64,000 bases of DNA, from positions 124,001 to 188,000 of the forward strand of contig JAIXMQ010000039.1 in NCBI GenBank assembly GCA_025716855.1, given 5' to 3'. Below the pieces are notes generated by a model that was not told the DNA's origin, did no database searches, and saw only the letters and a list, made by a program, of their open reading frames with translations. Shown piece after piece: positions 1 through 64,000 of the stretch; the first letter of the stretch is position 1; every line of letters starts with the position of its first letter. The position numbers and the translations under genes were made by a program. Origin of the DNA: Pilaira anomala. Its lineage: Eukaryota; Mucoromycota; Mucoromycetes; Mucorales; Mucoraceae.

Positions 1-539
1 GTGTCTTGTTGAATATCACCATGTTTTTAAGTGGCATGTTGGGTTCTTCTTGGTACCTTGTATTAGAGACATTGCAATTAGCTGATTTCTTATTGTTTAA
101 TCGACCTGTGCCTAAAGGAGGAACTGGTGGAGCCGGAGGAGCAGGTGCAACTTCAGTGACAAGTGGAAATGCAAGTACATCTGTATCATCTGTTAATTTA
201 AGAAGAACTCTGACTGGATCACCTGCATCATCTAATACAGTGAATCAACTGAGCAGTGAGTATAAAATATCAAAGTAGATTATTGTATATTAACTTAATT
301 ATAGCACAACCAAATAGCAATCAATTAATGGATGCAGACCATCTTACGATTATTAGTGCATCATTTCATCGATTATTTGAAAATAGTAAATACTTGGACG
401 ATGAATCATTTATTGCGTTTGCATCTGCTTTATGCCGTATGAGTTCTGAAGTAACTGGCACACCATTTTCCGATACAGAATTAACTTCAACCAGTAGTAA
501 ATCCTCCCGCGCCGTAAGTTTATAATTCATTTATATATA

Positions 540-581
<42 letters not shown>

Positions 582-3500
582 AAATCTATGACTGAATAGA
601 AAATATTCAATGGTAGATCATTTGCAGTAGATAAATTAGAATACATTTCATCATTGGATATGGGAAGACTTATGAATACCAAAAAAGATTCATCAAGTAA
701 GATATGGGAATTAATCATTCGTCATTTAGTAGCTACTGCCAACTATCCATCTACACCTGCATCCATTCGAACACAATGCTGTGACGCTATCTCTGATATT
801 ATCTTAACTGCTATGAATTATGTACTTTCTGAATATAAACAAGTAGATGAAGAGACTCAAACTCGTCTTTTAGTTGCTTTAAATCAATGTATTACTAGTA
901 GTAATATCAATGAAGAAAGTAATAAGGATTCCAAGGCTTTTAGCGAGGTCCAAAAGATGGGTCTTGAGACTTTGAATAATTTGTTACAGACTTCAGGGCA
1001 TTCTTTTACATGCGGATGGGGTTTGATTTTTGACATGTTAAGACATGTAGCTGTTTGTGCCATTGGACTACCTGCTGCTGAGATACATCATTATGGTAGC
1101 GATGACGACGACGAGGAAGGTGAGGGTGTTTCAGAAGAAGAACTAGTCAATAATATTCAAGAAAGAACGAGTGTAGATACGACTGCGTCCTCAATTGTAG
1201 CAGGAAGTATGATGACAGCTACTGGACCTAATAAACCAGCCACCGGATTAATTAAAGTAGCATTCTCCAGTCTTCAGTTAATCTGTACCGACTTTTTATC
1301 ATTACTTTCGCCAGACTGTCTTCGACAATGTATAGCTACACTTGGATCTTTTGGTATGCAAAGTGATGATTTAAATATTAGTTTGACAGCAGTTGGACTT
1401 TTATGGAATTTATCTGATTTTATTCAAACCAGAAGAATTGAACTTGCTGCATTAAGAAATGAGACTGGTACAACCATATCAGATGAAGAAATCGATAAAG
1501 AAAATATGAATATTGATTTAGCATTAAGTCAAGAAGATGATAGTAATCCAAAGACATACAGTATACTTTGGATGTTACTATTACTTCAATTAAGTCATAC
1601 CTGTATTGATTGGAGACCTGAAGTACGTAATGGAGCAAATCAAACACTATTTAGAACAATTACAATGAATGGGCATATATTAGGTCCTCACCTTTGGAAC
1701 GCATGTATTTGGCAAGTTTTATTTCCATTATTAGATTCAATCAAAATGTCATCAATTCGAGCAAGTAAGATTTCTCATTCTAAAATATCTTCACCGAATA
1801 ATAACGATAGAGATTCATCTGGATTCATGTTGCATCATTCAAGAGATACTGCTGATAAACAATGGGATGAAACAAAAGTATTGATCTTAACTGGTGTCTC
1901 TAGTATATTCCAAGATTTTCTTAAAGATATCTATCAATTGAAACACTTTCCAAGAGCATTCACTTTATTACTAGCTCATTTAGAAGATTCTTGCTTAAGG
2001 TCAAGTCAAGAAGTTTCTTTAGCAAGTATCAAAAGTTTCAAGACAATCGTGACAATTTCAAATGATTTTAAGGATCCCATGATCTTAATTGACTTGTGGC
2101 GTAAAGCCTGGAATACATGGGAAGTGATTGGATATGGCATCAGTCAGTCTATGAATGCAGATGATTTAGCAGAAAGAAAACAATCGTCATTATTATTAGG
2201 TGATGAAGCCGAATTACATTCATTAACTCTCTCATTATCTTGTTCAAGTGCTGCACCTATTTCTGAAGATTTTACTCAAGATACATTAACTTCTTTTGTT
2301 AGTATGTTTATTGACCTTTACCATTTAATCTCGGATACATTTACATTAGAGGACGTCAGTTCATTACTAAGTGTACTTCGTAACGTGATGGTATACTCTA
2401 CCAGCCCTCAATATAGACCAGATGTAGATCACGTTTCTCCCTTACAAGAAGCTGTACTTGAAGCTGTACAATCCTTAGACATGAATTCAGACGGTGTACC
2501 TCCTTTAGTACTTGCTGATCTTGCAGAGTATATGACATTAGCTTTCCTAAGTCCACCGGAAGATGGATCAAATAAGAATCGTGGGTATATACCCCCAAGT
2601 CAACGCAAATTCTCTACTGTAACTTATATTGCCCTAAATAAGAAATGCAGTAGCTTGGTTGCAAATTTGTTTCGCTCTTATGCAAAGAGTTTACCATTGT
2701 ATACGGAGGGTGTATTTGAAAGAGTGATTGGTGCTTATGGTTTACCTATGAAACTCAAATACGATTGTCCTCCTTCTTATAAACATGGGGATGATAAAAC
2801 TCCTTTATGGAAGTTGGCTACCGATGGATTATTAGAGGTTTTAAAAATTGGTTTAGAAAGCTTAGAAGATTTTGGTGAAGGTAATCTTTTATATTATTTA
2901 TTACTGCCTTGTTTAGGATGTAAATATTTATTTTATATATTATTATAGATGTACCCGATGAAAGATTTGTTGGTGTTTGGCGTACACTGGTAGATATTTT
3001 AGAAGGCAGTTTATTATCACCTAGTTCACCTCCTGAAAATATGAAAATTGAAGAACTAGATATTGACGAACATTTCGATATTTCTGTATTAAATGTAATA
3101 CAAAATGATATTGTAGTTCATATGGGGCCTCGTGTACCTATTGAAATAATTGAAAAGCTGGTAAATGTCATTAGAGAAAGTTCTAGACTTTATTATGTAG
3201 AAGATGTTATGATTGAGGAGAATGGTACTATTGCTGCTGGAAAATTATGTGATAGATCCAGTGATATTGTAGGCACTACAGGAACCATTGTACCTGTCAT
3301 GAAGGAATCTTTTGCTTATGCTTCATTGATGACTTTATTTACATTATGTTCAGCAGAGAAACAAGGTGAATATATATATATATATATATACGTTTGTTTC
3401 AAGCTTATTAACTTTTTTTAATGATAGATTATCTTGAAGTACGTAAACGAATTGCCAAGGTCGCTATCCCAGTATTACTTGAAAGATGTGAAATTGTACT

Positions 3501-3991
3501 TAAAAACTATACGGTAGATGAACCGTTACTAGGAAGATGTCCGTTTCCAAGGTACTTGATGGGGTGAGAGCTTTGATTTTTTGTAAAAAAAAAAAGGGGG
3601 AGTGAGAGTGGGAAATAGAATGAAAAAGCTTTGAAAAAATAATTAGGGTTTTCATTTTACTAACGTACCTTATTTTTTTAAAACAAACAGAGTACGTAAA
3701 GAAGAAATGCTCTTTTTTCTAAAGCAATCCATTCAGTTGAAACTACAAGAAAATATTCTAACAACAGATAGCCAAAGTAAGTTTAATTGAAAAAAAAAAC
3801 ACACAGACATCTGACTTTATAAAATAGATGTTGTGAAACAATTGCTTTTGTCTGGACCGAGAGCTCATCTGTTTTATTTGTATCCTTCTTTGTGTAGTAT
3901 GATTACTTGTGAAGATGATGTAGTGGTTGGTTTAATTAGAGAATGTTTGCAGGTTGTTGGCTTGGAAATGGGTTTATCATCTTCTGTATAA
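1..3991 (+). CDS. MON2: MON2-like endosome/Golgi trafficking protein, C-terminal part
   Basis: This is the 3' part of a large HEAT-repeat protein of the MON2/SF1 family, related to the BIG Arf-GEFs and acting at trans-Golgi and endosomal membranes; the 5' end lies outside the window. Visible exons are about 1-255, 305-513, 600-2880, 2949-3365, 3428-3551, 3691-3776 and 3828-3991, all with GT-AG introns that keep the frame. The family block SSWYLVLETLQLADFLLFNRP near the left edge, the RIELAALRNE stretch, and the C-terminal LYPSLCSMITCEDDVVVGLI-type ending before the TAA at 3989-3991 support the call. An acidic insert (DDDDEEGEGVSEEE) sits near base 1105. Known: yeast Mon2 works with Dop1 and Neo1. 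Family assignment is confident; it rests on motif memory, not a search. Confidence 0.85.
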
Positions 3992-4436
3992 ATACAATAT
4001 ATATTACACACTAATTATGACGTTTTTATATATAAAATGTTTCATTATCATTTATATGAAAGTTATTTTTTTTTTAATTTCTTATTTTATTTTACATGGT
4101 GTTGTTAAATTGTTGTTCGTTGTGTATGTAGTAAATGTATTTATAAAAGTATATAGATGGAAAGTGTAAATGAGGTAAGTGGTTTTTTAGAAGAAAAAGA
4201 TGTGTGTTTGAGAAGAAAAAAAAAAAAAAAAAAAAAAAAAGGAAAGGAAATTACAACTAAAAGAGAGAAGTATATGTGTGTTGATGTGTCTGGAGAAGAA
4301 AAGCTCTACTGTTTTTTTACCATAAGATAAAAAAACATATGTGTTGTGTATAAATTTGTAGAAAAAAAGAAAAGAAAAAAAAGAGTATGATTTGATATAA
4401 ATGGTATGAATGTTAAAAGGAAAAAAAAAAGGAGTT
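3992..4436. other. Convergent intergenic region between MON2 and the bZIP gene
   Basis: The region is AT-rich and separates two convergent 3' ends. It has a poly-A run of about 23 bases at 4217-4240 and further short A runs, probably inside the two 3' UTRs. I see no coding signal. Confidence 0.5.
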
Positions 4437-5042
4437 TTACTCTGAACTCATACTTTCTAATTCATCATCTTCATCTTGATCGCTTGAAATTGTGGCGGCA
4501 ACTGCAGCATTTATACCGTCATCATGCTCACTACTACTAACTGATAATGCAGAGTAGTTGAAATTAGGATTGTTATTCGCAGTAGACTGGCTATTATTAT
4601 AAGGATAATTATTACGATGGTGTTGATTTACATCATTATTTCGATATTGTTGTTGTTGTTGCTGTTGTTGATATTGGTTGTTATTGCTATTATCAGATTG
4701 TCTACCAATCCATTTCTTCAACATCTTTTTAGCCACCATTTTGCCTCTTAGTCTATCTGTAGTAGCCTTTAATCGGTCATTTTCAAGACGCAATTCTTGT
4801 AATTGACGTTCAAGTACAGCATTTTGTTCAGAGAGCCTTCCAATCATAGATCGCATCTCGTTTTGTTGTTGGTTTTTCTTTTGTCTATATTTGGCAGAGG
4901 CTGCTTTGTTTCTAAGTCGACGCTCTTGAAGAGTTAAAGGTGGTTGAGATGGGTCTTGATCATCTAATAATTCATCTTCTTCATCTTCATCCATCATAAT
5001 ACTATTGATTCTTTGCTGTTGCTGTTGAGATTGATAGTGTTT

Positions 5043-5110
<68 letters not shown>

Positions 5111-5480
5111 GGTGGTGGTGATGGTGATACATTGACCGTTTTGGAGATAAAGATGAAACAGAAGAAGAAGAAGGAGAAGAAGGAGCAGAAGATTCAAATA
5201 ATTTATCTTCGGGAGAAGTAGGTGGAGAACGAAATAAAGAAGAATGATATCTTAAAGGGTGATGGTAAGGGTGGCTAGGTGCAGATGCTCTACGCTCCAT
5301 AGCTTCTTTATGATATAATTTAGATGTACTGGATGAAAACATGGGAGCAGCAATAATTGAGGAAATTGACATTAATTTTCCTGGTTGTGCTGGTGTATTA
5401 CTACCAATACTACTTGTACTGCTGTTACTTGAAGTTGATAACATACATTCATTATTATTTCTAGATTTGACTGATTGCAT
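4437..5480 (-). CDS. bZIP transcription factor, CYS-3/Zip1-like basic region
   Basis: A single-exon gene of 347 residues. The ORF is open for 44 more codons upstream, but those encode a hydrophobic, low-complexity stretch translated from an A-rich leader, so I start at the ATG at 5478-5480 (MQSVKSRNNN). A Ser/Pro-rich N-terminal half holds several SP sites and a RRASAP motif. Five His and about 24 Gln follow (near residues 119-147), then an acidic patch DEDEEDELLDD. The bZIP lies near residues 183-240: basic region RRLRNKAASAKYRQKKNQ, with the N-x-x-A-A-S-x-K/R-x-R signature, and a leucine zipper (LSEQNAVLERQLQELRLEND). The C-terminal tail is Asn/Gln-rich and acidic. The basic region resembles fungal CYS-3 and Zip1 proteins of sulfur or stress regulation; the target pathway is not shown by the sequence. 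Confidence 0.85.
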
Positions 5481-5641
5481 TTTTTTTAGTATATAAAGTG
5501 TTTGTGTTTTTAAAAAAAGAAGAAAATAATAAAGTATATAAAAAAAAAAGAGAGAGAGAGAAAAGGTGAAAATAGTATTTATATAGAATAAAGCCCTTAA
5601 ATGTATAAGCACGACCCATTTGAAAAACTATTTATAATCCA

Positions 5642-5677
<36 letters not shown>

Positions 5678-6164
5678 ATCTAAACAACATACACACCAAG
5701 GATTTACTCTTTGTTTATAAAAAAAATAAACCCTTCCTTGGTATGGTTAAATTAAAGAAATTTTTTTTTGAATTTCTAATTAGGATAATTCTTATTTCGA
5801 CGACATCCCTTCTCTCTATCTATTCTCTCTCTACTCATCCCCCAATCCTGCATCAGCCAGTGTATTGTGCGTAAATAAACAGTTTTTTGGGGGAGAAGGA
5901 GAGTGGAGATAGAAAAAAATAACTGTCGATCCGCCTTTGAAATACTATTGTGGCTAGACACACTAAAAAGATGAGGTGAAATGTAAGTGTATGATAAATA
6001 TATACATATAAAAAGGCAAAGAAAACATAAATATACAAGCTTGATACATTTCGTCTGTTAATAGGAAGTGTACATGTATTATTTATACACAAGATGTACT
6101 AGTATCATATACAATCATGAGTGCATGTTGTGTACAAGTGTTGTCTTGTAATGATAACCTTTAC

Positions 6165-6210
<46 letters not shown>

Positions 6211-9200
6211 ATGGTAGGTTTTGGAAACAGATGGTCTCAAATGTCTCTATTAAAATTTCAAGTTGAATCATTCAGTATCCCATGACATTTATTGTTATTC
6301 TGTCTGTCTGTACCTTTTTTAATCTTTCCCCCCAAAAAAAGCTTTAATCCTTTCCCCCCACGTTCTCAAAAGTCTGTTAACTCAAACCTTATTCATAAAA
6401 AAAAAAAAAATAACAAATATATACACAACAAATTCTTGTTTCATCTTGAAATATTATCCTGTCATATAATCATTCTCGGATGAGTTTTTTTTATTTTTTG
6501 ACGATGTTTATCGTGATATGTCCGTGTTGTGTAGTCTTATTTATTATAGTCTATTATAGTAAAATATGAAATTGTAATTTCATCATTATGTAACCATATA
6601 GTGTGTGTATGTTTGCTTTATTTATATATAAAATAGCTACTCTTTTATTTCTAATATGTGGGGTAGATGATCAAATCGATCGCGTTGATTTTTATGCATT
6701 TTTTTAACAAAGCAATTGGAACTCTGTCGTATGGGTTCGTCATAAGTTATCGATAACAAGTATATATCTTTCTTTCTCTCTATCTCTCTCTTATTTTATT
6801 ACATACATATAAGCCCCCACTTCTTATCTCATGATGTTTGAATCAGGTGAAATTATTATAGTTTCAATAGGAATATAAACAACAACAAGAGACGCAAGGT
6901 TGGAGCAAGCAAAAGCAGCAGCAGACCATACTAAAAGTCATTCTATAAAAACATCTAGCATGATCAAATGTGTGTTTCAAAACAATCTTTTTAAGGTAGT
7001 ACACACCCAGTATTCGTTTAATCGATTACCAAATTCTGTATACATATATGAGAAAATAAAAAGGTGCTTTTGAATTGGGGAAAAGCTAGTAGCACATTTT
7101 CTGTATTATATTCTCGGTTGAAAATTAAGTCAAGAAAAAATGTGTGGCAAGATCATATATATAAATAAGAATTCCTATTTCTTTAGTTTGCATACGCACA
7201 TGTATAAAAGTAATATGACAGATTTCTCTCCTCATCTTTTTTTTTATTCTTTGCGTAATTCAAAATAAAAACTTGATAAAAAGGTAGAAAGATGATCGAC
7301 TACTTTATCAATGCTATTTGTACTATACTTAACAAAGCTTAGAAATCAAAAGAATTGTATGAATATAAACTTTTTTTTTGACTTTGTGTCATATGTTGTA
7401 ATTTCTGTAGAAATTCTTTAAAGCCCTCTTTTTTTTTTTTTTTTTTACTCTTACATATATTTCTTTCTCTCGTTTTTTCCCCCTTCTATCGTGACAATAA
7501 ATAATTCTCAATTTATAAATGTCTATCGTACCAGAATTGATCGACCGATGTATACTTATCTTCGGTTATTGCATAAGATTATGTCGCATTGAAATAACAA
7601 ACGTATTTTTTTTTCTGTTTTATAAGACAAAATAAAGAGAGATAAAAAAAAAACAATCATAAAATAGAAAACCACTCTTTTTTTTTTAAAAAAAAAAGAA
7701 GCACATAAGTCTTTATTTAAATATATAATAAAAAGGGGGGTTATGGGGAGGTGGAATAGGATATGATATAGAATAAGAAAACATAGAATCATTTTATCTT
7801 TTTTTTTCTTCTTGCTTTTAATGCTATCATTGCTCATAACGCATATTAAAACGTTGAAAGCATAAGAGATTGCGAACAATTGCCAAGTAAAAATCTTGAC
7901 AAAAATGAAATAAAATAATATAAGCTTCATACTTGTTGCATATACATAGTTTATATTTGTATATTGAAAATTTTCCCGGTCCCCCTGTATATGAAACATA
8001 CTCTTTTTTTTTTCGCAACATCCTTTTCTGGGTATTATAGATATAATTTATTCTAAAAAAGGTACTATTTTATGACAGCATTTTATTCTAATATATAACA
8101 GTGTACCCATGTTTGAACTGTATCCAGTAAAAAAAGAAAAGAAGAAAAATTTTAAGCGTTACAGTTGTTCTTTGGTCATGACATGTGTTCTATACACAAA
8201 GCAACAATAATAAAGCTTTTTTTCCTCCAATTATCATTGTGTATACACACACATACACAGAATATTAGGTTTTTAAAGTTGATCCACTTCGTGCACGGGA
8301 TATTTTTTTTTTAGAAATCCTCTTTTTTTTTTGTTCTGAGTGCATTGATTTGGCTCACATTTTTATTTTGGTCCAACTCCTTGCATGTTTATTTATAAAG
8401 AAAAAAAAAATACGGGTCTGTATCAAACATCGCCGTTTTAAAGTTTGATGTGTCATTTGATCAAAGTGTGTAAACCACGTTACTTCATAAGCCCGTCGTG
8501 GCTCTTTCATATTTTTTTATTTCCTTAAATGATTGTTCACTCTTTATACACTTAACATAAATACCTTGTATGAGATATTTATAAGCTTATACTTTGAAAT
8601 GTAAAATGTAGTCGATTGACTGTAATTCAATGCAGACGATCAACCAAGTCGGACGAGTTTTATATATCTCAGGATATATCCTAAAAAAAAAAAAAAAAAA
8701 AAAAAAAAAGACAGTAATGGATGATTCTATCTTCTTGAATTTATCGTTCATTAAGCATACATATGTTGGAGCTCGATAATAATTAGGCAACAAAAGTTCT
8801 TATATTTGTTTATAATGTGCCATTCTTAATACGATAAAAAGTCATATTTGCATTTATGCTCCCTTTTTTTTTAATTGATTCATTTTCTCATATACTTATG
8901 CTCAATTGAATCTAGACTTTTGAGTATAGTCTCTCTTATGATTCTTGACAATATGATGTGTGCGTATATATGTACTCTAATTTCTTATTGCCTATTTAAA
9001 TAGAAAAACTTAATAGGCATTATTTATATACAATGAGTTTAAGGATTATATGCGAATGTGTTTACACATGATCACTTATATTTTCATATTATGAGAGTAT
9101 ATCGTTGTCTTTTAGTCTTTCTTTTTTTTTTATATATACGACACTTTCAATCACATCTTTGTTAGTTTATTTTGTACAATCGTTCACGGTTTTTAGAAAA

Positions 9201-9300
9201 AAATAAAATCTATCTAAAAGGGAATATGGGGGCGGGGGTTTTGTTTTTTTTTGGTTTTTTTTTTTGAATGACTAGAGGTAGGAAGGGGGAGAGAATAATT
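5481..9300. other. Long gene-poor region with homopolymer runs
   Basis: About 3.8 kb with no convincing gene. It includes the bZIP promoter side, an A run at 5643-5674, a T run of about 38 at 6172-6209, T runs near 7430-7446, an A run at 8681-8709, and short CT-rich patches (for example 6771-6792). The open frames here are Phe/Lys/Ile-rich translations of low-complexity DNA and show no splice structure or domain. The stretch may hold long UTRs or a non-coding RNA, which cannot be told from sequence alone. Confidence 0.5.
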
Positions 9301-9307
9301 ACAAATT

Positions 9308-9620
9308 CGAGGACAAATTCAGTCCGGAATCGAGTTTATCAAGCAGACGGGTAGCAGTTGCAACAATATTATCACCAAAGAAGGGGGTGTCGTGGAATAT
9401 AAAAGCCCAATGGGCGGATCATATAGCCTGAAGGATGCGGATAGTCATTTAGGAGGAAGAAAGTGAGGTGACGGTAGTGATATCTTCTGGACGAGAAGAT
9501 TTAAAGATCGAAGATCATCAGGTAGAGTGGCCAGAAAATCGGGAGGAGAGGAGCCGAGAGAGGCGAAGAAATGTTCCACCGTCGATTGGTCATTAGACTT
9601 TTTTTATCCACGAAATCGGA
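9308..9620 (-). pseudogene. Degraded non-LTR retrotransposon (LINE) C-terminal fragment
   Basis: Reading the minus strand gives a C-terminal segment with STVEHFFASLGSS, then an in-frame stop, MTIRILQAI, another stop, and SAHWAFIFHDTPFFGDN ending near 9310. The EHFF block resembles the zinc-binding region after LINE reverse transcriptases (compare ETIQHFF in the other LINE fragment at 55310-55684). Two of the stops fit a single C-to-T or G-to-A change from Gln and Trp codons (CAA to TAA, TGG to TGA). The fragment is short and no reverse transcriptase motif is visible, so the assignment is moderate. Confidence 0.45.
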
Positions 9621-9755
9621 GTAGTAAAACTGACGTTACATTTCGAAAACTCGAAATTACCAAAATGGAAATGGTCAAAAGTTGCGTTACGATACTCGTA
9701 CCTAATATCTCTTTTCTCTTTTCATACTATCAAAGACTACCTCCTCTTAATAAAA

Positions 9756-10441
9756 ATGTCTACCCATCACCTTTTAACTATTTTTGAGATCTTGACGGAG
9801 AGATTAATTAACCTCATTGAACAAGAAACAGAAAATGAAGACGATTTATTCACTCGATTAGGTCGTAATCACAGAGCCTATGCCTTGCACAATCGCCAAA
9901 GGTTAGAACTGATCCGACAGTTCCTGTACTGGTGTTTAAATCAAGATTATATGGCAACACTTTTATGTTCAAAAAATATAATAATGAAGTGCCAAACGAA
10001 AACTTTTCAGATGAATCTATAATCAAACTGGATATGATTTTAAAGTTTTAACGGTGATAGCTTTGCTAATTTGCAATACAGAAACAAAAGCTCAAGTATT
10101 AAAATTCATTGATGAAGTATACACTACCGAACCTATTATTGATGATATGTATACCTTAAAAATAATATCAATCTCAGAAATATTTGCCAAAATGGTACAA
10201 TGTTCAACATATTTTTAGCAAAACAACACTCAACGGCTTCAACTCATTCTGCGGTAAAAACAAATTAGACTTTATGAAAGGTAAATATTTACGAAAAAGA
10301 TCGAGAGACAAAACTGGTTCTTATAACCGACTTTGGAGTCTTTATGTTTTAGAAGACAAATACCATGATAAAGTGAAGGTTTTTCGTATTGGCTTCCTTA
10401 TCGACTTTTTGTTTGTAGCAAATGTGATTAAAGTATATTAG
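9756..10441 (+). pseudogene. Unrecognised decayed coding region
   Basis: Three adjacent frames carry protein-like sequence: MSTHHLLTIFEILTERLINL with charged helical continuation (9756-9975), then TVIALLICNTETKAQVLKF (about 10050-10220), then LNGFNSFCGKNKLDFMKG (about 10210-10440). The switches between frames have no good splice sites, so this looks like one accessory gene broken by indels. I do not recognise the family. It lies directly before the recombinase-like fragment and may have belonged to the same element. Confidence 0.35.
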
Positions 10442-10500
10442 AATCTAATGAGAAATATTAAGGATTCTTGAAGACGCAGAAGAAATTAGGTATATAAATA

Positions 10501-10737
10501 GTGGGATACGTCAGAAAGTCATCCTGTGACAAAAACGAACAAAACAGAACAAGACTCATAAAAAGAATGGTTGATAACTTACGAAGTCAGCCGATAGTTG
10601 ATAAAGTCTTTGTCTCAAAAACTTCCGATGCCGATCAGCCATTTTACCAACGAGACATCAATGCAGACACCATAGAGGAGACAGATGGCACCACGGCAGG
10701 TAATAGGCGGTACATGCTGGAGATAATCTTGAATTAA
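10501..10737 (+). pseudogene. Serine-recombinase-like N-terminal fragment
   Basis: This 78-residue open frame begins VGYVRKSSCDKNEQNRTRL and continues with LVDKVFVS-like sequence (PIVDKVFVSKTSDADQPF). GYVRKS followed by a basic Arg-rich helix resembles the start of small serine recombinases (family motif YxRVS), where the motif Ser is catalytic. The frame ends without the rest of the catalytic domain, so it is a fragment or a diverged derivative. I have seen similar GYVRKS proteins in Mucorales, but that is memory and was not checked here. The first codon is GTG; a true ATG is not obvious. Confidence 0.35.
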
Positions 10738-11012
10738 TATATTCTGCCTTTTAAATATAGAATATTTCCTTTAGGTTCAAGAAATTGATAATGATATACA
10801 ATGTTAAACATGTATATTATTATGAGGGGATAACAGCTTTTTATTATAATGTTTAGTTTTATATCCCTGATCTGCTTATATTTATATAAGCAGAGATGAT
10901 GCAACAAATACGACAGTCCACACATATGATGATAATTATATGAGAATATAATGTGCTCGTGTTCACAACATGTTCTAATTACAATAGTTGCTAAAAATAA
11001 GCACAGGCGTGA

Positions 11013-12299
11013 TCATTCAAAATTTACATTCATGGGGTCAAAAGTTTGAATTTCATAAGTAGTACTAGACTCGTCTTCGCCCAGCCCTCCATAATCTCTT
11101 TCACTTTCGACAGAAGAGCTCATATCATCATAATCATAATCATCATCATTGCAAAAACAAGCAGGCACACTAAATCCAGTAATTTCAGTCACATCATCTA
11201 CTTCATACTCGCGTGATTCATAACCGTCTGCAGCTTCAATACGACGACCTGTATAGCTATTTAGAAAATAGTTATAGCCCTTGTAATTATATTTTATATA
11301 GAATGACTTTATTCCCGCCACACAAGATTCCAAATATTTGAATAATGGTATTGTTCCAATTTCCGAAAATGATTCTTCCGGCATCAACCTTTCTATCTGT
11401 AAACACAAGTAATCAGCGTTCTTTAACCTCGTTGCAATATATTCGAGTGTCTTTATATCCATCTCAATCACTTCAATACATAATCTGAACATATCCGAGC
11501 TCTTTGAGTAATTCACAGTAGTAGCATCATCATCGCTATTGTCTTCTAATACTAATGAGTCGATACTGACTTTTCTAAACCCACGCATTTCGAATCTTTT
11601 CAATTGAGGTACAGCTTCTAATAGTCGATGAATATCAATGTTCGAAATAGGCGGCCTCCATCCTTTTCCGAGAAGGTACAAATTTATCAATTTTGGAAAC
11701 TGCCTAATGAAATCTATAAAGTCATTAAATTCTATATAATTTGGAATATCGTCTAAACGAACGATAGAGAGGCTTGTAATTGTTGTATGGTATTTTAGGC
11801 AAAGTTGTAGATAAGCCTGTCGAGTAGCAAAATTACAATGACTCAAGTTAAAAGTATCAAAGAATTGAAAATAATCTAGTTGTTGAACTCCGTCATTAAC
11901 TACTCGTACGTAATGAAAAATATCCATAAAATTGAAGTATACTGAGATCAAGTTGGGACATAAAAGGAGAATATCATACCATATCACACTATATTTTTTA
12001 CGATCAGGAGAAGGTGTTTTGATTGATTCATATACTGTAATTGACTCTATTTTGTGTCCAAACGATGCTACATCATTTAAAAGCCGTTGTAGCGTGTCTT
12101 CGTTTGCATGGATTTCGTGTTTCTCACTAAAGAACTCTAGTGCAACATATTGCCATCTTTTACACACGGATAAACATGTTTTAACATCTTCTTTTATCAC
12201 TCTCCCTTTTTTTTGTGAATACTGTCCTTCTTTTGCAAGATTTTCGAAAATTAGCTTTAATATCTCATTCGGTAAAGCTTCATATGACATTTCATCCAT
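11013..12299 (-). CDS. F-box protein with leucine-rich-repeat-like body
   Basis: A single-exon gene of 428 residues. The N-terminus is an F-box (LPNEILKLIFENL near residues 9-21, then LSVCKRWQYVALEFF near 43-57), the segment that binds Skp1 in SCF ubiquitin ligases. The rest has irregular leucine-rich strand/helix repeats (LINLYLLGKGW, LKRFEMRGFRKV) that would recognise a substrate. The tail is acidic (DDDYDYDDMSSSVESE). Two nearby Met codons (1 and 4) are possible starts; a T run of 16 sits just upstream on the plus strand. Such F-box/LRR proteins form large families in Mucorales, so a specific substrate cannot be given. It is intact although it is flanked by decayed transposons. Confidence 0.8.
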   Translation of the reverse strand: MDEMSYEALPNEILKLIFENLAKEGQYSQKKGRVIKEDVKTCLSVCKRWQYVALEFFSEKHEIHANEDTLQRLLNDVASFGHKIESITVYESIKTPSPDRKKYSVIWYDILLLCPNLISVYFNFMDIFHYVRVVNDGVQQLDYFQFFDTFNLSHCNFATRQAYLQLCLKYHTTITSLSIVRLDDIPNYIEFNDFIDFIRQFPKLINLYLLGKGWRPPISNIDIHRLLEAVPQLKRFEMRGFRKVSIDSLVLEDNSDDDATTVNYSKSSDMFRLCIEVIEMDIKTLEYIATRLKNADYLCLQIERLMPEESFSEIGTIPLFKYLESCVAGIKSFYIKYNYKGYNYFLNSYTGRRIEAADGYESREYEVDDVTEITGFSVPACFCNDDDYDYDDMSSSVESERDYGGLGEDESSTTYEIQTFDPMNVNFE

Positions 12300-12814
12300 T
12301 TTTTTTTTTTTTTTTAGAAGTATATTGAGTTTTTAAACGAGAGAGAAGAGATTAATAATATTTGATATTCTTATCGTCCCGGAAAGTTTTTTTTTTAAAC
12401 ATTCCTAGAAAAAGTTATTGTTTATCATAATTATATTGCTACATACATGCGCTCCTTTCAAACCAATCCAAGATTCATATCTTTCACTATGACCTATGCG
12501 GTTTCTTTTCCAAAAATTGGTGATATCTACTGTCATATTAAAAAGGGTACATATAACAAAAAACAATTTTCTTAGACAATGAGGCTGTACAATCACCTAC
12601 AACAAATAAGTACCACCCTATAATTCTGAAAGGCTATGCAGATAATGCATACATCTATTATACTGATTGTTGAAAGGAATTCCTTAATAGGTGGAATAAA
12701 AAATAAAATATCATGTAGAAAAAACTACAAGGAACATATTGATATAACTCTTTTTTTTTTAAAAAAAAGCAATTTAAACAAGTTTTGGTATAATCAAAAT
12801 TCTATTGCGTAACC
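12300..12814. other. Spacer between the F-box gene and a Tc1 relic
   Basis: AT-rich with T runs (12301-12315, 12390-12398). It is probably the F-box promoter plus the flank of the decayed transposon. No convincing coding sequence or terminal inverted repeat was found. Confidence 0.4.
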
Positions 12815-13759
12815 TTTATTTTTTATTACAGCCTTCATTCATACGTTGAGGCATAGAATCAATAAGCTTATTAATATAATCAAAGTCTAAGTTCTTCCAC
12901 TCACAGGCTACAATCATTTTCAAAGCTGTTATGCCTGTTACATTATGCAAACGTCGTTTCTCTACTGCTTTCATCTTCATCCAAACATTCTCTCACAATA
13001 AGATCTAAATCAGAAGGAGGCCGATTTAAATAAACCATATCTTCATTTTTCTTCCAATTTCGAGCAAGTTTTGACGTATAAATGGGTGCATTATCTTCTA
13101 TAAGAATCGGTGAGTTGGTGTATAGCTGTTGTAGAAGTCCTTCAAAACAGGTTCATATACTCAATTTATAAATGAAACACTGGTTCTTTCACCTTTCTGA
13201 AAAATCACCAACGGAGAACGTCAGTTGTAAGAAATACCACCCCAAACAGAAAAGGAAGATCGTCCACTCTGAACCGTTGGCGCCAAACATGACAGAAGAA
13301 TGACTTCATTGGGACTACGCCGTACACAAACAATGCTAGAACAACGACTAGTTTGAAAGCTTTTAATTCATCCGTAAATATTACTCGATACCAGTCTTTC
13401 AATGTATATACTTGCATTCATATCGACATTGACCATAATTTTATCAAGAGTATCATGTCTATTATTCAGTGCATGGTGTTTTAAAGCTCTTCACTGTCTT
13501 CATCTGTAAACTTATTTGGTCTTCCAGGAGTTGGTTTTCGTTGAAAAGGCGATGTTTCTTCATAACGTTGAATAGCACATCTGATAATAGCTCTACCGGA
13601 AAAATTAAGTTCACGGGCAATTTCAGAGATTGAAGCGCCTTGGTTTTTTCTAAAAACTACCCAGGCAACGTCATAAATTTTGAAAATGTCGTGCGGATTG
13701 TCCTGCGTCAAGTTTTCCTCCATAAAAATCTTCTTTTCGATTGTACATATTGTACACAC
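12815..13759 (-). pseudogene. Tc1/mariner-like transposase relic
   Basis: The minus strand carries a helix-turn-helix N-terminus (SISEIARELNFSGRAIIRCA, then GRPNKFTDEDSEEL; 13481-13759). After a frame change there is WYRVIFTDE, which holds the first catalytic Asp of the DDE domain (about 13380-13400), then SVWGGISYN, SPLVIFQKGE and DFYNSYT in shifted frames. The C-terminal block KNLDFDYINKLIDSMPQRMN ends near 12830. Order and spacing match a Tc1-family transposase of about 310 residues, but several frameshifts and stops interrupt it. I could not find matching terminal inverted repeats. It is a different lineage from the mariner-like element at 55687-57226. Confidence 0.7.
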
Positions 13760-13769
13760 GCCGTATGAA

Positions 13770-15377
13770 GATTCAACCGCAGTTATCTTCGTTCATAACT
13801 ATGAACGAGAACCTTGTCATAGAAGACATAATAAGAAAAAAAAAACGCGTTTCGGCTATGGAAGTTGAGAGGATTTAGAAAAAAAAAAAAAAACGTTTTG
13901 AAGACAATGTATTATATGAAGGCGACCCACCAGATTCTAAAAAAGTAAACTGGGTCGCTTTAGTAGAAAAAAGGCATGAAGAAGGCTAAAGAATTCACTA
14001 TCCAAGAGTTGAAAATGAAGAGGACCTTTACACTATTAGATGCATATGAGCAGGAGAATAATTCAATTGCAGAGGCTATTGCTAGCGATTGGGCTGAGAG
14101 CAGTCAAAAGAAGGTATACAACTAAAACTAGTCATCCTCCTATAGTAATAGCTAATTAATATCTCAATCTACGTAAAGAGAGGAAGAATAGAAGAAGATG
14201 TCAAGAAAAGGAAAACAGAAAGAAGTAATAGTTGCGCTAGAATCCAGTGAAGAGTCTGAGGACATTGGTGATTCTATAGCTTGTGTACCATTTCTCCAAG
14301 TCAATTATAATGATAATGACTTGGTGATTTCAAGGTTCCCTTTTTTTCTTATTAATTTATAAGATAATATCTCACCATTCAAAGCCTTTGAAAGGGTCAA
14401 TTAAATGAAATGAGCCATATTGTCAGATCAGTCTCAGCAACCTATTCTGCTCATTATGATCACCAAGAGAAGATGTGGTTGTGTTATGGTACGTTGAGTA
14501 CAAATTAATACTGTAAGATTTTAGGACGTGTATTCTAACGCAATCCTTTATTTACTTAGGGACTTTTACCAGTTGGGTAAACAAACAAAAGATGGCAGAT
14601 CCGGTCTCAACCCGGCCAGACCTTGTATTTTTTTCTGACCACGGTGAAATTGGTAATAGGGGAAATAAAGCCGATAGGTATTAATTACTAGTCGTATAGG
14701 AGTCAATGCAAATGTCACTAAAACAGTAATTGCAACAGACGAGTCCACTCTTGTGAACAAAGAGCACCTGTTACCAACTGTATCGTACAGTACAATTGTG
14801 CGATACCACAACTAAAACCTAATAAACTCATCATCAAAACGAAATTTTTTTTTTTATTTGTTATTATAGCTTGATCAGCTTAAGTTAAAGTGTATCTAAA
14901 AAGGACTTAAAATAGAAATGTAGTTGTTTAAGGTGAGCAACAGACTGGAAGTTGTCAAATATTTACATTTAAATGATATTTATCAACGGCCTTTAAATAA
15001 AATAAAAAAATGAGGGATTTAAGCAGTAGCAGGGTTCCAAGAATATTAAGCAGTTTTAAAGAACATCGTAAATAAAGTCTTTGAAGCCTTTAAACTTATA
15101 TTTAATATAAAACAGTAATGAAATAAAACTATTACGCCCAACTTTAACGCCACTGTGATAGGACTGCATATCATCAATTGGATGTTCATATAATCCAGTG
15201 TGAATGTTGTTTAATTAGTAGAATGTTTATTACAAAAGAAGATCTGTATTCATACTCAACTATTTTTACATTTTAAGCAAAAAAGAAAAAGTATATATGT
15301 ATATATGTTATACATTGCCACACAATAATTTATTACCTATCACCGATCATATTATGGCTGATGAGCTGCAGGGTCCT

Positions 15378-15414
<37 letters not shown>

Positions 15415-16207
15415 TTTACAAGTGCCAGAGTAAACCTTTTGGGCTAGAAGATTCTTTTTTATATAATAGGATAAGTTTCAAAAAAATATCACGGGTCGGT
15501 AATCAAATAAAGGTACAATGATTGAAAGTATACTCTTAATTATATTAGACTGGCATGTCTGTTTTTGGGATTTTTATATGTGGCGTGCAAATAAGTAATA
15601 CCTTTACTGTCACTCAAAGAATTAGCCCATTCTGATATCATGTTCCACCGAGTTTTTGTTAAATGATGGAATATTCACGTTTTGTACTAAATACAAACAG
15701 GGCTTTAAATATTATTAAATCACGCTATCTACATAAAATTTTTTTTTTTCTCTTCTTACTGCTGCAGTATGATTACATTAGAGAAAAAAAAAAAAGGCAG
15801 CTGCATAGAAAACTACAATGCGTACAGACGCTATTACACTGATGATGAGTTGTAATTGGGATTTCAGTCGCAGAAGTTTTGCATTGTTTCCAAAATTAAA
15901 TTGACACTATAATAATAAGGACACAGTAATTTGTTAATGAAAATTGAGTTACACTATTTTGATTATTTATAAATGATTTAAACGTGGCACCAAGCCTTCT
16001 CCGCCAAATTTTTATTTTCTCCCCTTCCTCAATTCTTATTATTTACTCTTTTCCCCTTGCCCAGTTTTTTTTTTTTTTTTTTTTTTTTTTATACCCTACA
16101 CTCCTTTTTAACTGTATAGAAAATATTTTGTAAAAAAAAAAAAATTATATATATATATACATATATATATATATTATAGACACGGTTGAAGTTGACGAGA
16201 TAATAAT
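13770..16207. other. Accessory gene-poor region with short coding remnants
   Basis: About 2.4 kb of decayed sequence. Small protein-like pieces appear on the plus strand near 13918-13990 (EGDPPDSKKVNWVALVEK), near 14198-14360 (MSRKGKQKEVIVALESSEES, acidic) and near 14570-14650, none with a family I recognise. A TA microsatellite lies at 15380-15410 and a T run of about 25 at 16066-16090, just before the BOI-like gene. The 3' part should contain the BOI promoter. Confidence 0.4.
15380..15410. repeat. (TA)n microsatellite
   Basis: An uninterrupted alternating T/A run of about 30 bases within non-coding DNA. Confidence 0.9.
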
Positions 16208-16338
16208 ATGAGTACACAAGCTATTGTTTATGCTGTTCACAATTTCGAAGCAGAGAATGAGGATGAGATTAACTTTCTTATTGGAGAACCTATTGTTGTA
16301 TTAGAAAAAGACGAAAAATATCTTGACGGTTGGTGGCA

Positions 16339-16372
<34 letters not shown>

Positions 16373-18876
16373 GGCTTTTTCTAGTTTAGGAGAAAAAAGT
16401 TGATTAAATGCTTTTTTTTTAGGGAAGAAACTTGAGAGGCGAAACAGGTCTTTTTCCAATGAATTATACTTCACCAGAAAAACCAGGAAATCTAGAAGAA
16501 CAATTTATGCCTAGCCCTCACTTATCTTCACGTTCATCTGGATCAACCATTGAAGAAGAAATTGATCATGCTCTATCCCAATTACAAGTAACCAACAAGA
16601 CAGAGAATTGGGATGTACAACAAGTATCAGATTGGTTAAAATCCGTGGGATTAGATTCAGTGTCAGCAAACTTTATTGGTAAAGTAAATTATATACGTAT
16701 AGTTAAAACAATGAATTTACTTACAACTTATTTTAGACCAAGAGATCACAGGTGATATCTTGCTGGATCTCAATATTGAAGCATTAAAAGAATTGGGCAT
16801 AAACACATTTGGTAAAAGATACAAGGTTATGCAGGCCATTACTTTATTAAAACAAGAAGAGACAAAGCCAGTTCCAAACACGTCAGTTTCTACTAGTGCC
16901 ATTTCACGACCTATGAGTAGAAAATCAATTCCAACTAGTTTACGTAGATCGAATTCACAAACCTCACCTTCTACAAGTAAAACTACAAGTATTATCAGTT
17001 CAGAAGATACACAACTCTATCAATTTCCTAGAAAAGCACCTTTACCACCTAATAATAATAATAATAATAATAATAATAGTGAACATTTAACTCCACCTAG
17101 TCGACCTATATCACCCCAAAGTTTAAATTCATCGAATGTTAGTAGATCCAATACATTTAATACAATTTCTTCTGGTGCTAGTAGTACATTTAAAAGTAGA
17201 GATAAAAGTCCAGATCCTATTAAAGAAGCAGTACTAGGTTTTCAAAGCCCTCATAGAGTATTATCTCAAAAGAGTCAACGTACATTTGAAAGTGATCAAT
17301 CTACTTCAACAAAGAATAATGATTGGGTATTACCAACAGTAGATAATACAACTGTTCATCCTACCGCAACTACATCAACTCCAAGACAACCAATGTAAAA
17401 ATAAAATAAGGAGTATATACTGTTATATTACTAACATACATTTAATGATAAATAGGCAAATATCAAATGCTCATAAATTATCAGTTTCTTCATTTGATGA
17501 ACAATCAAATAGAGCCAGTACGAATGAAACATTTCAAGCACCAGAACATGAAGGATGGTTACATAAACAAAGTGATAAATATAAAACATGGAACAAAAGA
17601 TGGTTTGTGTTGAAAGGATCTAACTTGTTTTATTTCAAAAGTCCCAAAGTAAGTATATATAAATAAATAAATAAACATGTGCTCATTATATAAATTTAGG
17701 ATGTACGAATGAAAGGAATTATAAACTTACGTGGTTATAAAATCATTGTAGATGAAACTATTCATACAGGGAAATATTGTTTTAAAGCACAACATGATAG
17801 AGAAAGAACCTTCTTCTTTTATACTGATACTGAAGATTCAATGAGAATTTGGTTAAAGATGTTGATGAAAACGACCATTGCTAGGGATTTCAGAGGTAAA
17901 AATATATATATATATATATATACATACATTTAATTAACCAAGTTGAACTAAAATTTCCTTGTAGCACCTGTTATGTCATCCAATCATATTGCAACTGTAT
18001 CGTTAGATGTTGCTCGTCGTATGCGTCCTAGACCACCTTCAGTCATCATGTATAAAAATCAAAAGCAATTGAAAATGACAAATAATGATCCAAAAATGTC
18101 CATGTTACAAGAAGAAGAAGAAACCAATTTTATTCCTATTCATGAACAACATCATATTCGTACGACACCTATTCCACAATACAGACAAACACGTGAATCT
18201 GGTATCACTGTACACCCAACTGATGCAGAGAATGAAGAAAAATTACCAACAAACAGTAATCGTTATCCTATCTTGAGTGATGAAGAAGAAGACTTGATTG
18301 ATCCTCAACATCGTAGTTTACCTCTTAGTAGCTCACATAGTATCTCTTCTAGTTTATCGAATCATTCAGATGGTGATGAATGGTCGGTTATTCATTATCT
18401 GAATTGGATTAACTCTTATTTACCTCATGGAAAGCAAGTTATTGATCTGACGAGCGCTTTCCGTAATGGAGATACTTTAATTCAATTATTAGAAGCTATT
18501 AGTGGAAAAGAAGTACGTAGACCACCTGTACAAAAGGGTGGATCTATGAGTGTTATGATGCTTGATAACATTGTTGCTGCCTTCAAGTTTATGGGAAGGG
18601 AAGGTGTTGAAGTAGATGGTGGATATACTATCAAAGGTATACCTCTATATAAATATATATATATATATATTACTGTTATACTCACTCAATTGTACATTAG
18701 ATGTATTTGGTGGCAACGAAATTAAAATCATGACCATGTTAGACGCCATCAAGATGTGGGCTGATAACAATTACCCAGAAACTAAACATGACAAACAATC
18801 AGATACTTCTGTCCTTATTGATAAAAATAGTGGATGGAGAGGATCAGCCATGATGGCACATGATGGACACTATTAA
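16208..18876 (+). CDS. BOI1/BOI2-like polarity scaffold: SH3-SAM-PH plus C-terminal CH-like domain
   Basis: Seven exons (16208-16339, 16423-16678, 16737-17394, 17456-17648, 17700-17895, 17965-18636, 18701-18876) join into 760 codons plus stop with every phase matching. Order of domains: SH3 at residues about 4-60 (ALYDF-like IVYAVHNFEAENEDE, DGWWQGRN); SAM at about 115-180 (WDVQQVSDWLKSVGL, GINTFGKRYKVMQAI); a Ser/Pro/Asn-rich linker with a poly-Asn run; PH at about 375-480 (EGWLHKQSDKYKTWNKRWFV); then near the end WSVIHYLNWINSYLPHGKQV and LTSAFRNGDTLIQLLEAISG, which read as a calponin-homology domain. Yeast Boi proteins use the first three domains to link Cdc42, phosphoinositides and the exocyst at growth sites. 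A CH domain would add actin or bundling contact; that role is inference. Intron 1 holds an A run of about 29. Confidence 0.85.
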
Positions 18877-19420
18877 TAATAATATATATATATATAACTC
18901 AAACAACAAAATACTACTCTCATTTTTAATTATTATTATCTTATACAACATATTTACACATATTTCTATCCATAGACGCTTTTTCCTTTTTATTTCTCTC
19001 TCTCTCTCTCTCTCTTTCTCCCTTTACACTCCTTTTTCTTTTTATAAAACACATTCTCTTTTATCATACATTCCCTTTTTTTCTATAACAAAATAAACAA
19101 AAAAATCGTTCTACCACCCATTTTTTGTTGCATTATCTTTGTGTCGCATGTTGATAAACTACTGTTGAAACCTGTCATTTTTCTTCCACCTAGTCACACT
19201 GGATAACAATATTTTTATCTCCTCAAAAAGGGGCGTCTCTAATAATTAACCAGTTTATCCAGAACTTCATGTATTTTAGGCAAGAGCGATGTCATTGACT
19301 AGTCCTTATGACTATGGAAAATCAACCAATAGTGGGGTTTCTTTCTTTTTTTTTTGAAATAAATACGTAATAACAATCAATCTTTTATAAATATATTTAC
19401 AATAAACGATTTTGATATAG
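18877..19420. other. 3' flank of the BOI-like gene
   Basis: Pyrimidine-rich DNA with a TC microsatellite at about 18995-19015. It probably contains the BOI 3' UTR. No gene was seen. Confidence 0.4.
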
Positions 19421-21890
19421 AATTAAAGGCAGAAAGATCAAAGTTACAGGAAACTGTTGCTTATTTGCAATCGATGTCTGGTAAATTGTCTGAATTGCAA
19501 ATTTTCAGATTACTCGTTCCAGTACAAGTATTTGAACCTGAAGTAAAGCCCAGACAGCCAAATACTTTTAACTTCTTCGAAAAAGAACGTGCAATTAAAA
19601 GAAGAAAACAAACTATTAGTAAGTGTATTAGTATATAACAGAAAATAATAATAAAAAAAAATAATTATTAAGGCGAATAGATTTATTATAGGAGAAGTCG
19701 GGGAAAAGAGTAGTAAAATCACGGATGACTTTTATCCGGATTTATAAAAACTATAACCAGGCACATCGTCACGTGAATAAGGTTTTTTATACCTTTTGCA
19801 TGAAATACACCATTACATCAAATTTTTTTTTCACATGGCATACAGGCAGGTTTTTTTTTCTTATACCCCAGACAAACAGGAGTTTTTTTTTTTTCATTAT
19901 AAATCATCCTTTTTTTTTTATTTTGTTCTTTTCTTTCACTTTCTTCTTTTTATATATATTTCAAAATGAACCTTCTTTACCGCTCCATTTTTAATCTCTT
20001 CTTTTGCCACACTCCTTATCTAGAGAAGAGATTGTTCCAAGAAAAAAAAACCTGTGCATAAAACATGTTGTTATCAATGGTAAGTCTAATAATTTTATCA
20101 AAAAATAAATGATTCATTTTGTCTAATAAATCTCAAATAGAAAATGATCCTTTTTTCTTTTTTGTCCAAATTATAAGTAAAAAAAAGAAAAAATTACCTG
20201 TTTTTTTGTGAAAGAAACCAGTATTATACTTAAAAAAAACTGGTAAGTATTTTGGTGGCTTAACGGCTAGTTGGAGAAAAATTCATCCGTGATTTTACTA
20301 CCTCATTTTTTACTATTCTTTTACCCAGCACCATTATAGGACAAGCCAATTCAGAAAATAGTGAGCTAACAAATGAAAATCCTGTTATTGGTGAATCTAT
20401 TAGTAGTGAAATCATTGATGGTGATTCTACCGCCCAAGATATCATTGTTGACATTACTCCTAAGGATTGTTTGAAAGTTAACGAAGAAGACAAAAAATGT
20501 GTACGACTTATTATCTTCTGTTGAAAAAGAAGAACTTAAGGAGCGGGCCATTGCAGATTCGCGCCCTCGGGACTCCACAAAGACTTTCCATGAAAACATC
20601 TATAGACAGACTTACAAATAGTATGGAAATCTTGAGGTACTACTATGGCTGCGAATCATTACTGATTGTTTCTCGTCCTGCTTATGTAAACGCTAAAAGA
20701 GGGCGAGTTTTTAGTCTTATGTGTGGGCAAAATGCAACCATATTTGAAAAAAAAGTTCTTTCCTCGTAAGGCAGAGCAAGAATTTGGTGAAAAGGAATTC
20801 TCTGAATGGAATTGTAACAATTATTATGATTTTATTAGAGGAAGTGATTCCAAGGTAAAATTCCCTACAATCAGGCAAAAAATTTTGAAGCGGCCTGGAT
20901 AAGCTCTGAGGAACAACTTAACGAACCCCGCATTATCAGGGAGCAATTGCTGTTAAATGCGCACACATCTTTGGAGCCTCTTCAGCAGTTAATTAATAGC
21001 AATCAATTGCCTAAAGAAATTAAGTCCTCATTTGGAAACATGGTAAAAAAAAAAAGATATTTTCAATTCTTTTAATCCTATTTTTCTCTAACAATATCCA
21101 TATATTTGACTCTATAGAAAACTATTCCTAGGAAAAAGCCTGAAAAGAGGCAAAAGGCATTAATTATTAAAGGTAATAGCGGAATCGTTATCGCTGGTAA
21201 CAAAAATTGCCATATAACAATCAATGCCCCTCATCTACCACAGCCTGACAAAAAAAAAAGAAAGGTATCAATTGATGAGGATGCCTGCTGGGTCATCGAT
21301 AGCAATGATGATTTTTGGAGTAGCTGGCTGGAGCGCTTCGACAAATGTGAATGCCACAAATATTGTCTTGATAAGTATCATATCATTGAGTGTGGATACA
21401 CTATTCAATGTAGACCGAGCTATGGTGTTGATCTGTATGAGCAGCCAGGAGATAACAAACACCAGGTAGTTAAGTCATCATTTATGAATTTTGGTGCATA
21501 TACTACCAAGTTCTTACAAGAATTAAAGAAGAAAACCGAAAGAAGAATAATGAAGGCTTTATTAGATGATGATCACTGGGAGGAGATCGAAGAGGAAAAC
21601 AATTCGGCCAATGCGAGATATGTTTACGATTTTTTTTTTATTTTAATAAACAAGTACATGTCAGATGCCTCAACCATTGAAAAAAGCGAGTCCATGTTCA
21701 ATCACTACCTTATTTGGCCGCTCTTAAGCTTAGCAGTAAAGACGGCAACTTTACCAACCAGAAACCTTTTTGTTTGAAACGGGAGATGTTAAACTGAACT
21801 CCTCTGATGAGACATTCAAGGCGGACGGCGTGGTTGAATTGGACGGTATCGAGTTTTGTTTACTTGAAACATCTGGTGCATATTGATACA
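19421..21890 (+). pseudogene. Unknown accessory gene, nuclease-like C-terminus, split by an inverted-repeat element
   Basis: Pieces of one probable gene: SKLQETVAYLQSMSGKLSEL and EKERAIKRRKQTIS (19425-19620), then after the repeat element QANSENSELTNENPVIGES and VEKEELKERAIADSRPRDS (20340-20580), SIDRLTNSMEILRYYYGCES (20600-20770), EEQLNEPRIIREQLLLNAHT (20905-21050), RYVYDFFFILINKY (21615-21660) and KADGVVELDGIEFCLLETSG (21820-21880). Frames change several times, some at plausible GT-AG introns and others not. The DGVVELDG...LLETSG ending resembles the core of restriction-endonuclease-fold proteins (acidic residue, then E in a hydrophobic strand), but this is a weak structural guess. I do not recognise the family by name. 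The inverted-repeat element at 19704-20340 appears inserted in it. Confidence 0.4.
19704..20325. repeat. Inverted-repeat (MITE-like) element, copy A
   Basis: The left end reads AGTAGTAAAATCACGGATGA (19709-19728); the complement TCATCCGTGATTTTACTA is at 20283-20300. These arms face each other and enclose about 0.57 kb of T-rich, non-coding DNA. On the right, similarity to copy B continues to a CCCAGCACC motif near 20333, so the true end may lie a little further out. The interior (CACGTGAATAAGGTTTTTTA through TTGTTCCAAGAAAAAA) is strongly similar to 44985-45519 in the same orientation. No transposase is encoded, so it would be non-autonomous. Confidence 0.65.
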
Positions 21891-21899
21891 GCTAGGATA

Positions 21900-24090
21900 A
21901 ACTTAGTGTATGGTCTGGAAAGAAGTTATTAAAAGTAAAATAGAGATTTACAATTAATAAAAAGATTCGAGAAAAAAGTGAGCACCAGACTGTATAGTTG
22001 TCAACTTGTAAAGACTTAGATATGTTTTATTTATGAAACATGATATTTTACGACTAGTCTTCAAGAAAGTAGTATCGTCAGAGTTATTATTAAACAAAGG
22101 GATAGCTATCAATATGAATGAAAAAATAAAAAGCTATGACTTTTGGTAGTAGTATCAATAATGAATAACTTTTAGCGGTGTAATTATATACAAAGGAAAA
22201 TTAAACCACGAAGGTATTTGAATAGGATAACAATAAAACCAAAGAGTAAATACTAATAAACTTATTTTAAGTAAAAACCTGATTAAGGATTATTTATTAC
22301 ATGATTTTGGGGCAGTATTTATAGAAAAGAAAAAAATTGGTGTTGTTACCCATCTTATTTTAAGAGGCATAAATCCCAACTAATGTAAGCCAAGTTGATA
22401 AGATATTAAACCTTAGGAATTTTACTTGGAAGTTGAACGTAAGTTAAAAAATAAACAACTAGCAATACTATATACTATAGGATTGTCTTCAAAAATCAGG
22501 CCAAACTATCAATAGAATGAAGGAGGAGCATATGAATTATCTGGCTATGCGACATTTAAATCCAAACAATCAGTCAAGACTAAATTTGGCAACCTTGGTG
22601 GAAAAGGAAATCTAAACTTTCCTTTTTTTTTTTAACAACCTACCTGAATAAAGGTATGCAATAAAATAAATGGTAATTAGAATCCTTTTCTTATTGGGGG
22701 GGGGGGTTGTACAATCAATAGATGAAAAAATACAGCTTTGGAGATTCAAAACCTATAAAAAACATGTAGCTGGCATCTGCTAAAGAACTGGACTCGATCG
22801 CAAGATGACAAATACATTTCCTAAGTGAGGGACTTGAAAGCTTAGGTTCTGTTAGTCCAGCTCAATTGATTGAGGCTTATCTACTATCCCTGTAGTGATA
22901 AAAGCTCTTGACTTGTGGTGGCATTTTTTATGCTGTTGCTCTTTCATTGACTGTCCTTTCAGTTGATATTGTCACCAATACCAAGCGCTATAATCTTTTT
23001 TTTTTAAGTATATATACTGGTATAATTAAAAAAAAAAAATGTACTGATTTTTTTTTCCTTTATTTAGGTGGATAAGCTCTTGAAAGGTTGAACTTCTCTG
23101 AGTCGTATAAAGGCGATATTATATTCATTGGTAAGCAAATCTTCTCTCCTCTCTAAAGTTAAAGGGTGATACTGTAAAGGGTGATGCTGTTTCATTACGT
23201 TTATTATTTATTTTGTCTTCTTCGTTGTATCTTTATTGTAGTATTCCCTACACTCGTGTTGGTGTTTATTTGTTGGTGTTATCCGGTCAAAAGAATCTAA
23301 TTCACTTAATATGTTTTATGCAACATACCTCATTATATTCGTTTTCCCAGTCATACTATGAAGCTATTGAGTCTTTTGGGTGCTTTTTCTTGGATAGGTG
23401 GTTACCACTCATAGATTGACATCTTTTCTCAAGATAATGTAAATATACCTTGCCGGTAGACTTTCATCATGTCTGATGCTACTTTTTATCTTAAAGTGAT
23501 TCGTAATAGTAATCCCCGTCGAATATAAAGGAGGTCATATTTGTAGCTAAATAAAACTTAACCTATTTTTACTCTTCTGTATTCTAATAGTATTTATTCT
23601 GTGAAATATTTACTGTTAGTCTTAAATAACGTAGATTAATTATTTACATACTGGTCATCTCTCTTAGAATCTTCCAATATCACTAACAAATGGTATGATC
23701 ATCAACCTTCTTCTGCACTAATTTATTTAAGGCATGCTATTTTGCTCCAATACGTCCCAACGTAACCTATATACTTCGATCATTTATGTCATACCATTCG
23801 CCAGAGTTGCTTCTTACACCAATAACGACAGCTATCTATTCGAAGACGAGCCACAGTTTTGAATACTTTTTTTTTTTTTTCGCCTAAGACAACATGTTAT
23901 ACGTTTACTGGTTTTTATCAAAACCCAATTACTCACTTTAGGCGGGTACTGGCTCTAAATTTATTAGCTTTCATAGATACCATCCACCTAAAATGTTGAT
24001 GTTTGAGATAAAGAGAGAGAGAGAGGGCAGGAATAACAAAAAAAAAAAAAAAAAAAAAATAGAAAGACCCAAATGGCCATAAACACAAAC
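21900..24090. other. Gene-poor AT-rich region
   Basis: No credible gene in about 2.2 kb. There is a G run of about 11 at 22697-22707, T/A runs near 22620 and 23000-23040, a GA microsatellite at 24011-24026 and an A run of about 22 at 24038-24059. Short open frames lack codon-like structure and domains. Confidence 0.4.
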
Positions 24091-24115
24091 TTTTGTAGAT
24101 GTTATATATATGCTT

Positions 24116-24345
24116 TAAAATGCTCCAAAAGTGAGACCTAATTCTACATATAAAGAAGAAGCTTCTCAACTAATAAACCAGTTGCATATCATCAGGAATC
24201 TAGACTCTCCTTCAACTTTAAAACAACTATACTTGAAATTGCAGATTGTCATATACAAGGATATTCGTGAACTTGAAGACGGTACCGATTTTTTGTTTTG
24301 GGATCTACCTTCTCGTGGTCTTTGTTTTGTAGGTAATAATTTATT
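24116..24345 (+). pseudogene. Short unrecognised coding fragment
   Basis: The plus strand reads RPNSTYKEEASQLINQLHII, then LKQLYLKLQIVIYKDIRELE and FLFWDLPSRGLCFVG, followed by a GTAATAA donor-like site. It has ordinary amino-acid composition unlike the low-complexity surroundings, so it may be one exon or a gene fragment. There is no ATG in frame at the left and no clear continuation. Function unknown. Confidence 0.3.
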
Positions 24346-24486
24346 TTATTATTTTGTAATTTGAAAGGACAAACATTCATACGCTTGTATTACCATGAAG
24401 AGAAGTTAATTCACCTCTCTCCCGGGTTTTAAATAAAGGCAAATTTTTTCCATTTTTTTTTTTCCTTTCCTTTCCTTACAGTAGAT

Positions 24487-24984
24487 ATGTCACAACAACA
24501 ACAACAACAACAAAATGGCTTTTATAGCCGTAAAGAACAAATTGTTTCTTCACTTGTAGAATATTTAGATCCGGAAAGAAGAGATAAATCACCAAAAGGT
24601 TTTATCGATGCACCCATTCTTGATCTCATGCATGTCATCAATAGTCACCCCGACTATTATACAACCAGTAGTTGTTCTGGTAGAGTGGCCGTTTACTGTG
24701 AGGGTTTAGAAAAAGATATAGAAAATCCTGAAAGTGACCCTAACGCTATCGAAAAAACAAGTAAAGGAGGAAAATGGTTATATGTCAGCCATGACCCTAT
24801 CGTTATTCCTGAATTGGAAAATCACGACCAATGGATTGTGGATTTATTATTTGGACAAGAAAGTACTAAAGTCGTCTTTGACACTCAAAGACCCTCTAAT
24901 ATCTTACAACGTCAATTAATTTATTTTAAATTTGAACCTTTGGTAAAGTGCTACTAAAAAAAAAGAGAGAAATCATATCTAACT

Positions 24985-25015
<31 letters not shown>

Positions 25016-25463
25016 GATTCTTCATATTGAAGCTTCTAGTCAAGAAACAGCAATGCATTTATTAGGTGCTGCATATCAAGTAGGATATCAAAATTCGGGT
25101 ATCACACCTTCTCGTCGTCACATGTTGGCAATTCGTAGCACACATAAGATTGATACACCTATTGCTTATGTCGAAAACGATAAAATTCATTGTCTTGTTG
25201 ATCCAGCTTACTTATTTTTATTATTAACCATGTCAAACCAAAAATTTGAACAAAATATGGACCGTATGAAGGTATTTGAAGACGCAATGAGATTAGAATT
25301 AACAAAAGCAAAAACAAAGGAAAATTGGGAGTCAAAAGAGGATCGTAGAGAAAGAAAGAGATTAGAAGGTATCGCTATCAAACAATCTATGGCCAATAAA
25401 AAGAAGGATCAAGACTCCTCGACCGCAGTTGTTGAAGATTTACTTGAAGATATCACATTATAA
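24487..25463 (+). CDS. TYW3: tRNA wybutosine-synthesizing protein 3 (TYW3-like)
   Basis: Two exons, 24487-24942 and 25017-25463, join in phase 0 into 300 residues; the intron is mostly a T run followed by an A run. After a short poly-Gln N-terminus come FYSRKEQIVSSLVEYLDPER, SPKGFIDAPILDLM, then DYYTTSSCSGRVAVYCEG, the conserved S-S-C-S-G-R centre of TYW3, and GGKWLYVSHDP. Exon 2 has LHIEASSQETAMHLLGAAYQ, GYQNSGITPSRRHMLAIRST and a charged, partly coiled C-terminus. TYW3 is the SAM-dependent N4-methylase step of wybutosine formation at position 37 of phenylalanine tRNA. Length is close to the fungal family. The start is the first ATG after the T-rich leader. Confidence 0.9.
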
Positions 25464-26074
25464 AACACATTTTTGTACACGAAATATTGAATAAAAAACT
25501 AAACAAAGTCATTTTATAAAATTATGCGGAAGTGATACAAAAGAAAAAGTTCAACCAGTATGTCTACATTTTACTACTCTCAAATGATGTAAGTAAAAAG
25601 AAACAATCGCCGCAGCCAACTTATAACTTATAGAAGTCTGCGGCTAAACTCACCTGACTTCTGTGATCCTCTAAAGAAGCTTCTGTATGTATGATTTTGA
25701 AGCAGCTGGATATATGACCCGATCAGCCTTTCATGTCCTCATGATTTATATATTTTTTGAGAGTAAATCATCATAACGTTAATTCTCAGGAACTGTGATG
25801 TGAGATTATATTCCATTTTTTAACAGTCAAAATGTAGTGTTAGAGATGTATATATTTCAGCGTAGTGTTGTTTTTAATACATCCTAAAATGGAATGTTAT
25901 TCTTTTAATTAAACAAAGTTATTACACTTTTTTATGACTTCAAAATGTTAAATTTCCGTGGATTGTAAAGTTGCTAATATACTTTTTGTACGGCCTCACA
26001 ACAAACCCTTGAAGATATTTAGCAGTTTGATAAAATCTGAATTCCAGAACCTTTTACTCAGAGGTCATAATGAC

Positions 26075-26117
<43 letters not shown>

Positions 26118-26760
26118 GATAAGTTAAATAATATGACTTCCAAGATATTAATACAATTTGGGCCCTTGGTTTAAAGAAATCACATATTATCAGGGGGAGA
26201 GAATATTCCTTTTAAATTATGTTCTCAAAGCTTTTTTTAAAAAACAGTTGCTATTATAATTTGAAAAGCATTTGTATAACTAAGTTGCATATTTTAAGTG
26301 GTTTAAATACATCTATCAGTTATTTTAGAGTAAAAGAAAAAAACGAATAGCTTTTAACCTTGACTTTTTTTCAAAAGTTCAAAAGCTTCCTAATACTTCA
26401 GAAAAAGAAAAAGGTGTACAGGTATTATACATATCACGTTCTTTCAAGGTTGTTTTTGTTTAAAAAATAACAAACTACAACTCTCTAATAGCAACTATTA
26501 ACTCTCCGCCTGTGGTACCGGACCTACCCACGACGCAGCTCTAGCACCTTTTTTGGGTTCTTACTGCCGCTCTATTTGAAAAAATCCCTCTTTTCTTCAA
26601 TACATAAATTCAACAAGGTAAAGAACAATCAACCCCAATATCAGCCTCATTTCATCATCGATTGATCGTATAAATAATGGATGGATGAAGATGAATTAAA
26701 CGCCCTTTTTTTTTTTTAATATTAACCCTTTTTTTTATAAACATATAAAAAATTATTAGT
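25464..26760. other. Intergenic region between TYW3 and Ran, with a (TC)n run
   Basis: About 1.3 kb with no gene seen. A TC microsatellite spans about 26072-26115. The Ran promoter and 5' UTR should lie toward the right end, which is pyrimidine-rich just before the ATG at 26761. Confidence 0.5.
26072..26115. repeat. (TC)n microsatellite
   Basis: About 21 consecutive TC units in non-coding DNA. Confidence 0.9.
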
Positions 26761-27768
<1,008 letters not shown>

Positions 27769-27839
27769 AAGAAATTAAAACTTACATAAAATATTGAAGT
27801 GTTTTGACAAATTTTTTTTCCTCACAAAAATCCCTCTAT

Positions 27840-27874
<35 letters not shown>

Positions 27875-28335
27875 TTCAAACTCGCTTTTTATATTAAAAA
27901 GAAAAAAAGATAAGATAATATTAAATCCTGCTGCTGCTTGCTCTTTTAATTTGATTTTTGTTTGTGCATGAGTAGTATCGAATCTTTAATAAGTGGGGGG
28001 AGGAGGGGTTTTCTAAAAATGCTACTTTCAACAAAAGTCTACATTTCATTGTGTGCCCAAATATTTGGTAGCAGCATCCAATTATCTGGTTTTATGGTGT
28101 AGCATCATACTTTCTAATTCCCTTTATTACTTAATAACATAAACATAAAACCCTCAAAAAAAAAAAAGAACAATAGAATAAAATGTATATACATATTTTT
28201 TTTTTTTTTATACGCGTCAAAATAGTAAAGTTTAACCTTTTTATTTTTTTTATTTTAAAACAAGAAGTTTGGAATAATTGAAGAAAAAAAAAATTCCAAA
28301 ATGCCCAGAGAAAAAAAAAAATCGAAGCGAGTTGT
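27769..28335. other. Convergent 3' region between Ran and ubiquitin-eL40
   Basis: Contains a T run of about 28 (27843-27870) and further A/T runs, probably both 3' UTRs. No gene seen. Confidence 0.5.
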
Positions 28336-28909
<574 letters not shown>

Positions 28910-29246
28910 GGTAAAAACTAACAATAGATGGATTGATGGATTAATGTTTAGATTGATACATATGGATGTCGTCTTTGTTTGCTTTGGTCTTTTTAGAGTC
29001 GATGATTACCTTTACGAGACGGTTAACAGAGGAGGATATAAACAGTTTCCCTTATCCATTTTCTTTTACATACTCAAAAAAAAAAACTGAGAGAGAAAAT
29101 TCATCCTGTCCGGTCCTTTTCGTACGTGACTGTAACATGATATCCGATCCGGAAATGAAAAAAAGCGAAGTTTTAAAAAAAGAAGAACCAGAGCTTTGTT
29201 TTGCTTACAAAAAAAAAAAAAGAACCTGTCTTTTCTCTTCTGTACA
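28910..29246. promoter_or_regulatory. Shared divergent promoter of ubiquitin-eL40 and ORC5
   Basis: About 337 bases separate the two divergent start codons, so both promoters must lie here. The sequence has a short A run (29078-29087) and no obvious TATA box that I would assert. Confidence 0.5.
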
Positions 29247-30814
29247 ATGTACAAACATTTAGAAGATCAGTTCCCTGGAAGAGAAAAACAATTAGAACAA
29301 TTAGGCAGCGTTACTATTGGTGTAAGCTTAAACAACAATAACAATAATAATAAAGATATTTTACTCTGTTATTTACTCTCTTTTGCGTAGTCTCACTTTA
29401 CAGACTATACGCCTCAAAGTTTATTTGTGTATGGTCCTCCTTCCACCGGAAAAACCACAGTAATCACCAAAGTGTTTGAAAATAATGGCGGATACGTCAA
29501 TTGCGTCGAATGTTTCACTCCTAGACTTTTATTTGAGCACGCATTCAATCAACTCATTCATTATCAACCCGGTTTTAAAAATGGATTTACTTCAAAATCT
29601 AAAATTGATAATATTCAACAATTTGTTAAATGCATTCGTGAAACTTTTCCACCGGGTTCTCAAACAAGATATTTGGTAAGAGAGAGAGACCATAAAGGTT
29701 TAAAATTGATCTCATTAACATGTCACAAAAATTAGATACTTGATAGAGCAGAAAGATTGCGTGATATGCCAGGCACCATCTTACCCGTCTTGTTGAGATT
29801 ATCAGAATTAGTAAGTTTTTCTTAAATAGCACATTGCATAATTTTTAACCGTAATAACAAAAAAACACACACACACAGACAGGTTCAAATATTTGTGTTG
29901 TATTTATTTCAAATATAGTATTTGAAAAGTTTCGAGTCAAAGGCGGAGGCATTGAACCCTTCTTAATTCGATTTCCAGAATATTCACGAGAAGACACGAT
30001 AAAGATATTACAACTTGATTTCAGACCTTCCACCACAGACCAACAACAACAACAAGCATTCGATTTAGAATTCTATACATCCTTTCTAGAAGTCATTTAT
30101 TCTATCTTTTGTCACAACTGTAAAGATATCAACGAATTACGTTACTTCGCAGCCCTCTTATTCCCATTGTACATAAAACCCATTCAAGAAGGCCTTGTCG
30201 AAACGGCCGAAAAAGCAAAACTATTTAAATACGCTCAACCTTATTTCGCTGAAGCGACTGAAAAACTTTATCTTCGTGAAATCTCAAGTGCTGAATGGAC
30301 TCAAGAAACAAAAGACCTTGATACGCAAGATGATACACTAGGTTCCCTTCTTTCTTTTAAAGTCGGTAGAGCCGAATTCGAATTACCGTTTTATACCAAA
30401 TTCTTATTAATCGCCGCTTATTTGGCTTCTTATAATCCTCCTCGATTCGATATACGTTATTTTGCTAAATCAAGTGAAGAAAGGTCAAAGAAAAAGGGTG
30501 GTGGAACCCGTAAAGGTGCGCGTGTAGATAAATTAGGTGGAAAAATGCGTCAACAATTATTAGGTCCAAAAGTATTTCCTGTCGAACGTATGTTGGCCAT
30601 TTTTTATAGTATTTTGGATGAACCCATAGAAGATACTATTGATATTCAATTACAAATCGCAAGTTTAACTACCCTCAGATTATTAGTAAGAACCACTTCC
30701 ATTGATCGTTTAGATGGTGCCAAATTTAAATGTAATGTCAATTTTGACTTTATTAAGACTGTAGCAAAAACTGTCAGATTTGAAATTGACAAATATCTTT
30801 ATGATTTCTGTTAG
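29247..30814 (+). CDS. ORC5: Origin recognition complex subunit 5
   Basis: Four exons (29247-29321, 29391-29675, 29736-29810, 29879-30814) join into 456 residues. It starts MYKHLEDQFPGREKQLEQL, the FPGRE box of Orc5. Walker A is YGPPSTGKTTV near residues 38-48; a Walker B-like region reads YLILDRAERLRD. The C-terminal half has FLLIAAYLASYNPPRFD, the insert KKKGGGTRKGARVDKL and LLGPKVFPVERMLAIFYSIL, all typical of the ORC5 winged-helix part. Orc5 is one of the AAA+-type subunits that bind origins and load MCM. Length fits the family (about 430-480). An upstream in-frame ATG-less leader makes the chosen ATG the natural start. Confidence 0.95.
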
Positions 30815-30885
30815 AAAAAAAAAAAAAAAAAAGTTTGTGTAATAAAAGGAGAAGAAGAGAGGGGTATAAATATATATATTTTTTT

Positions 30886-31069
30886 TTAAATAGCAAGATC
30901 TGTTTCAATAAGATCTTCATCTTGTGCAAGTTGTTGTAATGTTTCGATTTGTCTAGCCTTTTCTAAAAGCGCAATCATATCTTCTGCTGTTCCAACCGAA
31001 GTAGTAATAAAAGGATGCTATAAATTGTTGTTGTATAAATATATTAAAAAAATATCAATTCATATATAT

Positions 31070-31110
<41 letters not shown>

Positions 31111-32289
31111 CTTTAATAAAACACTGGTATCAGGCCTTTGATCAGGATCCATTGTAGTGCATTGGGCTAAAAAGTCTTTAAAGTTTTCTGACCAACGATC
31201 TTGATTTTCAAGTGGTGGTAAACCATTTGAAGCAATTAAATACAAAGCCTGTTTTTTTTTAACAGAATGAAAAGTAAGTAAAAACTTTTAAAGTATATAT
31301 ATATGACACTTTACTTTGAGAGGTGGATGTTCAATGTAAGGTGGATTATTTTGTGCCATTTCGTAAATTAATACACCTAAACTCCAAATATCAATTTTTG
31401 TATCATAGTCTTGCCCTTTAATCAATTCAGGTGCCTATATTTTAATTAAGTCTCTCAGTATACATTTACATTCATTATAAGCGCTATTTTATGTATATAT
31501 ATATATATATATACCATCCAGTAAGGTGTTCCAACTATCGAATTTCTTTTTGGTTGAGATGTTGTTAATTGTGCGCATTGACTAAAATCAGCTACAAAAA
31601 GGGGACGAGATGTCAGTTACTATAATAAACAAAAAAAAAACGATGATTCTCTTACTTAATTTGACATCACCACGTAAATTTAATAAAATGTTATCACTTC
31701 GAATATCACGATGAATTCTGTTTAATCGATGAATACGAGTTAAAGCTCTCAATATATCTCTTGCTACTCTAGCAATTAAACTTTCACTCATTAAAATACA
31801 TGATCCTTCTTCTTCCGGTTCCAAAGATAATATATCAGATAATGCCATCTCCATATACTCCATCACGACCTATATATTATCATATAAGTATTACACAAAG
31901 AAATCAAGGCTATTTTATTCCATTTACATACCCATATCTCATCATTAGTAACATAACTTGTAATATACTCTACTACGTTTGGATGCCTACTCATTTTCAT
32001 AGTGATTAATTCGTTTCTAATTTTACTGATTTTTACTGAAGCTGATTTAGGTATTTTTTTGATTGCAACCTACATATATAAAAAAAAAGTGTGAGTCATA
32101 TATTAAAACAATTCAATAACAACACACACACACTCTCTCTCTCTCTCTCTCTCTCTCATACCACTTTGTTCGTTGTAATATGTTTAGCAGCGTAAAGAGG
32201 TCCTGATTCTCCTTCCGCAATTAAAACAAAAGAATTGTAAATTTCATGAGGATTAGTGGAAGGATTGTCTGCAATATCTTCTACAAAAG

Positions 32290-32345
<56 letters not shown>

Positions 32346-32464
32346 AATATTTTTACTGTTACACATTTAATAATTTCCTACATACCAATTGAGCATGAAG
32401 TAGTATTTAAACAGGTGTTTTCTAAAATATATATATATATATCAATCATTCGTTTTCCTTCATT

Positions 32465-32495
<31 letters not shown>

Positions 32496-33312
32496 CCTTT
32501 ATCTTGATCTTGAATCATTTTTACAGCTTTTAAAACAGTTGCTTTCAAGATAGATTGTCTACTATTACTATTGGTTGATAAATGTAATTCACGTTTCGTT
32601 GTTGTGGTTGTGGTTGTGGTTGTGGTTGCTATGGTTGAACAACGTAGATCAGGATCGGAGTGAAATAAAGCATCAGGACTTTCCACGATTTTCATGGCCC
32701 GCTTCTTTTCAATCACCACCTTGTCTTTCCATTCTTCTGGTAACCCTTTAAATCCAACTCCATCTTGATCTAATTCCACATGGATATGATGTTTAATATT
32801 ATATGGTTGACCTATAGCTGAAGAAGGGGGTGCTTTATATACATAAAAAAAAAAAAAAAAAAAAAAAGAGGTTAAAAAAAAAAAACGAGTTTCTTCTTAA
32901 GGTATAATGTAGTACGATTTATTTTACATTCACAAGTAGGTACAAGAATTGGATGAATAAATGTTGTATCAAGTATATCATCACTTGGAAAGTTGCCTTG
33001 CCATACATCAGGTAATCCCATATATTTTCCACTATGATCATCAAATTCAACATGTATACCATGTTCAAATTTTGTTGGTTTACCAATATCTAGTATCTTT
33101 TCTCCATGTTGATTTCTCCATGCAATTGCTTTAGAGGGCATCGTAGCTGATGAGATATTATGATGATGATATAATTTTGCTAACGTGGCGCTCGAACTAA
33201 ATTTTTTGAGCCCTTTACGAGTATTATTTGACCTTAAAGATCTCGTTTTATGATGATGACATTGTGTCGTCGGTACTGAATGAACTGAGCTAGTTGACTG
33301 TGCGTTTCCCAT
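30886..33312 (-). CDS. PAK/STE20-family protein kinase with two CRIB motifs
   Basis: Ten exons on the minus strand (33312-32916, 32832-32497, 32421-32386, 32280-32162, 32069-31932, 31869-31656, 31591-31515, 31434-31315, 31248-31111, 31017-30886) sum to exactly 569 codons, giving 568 residues. The start MGNAQS fits an N-myristoylation signal (Gly2, Ser6). Two CRIB motifs, which bind Cdc42/Rac-GTP, follow: IGKPTKFEHGIHVEFD and IGQPYNIKHHIHVELD, each followed by GLPxxW. The kinase domain begins VLIAEGESGPLYAAK, with Lys in VVAIKK. The catalytic loop reads HRDIRSDN where most PAKs have HRDIKSDN, and the DFG motif reads DFS (TDFSQCAQL). GTPYWMAPE is intact. Acts downstream of Cdc42 in polarity; activity may be altered. 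A large A run (about 52) lies in the intron between exons 3 and 4. Confidence 0.92.
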
Positions 33313-34052
33313 TTATTATAAAGAATATATATATATGTATGTATACATATATATATATATATAAAGAGAGAAAGAAAAGAAAACAGTGGAAAAAAAAAAA
33401 AAAAAAAAAAAAAAAACCACTTTATATTTCTTTTCTTGTGTTACTTTTACTCTGTAGTAAGTCAATAGAAACGTTCAATCTCCTGAAAAAAGAAGAAAAC
33501 TGTGGGTATAAATAGACAAAAAAAACTGTCCCTTTTTTTTATTATTATTATTATTACTACTACTACTACATATATATTGTTCCGGATTTTATTTATTTCG
33601 GTATAACGATATATAATACTTTTATGAGAGGGAATGAATACCAATTGACTTGTTTCCCTTTTTTTTTTTTTTTAACTGTAAGCGTTGGAAATATCATATA
33701 TCTCATAAATAACCAATCATTTAACCAGAAGAAAAAAGACAATTATAATACTAATCTGCCTGCTTATTGTCATAATTCACATTGACCTATCTGATATCAA
33801 AAGGACACTTACTTGAAAATATACCATGATCTATCTGTATCTATGTTTAGGCTGGAGTAAAGAGAGACTGCGGTCAGTAATAGATCCATTTCTGCTTAAT
33901 ATACTCAAACAAGGAAAAGGGACAACGTTTTTTTTTTTTCAGGACAGAGTAATAAAAGTAACACAAGAAAAAGAATATTAAAGTTGTATTTTTTTTTTTT
34001 TTTTTTCACTCTGTTTTTTTTTCTTTTTTCTTTTTAACAACTATTTTATATA
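33313..34052. promoter_or_regulatory. Divergent promoter region between the PAK kinase and PAN3
   Basis: About 740 bases between two divergent start codons. It contains TA repeats (33328-33362), an A run of about 27 at 33390-33416, an ATT microsatellite (33540-33555) and T runs near 33660 and 33990. Both promoters are expected here; no specific element can be claimed. Confidence 0.45.
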
Positions 34053-34284
34053 ATGAACACTTTTGTACCAAAAGATAATATCAAACCTTTAAAAAGTATA
34101 CTTTTTACTATTCTTTTTTTATTTCACCTTTTGACTAAAATTATTTATTAGTTGGTGCTTTGAATGGAAAGAGATTATGTAGAAATGTCATTATTCACGG
34201 CTTTTGTAAATTTGAAGACAAAGGTTGTGAATTTAACCACGAAAACGTAAAATATGGCTTTAAATTCTAGATTTATATCAAAAA

Positions 34285-34316
<32 letters not shown>

Positions 34317-36519
34317 CTAATACATACAATCAAATAGGGGAAAACCTTTGTACTTCCTCAGTTAGAAGAGTAACAATTTCATTCATAAAAAGTTGTATAT
34401 AAGTTGGATTGACGGAGTTTTTATAGGACACGAAACACTACCGTTTCAGCTGGTAGTATTCATGCACCTGTATTTGTACCTAAATCCACTTCTCAACAAG
34501 ATCGAATTTCTGTTAGACCAATGTAATATTCATCTATATATTTTTTAAATAGTATACTAACTTTTACTTGTAGAATTACAGACCCATCTTATAACAGATT
34601 TAACAATTTACCAAGCGGAAATCCTTCGTTTTCTCCATTTGCATTAACGCCTACTGTAAAACTTTTTTTTTTTTTTATCAAAGTAGAAAAAAAAAATCTA
34701 ATCTTTTTTTATTAATCACCTTTAGTATGCACCAAATTATCAACAATCAATCATACCAAACAATAATTCAGATCCTTATTATTATATGAGCAATACCACG
34801 GTATCTAATCATTTTTGTGTGCTGTGTATATGAATATACATATATTTACTTTTTTTTTTTCTTTATGTATTATAGCCGCAATACCATCAATATCAACCTA
34901 CATTACCACATATTGCCAACCTTTCAACACATCATCGAGTTGCCCAATCATTTTTAATTCCAGATAATTTAAAAGAACAATTATTAAAACGTAATGAGAT
35001 TTCGATATTAACCGTATCTGGTAAGCAGGAAGAAAAAGTTGGTAAATATGTGTCTCAAAATGATATAGCCAAGGAAAGAGGATTACCAGATCAAGTACAT
35101 GTCTATCATTCATTGTACCCTTTAGAAGATACCCCAGGAAACATATTAGGTCATGCTTCTTGGGTATATAAAGCCGTTTGTAAAACAACAGGTAAACACT
35201 ATACAATGGTACGAATTGAAGGTAAAGCTTTGAATATTTCAACTTTTTTTTTGTATTATGATTATACTTATATATAAAATAGGATTTCGATTAGTAAATG
35301 AAAAGGCAATGAGTATTGTAAAACAATGGAGAAGGATCAAGCATGCAAACATTGTCGCAATTCGTGAAGCATTTACAACTCGAGCATTTGGTGATTCATG
35401 TAAGAACTGATAAAAATACACTTTTTTATTTTTCGTTGTGTGTATACTTACTGTAAACCCCCCCCCCCAAAAAAAAAAAAAGCGCTGGTATTTGTATACG
35501 ATTATCATCCTTGTTCTATTACGCTATACGAAGCCTATTTCTCTCCTCACGCACAAGCTTTATTAAGCGCAAGGCTCCAAGCAGCCGGAATAAACGGACT
35601 ACCCGTACCCGAAACCACATTATGGAGCTTTATCACTCAAATCGCATCTGCATTAAAAACGATCCACAACAAAGGGTTTTCTGCCAGAACGATTGAACCC
35701 AACAAAATATTAATGACGAATAAAAACAGACTTCGTTTAAATTGTCCAGGTCTATTAGATCTAATCCAATTCGATCATATCACTCAAAATATGCCTATAC
35801 ATCAACAAGAAGATTTATTATCTTTTGGAAAATTAATCGTCACCCTCGCTTGTCACTCAACAAAATCTTCTCTCAATTTATCTCAATCGTTTGAATATAT
35901 CGCTCGTTTTTATTCGCCTGATATTAAAAATCTCGTTCTCTATTTATTTTCGAAACCAGTTCATACCAAATCTATTGATAACGTATTCAAATTAATAGGT
36001 CCTCGTATATTGCATGAACTCAATAGCTCCCAATAGTAAGTCTTTAAAAATATTTGAATCATCATTTCTTTGTTGATGCTTATATAATTATATTATAGTT
36101 ATACAGATGCATTAGAAACAAATCTGAGTCATGAATTAGAAAACGGTCGTATCGTCAGATTATTATCTAAACTTGCATTTATTAGCGAAAGACCTGAATT
36201 CGATCATGATCCACGATGGTCCGAAACTGGGGACAGATATATGATTAAATTATTCAGGGACTACATGTTTCATCAAGTAAACGAAATGGGTGTTCCTATT
36301 ACAGACATGTCACATGTTATAACCTGTTTAAACAAGGTAAGATATACAAAATTTATATATTATACTTTTTTTTTAATTTTCTTATTTTACGCAAAGTTGG
36401 ATGTGGGTGTCGAGGAAAAGATTTCATTAAGATCGAGAGATGAACAAACATCGATTATTGTCAGTTATAAAGAGCTCAAAACCTGTATTCATGCAGCTTT
36501 CCAAGAAATAAGTAGTTAA
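34053..36519 (+). CDS. PAN3: PAN2-PAN3 deadenylase regulatory subunit PAN3
   Basis: Eleven exons (34053-34095, 34152-34246, 34338-34369, 34427-34522, 34574-34655, 34726-34800, 34876-35221, 35283-35399, 35483-36035, 36099-36336, 36397-36519) sum to exactly 600 codons (599 residues), including a 32-base exon 3. The N-terminal CCCH zinc finger reads CRNVIIHGFCKFEDKGCEFN, where PAN3 binds poly(A). A pseudokinase domain follows: YPLEDTPGNILGHASWVYKA, FVYDYHPCSITLYEAYFSPH, and ARTIEPNKILMTNKNRLRLN in place of the HRD loop, so catalytic residues are absent as in all PAN3. The C-terminal coiled coil and knob contain NGRIVRLLSKLAFISERPEF and DPRWSETGDRYMIKLFRDY, which bind PAN2. The complex starts mRNA poly(A) shortening in the cytoplasm. 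The shorter family members and this length agree. Confidence 0.95.
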
Positions 36520-36568
36520 TAATGTACAAAATTCTCTTTTATTCTTCTTTTAAAGATGCCCAAAATAA

Positions 36569-37280
36569 TTAATAAACTACGGATACTGAAAGCTTAAACT
36601 TTTCATTTCTATCCTTCAACACAAAAATCGTATTATGGAGAGCACGAACACAACGCCATGCTTCGGATTCTGAATCAAACTTGACCAAGTATTTTGCTAC
36701 TGAAGAGTGTTCCTTACTATATATAAATCACTTTTAATCATAAATTCTCCCTTTCATCTTTCTTTTTACTCTACTACTTACGTCTTTAAAAGTAAAACAT
36801 TATCAGGTGCTCCTTCAACAGGGAAAAAGTTTCTACCACGTAAATATCCTAATAAATGATCAGGTCTTGTTCCCCAAGGAAGTCCTACAATAGTAACTGA
36901 ACGTCCTGAGGCACTTGTTGAATCCGTGATTGATGTTAATTCGGGTTGACGGAGAGAGCTCATTAATGTGTTGGGATCAGAGTTTTCTGAACCAGTCTAT
37001 ATAAATACAAATAATTCTTTCCCTGTTAGCAAACTCTATTTTCTTTAAAATATATATATATATATACTATGATTTATAACTTACATAAGATACTTTAATC
37101 GTGTTACCACCAACTGAACGTCTATTACCATATTCAACTACACGACGAGCATCTTCTGCTGACTTCATTAACATGACACAACGACCATAAAATTTGAACC
37201 CATAAGTACGACAAAATATAGCTACATACACACAAAATATATTTAGAGTTCATAGCTTGTAAATATAACTTCATATCCTT

Positions 37281-37312
<32 letters not shown>

Positions 37313-37636
37313 CGTACCTTCAATAATACTCTTATCTCCTTGAGGTAAGGCTTCTCTAGCTAATTTATAAACATCTTCTGAAGTGGCTGTAACAGGAAGA
37401 TTATCAATTCGAACAAAACGTGTAGGCTCTACATTTCTAAACTTGTTTCCTTGTCCTTGCACTTGACCAATGAACTTATCTGTCAAGACTTCTGCAAAAT
37501 TCTTCTTTTGTGTTTCATTTAAGCTACTGTTAAGTCGAACGGCAGACGTATGCATCGATCTTTGACATGTGTTGATAGCTTGAACGCTGAGTCTTTGTCG
37601 ACTAATAACAGAAACTAATTGACGTGCAGAAGCCAT
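36569..37636 (-). CDS. Mitochondrial RNA-binding protein with RRM-like domains
   Basis: Four exons on the minus strand (37636-37318, 37221-37085, 36996-36782, 36716-36569) sum to 273 codons (272 residues). The first 35 residues, MASARQLVSVISRQRLSVQA then CQRSMHTSAVRLNSS, are rich in Arg and Ser and lack acids, a typical mitochondrial presequence. RRM 1 begins TRFVRIDNLPVTATSEDVYK and includes YGFKFYGRCVMLMKSAEDAR; RRM 2 begins RSVTIVGLPWGTRPDHLLGY and ends with KYLVKFDSESEAWRCVRALH. The protein likely binds RNA in mitochondria; a precise role in translation or stability is not shown. It is convergent with PAN3, with stop codons only about 50 bases apart. Confidence 0.8.
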
Positions 37637-39321
37637 GAGGATGATGTAGAAAAAGCTGTAACCGCTTCTTTTTCTTTTCTCTCTGGCAGGGTATACCCCT
37701 CTGTCATTCAGAAGTCACTCAGGTACAGTCACAGTGTACCGAATTTCAGGTTTTTAATGAAAATGTCAAATGATTATTTTTTTTTTTAGTTCATCTTTGC
37801 ATATCTATATCTTTCAACGACAACAAAAAAGAAAAGTTTTTTTTTTATCTTTTCATAGTTTTATCTTTATCCCAGACTATACAACAACTTTATGGATGAA
37901 ATCCTGATATAAAATCAAAAAGAACTAATTAAAACAAATCACTTTTTTTTTTTTTTAATGCAAACAGTAAGCCATATTTTATAAAGACTATCATTTTTTA
38001 AATTGCTTTAAATAAAAAAGTTGCCCAAGATATGTTCGAGTCCCTCAAGAGGAGCATAGAAGGTCGTCCCTGATATTTATTTAAGTATTTTTATAAATAT
38101 TTATAGCTTTTATGCAAAAAAAAAAAAAAAAAATTAAATTCAGTAAGCCATAAAATGATAGCATACCTAGATATAAAAAGGGTATGGGAATATTAGCTTG
38201 TATATTAAAAGTTACCAGAACACCTTGCTTACCTTTTAATTAGATCCAATGAAGCATAAAAGTTCTTTCTAATTACCCATATGCAGTTCGTCTCGAGAGA
38301 TTGATATAGTTACATACAACACGATATTATCACACCGGGAAAAGCACCTGTACATACATAATTATAAAATTAATTTTACTTCCATGTAATTTGTACGTAC
38401 ATCTCACGTTGGTTATTATGAATAGCTTGTATAGTATCGTTTCTTTTTTTTCTCTTTTTACAATTTGTGCTTTCTTACCCAACTCTATATTTATAAAAAA
38501 GTTTTTTTAAAAAAAAAAATGAAAAATAATTACAAAGAGACCATAAATGCTTTACATTTGGTTTTATAACATAATTCATATCTACATACACAGTTTTTTT
38601 AAGCGGGCAGATACCTATCTAAAACTACAACAAAACGTGTATATACTCTTGCCAATGATCAACTTGTTTCGATATAAAGTAAAAGTTGCTAAAAGGTAAA
38701 GCAAACAAAAAAAATACTCGTTACAGTTTTTTTTAAAAAAAAATCGATAAATAGCTCTTATAAAAACAAAACAAAAAAAAAATCCTGCTAGTTATTATAT
38801 TATTTCAGCCCGAATCCATCCCACAAGAAAGATACTTTGTTTATGTACCTTACTTATCAAAGAAGAGCAATCACAGACTCACAATTAAAACAGAGCGTAA
38901 CGTTTTTGTTTAATATTACAACTACCAAAAAAAGTAAAAAGCTACTATCGATCTATTCTCTGTTGTTTATTTTATATCATTTTTTTTTTTTTTTAACTAA
39001 GCAAGGAATCATATGTCATACGCTTAAGAAAGAATACCAAATGGTCTACTACTTATGATTTTGTTACTGTCTTATATCATCTTGATTGAAAGGTGGTCAT
39101 TTCACCTTAAAAAATTATATACAAGCCACAAAACTGAACAGCCAATCAAATCTAAAAACATCAAATTTTTTTTCAAGGTGGAAAAAAAAAAAAAATAGAG
39201 GTGATTACTTTTCACAAGTGTAAGTTTCCTTCTCTTTTCCCTAGTATATCGTAAGTAGTGGCTTATTTTGCTAAATATCGAACATGTTCAATTTTATTCA
39301 CCCACCAATTCGCAATAGACA
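37637..39321. other. Divergent intergenic region, RRM gene to eL28
   Basis: About 1.7 kb without a gene that I can support. It holds the promoters of the mitochondrial RRM gene (left) and eL28 (right), and T/A runs near 37775, 37950, 38117 and 38983. Confidence 0.5.
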
Positions 39322-39906
39322 ATGAGTGCCGATTTGGTCTGGGCTATCGTCAAGAATAACAATTCTTTCCTTGTTAAGCGTCAAAACGTTCAGTTCTCTG
39401 CTGAACCCGCTAACTTGATGAATGTTAACTCTTTCAAGTACTCTGGTATTGCCAACTACAAGGTAAATTTATAAATACATTTTTTTTTTTTAATTTTACG
39501 CAAACAAAAAAGTTTTAACAACTCTCTTTTTTTATTAGACCGTTTCCATCCTCCCCGCTGCTCGTGGTATCCGTGTTGTTACCCGTAAGGCCAACAAGGA
39601 GCAATCTCCCAAGAAGTCTGCCAACTCTGTTGTCATTGCCAAGACCCGTCGTCAAACTTCCAAGTCTGTTGCTAACTTGATTGCCCGTGGTAACAAGTAC
39701 AGACCTGACCTCCGTGCCGTAAGTATTTTTGTCATTTATATATAAAAAAAAAGGGGAGGGGGAAAGGAATTCGTTTTTGTTAATTTTTTTTTTCTTCTTT
39801 ATTATAGGCTGCTGTCGCTCGTGCCTCTGCTATCCTCGCTACCCAAAGACCCGTCAAGGTCCAAGCTAAGCGTGAAGCTAAGGGTGTCCGTGCTACCAAG
39901 GCTTAA
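39322..39906 (+). CDS. RPL28: 60S ribosomal protein eL28
   Basis: Three exons (39322-39462, 39539-39718, 39808-39906) sum to 140 codons, giving 139 residues, the usual size. It begins [20 protein letters not shown], the eL28 signature, followed by [20 protein letters not shown]. Exon 2 is basic ([19 protein letters not shown]). Exon 3 ends [16 protein letters not shown]. It is a component of the cytosolic large ribosomal subunit that is present in many eukaryotes but absent from Saccharomyces cerevisiae. Strong codon bias (GCT, AAG, GTC, CGT) matches the other ribosomal gene in this window and indicates high expression. Confidence 0.95.
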
Positions 39907-40001
39907 ATCCTTTGTACTATGAACACATATAATAGCCCTCTCATTTAAATAAAAACATTTATTAAAAAAATCCACAAAAAAAAAAACTATTACTTTTTTT
40001 A

Positions 40002-40271
40002 TTATTTACATTGAGTTTGTTGTTCCTCTAAAGCCTTTAATCGATCTTCGAGTTTAGTGACATACGCATCAGCTTCATCGCGATATTCTTGATACTCCAA
40101 GTGTTGCCACAGTAACTGATAAGCCATCGTTGTAGCAGAAGCGATGACTGCACATTTAACAAGGGGTGTGCCGTATTGATAATAAAAAGAGCCACCGCTT
40201 TTGTTGCTTGTGGTTGTGGAGTAGGAACGAACAGTTCTTGTTGTAGAAGTCAATACTTGTTTGAAAAACAT
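40002..40271 (-). CDS. Small mitochondrial membrane protein, unknown
   Basis: A single-exon gene of 89 residues. The start MFFKQVLTSTTRTVRSYSTT is a good mitochondrial targeting peptide (basic, hydroxylated, no acids). A hydrophobic segment VKCAVIASATTMAYQLLW near residues 38-55 could cross the inner membrane. The C-terminal part, YRDEADAYVTKLEDRLKALE, is a short coiled coil. The design recalls small assembly factors of respiratory complexes, but I cannot name a family. It is convergent with eL28, about 95 bases away. The upstream T run is on the plus strand just before the ATG. Confidence 0.65.
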   Translation of the reverse strand: MFFKQVLTSTTRTVRSYSTTTSNKSGGSFYYQYGTPLVKCAVIASATTMAYQLLWQHLEYQEYRDEADAYVTKLEDRLKALEEQQTQCK

Positions 40272-41117
40272 TATAAGCTTGGAATGAGTTCTTTTTTTTT
40301 TTTTTTTTTTTTACAAAATAAAAAGAATACCACTGCTGTTTGGGCACCCCTACAAACCTCTTAGGGATTCGGTATTTAAAAAGGCAGTCAACAACAGGTT
40401 AAATCAATAACTTGTATCGAGAACTACGAGAGTCTATGCTCCCATTGATTATGCCATCCTTTTAAATAGTGTGTTACTAGATCTCTTCTGGATCAAACTG
40501 ATAAAAAAAAAACTCAATAGATAGCGGAATTACCTCGATAAAAAAACGAACAATAATCAACCAAAAGAACACAATGCATTTTTTAAAGTTGTAAAACTTA
40601 GTTGTTTTACTACTACGAGCCCTTTTGAAACGACCATTAAATTACAGTAGTAAAATTCCTATGCTACACTTCATGTTTGCTAATCTTAATTAGTTTTTTG
40701 ATAAAGAAAAAGGATGTAAAAATGACCAAGATTTCTTATTTATGAAAACATATTTTTAGTATTTTTTAGACTATTTGATTGGTCGAAAAAAAAAGATATA
40801 TGGTTTAGCTTTTTGAAATGGTTTTCTCTCAGAATCATAAATGAACTACATCTTATTAGCTAAATGATATAAGTACATGGCTGACTCAAGGCATATATAT
40901 ACGACTTATTAAAGTTGGAACTGAAGGTTACGCAGTCGAGGGATTTCTTTTAATGATTTTTATATTTATGATAAATACTAAATTAACAATTACACACCTA
41001 AATATTTTTGTTACAAAAAAGGTAAGTTGGATATTTAAATGTCAGATATCCCTTAATAAAACTTACGTGTAAACGTCAATCAGTTTTTAATACTGAGACA
41101 TGTGGGGGGGTTTTTTT
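40272..41117. other. Region 3' of the Fanzor gene; possible element end
   Basis: About 850 bases without a gene. It would hold the promoter of the small mitochondrial gene and, on the minus strand, the 3' flank of the Fanzor gene, where a guide (omega) RNA would be expected if functional. An inverted repeat TTTTACTACT (40605-40614) and AGTAGTAAAA (40646-40655) could form a stem. Confidence 0.35.
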
Positions 41118-42650
41118 TTATCTTCTGAACATTGCTGGTATTTTGCTGTTGTTAATAATATTCCACCAGGAAATACGATGTATGTTTCTTGAAGCGTTTA
41201 CGTCTCTTTGCCAAATGGTATTACAAGTCTGATTTAAGCAGAGTAATACGCTAAACAAAGGAACACCATCAATCCGAACATTTTGCGTCTTATTTCGAGA
41301 ACAGTTCGAGCATGTCTATTTGGATAAAACAAAAAAAAAATTAGTCTACTTACAAATATAAAATGCTTAAATTGTCATTACTTACCCTGGAAGTCATATA
41401 TTCAGTTACCGGAACAGTTACTAGCAAACCTTCAAGTTCAGCTTTCTTCAATAGTTTGACCATGCGACGTGCCAAACCAGGAATCGTACCTCTCATAGTG
41501 GAAGGAAAGACAGCATCTCCAAGGGCTACAAGCAAGATTTTGTTGTCTTGTTCAAATGGTTTCAGTCTTTTTTTTTTCGAGTCCTTTCTTTTTTCTTCCC
41601 TTTATCCTTTACTGTTGTAGTTCCTTCTGTTCTTCCCTTCTTCCTTTTCTTTCTTATCTTGGGATTTCCTCGCTTCGGGTCATTACCTCTTTGTTTAAAC
41701 TCCCTTTTCAAATACTTCTTTCCTCCTGTTACAAACATATTAACAATTTCTGCATCAGCTCTTTGTCTACCAATATAATTTAAAAATCGGGGAGAAGTAA
41801 CACGATCATCATAAAAAGGTAAGATAGTACCGAGATTGTTAAAAACAGAGTGAACGTATAGGGCAAATGTTTCAATGATGGCAGTCTTGTCTGTTAAGAT
41901 ATTTCTTTCGGCTTGACTAAAATTATTGTCCGCATTTTTCATAGCTGTTTGTTTTCTTGAATCCCGCGCGTGTGTAGTACTCGTCGGTTGAATATTTCCG
42001 TACTTGATGAGGATCTTCGCCATGCCCATCAGAAGCTGTAAAGATGGTTTTTAGTCCAGGATCAACACCCCACAAATGGAATCTTTGGTTAATTTCTTCA
42101 CCAGTAAAATCGTTCAAGTCAAGATCTGGAAGTGCTATCTGTTGTTGTCTTAGACCAGCCAAGATAAAATCAATACCATAACCATCTGTTCGCATCATGT
42201 TGGGGAACATTTCTTTACCATTACTATTAAAAAAAAAAGAGTACTTAGCATACAAATTGACGAAGATGATACACTATGATTATAATATTTACTAATTTAA
42301 ATCAATTCTTAAGAGACCAAAATCAAATACTTCACTAAATAATCTTGTCGCAGCCTCATGTTTCGTATTATCATCTGCATTTTCATCTAATATGCCCATA
42401 TCTACTTCGGTTTCGTTTTGGACCTTCAGTATTAAATATCTCAAATAGGCTATGTCGATTTCAACATACTTTCGGATAAAATTGTACATTGGATCATTTT
42501 CTAAGTTTAAAGCCGTTCCGAAAAGAGAGTGATCACGAATGCACCGAAAAACCAAGAAAGACAGCCTGTTTTTTTTTTCTTTCTGCTGAAATTTTTAAAT
42601 TGGCTGCTTGTTGATAAAAAAACTTTTGATCCATGCATATGTTATGTCAA
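41118..42650 (-). pseudogene. Fanzor (TnpB-like) RNA-guided nuclease, frameshifted copy
   Basis: The minus strand encodes most of a Fanzor protein. N-terminal part: FFYQQAANLKISAERKKKQA near 42610, then LFGTALNLENDPMYNFIRKY (to 42293). An intron (42292-42224) leads to NGKEMFPNMMRTDGYGIDF. RuvC-I is WGVDPGLKTIFTASDGHGED near 42030-42085. Then STDEYYTRAGFKKT, FYDDRVTSPRFLNYIGRQRA, VTGGKKY, LVALGDAVFPSTMRGTIPG and VTEYMTSR. A second intron (41385-41316) leads to the last exon 41315-41118: TCSNC, LLCLNQTC (zinc finger) and WQRDVNASRNI (RuvC-III), stop at 41118. Thus the acids D, E (VTEY) and D are all kept. Frames break at an A5 tract near 41945 and an A10 tract near 41570, each needing one more base, and again near 42575. 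It adjoins a Helitron helicase on the same strand. Confidence 0.85.
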
Positions 42651-42984
42651 CTTGGACTTCGTCGAAGGTTCTGATGTTATCGTTATTGTATGCCTCGAGA
42701 TATTGTAACATTCGATGCATGTGTTGTAAAAAAAAATCCAGGGTTAGCAGATACTGAGGTCAGAGTAATGGGTACGTTTGTAATTTTACAATCAGCGATA
42801 ATAATGTTGGCTAGATTTAAATTTTCGGGTATATTTTCTACTGTTTCAGGCCATGCTAAACCAGTACTTGAATTAATTGAATTGTTAAAGACGAAATGAC
42901 AGAGTGAATTGATATATGGCGCAGTTAAATTCTAAAGAACCATCAAGAAGAAAAGTTAGCAGCTACATCTATATTTACATTGTA

Positions 42985-44457
42985 TCACATTATACTTACA
43001 AAAACTTCTTTCAATCTAATTTTTATATAATTCTTAAGAATTTTCGAGTAATTTTCAGAAACATGAAGAATGAGGGTCTGAGCCGATATATTAGCGAGAG
43101 AGGCAAGTGCATTGGCGTGAACAGTATGACCAGGTTCCATTGTGACACGACTATCGAAAAACTGGCGATTATATTCTTCAAAAACTTCGTTAATGTCTGC
43201 TCGAGGAAGATGCTGGTTGGTGTTTGTTATATTTTTTCCCAATACCTTTTGTACACAAGCGTAGAAAAAAGCTTGGTTAAATATTATGGGTTGCAAAGGT
43301 ATGAAAGACCTATTCGTACACTGCCGAACTACCTCAGATCTACTTGCACTGAGTATAACAGGTAATACTTGTCTGAAATCACCACCAAACACCATCAACC
43401 TTCCGCCAAAAGGTGTTGATTCAAACGCAGAATTTTCATCTTTGAATATATCTTTCAGTGTACGATTAACTGCTTCAAAAATACCTTTGCTTATCATTGA
43501 AGATTCATCCCAAACAATCAACTTTGCCCTTCTAATCAAATCAGCCGCATGAGAACGGGGGGGGGGTATATTACACATGGATGCTGGAGTAACTTTGATA
43601 GGTATACTGAAAACAGAATGTGACGTTCTACCACCTTTTAAGAGTAACGCAGCAGCACCTGTTGAAGCTACAGAGATTGCTATGTTACCGCTTCTTCTCA
43701 CATAATCCAATAGAGCATTGAAAAGTAAGGTTTTACCCGTTCCTCCAGGGCCGTCGACAAAAAAAAAGTCTGGCCTTTGTTGGGTCTTTTATCCCGTTAT
43801 CAACTATTTGTCGAACTGTGTCAAAAACAATCTTTTGATCTTCATTGAATGCAAGTGTAGAAGGATCAATTGATCTAAGAGATTCTTCGATAAGAGCATT
43901 ATGTGTTCTGAATAACAATGGAATATTAACACCACCATCTGTTTATTGTTGCACTCTGGTATCAATCTCAGGAAACACAGATGAAAAGCCTTCCATGGTA
44001 CGAAGATCTAGTCTATGTTCAGCTAAAATATCATTGATATCTAATAGGCAATGCGAATACATATCTTCTGTTATTTCTGTTGGTATCATGTGTCCTTGTT
44101 CAGTTGATAGTCTTACTTCTTGTCGAAAGTAATCCTGAGAAAGGGCATCCTTTTGTTCTAACCATAATCCGAATGGATTTGTACACTCAGAGAAAGCAAT
44201 CATGACAACAAAAAGTCTTCTAAGAGAAGAAGGCATTTGATTCGTAGCAGCTGAAGACCACACAGTGTCATCTGAAAGTAATCCCATATTGTTTTAGTAG
44301 CGATGATCGATTTCAAACGATCTGAATAATACTTGGCTGGAGTAGAGGATTTGGCAAATTCTCCTGTTGTAGTATCAAATAAAAAAGAAGGTGAAAAAAA
44401 CCCAAGCCTAAAATCCAGTTTCATCTTTATATTCTTTTCTTTACATGATTCGTTCAA
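42985..44457 (-). pseudogene. Helitron PIF1-type helicase, partial and broken
   Basis: Three minus-strand pieces follow one another: 44287-43943 (DTVWSSAATNQMPSSLRRLF, DALSQDYFRQEVRL, a block that precedes the helicase in Helitrons), 43918-43733 (STLAFNEDQKIVFDTVRQIV, motif Q/pre-Walker) and 43710-42985. Walker A, VDGPGGTGKTLLFNALLDYV, is visible near 43700-43760 only if a T9 run is read with one base fewer. Then LIVWDESSM (Walker B), FGGDFRQVLPVI (motif III) and NRQFFDSRVTMEP. An in-frame stop also separates the first two pieces. The downstream helicase motifs are missing and the reading frame runs into the Fanzor region. This matches the C-terminal half of a rolling-circle Helitron RepHel protein. 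44457-44200 has further open sequence of unclear identity. Confidence 0.8.
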
Positions 44458-44978
44458 CGTATCAGCCCTATGTATGAGTTAGGCAAACTATGTAGCATTA
44501 TGGACTTAAAAATACGTACCAATATGTGGCCAAATCAATTTCTCCGAAAAATGATTCAATAATACAGCTTTACATTTTCTTTTTTAAATTTATTGGCGTT
44601 ATAAAGATGCATGTCAATGCTAAAAAGTAATCAGTTTATGTTACGTATATTAATACTATTATACTTATTACATAAATATGAAAATATTCTGCATACGTCT
44701 TTCTTCAAAGTCTTTTGGTTCATACTTCTTTATAGTATCACCACTTCTTTTAAGTCTTGCTTAGATTCAAACTTTAACTAAATAAGACCTCTTCCGCTTC
44801 TTCCATTCTTCTTTTGCTTATCTTTATAAGAAAATAATGACTTAGCATTGAACTTTGAACGCTTTATTTAGCAATGAACATTAGGCAAGAGATTAGCATT
44901 GAACTTAGGGAGGGGGTATGGGGGAGGGTCCTCCCCCAAATAATGACTTGGAATAAAACTATGAAAGTTATTGATGGC
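44458..44978. other. Spacer with a GC-rich palindrome
   Basis: AT-rich DNA between the helicase remnant and repeat copy B. A perfect short palindrome GGGGGAGGGTCCTCCCCC lies at about 44921-44938 in otherwise AT-rich DNA, and short direct repeats of TTAGCATTGAACTT occur at about 44853 and 44895. Confidence 0.5.
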
Positions 44979-45519
44979 GGTGCCTAAACCGGATTTGTCA
45001 CGTGAATAAGGTTTTTTATAACTTTTGCATGAAATACACCATTACATCCATTTTTTTTTCACATGGCATACAGGCAGGTTTTTTTTCTCATACGCCACAC
45101 AAACAGGTTTTTTGGTTTCATTATAAATCATCTTTTTTTTTTATTTTTTACTTTCTTTCATCTTTTTATATATATAATCTTCTTTACCGCTACATTTTTA
45201 ATCTTTTCTTTTGCCATACTCCTTATCTAGAGAAGAGATTGTTCCAAGAAAAAAACAGACCTGCATAAAACTACATACTGTTATCAATAGTAAGTCTAAT
45301 AATTTTATCAAAAAATAAATGATTCATTTTGTCTAATGAATTTCAAATAGAAAATGATCCTTTTTTCTTTTTTGTCCAAATTACAAGTGAAGAGAGAACA
45401 AGTTACCTGGTTTTTTTAAAAAAAAACTATTAAGTATTTTGGTGGCTTAACGGCTAGTTGGATCAAATTTCATCCTTGATTTTACTACCTCCTTTTTTAC
45501 TACTCTTTTGCCCAGCACC
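44979..45519. repeat. Inverted-repeat (MITE-like) element, copy B
   Basis: Same orientation and strong similarity to copy A at 19704-20325 (CACGTGAATAAGGTTTTTTA, ATGAAATACACCATTACATC, CTTAACGGCTAGTTGGA). The right end reads TTCATCCTTGATTTTACTAC, one base different from copy A, and similarity runs on to CCCAGCACC at 45511-45519. The left inverted arm of copy A is not preserved; instead copy B starts near GGTGCCTAAACCGGATTTG. It carries no gene and sits between two Helitron fragments. Confidence 0.65.
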
Positions 45520-45542
45520 CTCATGCTCATATACTTATCATT

Positions 45543-46551
45543 TTGAAGAATTCCGATAAACCTCAGACTACTTATAAATTCGATAGAATCGTTTCAGTGG
45601 AAATCCCAGATAGATCAAACCACCCGCTTGCTTATGGAACTGTCACTACATCCATGATTCATGGTCCATGTGGATTATTAAATCCCGATACACCTTGCAT
45701 GAAAGACGGTAGATGTACTAAACGCTATCCACATAATTTTCAAGAATTTACGACAGCTCATGATTCAATTGAAGGAGGCTATCCTGTCTATCATAGAAGA
45801 AGAGATGGCAATGTAATCATTAAAGATAACATAACAATTGATAATAGATGGGTTGTACCTCATAATTTGTATCTCTCCGCCAAAGTTAATGCTCATATCA
45901 ATAATGTCGAAATATACAGTTCAGTCAATTCAGTAAAATATATTTACAAGTATGTTTACAATGGCAATGATCGTGCTACTGTTAACATTGATGGTCAGGA
46001 AGTTAATTTGGATGAAATTGGTCTTTTTTTTGGATGCGAGAGATGTTTCTGCTGCAGAAGCATATTGGAGAATATTTTCTTTTCCAATGCATAAATAATA
46101 CCCTTCTCATCAACGATTAGCAATACATTTGGAAAATGAGCAAGAAATATACTCTCGAGCAAATGATTCGCCTTCTATGGTATTAAATCGTGAACCAAAT
46201 GAAACAACCTTAACTGCTTGGCTTAAGTACAACCAAACTACAGAGCAAAATGGTGATATGGCAGCCGCAACAGTTCTTTATCCTAAATTTTGTGAAAAAT
46301 ATACATTTTGTAAGCAGTTACAGCCAAGGCAATGGAAATTGAGAGAGAAGGGGATTTCAATTGGTCATATTTTCACCGTTTCTCCACAGCAAGCTGAAAA
46401 GTACCATTTAAGACTACTTCTTTACAAAGTACCAGGTGCAAAATCTTTTGCTGATATACGTACAGTAAATGGTCAGGTTTATCCAACCTTTAAAGCTGCA
46501 GCCCGCGCTATTAATGATCAATTATATCGCAAAGAAATGTCAATCTGTTAA
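45543..46551 (+). pseudogene. Helitron protein fragment, pre-helicase region
   Basis: Plus-strand frames read YGTVTTSMIHGPCGLLNPDT, PCMKDGRCTKRYPHNFQEFT, GGYPVYHRRRDGN, RWVVPHNLYLSAKVNAHINN and IYKYVYNGNDRAT, the conserved block between the Rep and helicase domains of Helitrons. After a frameshift near 46030 and an in-frame stop near 46093 it continues with RLAIHLENEQEIYSRANDSP, CKQLQPRQWKLREKGISIGH and AARAINDQLYRKEM. The Rep catalytic HUH motif and the helicase are absent. It points the opposite way from the helicase fragment at 42985-44457, so the two belong to different copies or to an inverted one. Confidence 0.8.
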
Positions 46552-46809
46552 ATAAGGGAATCTTCAAAATCTTAAGTTCCCTGTAATACAAATCATGGGT
46601 TTCGAAGCTCGGGTGTACTCTATATTTTTTTGGCTGCGTCTGGTTTGTACGCCGTTGAGAAAATTCACCAGATGAATTTTCCTGTTTGTTCAAAAGATCT
46701 TCGCTTAAATGGTATCAGCAATATTTATAAAGGTCTTTTATTGATTGAAGTACCTATGTTAACTTGTGATTAAAACCCTTATTTTATATTTACATCTTTT
46801 TTATTTAGG

Positions 46810-47028
46810 AGCTTTCAGTCAATTAAAAGTTTGATTGATAATGATGAAGTTTTTGTCGTTGCAGACAAAATGGGAAAGATTGACAAAGGAAAGAAGCAAG
46901 AAAAAAAGAGGATGAATTTTATAAGTGAAGTACGTTGGTTCCCTTTGGAGGACTTTGAAGATAATGAACACGAAGAGGAAGAAGGATCTGAAGATTATGA
47001 TGAAGAAGAAGATGAAAACGAAGATTAG
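46810..47028 (+). pseudogene. Short exon-like fragment with acidic tail
   Basis: After an acceptor-like TTTATTTAG at 46801-46809 the frame reads SLIDNDEVFVVADKMGKIDK, then NFISEVRWFPLEDFED and a run of Asp and Glu to the stop at 47028. It looks like a terminal exon, perhaps of an accessory gene carried by the Helitron. Family not recognised. Confidence 0.35.
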
Positions 47029-47196
47029 GATGAAGTAACGGGTGTATTCTTTTTATATATTTATATATATATATATAATAAATCAATTAGTAAGAAGGAA
47101 TTCCTACTCAATGTACCTCTGTACTTTTTCTACTTTTTTTGCAGTTTAAACATTTGAGTTTATTTTCGATTTTTCATACTGCCACTTCTGGATCTA

Positions 47197-47204
47197 CAGC
47201 GGCT

Positions 47205-47244
<40 letters not shown>

Positions 47245-47537
47245 GAATTTACAAATAAAACAAAACTTCACAGCAGCTTGTGTATATTCAATGTGTATTA
47301 TGTCCTTTTTATTTATTTTTTTCAATAATTTATAATAACTGAAGAAAAAAGATTGAAATGGTTGTTTTCAGAGGTCATAGTTAATTTATTTTAGAAAAAA
47401 AATTAAGAAAGATGTCATAATAACTAAAATGATTCGACTTTATAGCTAAAGTGAAATTTAATTTTGGTTTACACAAATCGCTGGAAGCAAAAAGTTTGTC
47501 TAAATTTAGCATTTTGTTGCTTTCACACAAGCCGCTG
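47197..47537. mobile_element. 341-bp MITE with Tc1/mariner-type ends
   Basis: The ends CAGCGGCTTGTGT (47197-47209) and ACACAAGCCGCTG (47525-47537) are perfect inverted repeats, both flanked by TA (47195-47196 and 47538-47539), the target duplication of Tc1/mariner elements. A second, weaker inverted pair (CAGCAGCTTGTGTA near 47272, TACACAAATCGCTGG near 47470) lies inside. An A run of about 30 follows the left end. There is no coding capacity, so it would depend on a transposase in trans. Confidence 0.8.
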
Positions 47538-47748
47538 TAGATGCTCTAAAATATGTAATCCCACTTCATAAAATCATCTTATTGTATTATTTAAAACTTT
47601 GAGCTGAGGAATATGTTATTAGTAGAGTTCCTTCATAATAAACATAGATATAATGTGTTGGATGCAGATATTTAATAATTTTTTTTTTTTTACTATGTTT
47701 ATGTAAGAGTTTTTAAAAAGAAAAAAGAGAACGAAAAAATATACAAAT

Positions 47749-48197
47749 CTAAAGAGCACCAGTAACAGTTAAAATGTCGTTTGCTTCAATAATACTAGAA
47801 AAAAAAATACAATGAATATTAACTGTATTCATATTACAACGCATCTGCATAATACTTACTCCATGACATTAAATTCGAGTGTACCATCTTCACCACCAAT
47901 ACTGTCACCAGTTTCCTTGTTAACCCATTCACCATATTGTGTTCTAGTTCTTTCCTCTGAAACGGGTTCTACAGCTGCTTCAGATTCCTCAGAGTCTGAT
48001 TTGGTTGATTCTTCCTCTACATTTTCTTCGTTGATTTTCCATTCAAAAATAGTTGAAGGTATGCGAGATTTTGGGATAGATGCGTTGAAAGTACCGTAAA
48101 TTAAAAGACCAATATGATCTTCTGATTGTAAATTAATGCGTCCAACTATTGAAATATGTCAGAATTTATACAAAACAATTGCAAATGTAGCATATGA

Positions 48198-48228
<31 letters not shown>

Positions 48229-48712
48229 CCTGCTCTTTTCTACTCTCTTTATCTTTCTTACCAAGTTTAGTTCCTCTCTTGGGCTTCCAAACAAGGAATT
48301 TAGCAGTAATGAAAAAATGACAAAAGGGGGAATCATACAAAATTCTTCCTTTCTCTGTTTCAAAATTAACGTCTGAGTGTGCAAGAACGATACCGTCAAC
48401 TTCGGGAACGTATCTAAATAGAAAACGTTAAAATTAAGTAAAAACAAAGCGATAAAGGGCTCCATACTTCATTAAAAAGGCGTTTAATTGTTCGTTAACA
48501 CCTTCCATAGTCTTCCCTGACCACATGGGAGCCAAGTGGAGGTATAACTTAACAACTACTTCAGAGAAAGAAGTTGCAACTATTGGTGCTGTTGAAGTGA
48601 TAGAAGTAGTTGGTGAACTAGGTGCAATAATCTTTGTGATAGACTTGTGTTTCTTTTTATGACTCTTTTCTGAGCTATCCTTATGTTTACGTTTCTTTTC
48701 CTCGATGGCCAT
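47749..48712 (-). CDS. RNA polymerase I subunit RPA43-like
   Basis: Four exons on the minus strand (48712-48468, 48413-48262, 48145-47860, 47794-47749) sum to 243 codons (242 residues). The N-terminus is Lys-rich (EEKKRKHKDSSEKSHKKKHK). The conserved core reads EVVVKLYLHLAPMWSGK, LNAFLMKYVPEVDGIVLAHS, then CHFFITAKFLVWKPKRGTKL and VGRINLQSEDHIGLLIYGTF with NASIPKSRIP, the OB-fold of RPA43 (related to Rpb7). An acidic Ser-rich segment and a short C-terminal strand follow. With RPA14-like partners it forms the Pol I stalk that contacts Rrn3 in rRNA gene initiation. A (TC)n run lies in the intron near 48200. Confidence 0.88.
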
Positions 48713-49500
48713 TGTATATTATTGAATGTATTAAGTTAGAAACGTGTAAGAAAAAAAAGTATTTCATTTAAAAAAAAGTCCAATCTTACCTGGACTGTGA
48801 TTCCTGTGTGGCTTACTTTCCCAATATGTCAAAATTATTTTAATTTTTTGACAGGTCAGACAACAGATATACTTCTTTTTCATCAACTACAACTTATTAG
48901 ACTCAAAACGATATTTTATTGTATAATCATCGTAAAACTATAACCATTTGTATTTGAAAAAAAAAAAAAAGTCTTTGCCGAGTTTTGAAAGAATTTAAAT
49001 CATAATTGGTTCTCTTCAATATTCTTTCAGATATCTAATTACAAGACCCTTTCGTTTGCGAAAAAGTTTTACCATTGACGTAAACACATAAAATCTGTGC
49101 TTCAATATCGGTAAAATGCCGGGACAAATGATATTACTGATTTCGCGATATGGTGAACATACGCTATTATTTATTTCAAAAAAAAACAACAGATATAATA
49201 ACACACAGGTCAAAATGTTACACATGTCTTAATTTTTTGTTATTGACAAATCATAAAAACATCTACTGTATTCTATCTACATGGATCTATTGAGTTTCGT
49301 TTTTTTTTCTGTGGCAGCAAAACTCAATTACTCATTACTCATTATAGTATATCTAAGACAATAACGGTTATCTCCTTGAGCTTTAATTGGTCTTTTTGCA
49401 TTTTTTAGCATTTTTTTTTTTTTTTATTTGGTATAAATTAAAGTGAAAAAGTCTCAACAGTATTATTTTTCTTTCTTTCTTATTATTCATATAAAAAAAA
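48713..49500. promoter_or_regulatory. Divergent promoter region, RPA43 and branched-chain aminotransferase
   Basis: About 790 bases between divergent start codons. AT-rich with T runs near 49410-49425. Promoters of both genes are expected; no defined element is claimed. Confidence 0.45.
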
Positions 49501-50765
49501 ATGGTCAAGAACTCTTTTGAAACCTTTGATGCACAAGAATTAAAAATTCAAAAAAATACCCAATTGAAGCCTTTAATCCCAGAGAAGGATATGGTATTTG
49601 GAAAATATTTTACTGACCATATGATTACAGCCGAATGGTCTGCAGAAAAGGGATGGGCAAGCCCACACATTAAACCTTACGGAAAGCTCGAATTAGAACC
49701 TAGTTCCGTCGTTTTCCATTATGGATTTGAGGTAACATATAAACGATAAATGCATTGAAAAAAAAAAGAGCTGTACAAGTATTAATACTGTATGTTAAGT
49801 GCTTTGAAGGTATGAAGGCATACAAAGATCCTCAAGGTCATGTCAGACTTTTTCGACCTGAAATGAATATGGAACGTTTAAATAAATCTTCCGCTCGCTT
49901 GGGTATGCCCGTAAGTTAATCTAGTTATTTTATATGTTATTGCAGTGTAATGACTTTAAAATTTTGTTAGACTTTCGATCATGAAGAGTTTATGAAAGTT
50001 ATTACCGAATTTTTGCGTATTGAAGATCGTTGGATCTCTACTAAGCGTGGATACTCTCTTTATTTGCGTCCTACTATTATCGGTACACAAACTGCTCTTG
50101 GTGTACGTGCGCCAGATACAGCCCTTTTATTTGTTATCGCTAGTCCAGCCGGTCCTTACTTTTCTACTGGGTTTACAGCAGTTAAGTTATTAGCCACTAC
50201 TGACTATGTTCGTGCATGGCCTCATGGTACTGGTGACTGTAAGGTCGGCGGTAATTATGCACCTTGTGTAAAACCTCAATCAATTGCAGCAGAGAAAGGA
50301 TATCATCAAAACTTATGGCTCTTTGGTGAAGATGACGAAGTAACTGAGGCAGGTACCATGAATTTTTTCATGCTTTGGGAAAACTTTGATACCGGTCGTC
50401 GTGAACTTGTCACTCCACCTCTCAATGGTTTGATTTTACCCGGAGTTACCCGCGATAGTATATTAAAATTAGTCAAGTCTTGGGAAGCTGAAACTGGCAT
50501 CTATGTTCGTGAAGGCAAAATTACAATGGAAGATATTTTGAAAGCTACTAGAGAAAAACGCGTAATTGAAATGTTTGGCGCTGGTACCGCTTGTATTGTT
50601 AGTCCTATAAAATGCATCAATTATAAGGGAGAAGATATCCAAATTCCTTTAGGTCTTACCAAAACTGATTGTGAGGCTGGTCCCTTAACACAAAAAATCA
50701 ATGATGCTATTTTGGATATTCAATACGGATTAGTAGACCATCCTTTCTCTCATGTAATTATATAA
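49501..50765 (+). CDS. Branched-chain amino acid aminotransferase
   Basis: Three exons (49501-49731, 49800-49910, 49971-50765) sum to 379 codons (378 residues). It is a class IV PLP aminotransferase: [55 protein letters not shown], then [18 protein letters not shown]. The PLP lysine is in [13 protein letters not shown], and the C-terminal [20 protein letters not shown] and [14 protein letters not shown] motifs bind cofactor phosphate. It interconverts leucine, isoleucine and valine with their 2-oxo acids. No mitochondrial presequence is seen at [10 protein letters not shown], so the cytosolic (Bat2-like) form is more likely than the mitochondrial one. Intron 1 ends in a TTAAG acceptor. Confidence 0.95.
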
Positions 50766-52680
50766 TCGACATTACCTATATAACCCTTAATTTTTAATAG
50801 AATAAACCCAAAATTATTAGAATTTAAGTTCCTTTGGGGAACAAAAAAAAAATAAAGCACTGTTAACTTATTAAAGTATGATATTCTAAAGTTTTCTTAA
50901 AAATACCTCAAGAGCGTTATAAATGGTTTCTTTATTAAGATAGTTTTTATCAGTTTTAGGAACATAATTTTACTAAGATTCATTTATTACACTGAGTCCT
51001 TAGTTTTCTGGCTGTGTAACAAAGACAAGAACCTCTGGTTCTGATATATCACAAAATTATTATTTTATTTAAGGCCGCACAATTCTCTAAGATTTTTTGT
51101 GGCATTATTCTTTAAGATATCCAAGGAGATTCATAGACCTTTCGCGTGAATTTTCACTTAAATATAATATAAAACGCAGACTTTCTTACACCTAAACCAT
51201 CCTACCGCGTTGTTGTTTTACGTTAAAATACAATTCTTAGACGTAAAGAGACTCAATAGCATTAACTAAACTTGATAGATAAAATCTCTAAAATTTTTAG
51301 ATAAGTTGTTCGCTCTCAGAAAAAAAAATTATATCACGCGAGTGCTTTGAATTTATAGTTCGTCATAATGAGGCCATTAATAGTTAAAAATCCGAGGGTG
51401 GTACGATTTGTAAATTCTTATGATATTGAAATTTGTTCGAGAAAGTTTTTTTTTCATCGTTTAATCACTACTAAAAGACATAGATCTTTGTACCTGTATC
51501 AACTATCTATACTAAAATTAGATTGGTTGAATTAAATGTGAAAAAGAAACTTATTGACTTAGAATTTAGAAAGTGATCTATTTTGCATGAATTTACCTAG
51601 AGTTTCTATATTGGAAAGAAGAAGCGTCTACAAGGTGTGTGCATAACGGGATTTAGTTATCACGTATTTTAGTCAAGTAGTTGCCAAGCTCCTACTACTA
51701 AACGTAATTATTTCGAAAGTCGTTTTCTCAGTTTCATCCGTATGGACAGGTACTTTATCCAGAAACTATTTTTTTATTTGAAAAGATCAGCCTAAAAAAA
51801 CGAATATTTTTTTTTATGCACACGAAATTGTTGAGGAGTCAATAATTTTGTTCCTAGCGAGCTTAAAGATCATGCTATTTAAAGGACTTAAAATAAAACC
51901 GGATCCTCGGATCCCATACAAAAAAAAAAAAAAAAAAAAAAAAGATCCTTCTGTAATGACTCGGAGTTGATATACTTTTTTACATTTACATACCTTGGAA
52001 CAAGCAGCACAAAAATGAAAGTCTTCATCATCCAAGTATATTTCTAGATGAAGAATTTCCTGCAGCTTGCCATATAAAATAATAGTTTTTGAGCAATCCT
52101 CACTTATCAAAGTGATCTATATACATAATAAAAAGTATTGGCAGGGAATTGTATTTATTGAGCTTAATTTTCAAACTTATCGTTTTCGTAAACTCGCTAT
52201 CATTTCGACAGCTACAGAAGCCTGCTAGTAAATACACAATCGAAAGAGATGCTCGATCTCTGTTACGAAATTGTCAACAAATGGATAGAGTCCGGTTACA
52301 ATACTTTTCAATGTTGAAAATTATGGCATATGTTAATTTTATGTTAACACATTTCTCAACATTTTTCAACACCTTCCATAACGTATCTTTTCAACATTTT
52401 CTACAATATATTTCAATGTAGTAAATTGTTGTATTATAAAGGTAAATAAATTTTTTTTTTAAAAGAAAAAAAATGCTAATGTTGGCGAAACGAATTCGAG
52501 CAATGTGATAGATACTTTCAGAACCACGCTTTATTTTCCTTATACAAATTAAAAAACTAAATAAACTCCTTTCTTTCTTATATCTTTCTGTCAAAGCATT
52601 TCCTTCCACTTTTTTTGTATTTTAAGGGGATGGATGAATGTACTAACTAAAGGTTACCAAAATAAGGTACCAAGCGCCAA
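50766..52680. other. Gene-poor AT-rich region
   Basis: About 1.9 kb with only short low-complexity open frames, a T run pair near 51808 and an A run of about 23 at 51921-51943. Aminotransferase 3' UTR lies at the left. Near 52310-52420 there are repeated TTTTCAACA/TTCAAC words. No gene supported. Confidence 0.4.
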
Positions 52681-52687
52681 CTGGGAT

Positions 52688-54836
52688 TTATTTTTTTGAT
52701 TTTTTATCATGAGCAATAAGAGTTTTAAACAAGTGCATATCTACAACAGGGTGCTTTTTTCTTGCTTTTAAATTTTCAACTGAAAGACAATAATTTCTTT
52801 GTAAATAAGACAATCGGCTATACCCATCCAAATCCAACAACATCTTTCTAACATCGTTTCTTCTAAGAGGAACATGAGTATTTGCTATCTCAATAAAAAA
52901 GTCAATGCCAAACTGTTCTTGCATCGCAAAGAAGCGCATCTTGTCTCCTAGAAGTGAAATTAGTTGCTGTGTACCTCTTTTTATGTCAAAGTCTTCTTAC
53001 TCTTTGTTTGAAAGCCTAATGACATTTTTAACCCATTTTCATGCATTGTCTTCTGGCAGAAATAAGCAATACGGTACAAGTCTAGTTGATCATAACTGTT
53101 TAAATGTTTAAGCTCTCCAAACATTGATGTAAAATCAAATTCTCGGTTGTAGTGGCAATCAGAAACGTAGTCTGGTCTTCTACTCGGATCTAATTCTTTT
53201 TGCCTTGAGATTGATTTATTCGAGCTATCCAAAAGCAAAAGTCAGAACTTTTAATTTATAGCATATGGATAACAAAGCGTTAGCATACCTGTGTGGAACA
53301 GAAATAGACGACTTGAAAATTGGATGTATGATAGGATGTACAAAGTTACTCTCAAGGTGGCTTTCACTTGAAAGTTTTATATTATGGTTGCTAGAATACG
53401 TGAGACTAGATAACAAGTACCAGCGTTAGTTATTATCACAAATGCAGTATAACATATTAAGCTTACAAGTTACTAATGGCCTCAATACCAGCTCTATCAT
53501 AAATATTCGCTTTTTTTGCAAGTTGTAGTAGTTGAATTCTGCAGTCCAAATCAACTTTCTCCCACTCAACGTCGCTCACTTCGAACTCTTCTGGCAGATA
53601 TTTCTGAGAAGAGATGTTATATTAATACATTATACATAAAAGTTAAGGTATATACATCCTAATTACATCAATGATGGCTTTCAAGGCTTTGTAGGTATCG
53701 TCATTGAACCTAATGCCTGATAAATTTTCTAAAAAAAAAGCCTGTCTAACTTTTGTTGCTTCATTACTAAGATGAATTGTTTTTGAATTGGGCTGTTCTT
53801 CTATCCTTGTTACAACAATAATGTTTGATAAAGACCTATAAGGATATAGCATAAGCACATTTTGAGCAGTTTTACAAAAAAAAAAAAAAAAAAAAAAAAA
53901 AGGCTTACATCAGTGAACAAACGTCTAACTCAATATTAATTGCGTGGCCTTTTCTACACCTGTCCAATGTCTCTTTCTTCAACTCTAGAAACTCCTTCTT
54001 CATATTCACTTTTTCTTCGATGACTGGACTTATTGACTGCTTCTCGTATCCAACTTGTTGGAATTCGGTTTGAAGGGTTTTATAAAAATAAAATAAAAGG
54101 CGATAAATTAAATGACAACGAACAAAGGGGGTTTATTCTTTATTCAAAATTAACTGAGAGTTATGTAATATCCTTTTTATATGAGTAGTATAGGTCAAAT
54201 ACAACACAACTATCTCATTTTCCAACTCGTTCAACGTATCTCTTAAACTTATCAGCTTTCTATTAATAAAAAAAGAATTAGCAAAGGCTTCCAAATGAAG
54301 AAGAACGTTACTTCATATATATTAAGCAAACCTTTTACGCGTCTTAATTTCTGGTTGAGCATTTGCTAAATTTCCTTGGACTGGCTGGTTTTCTTCATGC
54401 TCTTCCTCAACAACGAATTCTTGCTCAACGAGTTCTTCCTCAACAACGGATTCTTGGTCAGCAGCAGTTCCTCTCTAAACATTACAGTCTTCCTCCTTCT
54501 TACTTCTGCCATGACTATCGGAAACCTGACTATATTAAGGATAACCATATTCGGCAGCTGCAAATTGTGATACGCGCATAAAATATAATTTAAATATTAC
54601 TTACGCTGAAAACTCTCTTGCCTCGTCGATAACTGTGTTTGACACGATTTGTGAGTATTGGGTGGTAGCTTTTTCCTAAACATAAATTTAGCATCAGCAA
54701 AATTTAACCACGTTCCTTCACAATTACTTACGAAAATCATTCTTCTACTTAAAGGGCCAAAACGACTGTCGTTCTGAAGTGCATCCTTCTGTTGACCGAT
54801 TTTACACACGTTAGTTTGATCGAGTATCATTTGTTA
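52688..54836 (-). pseudogene. Accessory gene with PD-(D/E)XK-like nuclease motif, fragmented
   Basis: Minus-strand pieces in order: MILDQTNVCKIGQQKDALQN and RRMIFVSNCEGTWLNF (54836-54597); poorly resolved sequence to 53860; SNIIVVTRIEEQPNSKTIHL and RFNDDTYKALKAIIDVIRMY (53858-53643); RIQLLQLAKKANIYDRAG (53500-53580); SSNHNIKLSSESHLESNFVH (53416-53270); DPSRRPDYVSDCHYNREFDF then MFGELKHLNSYDQLDLYRIA (53225-52990); and MRFFAMQEQFGIDFFIEIAN to RKKHPVVDMHLFKT (52939-52688). RRPDY followed by GELK fits the D...ExK core of restriction-endonuclease-like folds. Several junctions look like GT-AG introns, so part of the gene may still splice, but no full frame could be built. I recall similar multi-copy proteins in Mucorales and Glomeromycota; no name is claimed. 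Confidence 0.5.
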
Positions 54837-55309
54837 TATCGAGCCTATGCTTACTTTTAATTTTGATATATAGGACTTTACGCTTCGGGGTAACTCATGC
54901 ATAGATAACCAATCTAAATCATTTTTGAACCACATCATCAGTGTTTTATAATTTAAGGAATCTGCTTCTGCTTGGTTATAGCGAGAATACTCTTCGAAAT
55001 TTCAGTCTTTGGCGCAATTCTCAGAAAAAAATTTTCTTCGATGTAAGTCTGATTTCAGGACGAATATGGTGTTTTTGAATTTTCGTGGACAAGACATAAA
55101 ATATTGTATCTACAAATTCTTTTTTTTTGTATTAATTCACGTGCTTTTATTAAAATAATAAGTTAAAAAGGAAGTTATTAGCTAATGTCTATAGGTTCAT
55201 GAGAATTAGCAGCCGTAGTGAGATAATGAGAAAGAGAATGATTATATAAAGAGTCAGCTAGAACGTTGGACCAAGATGTGCTGTCAAAGATGCACATCCA
55301 GTGGTGGGG
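54837..55309. other. Spacer, probably LINE 3' tail
   Basis: Directly 3' of the LINE fragment on the minus strand, so part may be its untranslated tail. No coding signal. Confidence 0.3.
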
Positions 55310-55684
55310 CTAGACGATTTCTAATATGGTTCCTAGAGAAAGGAGGATAGCCTCATCGATTAACTCATCAGACTCATCGTGTAATGTATAAATGGAAAGC
55401 CAAACTGACTCTGGAGTTGGGAGCTTGGCAGTTAGTTGTAAGGCGGCCAGTTGATATTCCCAAAAGGACCACTTGTGAAAGCACGAGACAAAGAAGTGTT
55501 GTATAGTCTCGGACTCAGACTTGCATATTCGACACAGTGAAGAAGACCATAATTGAGAATTCCACCGGAACAAGGTTGCTCCACAGCTAATGTTATTCTG
55601 AAGCGAGCGCCACCAAATGGTGACCACCTTGTGAGGCAGAGAGAGACCAAAAAAATTTCCAGAGGTCAGGAGGAAGATAGTTAC
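55310..55684 (-). pseudogene. LINE C-terminal fragment, zinc-binding reverse-transcriptase tail
   Basis: The minus strand reads NYLPPDLWKFFWSL, then after a one-frame change LPHKVVTIWWRSLQNNI, FRWNSQLWSSSLCRICKSES and ETIQHFFVSCFHKWSFWEYQ. This is the zinc-binding domain that follows non-LTR reverse transcriptases (C-x2-C ... H-x4-C). The frame ends at 55310. Its 5' side is cut exactly at the TA where the mariner-like element (55687-57226) begins, and I see no continuation of the LINE on the far side of that element. Confidence 0.7.
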
Positions 55685-55686
55685 TA

Positions 55687-57226
55687 CTGGATTTCCCACT
55701 GTTTTTGGGATTCGGTTTGAAAATTTTTGGGACTAAATGTCAGAGTTGTTTGAACAAAATCAGAATTATTTTTTGAACTATCTTTTATAATTTTTAGAAG
55801 AGCAAACAACGGAAGTATATGTTAGTCTTATGTCGATGATGAGATTTGAGTACGATATGGTATAAGCGCAATGGAATTAGATGAGGAAGTGAATGAAACC
55901 GTTGGCATTACAGCTGAGACGGAACAATTTGAATCTGAACAAGAAGAGGAAGAGGAAAACAGTTCGCAAGAAAAAAAAAAACCAGACCTACAGGGGATCA
56001 TAAAAAAAGAATTGGAAAAAAAAAAAGCTCGCTTACAGAAGCTACAGCGATCTTCAAATTTGTAGGCTTTCTTGAGCAGCTTACCGAAGGTGTAAGTACT
56101 ATGGAAGCAGCCAACTGTTTTGGCATATCAAGAAGCTCAGCATATAAGTTTAGAAGCCAATGGCTCTCATCTGGTGGGGGTAGCTCGTAAGAAGAGAGGG
56201 CCAGCTGAAGGTAGTATGTCATCCTTAAAACAGAAACATACAGACTTTATTATCAACTATATTGAATAGTTTGCTACAGCAACTATTGAGCACATAAAAG
56301 ACGAGCTAGTAAAAGAATTTAAGGATTTAGTAATTAGTAAATCTGGACTTCAGCGCCATATGAAGACCCATTGTGCGCTATCCTTAAAGCGATTAGAAAA
56401 AATACCAGCCAAGCGTAACGATGAAGACACTATACGACAACGAAGAGAACGTGTCGAAACGTTTATTGCTGACAAGGATATGGGTTTTGAGCGCAACTGT
56501 GTGTTTTTAGATGAAGCAGGCTTCAATTTACATATAGTGAGAAATAGAGGATGGTCTGCAAAAGGAAAGCCTGCTAAGACCATTGTACCTACGAACAGAG
56601 GTACATCCATAACAATTTTAGGAGCCATATCTTCTGCTGGATTTATAGATATATCGTTAAGAAAACCCATTTCGGCGACTAATGCTAAAAAGAGAAAGCT
56701 CGACGGAAAGGCTGTCAAAATTACGAAAGGTACCAATACCAGCCATTACTTAGCTTACCTTTGCAACGTCATGGATGTTTTGGATAAAAATAAGATGCAA
56801 GGTTTTTACCTAGTAATGAATAATGCCCCAATCCATGGACCAAGAGATAAGGTTATGAATGATTATATTGTCAGTAGGGGTTATAAGTGTGTTTACTTGC
56901 CTCCATACTCCCCATTTTTGAATCCTATCGAAGAGTTTTGGTCTAAGGTTAAGGCAGGTATCAAAAGATCTCCTATCGATGGCAAGGATACTCTCACACC
57001 AAGAATATTAGAATCATGTTCTAAAGTAACTTTGAGTGATTGTAGAGGATGGATAAGACATTCTGTATCTTTTTTTTCTCGTTGCTTAGCTGAAGAGCAG
57101 ATGCTATAGTTTTTTTTTTTAAAAAATAATAAATATTCCAAAAACTTTAAATAATTGTTCAAAAAATAATTATGATTTTGTTCAAACAACTCTGACATTT
57201 AGTCCCAAAAACAGTGGGAAATCCAG
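55687..57226 (+). mobile_element. Complete 1540-bp mariner-like element, copy 1
   Basis: The left end CTGGATTTCCCACTGTTTTT (from 55687) and its complement ending at 57226 are inverted, each flanked by TA (55685-55686, 57227-57228). Beyond the first 24 bases, similarity between the two ends goes on (CTAAATGTCAGAGTTGTTTG, then GAACAAAATCA) for about 70 bases, but the left arm has an extra 22 bases partly duplicating its own sequence. The element contains a DDE transposase reading to the right (stop at 57109). A second copy starts at 63309 on the other strand. Confidence 0.9.
56030..57109 (+). pseudogene. Mariner-like DDE transposase, 5' part frameshifted
   Basis: The 5' part has EATAIFKFVGFLEQLTEGVS and ANCFGISRSSAYKFRSQWLS (helix-turn-helix), but a frame change near 56170 and a TAG stop near 56268 break it. 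From 56290 the frame is clean: TIEHIKDELVKEFKDLVIS, then CVFLDEAGFNLHIVRNRGWS (first catalytic Asp). The second acid position reads LVMNNAPIHGPRD where active relatives have MDNAPIH, so Asp is replaced by Asn. The last is LPPYSPFLNPIEEFWSKVKA (Glu). An acidic N-terminal extension encoded from 55871 (LDEEVNETVG) may belong to the same protein. The Asn suggests the copy could not catalyse transposition. Confidence 0.8.
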
Positions 57227-57228
57227 TA

Positions 57229-58075
57229 CTCTTTTACACTGGCCCTTTTATAATTAAATCACAAACGGTGTTACCTCAACCTTTTTTTCTTTATTATCTT
57301 TTTTATTTACAAACTTAGGTGATACAACAACCACTTTTTCTTATAAATACCCCCTTCATTTTTGTAATTAAATAAACTTTAAGTTAGATTTTACTAGAAA
57401 CTTCAAATAAGTAATTAGGTTATCCTTATATTATCTCTGATATTTTGAACTGTCAACCCCATTTTGTATATAATACCTCTTCGCTTTGATCTTCTGAATT
57501 CACTTTTGATAATTCGTTACCTGTCTTATATTTGATTATATTCTTTTTATTTGTATTGAAAACTATTGTATTTTCTAGGCTCCCATTAAAAACTGATTAT
57601 TATCCCCTTGCTATTCTATAACGACGTCGATAATTCTTTTTAGAGTCTAGCTGTATCTCCCACTTTTTCAGCGAATAATATATCCAAGTCTTTTTAAATA
57701 AGTTGACAGCTATATAGTCTGGTGCTCACATTTTACTTTATTAATTGTTTGTTATATAACTTTTAATAACTTCTTCACTTGTATACTGCTATAAACTATT
57801 AGACATATCAACGGTTTACCATTTTCCCAATTCCCACCACTTTATTTTTTTTTTACAAGAATTATACTTTTATTTTATTTTTTTTTTACAAAAATTATAC
57901 TTTTATTTTAATTTTTTGAATATCAATACTGTTATTTTTTTTTTTTTTTTTTTTTTGAATTTTATACCTTTTTTTTTTTTTTTAAAAAATTTTATACTTT
58001 TTTTTTTTTTTCTGAGTTTTATACTTTTTTTTTTTTTTTTTTAATATCTTATTTATAATAATTTTTTAAACCTAT
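57229..58075. other. AT-rich region with repeated T runs
   Basis: No gene seen. The right part has a loose tandem of units resembling TTTTATACTTTTTTTTTTTT (57850-58050), each T run 8-20 bases long. It lies 3' of the ULS1-like gene. Confidence 0.5.
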
Positions 58076-60970
58076 CTACGGCCGAGTAGAAGGACCGGGC
58101 ATATTATTTGTATGGGAAACATTTCCTTGTTGAGGAGGAGGCCACCACGGAAGAGGTAAATCATTTCTTCCAAACCAATTCTTTCATTTGTTTGAACATC
58201 TCCTTCACCAAAGACACCATCCGATATTTCCTATTTTAAAGAAATGTTTAGTAATATGTTTTAAATATCTATTATGAAATAGGTTACCTGTTTCTTTGAT
58301 TGCAGTTCAAGAATCCGCTGTTCTATTGTATCATTGATGAAAAGTCGGTGTACTTCCACGGGTTTGCTTTGTCCAATTCGATGCACACGGTCAATGGCTT
58401 GATTTTCTAAAGCGGGATTCCACCAGACATCCAGCAAAATAACGCGATTAGCGCAAGTCAGATTCAGACCCAATGATCCACATTTAGTTGATACAAGGAG
58501 TACTGTGATACTGGGTCTCTAAAGAATCTGTTTACTGCTTCAGCTCTTGCTTAATATTCATGAGCCATCATAGCGAAGGAAACGAATCCCTCTTTCAGTC
58601 AGAGGTTTTTCAACCAAGTCCAATAAAGCAGTGAACTGAGAAACACAATGTTTTGTCTTGGCCACCCGTTTCAATATCAGTTTCTTCCAAGATCTCAATC
58701 ATCTTGTCAATTTTAGTACTAGAAACAAATTGTTGAATTCGGCGATTTGTGCAGCCTGTTGTGCATTGAGGGGAGCTCTTGATTCTTCATAAATTTCGGT
58801 GCATGATGTCTTAAAAAGTTATCAATGGAAACAAGACGGTTGTTATCCAAGGCACCACGGCATTGAGGGCATCGTTTATCAGATCCCGTGTTACTGTTCC
58901 AATATCCATCAAAGCATTCTTTACACAAGATATGGCCACAGTTTGCAATTACTTGAGCATTTTCAGCAATGTCCATACAGATAGGACATTGTATATCAAC
59001 TAAACTAGCGAATCACTTAGTAATCTGGAGACAACATCATTACTCATTTCCGAAGCCAATTGTATCTGTCTCTCTTCTTCTCTTGATCTGCTGCTTCATC
59101 TGCTTCTGTTCTTCTATCTCTCAAAGTCAAACCTGGGTGTAAACAAGATTGTCTTAAACGTAACAAAATTGTCAAGACCGACTTAAAGTTTCTCATCACA
59201 GTTCCTGCAGCCATGTATCTGCTGAATCGAGATTGTGCTGTTTGGTTGACATACTCATAATGGTTCGTTCATCTTCTGTAAAGTCAATATGTGTCATATG
59301 CACGTTTCTTTCAGGCAAGTCAAGAATAGGACGACCATCAATTAATGCTTTCTTTGATCTACGAAGTGTGACAGCTTTCATCAAGGTTCTGGCATTTCTC
59401 AAGGCCTTTTCAGTATTTCCACTCTTCATGGCTTGGTAATCGATTCTCTGAATTCCTCCCAGATACAGAAAGGTCGAATACGCAAGAAACGAATTAAGGA
59501 ATACAGTTCATCAAGTTTGTTTTGTACAGGCGTTGCGGTCATACACCAGCGATGGGTAGCTTCAAGAGAGCAACAACCAATAGCAGCAAGAGTTTTCTTG
59601 TTCTTGATGGTATGAGCTTCATCCAAGATCACACGATGGAACTTAATCTTGGAAAGTGGACCTTGGTAGTTTTCTTTAAAGTTTGTAGCATTCACTGAAT
59701 AAGAAGTGATGATGACATCATAAAGTGCAAACTCGTATGGATTAGAAGGACGGTTGGGACCATGATAAACTAATACCTTGAGTTGAGGATATGTCTTGGT
59801 TTCGATCTCACGTTTCCATTGATCGATTAAAGAAACAGGACAGATGATTAAAGTTCCTTTGACCTTGAGTTCACCTGGTCTGAGCTGATCACCGTGGAAG
59901 AATCGTACTATGATCTACAGACGCGTAATCCGTACAGGGATTTGCAACAATGATTGACATTGCTTGAATAGTTTTACCAAGACCCATATCATCCGCCAAG
60001 ATACCACCTCGATGATTAGGGAGTCCTCCATCTTTTGCATCCATTGTAAACCAATTTTTGATGCTCCATGAGAGTAATAGAGAGACCTTCAGGTGTACCA
60101 ATTCTTTCTTCAGGGGATGGAAGGCTTTCCTCCACAGTATGTTGTAACAAGTTAATGATATCTTGTTCAACATCAGCATTAGGATTAGGCCGTGTAGCAT
60201 CATTTTCAGCAAGTCGTCTGTACCGTGGGTCAAGTCTTAAAGGACCTTCTCCTTCACCGTGGAATTCATATCTTCTAGCTCTGTCAAGTAAGGCACAGTT
60301 ACATCCGGTGTATTGTCTTCAAAACCAGTAGGGAAAGCCTGTACACCATCATCATCATCGTCCATCAATAACATGGTATACAGCAGAATTACGTGGTGGT
60401 TGAGGTGGACGTACTGGACGTACGGGTTGTGTTTGTACACTTCCTTCACCAGGTGTAGGGATAAAGAAAGGATTGTTGTTATCATCTGTTAAATCAATCC
60501 AGTCACGACCGTCACCATCACTATCCTCTGTTAAATCAATTAAACAGTTGGTATGCAGATGGACCAGAAGCAACGATGACACTATCATCATCGTCATCAT
60601 CATCATCAAGGATTTCAATAACTGGAACATCAGGAGGTGGATAAAGTTACTTTGGGCGGGTTCAATAGGTGATATAGTATTATCACTAAGTATTATTACT
60701 TCAGGAGATTCAGGAGTGAGGTTCAGTATTTTCAAATTCAGTAGTTTCAGGCTCTGTAGCAGTAACAGGTTCGATAGTAGTCTGAAGACTGGCTGAAGCG
60801 GCGCCAAGGTAATCTGAATCATAATCATCAGAATCAGAAAAGATAGCTTCATTAAAGAGATCAATGATGGGGCTTTGATTACTTTCTGAAGCATTGGAAC
60901 CAGTAGAGATATCATAGTAGTTGGAATTTCATTAGCTAAATAGTAATTGTATTATAAATTTGTTACTGTG

Positions 60971-61025
<55 letters not shown>

Positions 61026-62156
61026 TTCAAATTGAAAATTATCTAAATCATTAGAATCATTAAATTATTAGAGGCATCATCGCTACAATAGACTTCAAAT
61101 TCAGTAATTTGATGAATATCTGAAGCGGAATGATTAGAGACGGTGGTATCAATATCAAGACCAGCTTCAACGTTAGAAGTTTGAAGACTATCAGAAGCAT
61201 TGAATATATATTAGAGTTTAGGTATTGGAGGTATCCTTATAAAGACCAGCTTCAGCTGTAGCAGTACGAAGACTCTCTGAAGTGTCATGGAAGACTTCAT
61301 CATCAAGATCAGCGTCACTGTCAAGTTAAGAGAGGGTAGCATCATTATGATTTTCCAGTCACTATAATAAAAGTGTATCAGTATAAATGAACTTGTATTT
61401 TTTTTAAAAAAAAAAATTACCTTCAGTATGAAGACTGTCTGGATGAATGTTCTCTTTGTGATCTGTACCACCAGAGAAGGTTAACTTTGATTTGGTATCA
61501 TTAGTGTTTTGCACCTCATTATGAGTTATTGGATATAACCTAAGGGTCCAGGCTTGAGACGTTTGGTATTAAGAGGGACTTCACCTTCAAACTTTCGCTT
61601 TTGATGAGGATGATGAGCCAATAGCTGAAGAAGATGCAGAGGAAGAATGTATTATATGCAGAAGAAGAAGAGGAGAGAGGAGGAATAAGAAGGAGTTGTT
61701 ATTGTTGGTATGTATAGGAGAAGAAGAGTGATGATCACCTTTCATATGTTTATATGAAGATAAAATGGTATTTCTTCTCTTTCTTTTCGTTTGCCTAATA
61801 TGGTAGTATTTGGTTCATTTGAAGAGAAGAGGAGAAATTATTATTTGCGCAGTAATATTTTGTTGTTGTTGTTGTACTTGACGTCTTTGAGTAATTATGC
61901 GTTGCTTTCGAAGGTCTTCCATGTCAACACCTAACATAGACCATTCGGATGGGTTTTCAAGCCCTGCTTCAACGAAAAAATCATAAGCACTGTCATCAAG
62001 GACCATGTCTTTATTTTGTTGTTGTTCCAAGTCATGAAGATCAATTATTGAACTTGTACTGTCTGGGGAATTGGGTCCAACACCATGAGAAGCAAAGTCT
62101 TCTCTGTTACCTGTGTTATTATTATTATCTTTGGTATAATATCTTGTTCTGGACAT
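58076..62156 (-). CDS. ULS1-like RING-finger SNF2 translocase (SUMO-targeted), many apparent frameshifts
   Basis: From the ATG at 62154-62156 ([11 protein letters not shown]) to the TAG at 58076. The N-terminal part has several SUMO-interaction motifs: [47 protein letters not shown]. The SNF2 core follows: [20 protein letters not shown] (Walker A), [51 protein letters not shown] and [16 protein letters not shown] finger is inserted: [20 protein letters not shown] with CKEC and CPQC. Then [20 protein letters not shown] and [20 protein letters not shown]; the end is [12 protein letters not shown]. This order is that of Uls1/Rad5-type translocases that strip or ubiquitylate SUMO conjugates on chromatin. 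The frame breaks about every 50-150 bases, nearly always by one missing base in a short homopolymer. Either a recent pseudogene or consensus errors. Confidence 0.8.
60973..61022. repeat. Poly-T run of about 50
   Basis: An uninterrupted T run within a probable intron of the ULS1-like gene (poly-A on the coding strand). The next base after it begins TTACC, the complement of a GTAA donor. Confidence 0.9.
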
Positions 62157-62940
62157 GATGGGTAAAATAAAAAAATAAAATATGGCAAAGAAGAAGAAGA
62201 AAAGAGAAATGAAAAGAAAGAAAAAAAAAAGGGCGTTTTGTTTACTTGAAGTAAAAGTCACAACTGATGACGCCCGTATTCGCTCACCCAGAAAAGTTAA
62301 ATAAGAGAAATAAAAAGCAATTGAAGAGATCAAGTTTTTAGCAGCAGCACTCTTTGGTAAATATATGTTGGCTTGTTAATACGAAGTAATGACATGAAGG
62401 AACTAACATCGGGGTTAATTATATTATATCTCCTTTTTGTTATATATATGCATCTTGTGCATTCAAAGGACCGTGCTTTTTTTTTGATAGAATACAGAAA
62501 AGCTTTTGAAAGTAGATGGTATAACTATTCTCATTTGATTTGTTGTACGATATATAGTACTTTACAGTTATTCATATGCTTATTCTCTTGTTTGCACAAA
62601 TTAAACATGATGATACCTAAATCTGACAACTAGTATTAAAGAAGAAGTTAAAGATACAAGTATATGATATATACATTGTGTGTATATGAATGTATTCTCA
62701 TTGTCCAATACCAGATTATGTCATGAAGACAACTAGATTGCCATAGTAACTATTTTCAAAAAGATCATCTCTTTCAAAGCAAGTGACAACCTAGACTTTT
62801 CGTACTACATAAAAAAAAAAGTTTATTTATGATTTTAATGCAAGTTACATATTTGATCCATCCAAGGAAGGTGTTCTTTAACCCTCATGTAAAAGATAAA
62901 AGACTATTTATTGGACGTAGAAAATAGGTATTTTTTTATT
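62157..62940. other. Intergenic region 5' of the ULS1-like gene
   Basis: Holds the ULS1 promoter at its left. An 86-codon plus-strand frame at 62373-62633 is hydrophobic and without domain or codon signal. No other feature seen. Confidence 0.4.
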
Positions 62941-62943
62941 AAA

Positions 62944-63213
62944 TTAGGCATTTTTGGATAGAGGTCGGTAGATATTATTTAGTAAATGATCCAAATCTTT
63001 AGGCAAAGGTAATTCAGCATCTTGATTAACTAATCTATAATTTTCAAGACGTTCCACTTGATGACACAATCCAGACAAGTACAAATTACGTTCTTTTTTT
63101 GGAGAGAAACTATATCTTTGTCTGTTATAAGCGGGACGATCCATAGACTTGACCAGCAAGTCAGTTGTATCTTTAAGTTCTTGTATTAATAATTGTTCAT
63201 GTGATAACCATTC
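62944..63213 (-). CDS. Terminal exon of an unrecognised gene
   Basis: A clean 90-codon minus-strand exon, preceded by the acceptor CTTATTTAG (63214-63222), starts EWLSHEQLLIQELKDTTDLL, continues SPKKERNLYLSGLCHQVERL and ends NNIYRPLSKNA. It is helical, charged and of normal composition, so it is probably real. The preceding exons would lie beyond the mariner-like element that begins at 63309, meaning that this element sits in an intron or has cut the gene. I do not recognise the family. Confidence 0.5.
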   Translation of the reverse strand, partial: EWLSHEQLLIQELKDTTDLLVKSMDRPAYNRQRYSFSPKKERNLYLSGLCHQVERLENYRLVNQDAELPLPKDLDHLLNNIYRPLSKNA

Positions 63214-63308
63214 CTAAATAAGAAACACATGCAAATTGATTTATTTCATGCAAAAGTGTCATTTGTGACACGTATCCTTTTTAAATTCCCTCCGTGATTT
63301 TACCACTA

Positions 63309-64000
63309 CTGGATTTCCCACTGTTTTTGGGACTCGGTTTGAAAATTGGAATATTTATTATTTTTAAAAAAAAAACTATAGCATCTGCTCTTCAGCTAAG
63401 CAACGAGAAAAAAAAGATACAGAATGTCTTATCCATCCTCTACAATCACTCAAAGTTACTTTAGAACATGATTCTAATATTCTTGGTGTGAGAGTATCCT
63501 TGCCATCGATAGGAGATCTTTTGATACCTGCCTTAACCTTAGACCAAAACTCTTCGATAGGATTCAAAAATGGGGAGTATGGTGGCAAGTAAACACACTT
63601 ATAACCCCTACTGACAATATAATCATTCATAACCTTATCTCTTGGTCCATGGATTGGGGCATTATTCATTACTAGGTAAAAACCTTGCATCTTATTTTTA
63701 TCCAAAACATCCATGACGTTGCAAAGGTAAGCTAAGTAATGGCTGGTATTGGTACCTTTCGTGATTTTGACAGCCTTTCCGTCGAGCTTTCTCTTTTTAG
63801 CATTAGTCGCCGAAGTGGGTTTTCTTAACGATATATCTATAACTCCAGCAGAAGATATAGCTCCTAAAATTTTTATGGATGTACCTCTGTTCGTAGGTAC
63901 AATGGTCTTAGCAGGCTTTCCTTTTGCAGACCATCCTCTATTTCTCACTATATGTAAATTGAAGCCTGCTTCATCTAAAAACACACAGTTGCGCTCAAAA
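63309..64000 (-). mobile_element. Mariner-like element, copy 2 (runs off the window)
   Basis: The end CTGGATTTCCCACTGTTTTT at 63309, preceded by TA, is the same as that of copy 1. The transposase reads leftward and its stop is at 63376. In this copy the subterminal region between the end and the stop is about 60 bases shorter than in copy 1, and it has the ACTCGGTTTGAAAATT variant seen in the left arm of copy 1. The other end is beyond the window. Confidence 0.9.
63376..64000 (-). CDS. Mariner-like DDE transposase, copy 2, N-terminus outside the window
   Basis: The minus strand is open from the window edge to the stop at 63376. It reads CVFLDEAGFNLHIVRNRGWS, GAISSAGVIDISLRKPTSAT, MQGFYLVMNNAPIHGPRDKV and LPPYSPFLNPIEEFWSKVKA. 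It differs from copy 1 at only a few residues (for example SIKILG/SITILG, GVID/GFID, KPTS/KPIS). The second catalytic position is again Asn (MNNAPIH), so both copies share the change. The part inside the window is intact; whether the N-terminus is intact cannot be seen. Confidence 0.85.
   Translation of the reverse strand, partial: FERNCVFLDEAGFNLHIVRNRGWSAKGKPAKTIVPTNRGTSIKILGAISSAGVIDISLRKPTSATNAKKRKLDGKAVKITKGTNTSHYLAYLCNVMDVLDKNKMQGFYLVMNNAPIHGPRDKVMNDYIVSRGYKCVYLPPYSPFLNPIEEFWSKVKAGIKRSPIDGKDTLTPRILESCSKVTLSDCRGWIRHSVSFFSRCLAEEQML

Follow-up and report, generated by a model that had tools for sequence, protein, structure and literature searches.

The window analysed here is a 64,000-nt stretch of the Pilaira anomala genome (contig JAIXMQ010000039.1, positions 124,001 to 188,000), and its minus strand carries, at 43303-40991, a copy of a Fanzor1 element, the extent of which was set by homology to other copies in the same genome. 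The limits given in the original prediction (41118..42650) were too narrow, as the homologous stretch begins at 43303 and finishes with the element itself at 40991. Three other places in the genome, L020, L021 and L022, match the stretch at 95-96% identity, and chance is thereby excluded as the source of the feature. The parts that can be recognised by comparison with the full-length copy L020 are listed in Table 1, together with the adjoining helicase fragment; nothing of the element upstream of the exon 3 remnant has been kept.

Table 1. Parts of the Fanzor1 copy and the adjoining helicase fragment, from 5′ to 3′ on the minus strand (window coordinates)
Feature	Position	Strand	Basis
Helitron-type PIF1 helicase fragment, 161 aa	43305..43788	-	Pfam PIF1, E=6.3e-54, residues 3-161 of a 267-aa open frame
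Fanzor exon 3 remnant	43000..43303	-	Homology to full-length copies starts at 43303; exon limits from L020
Intron 3, GT...AG, 68 nt	42932..42999	-	Splice scan; counterpart of the 71-nt intron 3 of L020
Fanzor exon 4 remnant	42293..42931	-	Alignment to L020
Intron 4, GT...AG, 69 nt	42224..42292	-	Splice scan; intron 4 of L020 is 69 nt long, phase 2
Fanzor exon 5	41386..42223	-	Motifs; alignment to L020; pairs with SpuFz1 D383 and E541 via profile A2
Intron 5, GT...AG, 70 nt	41316..41385	-	Splice scan; phase 0 in L020
Fanzor exon 6, with stop	41118..41315	-	Pfam TNB, E=7.2e-5; pairs with SpuFz1 D606
Element 3′ non-coding end, finishing AGGTGTGTA	40991..41117	-	Candidate omega-RNA scaffold and 3′ terminal repeat; 3′-end genome search, 11-copy alignment and pair counts

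The motifs on which the original prediction was built (GVDPGLKTIF, GDAVFPSTMRG and VTEYMTSR, followed in the last exon by TCSNC, LLCLNQTC and WQRDVNASRNI) are all present on the minus strand where they had been placed. The GTAAGT...AAATAG intron that separates the two groups is the 70-nt intron at 41385-41316, with a phase 0 counterpart of 68 nt in L020, and two further introns were found at 42999-42932 and 42292-42224. The resulting junction between MTSR and TCSNC, which had been expected for the family, is continuous as TSR/K-x-CSNC in six of seven aligned database homologues. All three catalytic acids are retained: exon 5 holds the Asp of the RuvC-I DPG motif (codon 42063-42061), the GDAVF strand and the shifted Glu of RuvC-II (codon 41403-41401), and the 65 residues of exon 6 include the zinc ribbon (C-x2-C...C-x4-C) and the RD of RuvC-III (Asp codon 41204-41202).

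The surroundings are rich in other mobile-element remains. Helitron-like fragments occupy 43305-46548 on both strands, comprising the PIF1 helicase piece (minus, 43305-43788) and open frames on the plus strand (45480-46548), which we take to resemble the region that separates Rep from the helicase in a Helitron protein; Pfam yielded no match on 45480-46094 of that strand. A repeat of about 0.6 kb, with 83% identity between copies, occurs at 44997-45520 of the window, at L024:1456-1998 and at L060:1532-2173, that is, in the window, within the Fanzor element of contig C160 and adjoining a short Fanzor 3′ end at C113, and may be a small inverted-repeat element. On the minus strand, an open frame at 63379-63999 reaches the window edge and presumably resembles a transposase of the Tc1/mariner type (LDEAGFNLH).

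The Fanzor1 family and its uninterrupted copies

A search of the genome (34.25 Mb in 225 contigs) with the last exon found it at 16 places, one of them in the window (E<=0.001), a figure that is a lower bound on the copy number of the family. Over the element of about 4.46 kb, L020 shares 99.93% identity with L021 and likewise with L022, and the flanks are unrelated. L020 and L022 yield the same uninterrupted protein of 968 residues from six exons and five introns of 57-71 nt, in a predicted gene structure with splice sites placed from sequence and frame; L021, read likewise, stops at residue 135, where an A run separates its reading from that of its two sisters. The near-identity of the three copies and the 968-residue reading common to L020 and L022 indicate that uninterrupted copies of the gene exist and that the family has moved recently. 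The young, intact members of the family lie elsewhere in the genome, and not in the window.

Close to the N-terminus of the L020 protein lies a CCHC zinc-knuckle-like motif, and the spliced protein matches the Pfam TNB domain with 33.1 bits (cut-off 26.3); the last exon of the window copy alone is matched by Pfam Cas12f1-like_TNB at E=7.2e-5, under the curated cut-off. As predicted from these copies, the full form of the family comprises RuvC and a zinc ribbon, preceded by a long N-terminal half without assigned fold and, towards the N-terminus, the CCHC zinc-knuckle-like motif. No paper combining the terms “Fanzor” and “zinc knuckle” was found in the literature searched. The genome also contains a far more divergent Fanzor relic with a last exon about 41% identical (L032:4203-4860, minus strand, on C149).

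Relationship to known Fanzors

Fanzors, the eukaryotic homologues of TnpB, are programmable nucleases and relatives of the CRISPR nucleases. A protein search with L020 returned nine homologues, and the C-terminal part of the M. flavus protein, used as a query in turn, returned 12, itself included. The closest named homologues, from Mucor flavus (MFLAVUS_006482 and others) and Helicostylum pulchrum (HPULCUR_011100 and others), are 50-60% identical and are called hypothetical or TNB-domain only in their source, while one unnamed protein is 64% identical; coverage is 32-100% for these eight homologues. The named ones point to a genome from the order Mucorales. Among the best homologues (P0001-P0008, one of them the unnamed protein), the zinc-knuckle-like motif is present in five of eight, as are all three catalytic motifs. 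Profile A2 was made from 11 of 12 distinct homologues, omitting the Thamnidium protein P0009, in which 9% of the query was matched. The latter (Thamnidium elegans INT48_002413) is a Myb-domain protein model that starts with a Fanzor RuvC-I piece; a Fanzor relic was probably absorbed into the predicted gene.

Searched against solved structures (PDB), profile A2 gave 14 matches up to E=1, including SpuFz1 (E=5.1e-21) and GtFz1 (E=3.3e-7), the remainder being TnpB- or Cas12-like proteins, TranC proteins and one designed repeat protein (E=2.6e-4). No chain named PpFz1 is among these 14, and PpFz1 may be absent from the searched set. In sequence searches of solved structures, homologue P0011 alone matches SpuFz1 at E=6.6e-6, and no Fanzor was retrieved from the PDB with the L020 protein alone, a narrow eight-member profile (A1) or the distant homologue P0012. 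An AlphaFold model of the M. flavus homologue from alignment A2 was too poor for a fold search (mean pLDDT 46.8, pTM 0.27).

The profile alignment bears out the assignment to Fanzors: SpuFz1 D383, E541 and D606, which are the metal-binding acids of that protein (PMC10432273 and PMC11423790), pair with the DPG Asp, the TEY Glu and the QRD Asp, the last of these in the final exon, by hand count on the printed A2 alignment. The L020 protein also contains the Fanzor motif D-X(125,275)-[TS][TS]-X-X-[C4 zinc finger]-X(5,50)-RD (PMC3627910) in our own rendering of the pattern, with D676, a spacing of 225, TS at 902, the zinc finger at 906-935 and RD at 941-942; in the window copy, these parts sit in separate frames. 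Its DPG at 676 and its E899-x6-C906 agree with the description of Fanzors in PMC10711439, with DPG at RuvC-I and a rearranged catalytic Glu six residues ahead of the zinc finger, and the D-to-E spacing of 222 and the C-x4-C second pair lie outside the TnpB search pattern given there. SpuFz1, too, has a C-x4-C second zinc-finger pair in the A2 alignment. What had been proposed as a Fanzor with all three RuvC acids and a hidden last exon is indeed one, and can be specified as Fanzor1 with the D-E-D set in the rearranged order; the near-intact state ascribed to this copy was not upheld.

Since Fanzor1 families of Mucor, Rhizopus and Phycomyces were described in 2013 (Bao and Jurka, PMC3627910), and PpFz1 has been characterised, the find belongs to an already known kind. 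As described there (PMC3627910), the elements of Mucor circinelloides, Rhizopus oryzae and Phycomyces blakesleeanus (MCi, ROr, PBl) are likewise Fanzor1 and multi-copy DNA elements of Mucorales, and MCi-2 of M. circinelloides has a comparable combination of variable 5′ parts and a conserved 3′ part. In contrast to the target duplications of 11-12, 9 and 6 bp given there for MCi-2, MCi-4 and MCi-5, nothing convincing beyond TA is seen in the present family. SpuFz1/Spu-1 of Spizellomyces punctatus (Saito et al. 2023, PMC10432273; PDB 8gkh) has the same catalytic residues in the alignment, and its elements share with ours a conserved non-coding 3′ end and a pair of conserved bases right before the 5′ inverted repeat, CA in theirs and TC in ours. 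SpuFz1 is a single-ORF protein of 633 residues (length from PMC3627910), as opposed to 968 residues in six exons here, and the present family additionally has the N-terminal zinc-knuckle-like motif and, from FVTGGKKY to VALGDAVF, an intervening lysine-rich stretch for which the printed alignment shows no counterpart in SpuFz1. PpFz1 of Parasitella parasitica, a fungus parasitising Mucorales, is a Fanzor1 with a RuvC insertion as a further likeness, and its motif (PMC11423790) is 5′-ATN, as against the TCTA predicted for the present family.

Element ends, mobilisation and decay of the window copy

Full copies of the element start with TC-TACACGCCC and finish with GGTGTGTA. The 3′ end gave 19 matches in the genome, some of them partial, 17 of which extend to the last or second-last base, and the 5′ end gave 8 matches at 7 places; TA is found at both ends of the four complete copies. 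In a search for target duplications in 30 bases on each side of 10 copies, four of them complete at both ends, no 9-bp direct repeat was detected beside the ends, and the longest match, of 8 bases, lies away from them. Matches in L021 (8 bases, 5 of 200 shuffles) and L026 (7 bases, 7 of 200) were considered as target duplications and attributed to chance, as the matched words are away from the ends. The 9-bp target site duplication of the MuDR-type Fanzor elements (MCi-4, ROr-4 and PBl-3) was accordingly not found here.

Within its first 406 bp, the Fanzor element has three blocks that resemble an element on C162 which has the repeat at both ends, 3.3 kb apart, and which contains a short frame matching C2H2 zinc-finger models, the best of them just under the cut-off. 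A related 999-aa open frame with a weak C2H2-finger match (L064:1042-4041, minus strand; C159:236641-239640) has eleven equal matches in the genome, its own place and ten more with the same match and frame length, and is a candidate for an abundant DNA transposon. The 999-aa protein has no transposase match in Pfam, and we therefore do not name the superfamily of the mobilising enzyme. To move, the Fanzor element probably depends, as a passenger, on an enzyme of the 999-aa/C162 kind.

Alternatively, the Fanzor segment could be the cargo of a Helitron that captured it, a situation reported for CRe-1 to -3 of Chlamydomonas; we regard this as unlikely. The Fanzor remnant in the window does come after a Helitron PIF1 helicase whose orientation and frame it shares, the helicase frame running directly into it; 3′ ends outnumber 5′ ends, an excess that PMC3627910 reports for Helitron-borne Fanzors; and full copies start with the Helitron-like TC. 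However, this junction occurs only once in the genome, its halves being found separately elsewhere (10 matches overall), no helicase was seen by eye among the L020 frames of at least 60 aa, the 5′ repeat also forms inverted pairs at C162 and C153, and the 3′ end is GGTGTGTA and not CTRR. Helitron1 is defined by 5′-TC and CTRR-3′ with a 3′ hairpin, and Helitron2, which was judged by eye only, by asymmetric subterminal repeats and two hairpins; the present elements have the TC start and a short 3′ hairpin, yet they differ in their 3′ end and in having a complementary repeat that is terminal. The helicase half of the window junction is 97% identical to C139:8673-8772, and the Pfam match stops at the junction. 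We read the junction as one local rearrangement rather than as Helitron capture.

The window copy itself has decayed considerably. Relative to L020, about 1,990 nt are absent at the 5′ side, a loss of some 257 codons that takes in exons 1-2 and a large part of exon 3, and the exons differ in length by +1, +1, +2, -156, -11, +2 and +3 nt, five of these changes being frame-breaking, one an in-frame insertion and the 156-nt deletion in-frame as well. The latter lies in exon 4 near 42493, together with three frame-breaking insertions, and exon 5 has two frame-breaking indels. Exon substitutions, 58 in total, are spread near evenly over the codon positions (18/17/23 at 656, 656 and 658 sites). The earlier view that only two or three one-base changes in A tracts separate the copy from an open frame, and that it is very young or its breaks are errors, has to be abandoned: what the window holds is a decaying remnant, cut short and joined to a piece of a Helitron, and not a nearly open gene. 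It should not be expected to yield a functional nuclease.

That the open stretches, together with the helicase fragment, have been kept in the service of the host, as a domesticated or regulatory gene, is very improbable: a 267-aa open frame does span the junction, but the substitution pattern is even, exons 4 and 5 have frame breaks, and the junction is present once in the genome. Least probable of all is an intact gene with breaks that are sequencing or assembly errors: several length differences do sit in A runs, and L021 diverges from its sisters at an A run, but homopolymer errors do not account for the 156-nt and 11-nt deletions or for the 5′ loss of about 2 kb, and the exon substitutions are spread near evenly over the codon positions. 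We put a probability of about 0.93 on the reading of the window feature as a dead, 5′-truncated copy of a multi-copy Fanzor1 transposon, belonging to a 4.46-kb, six-exon family that most likely works in a Fanzor-like manner.

Candidate omega-RNA and predicted target motif

From its kinship, the family likely has an omega-RNA at the 3′ end of its elements, where the conserved non-coding sequence is the candidate. RNAalifold on the 3′ ends of 11 copies gave 27 pairs, four of them changed on both sides, a number reached in 5 of 500 shuffles, so that the covariation support is modest; the single-sequence fold of the 3′ end was not better than shuffles (z=-0.35). In L030, the most divergent of the 11 copies, differences fall on 10 of the 72 sites that align within the last 86 positions, as opposed to 26 of 64 third codon positions (p=0.0005, in a test chosen after the data were seen), and this contrast is absent in the other ten copies, e.g. 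L027 with 7/86 versus 2/60. A transposase-binding repeat would give the same constraint on the 3′ end as an omega-RNA. In the mechanism that we propose, the omega-RNA scaffold would come from the 3′ non-coding end and extend to the terminal GGTGTGTA, and host sequence just beyond it would be the guide; the Fanzor-RNA complex would then cleave the empty site that matches the guide, beside a short motif predicted to be 5′-TCTA, and such cutting would help the element to be kept or recopied.

The motif is predicted from the insertion sites. A 21-base pattern of the 5′ repeat, with up to three mismatches, was found at 16 places, namely five Fanzor copies and 11 others, none of which adjoins a Fanzor last-exon or 3′-end match. 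TC precedes the repeat in 5/5 Fanzor copies, three of which are close sisters with different flanks, versus 1/11 of the other places (Fisher p=0.0014). In these 11 places, the first two bases differ from TC in 13/22 cells, versus 13/209 cells in the remaining pattern, placing TC outside the shared repeat. For SpuFz1, PMC10432273 gives CATA as the TAM and CA as the bases that precede the 5′ repeat; the corresponding TAM of the present family would be TCTA. TC could be a part of the subfamily's own end. That it is a footprint of the nuclease, only insertions beside TCTA being recognised by the Fanzor and hence kept or recopied, is a tentative reading to which we give less than even odds.

The importance of the window copy is as a pointer to its family. 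P. anomala harbours a recently active Fanzor1 family, with three near-identical 4.46-kb copies, two of them with the same uninterrupted gene, beside many relics. With intact copies, relics and 5′-repeat places that have no Fanzor 3′ end in a single genome, the role of the Fanzor in mobility and its target motif become testable. If the footprint reading is true, this natural set of insertions would show a Fanzor acting in the spread of its own transposon, and would yield its TAM without experiment.
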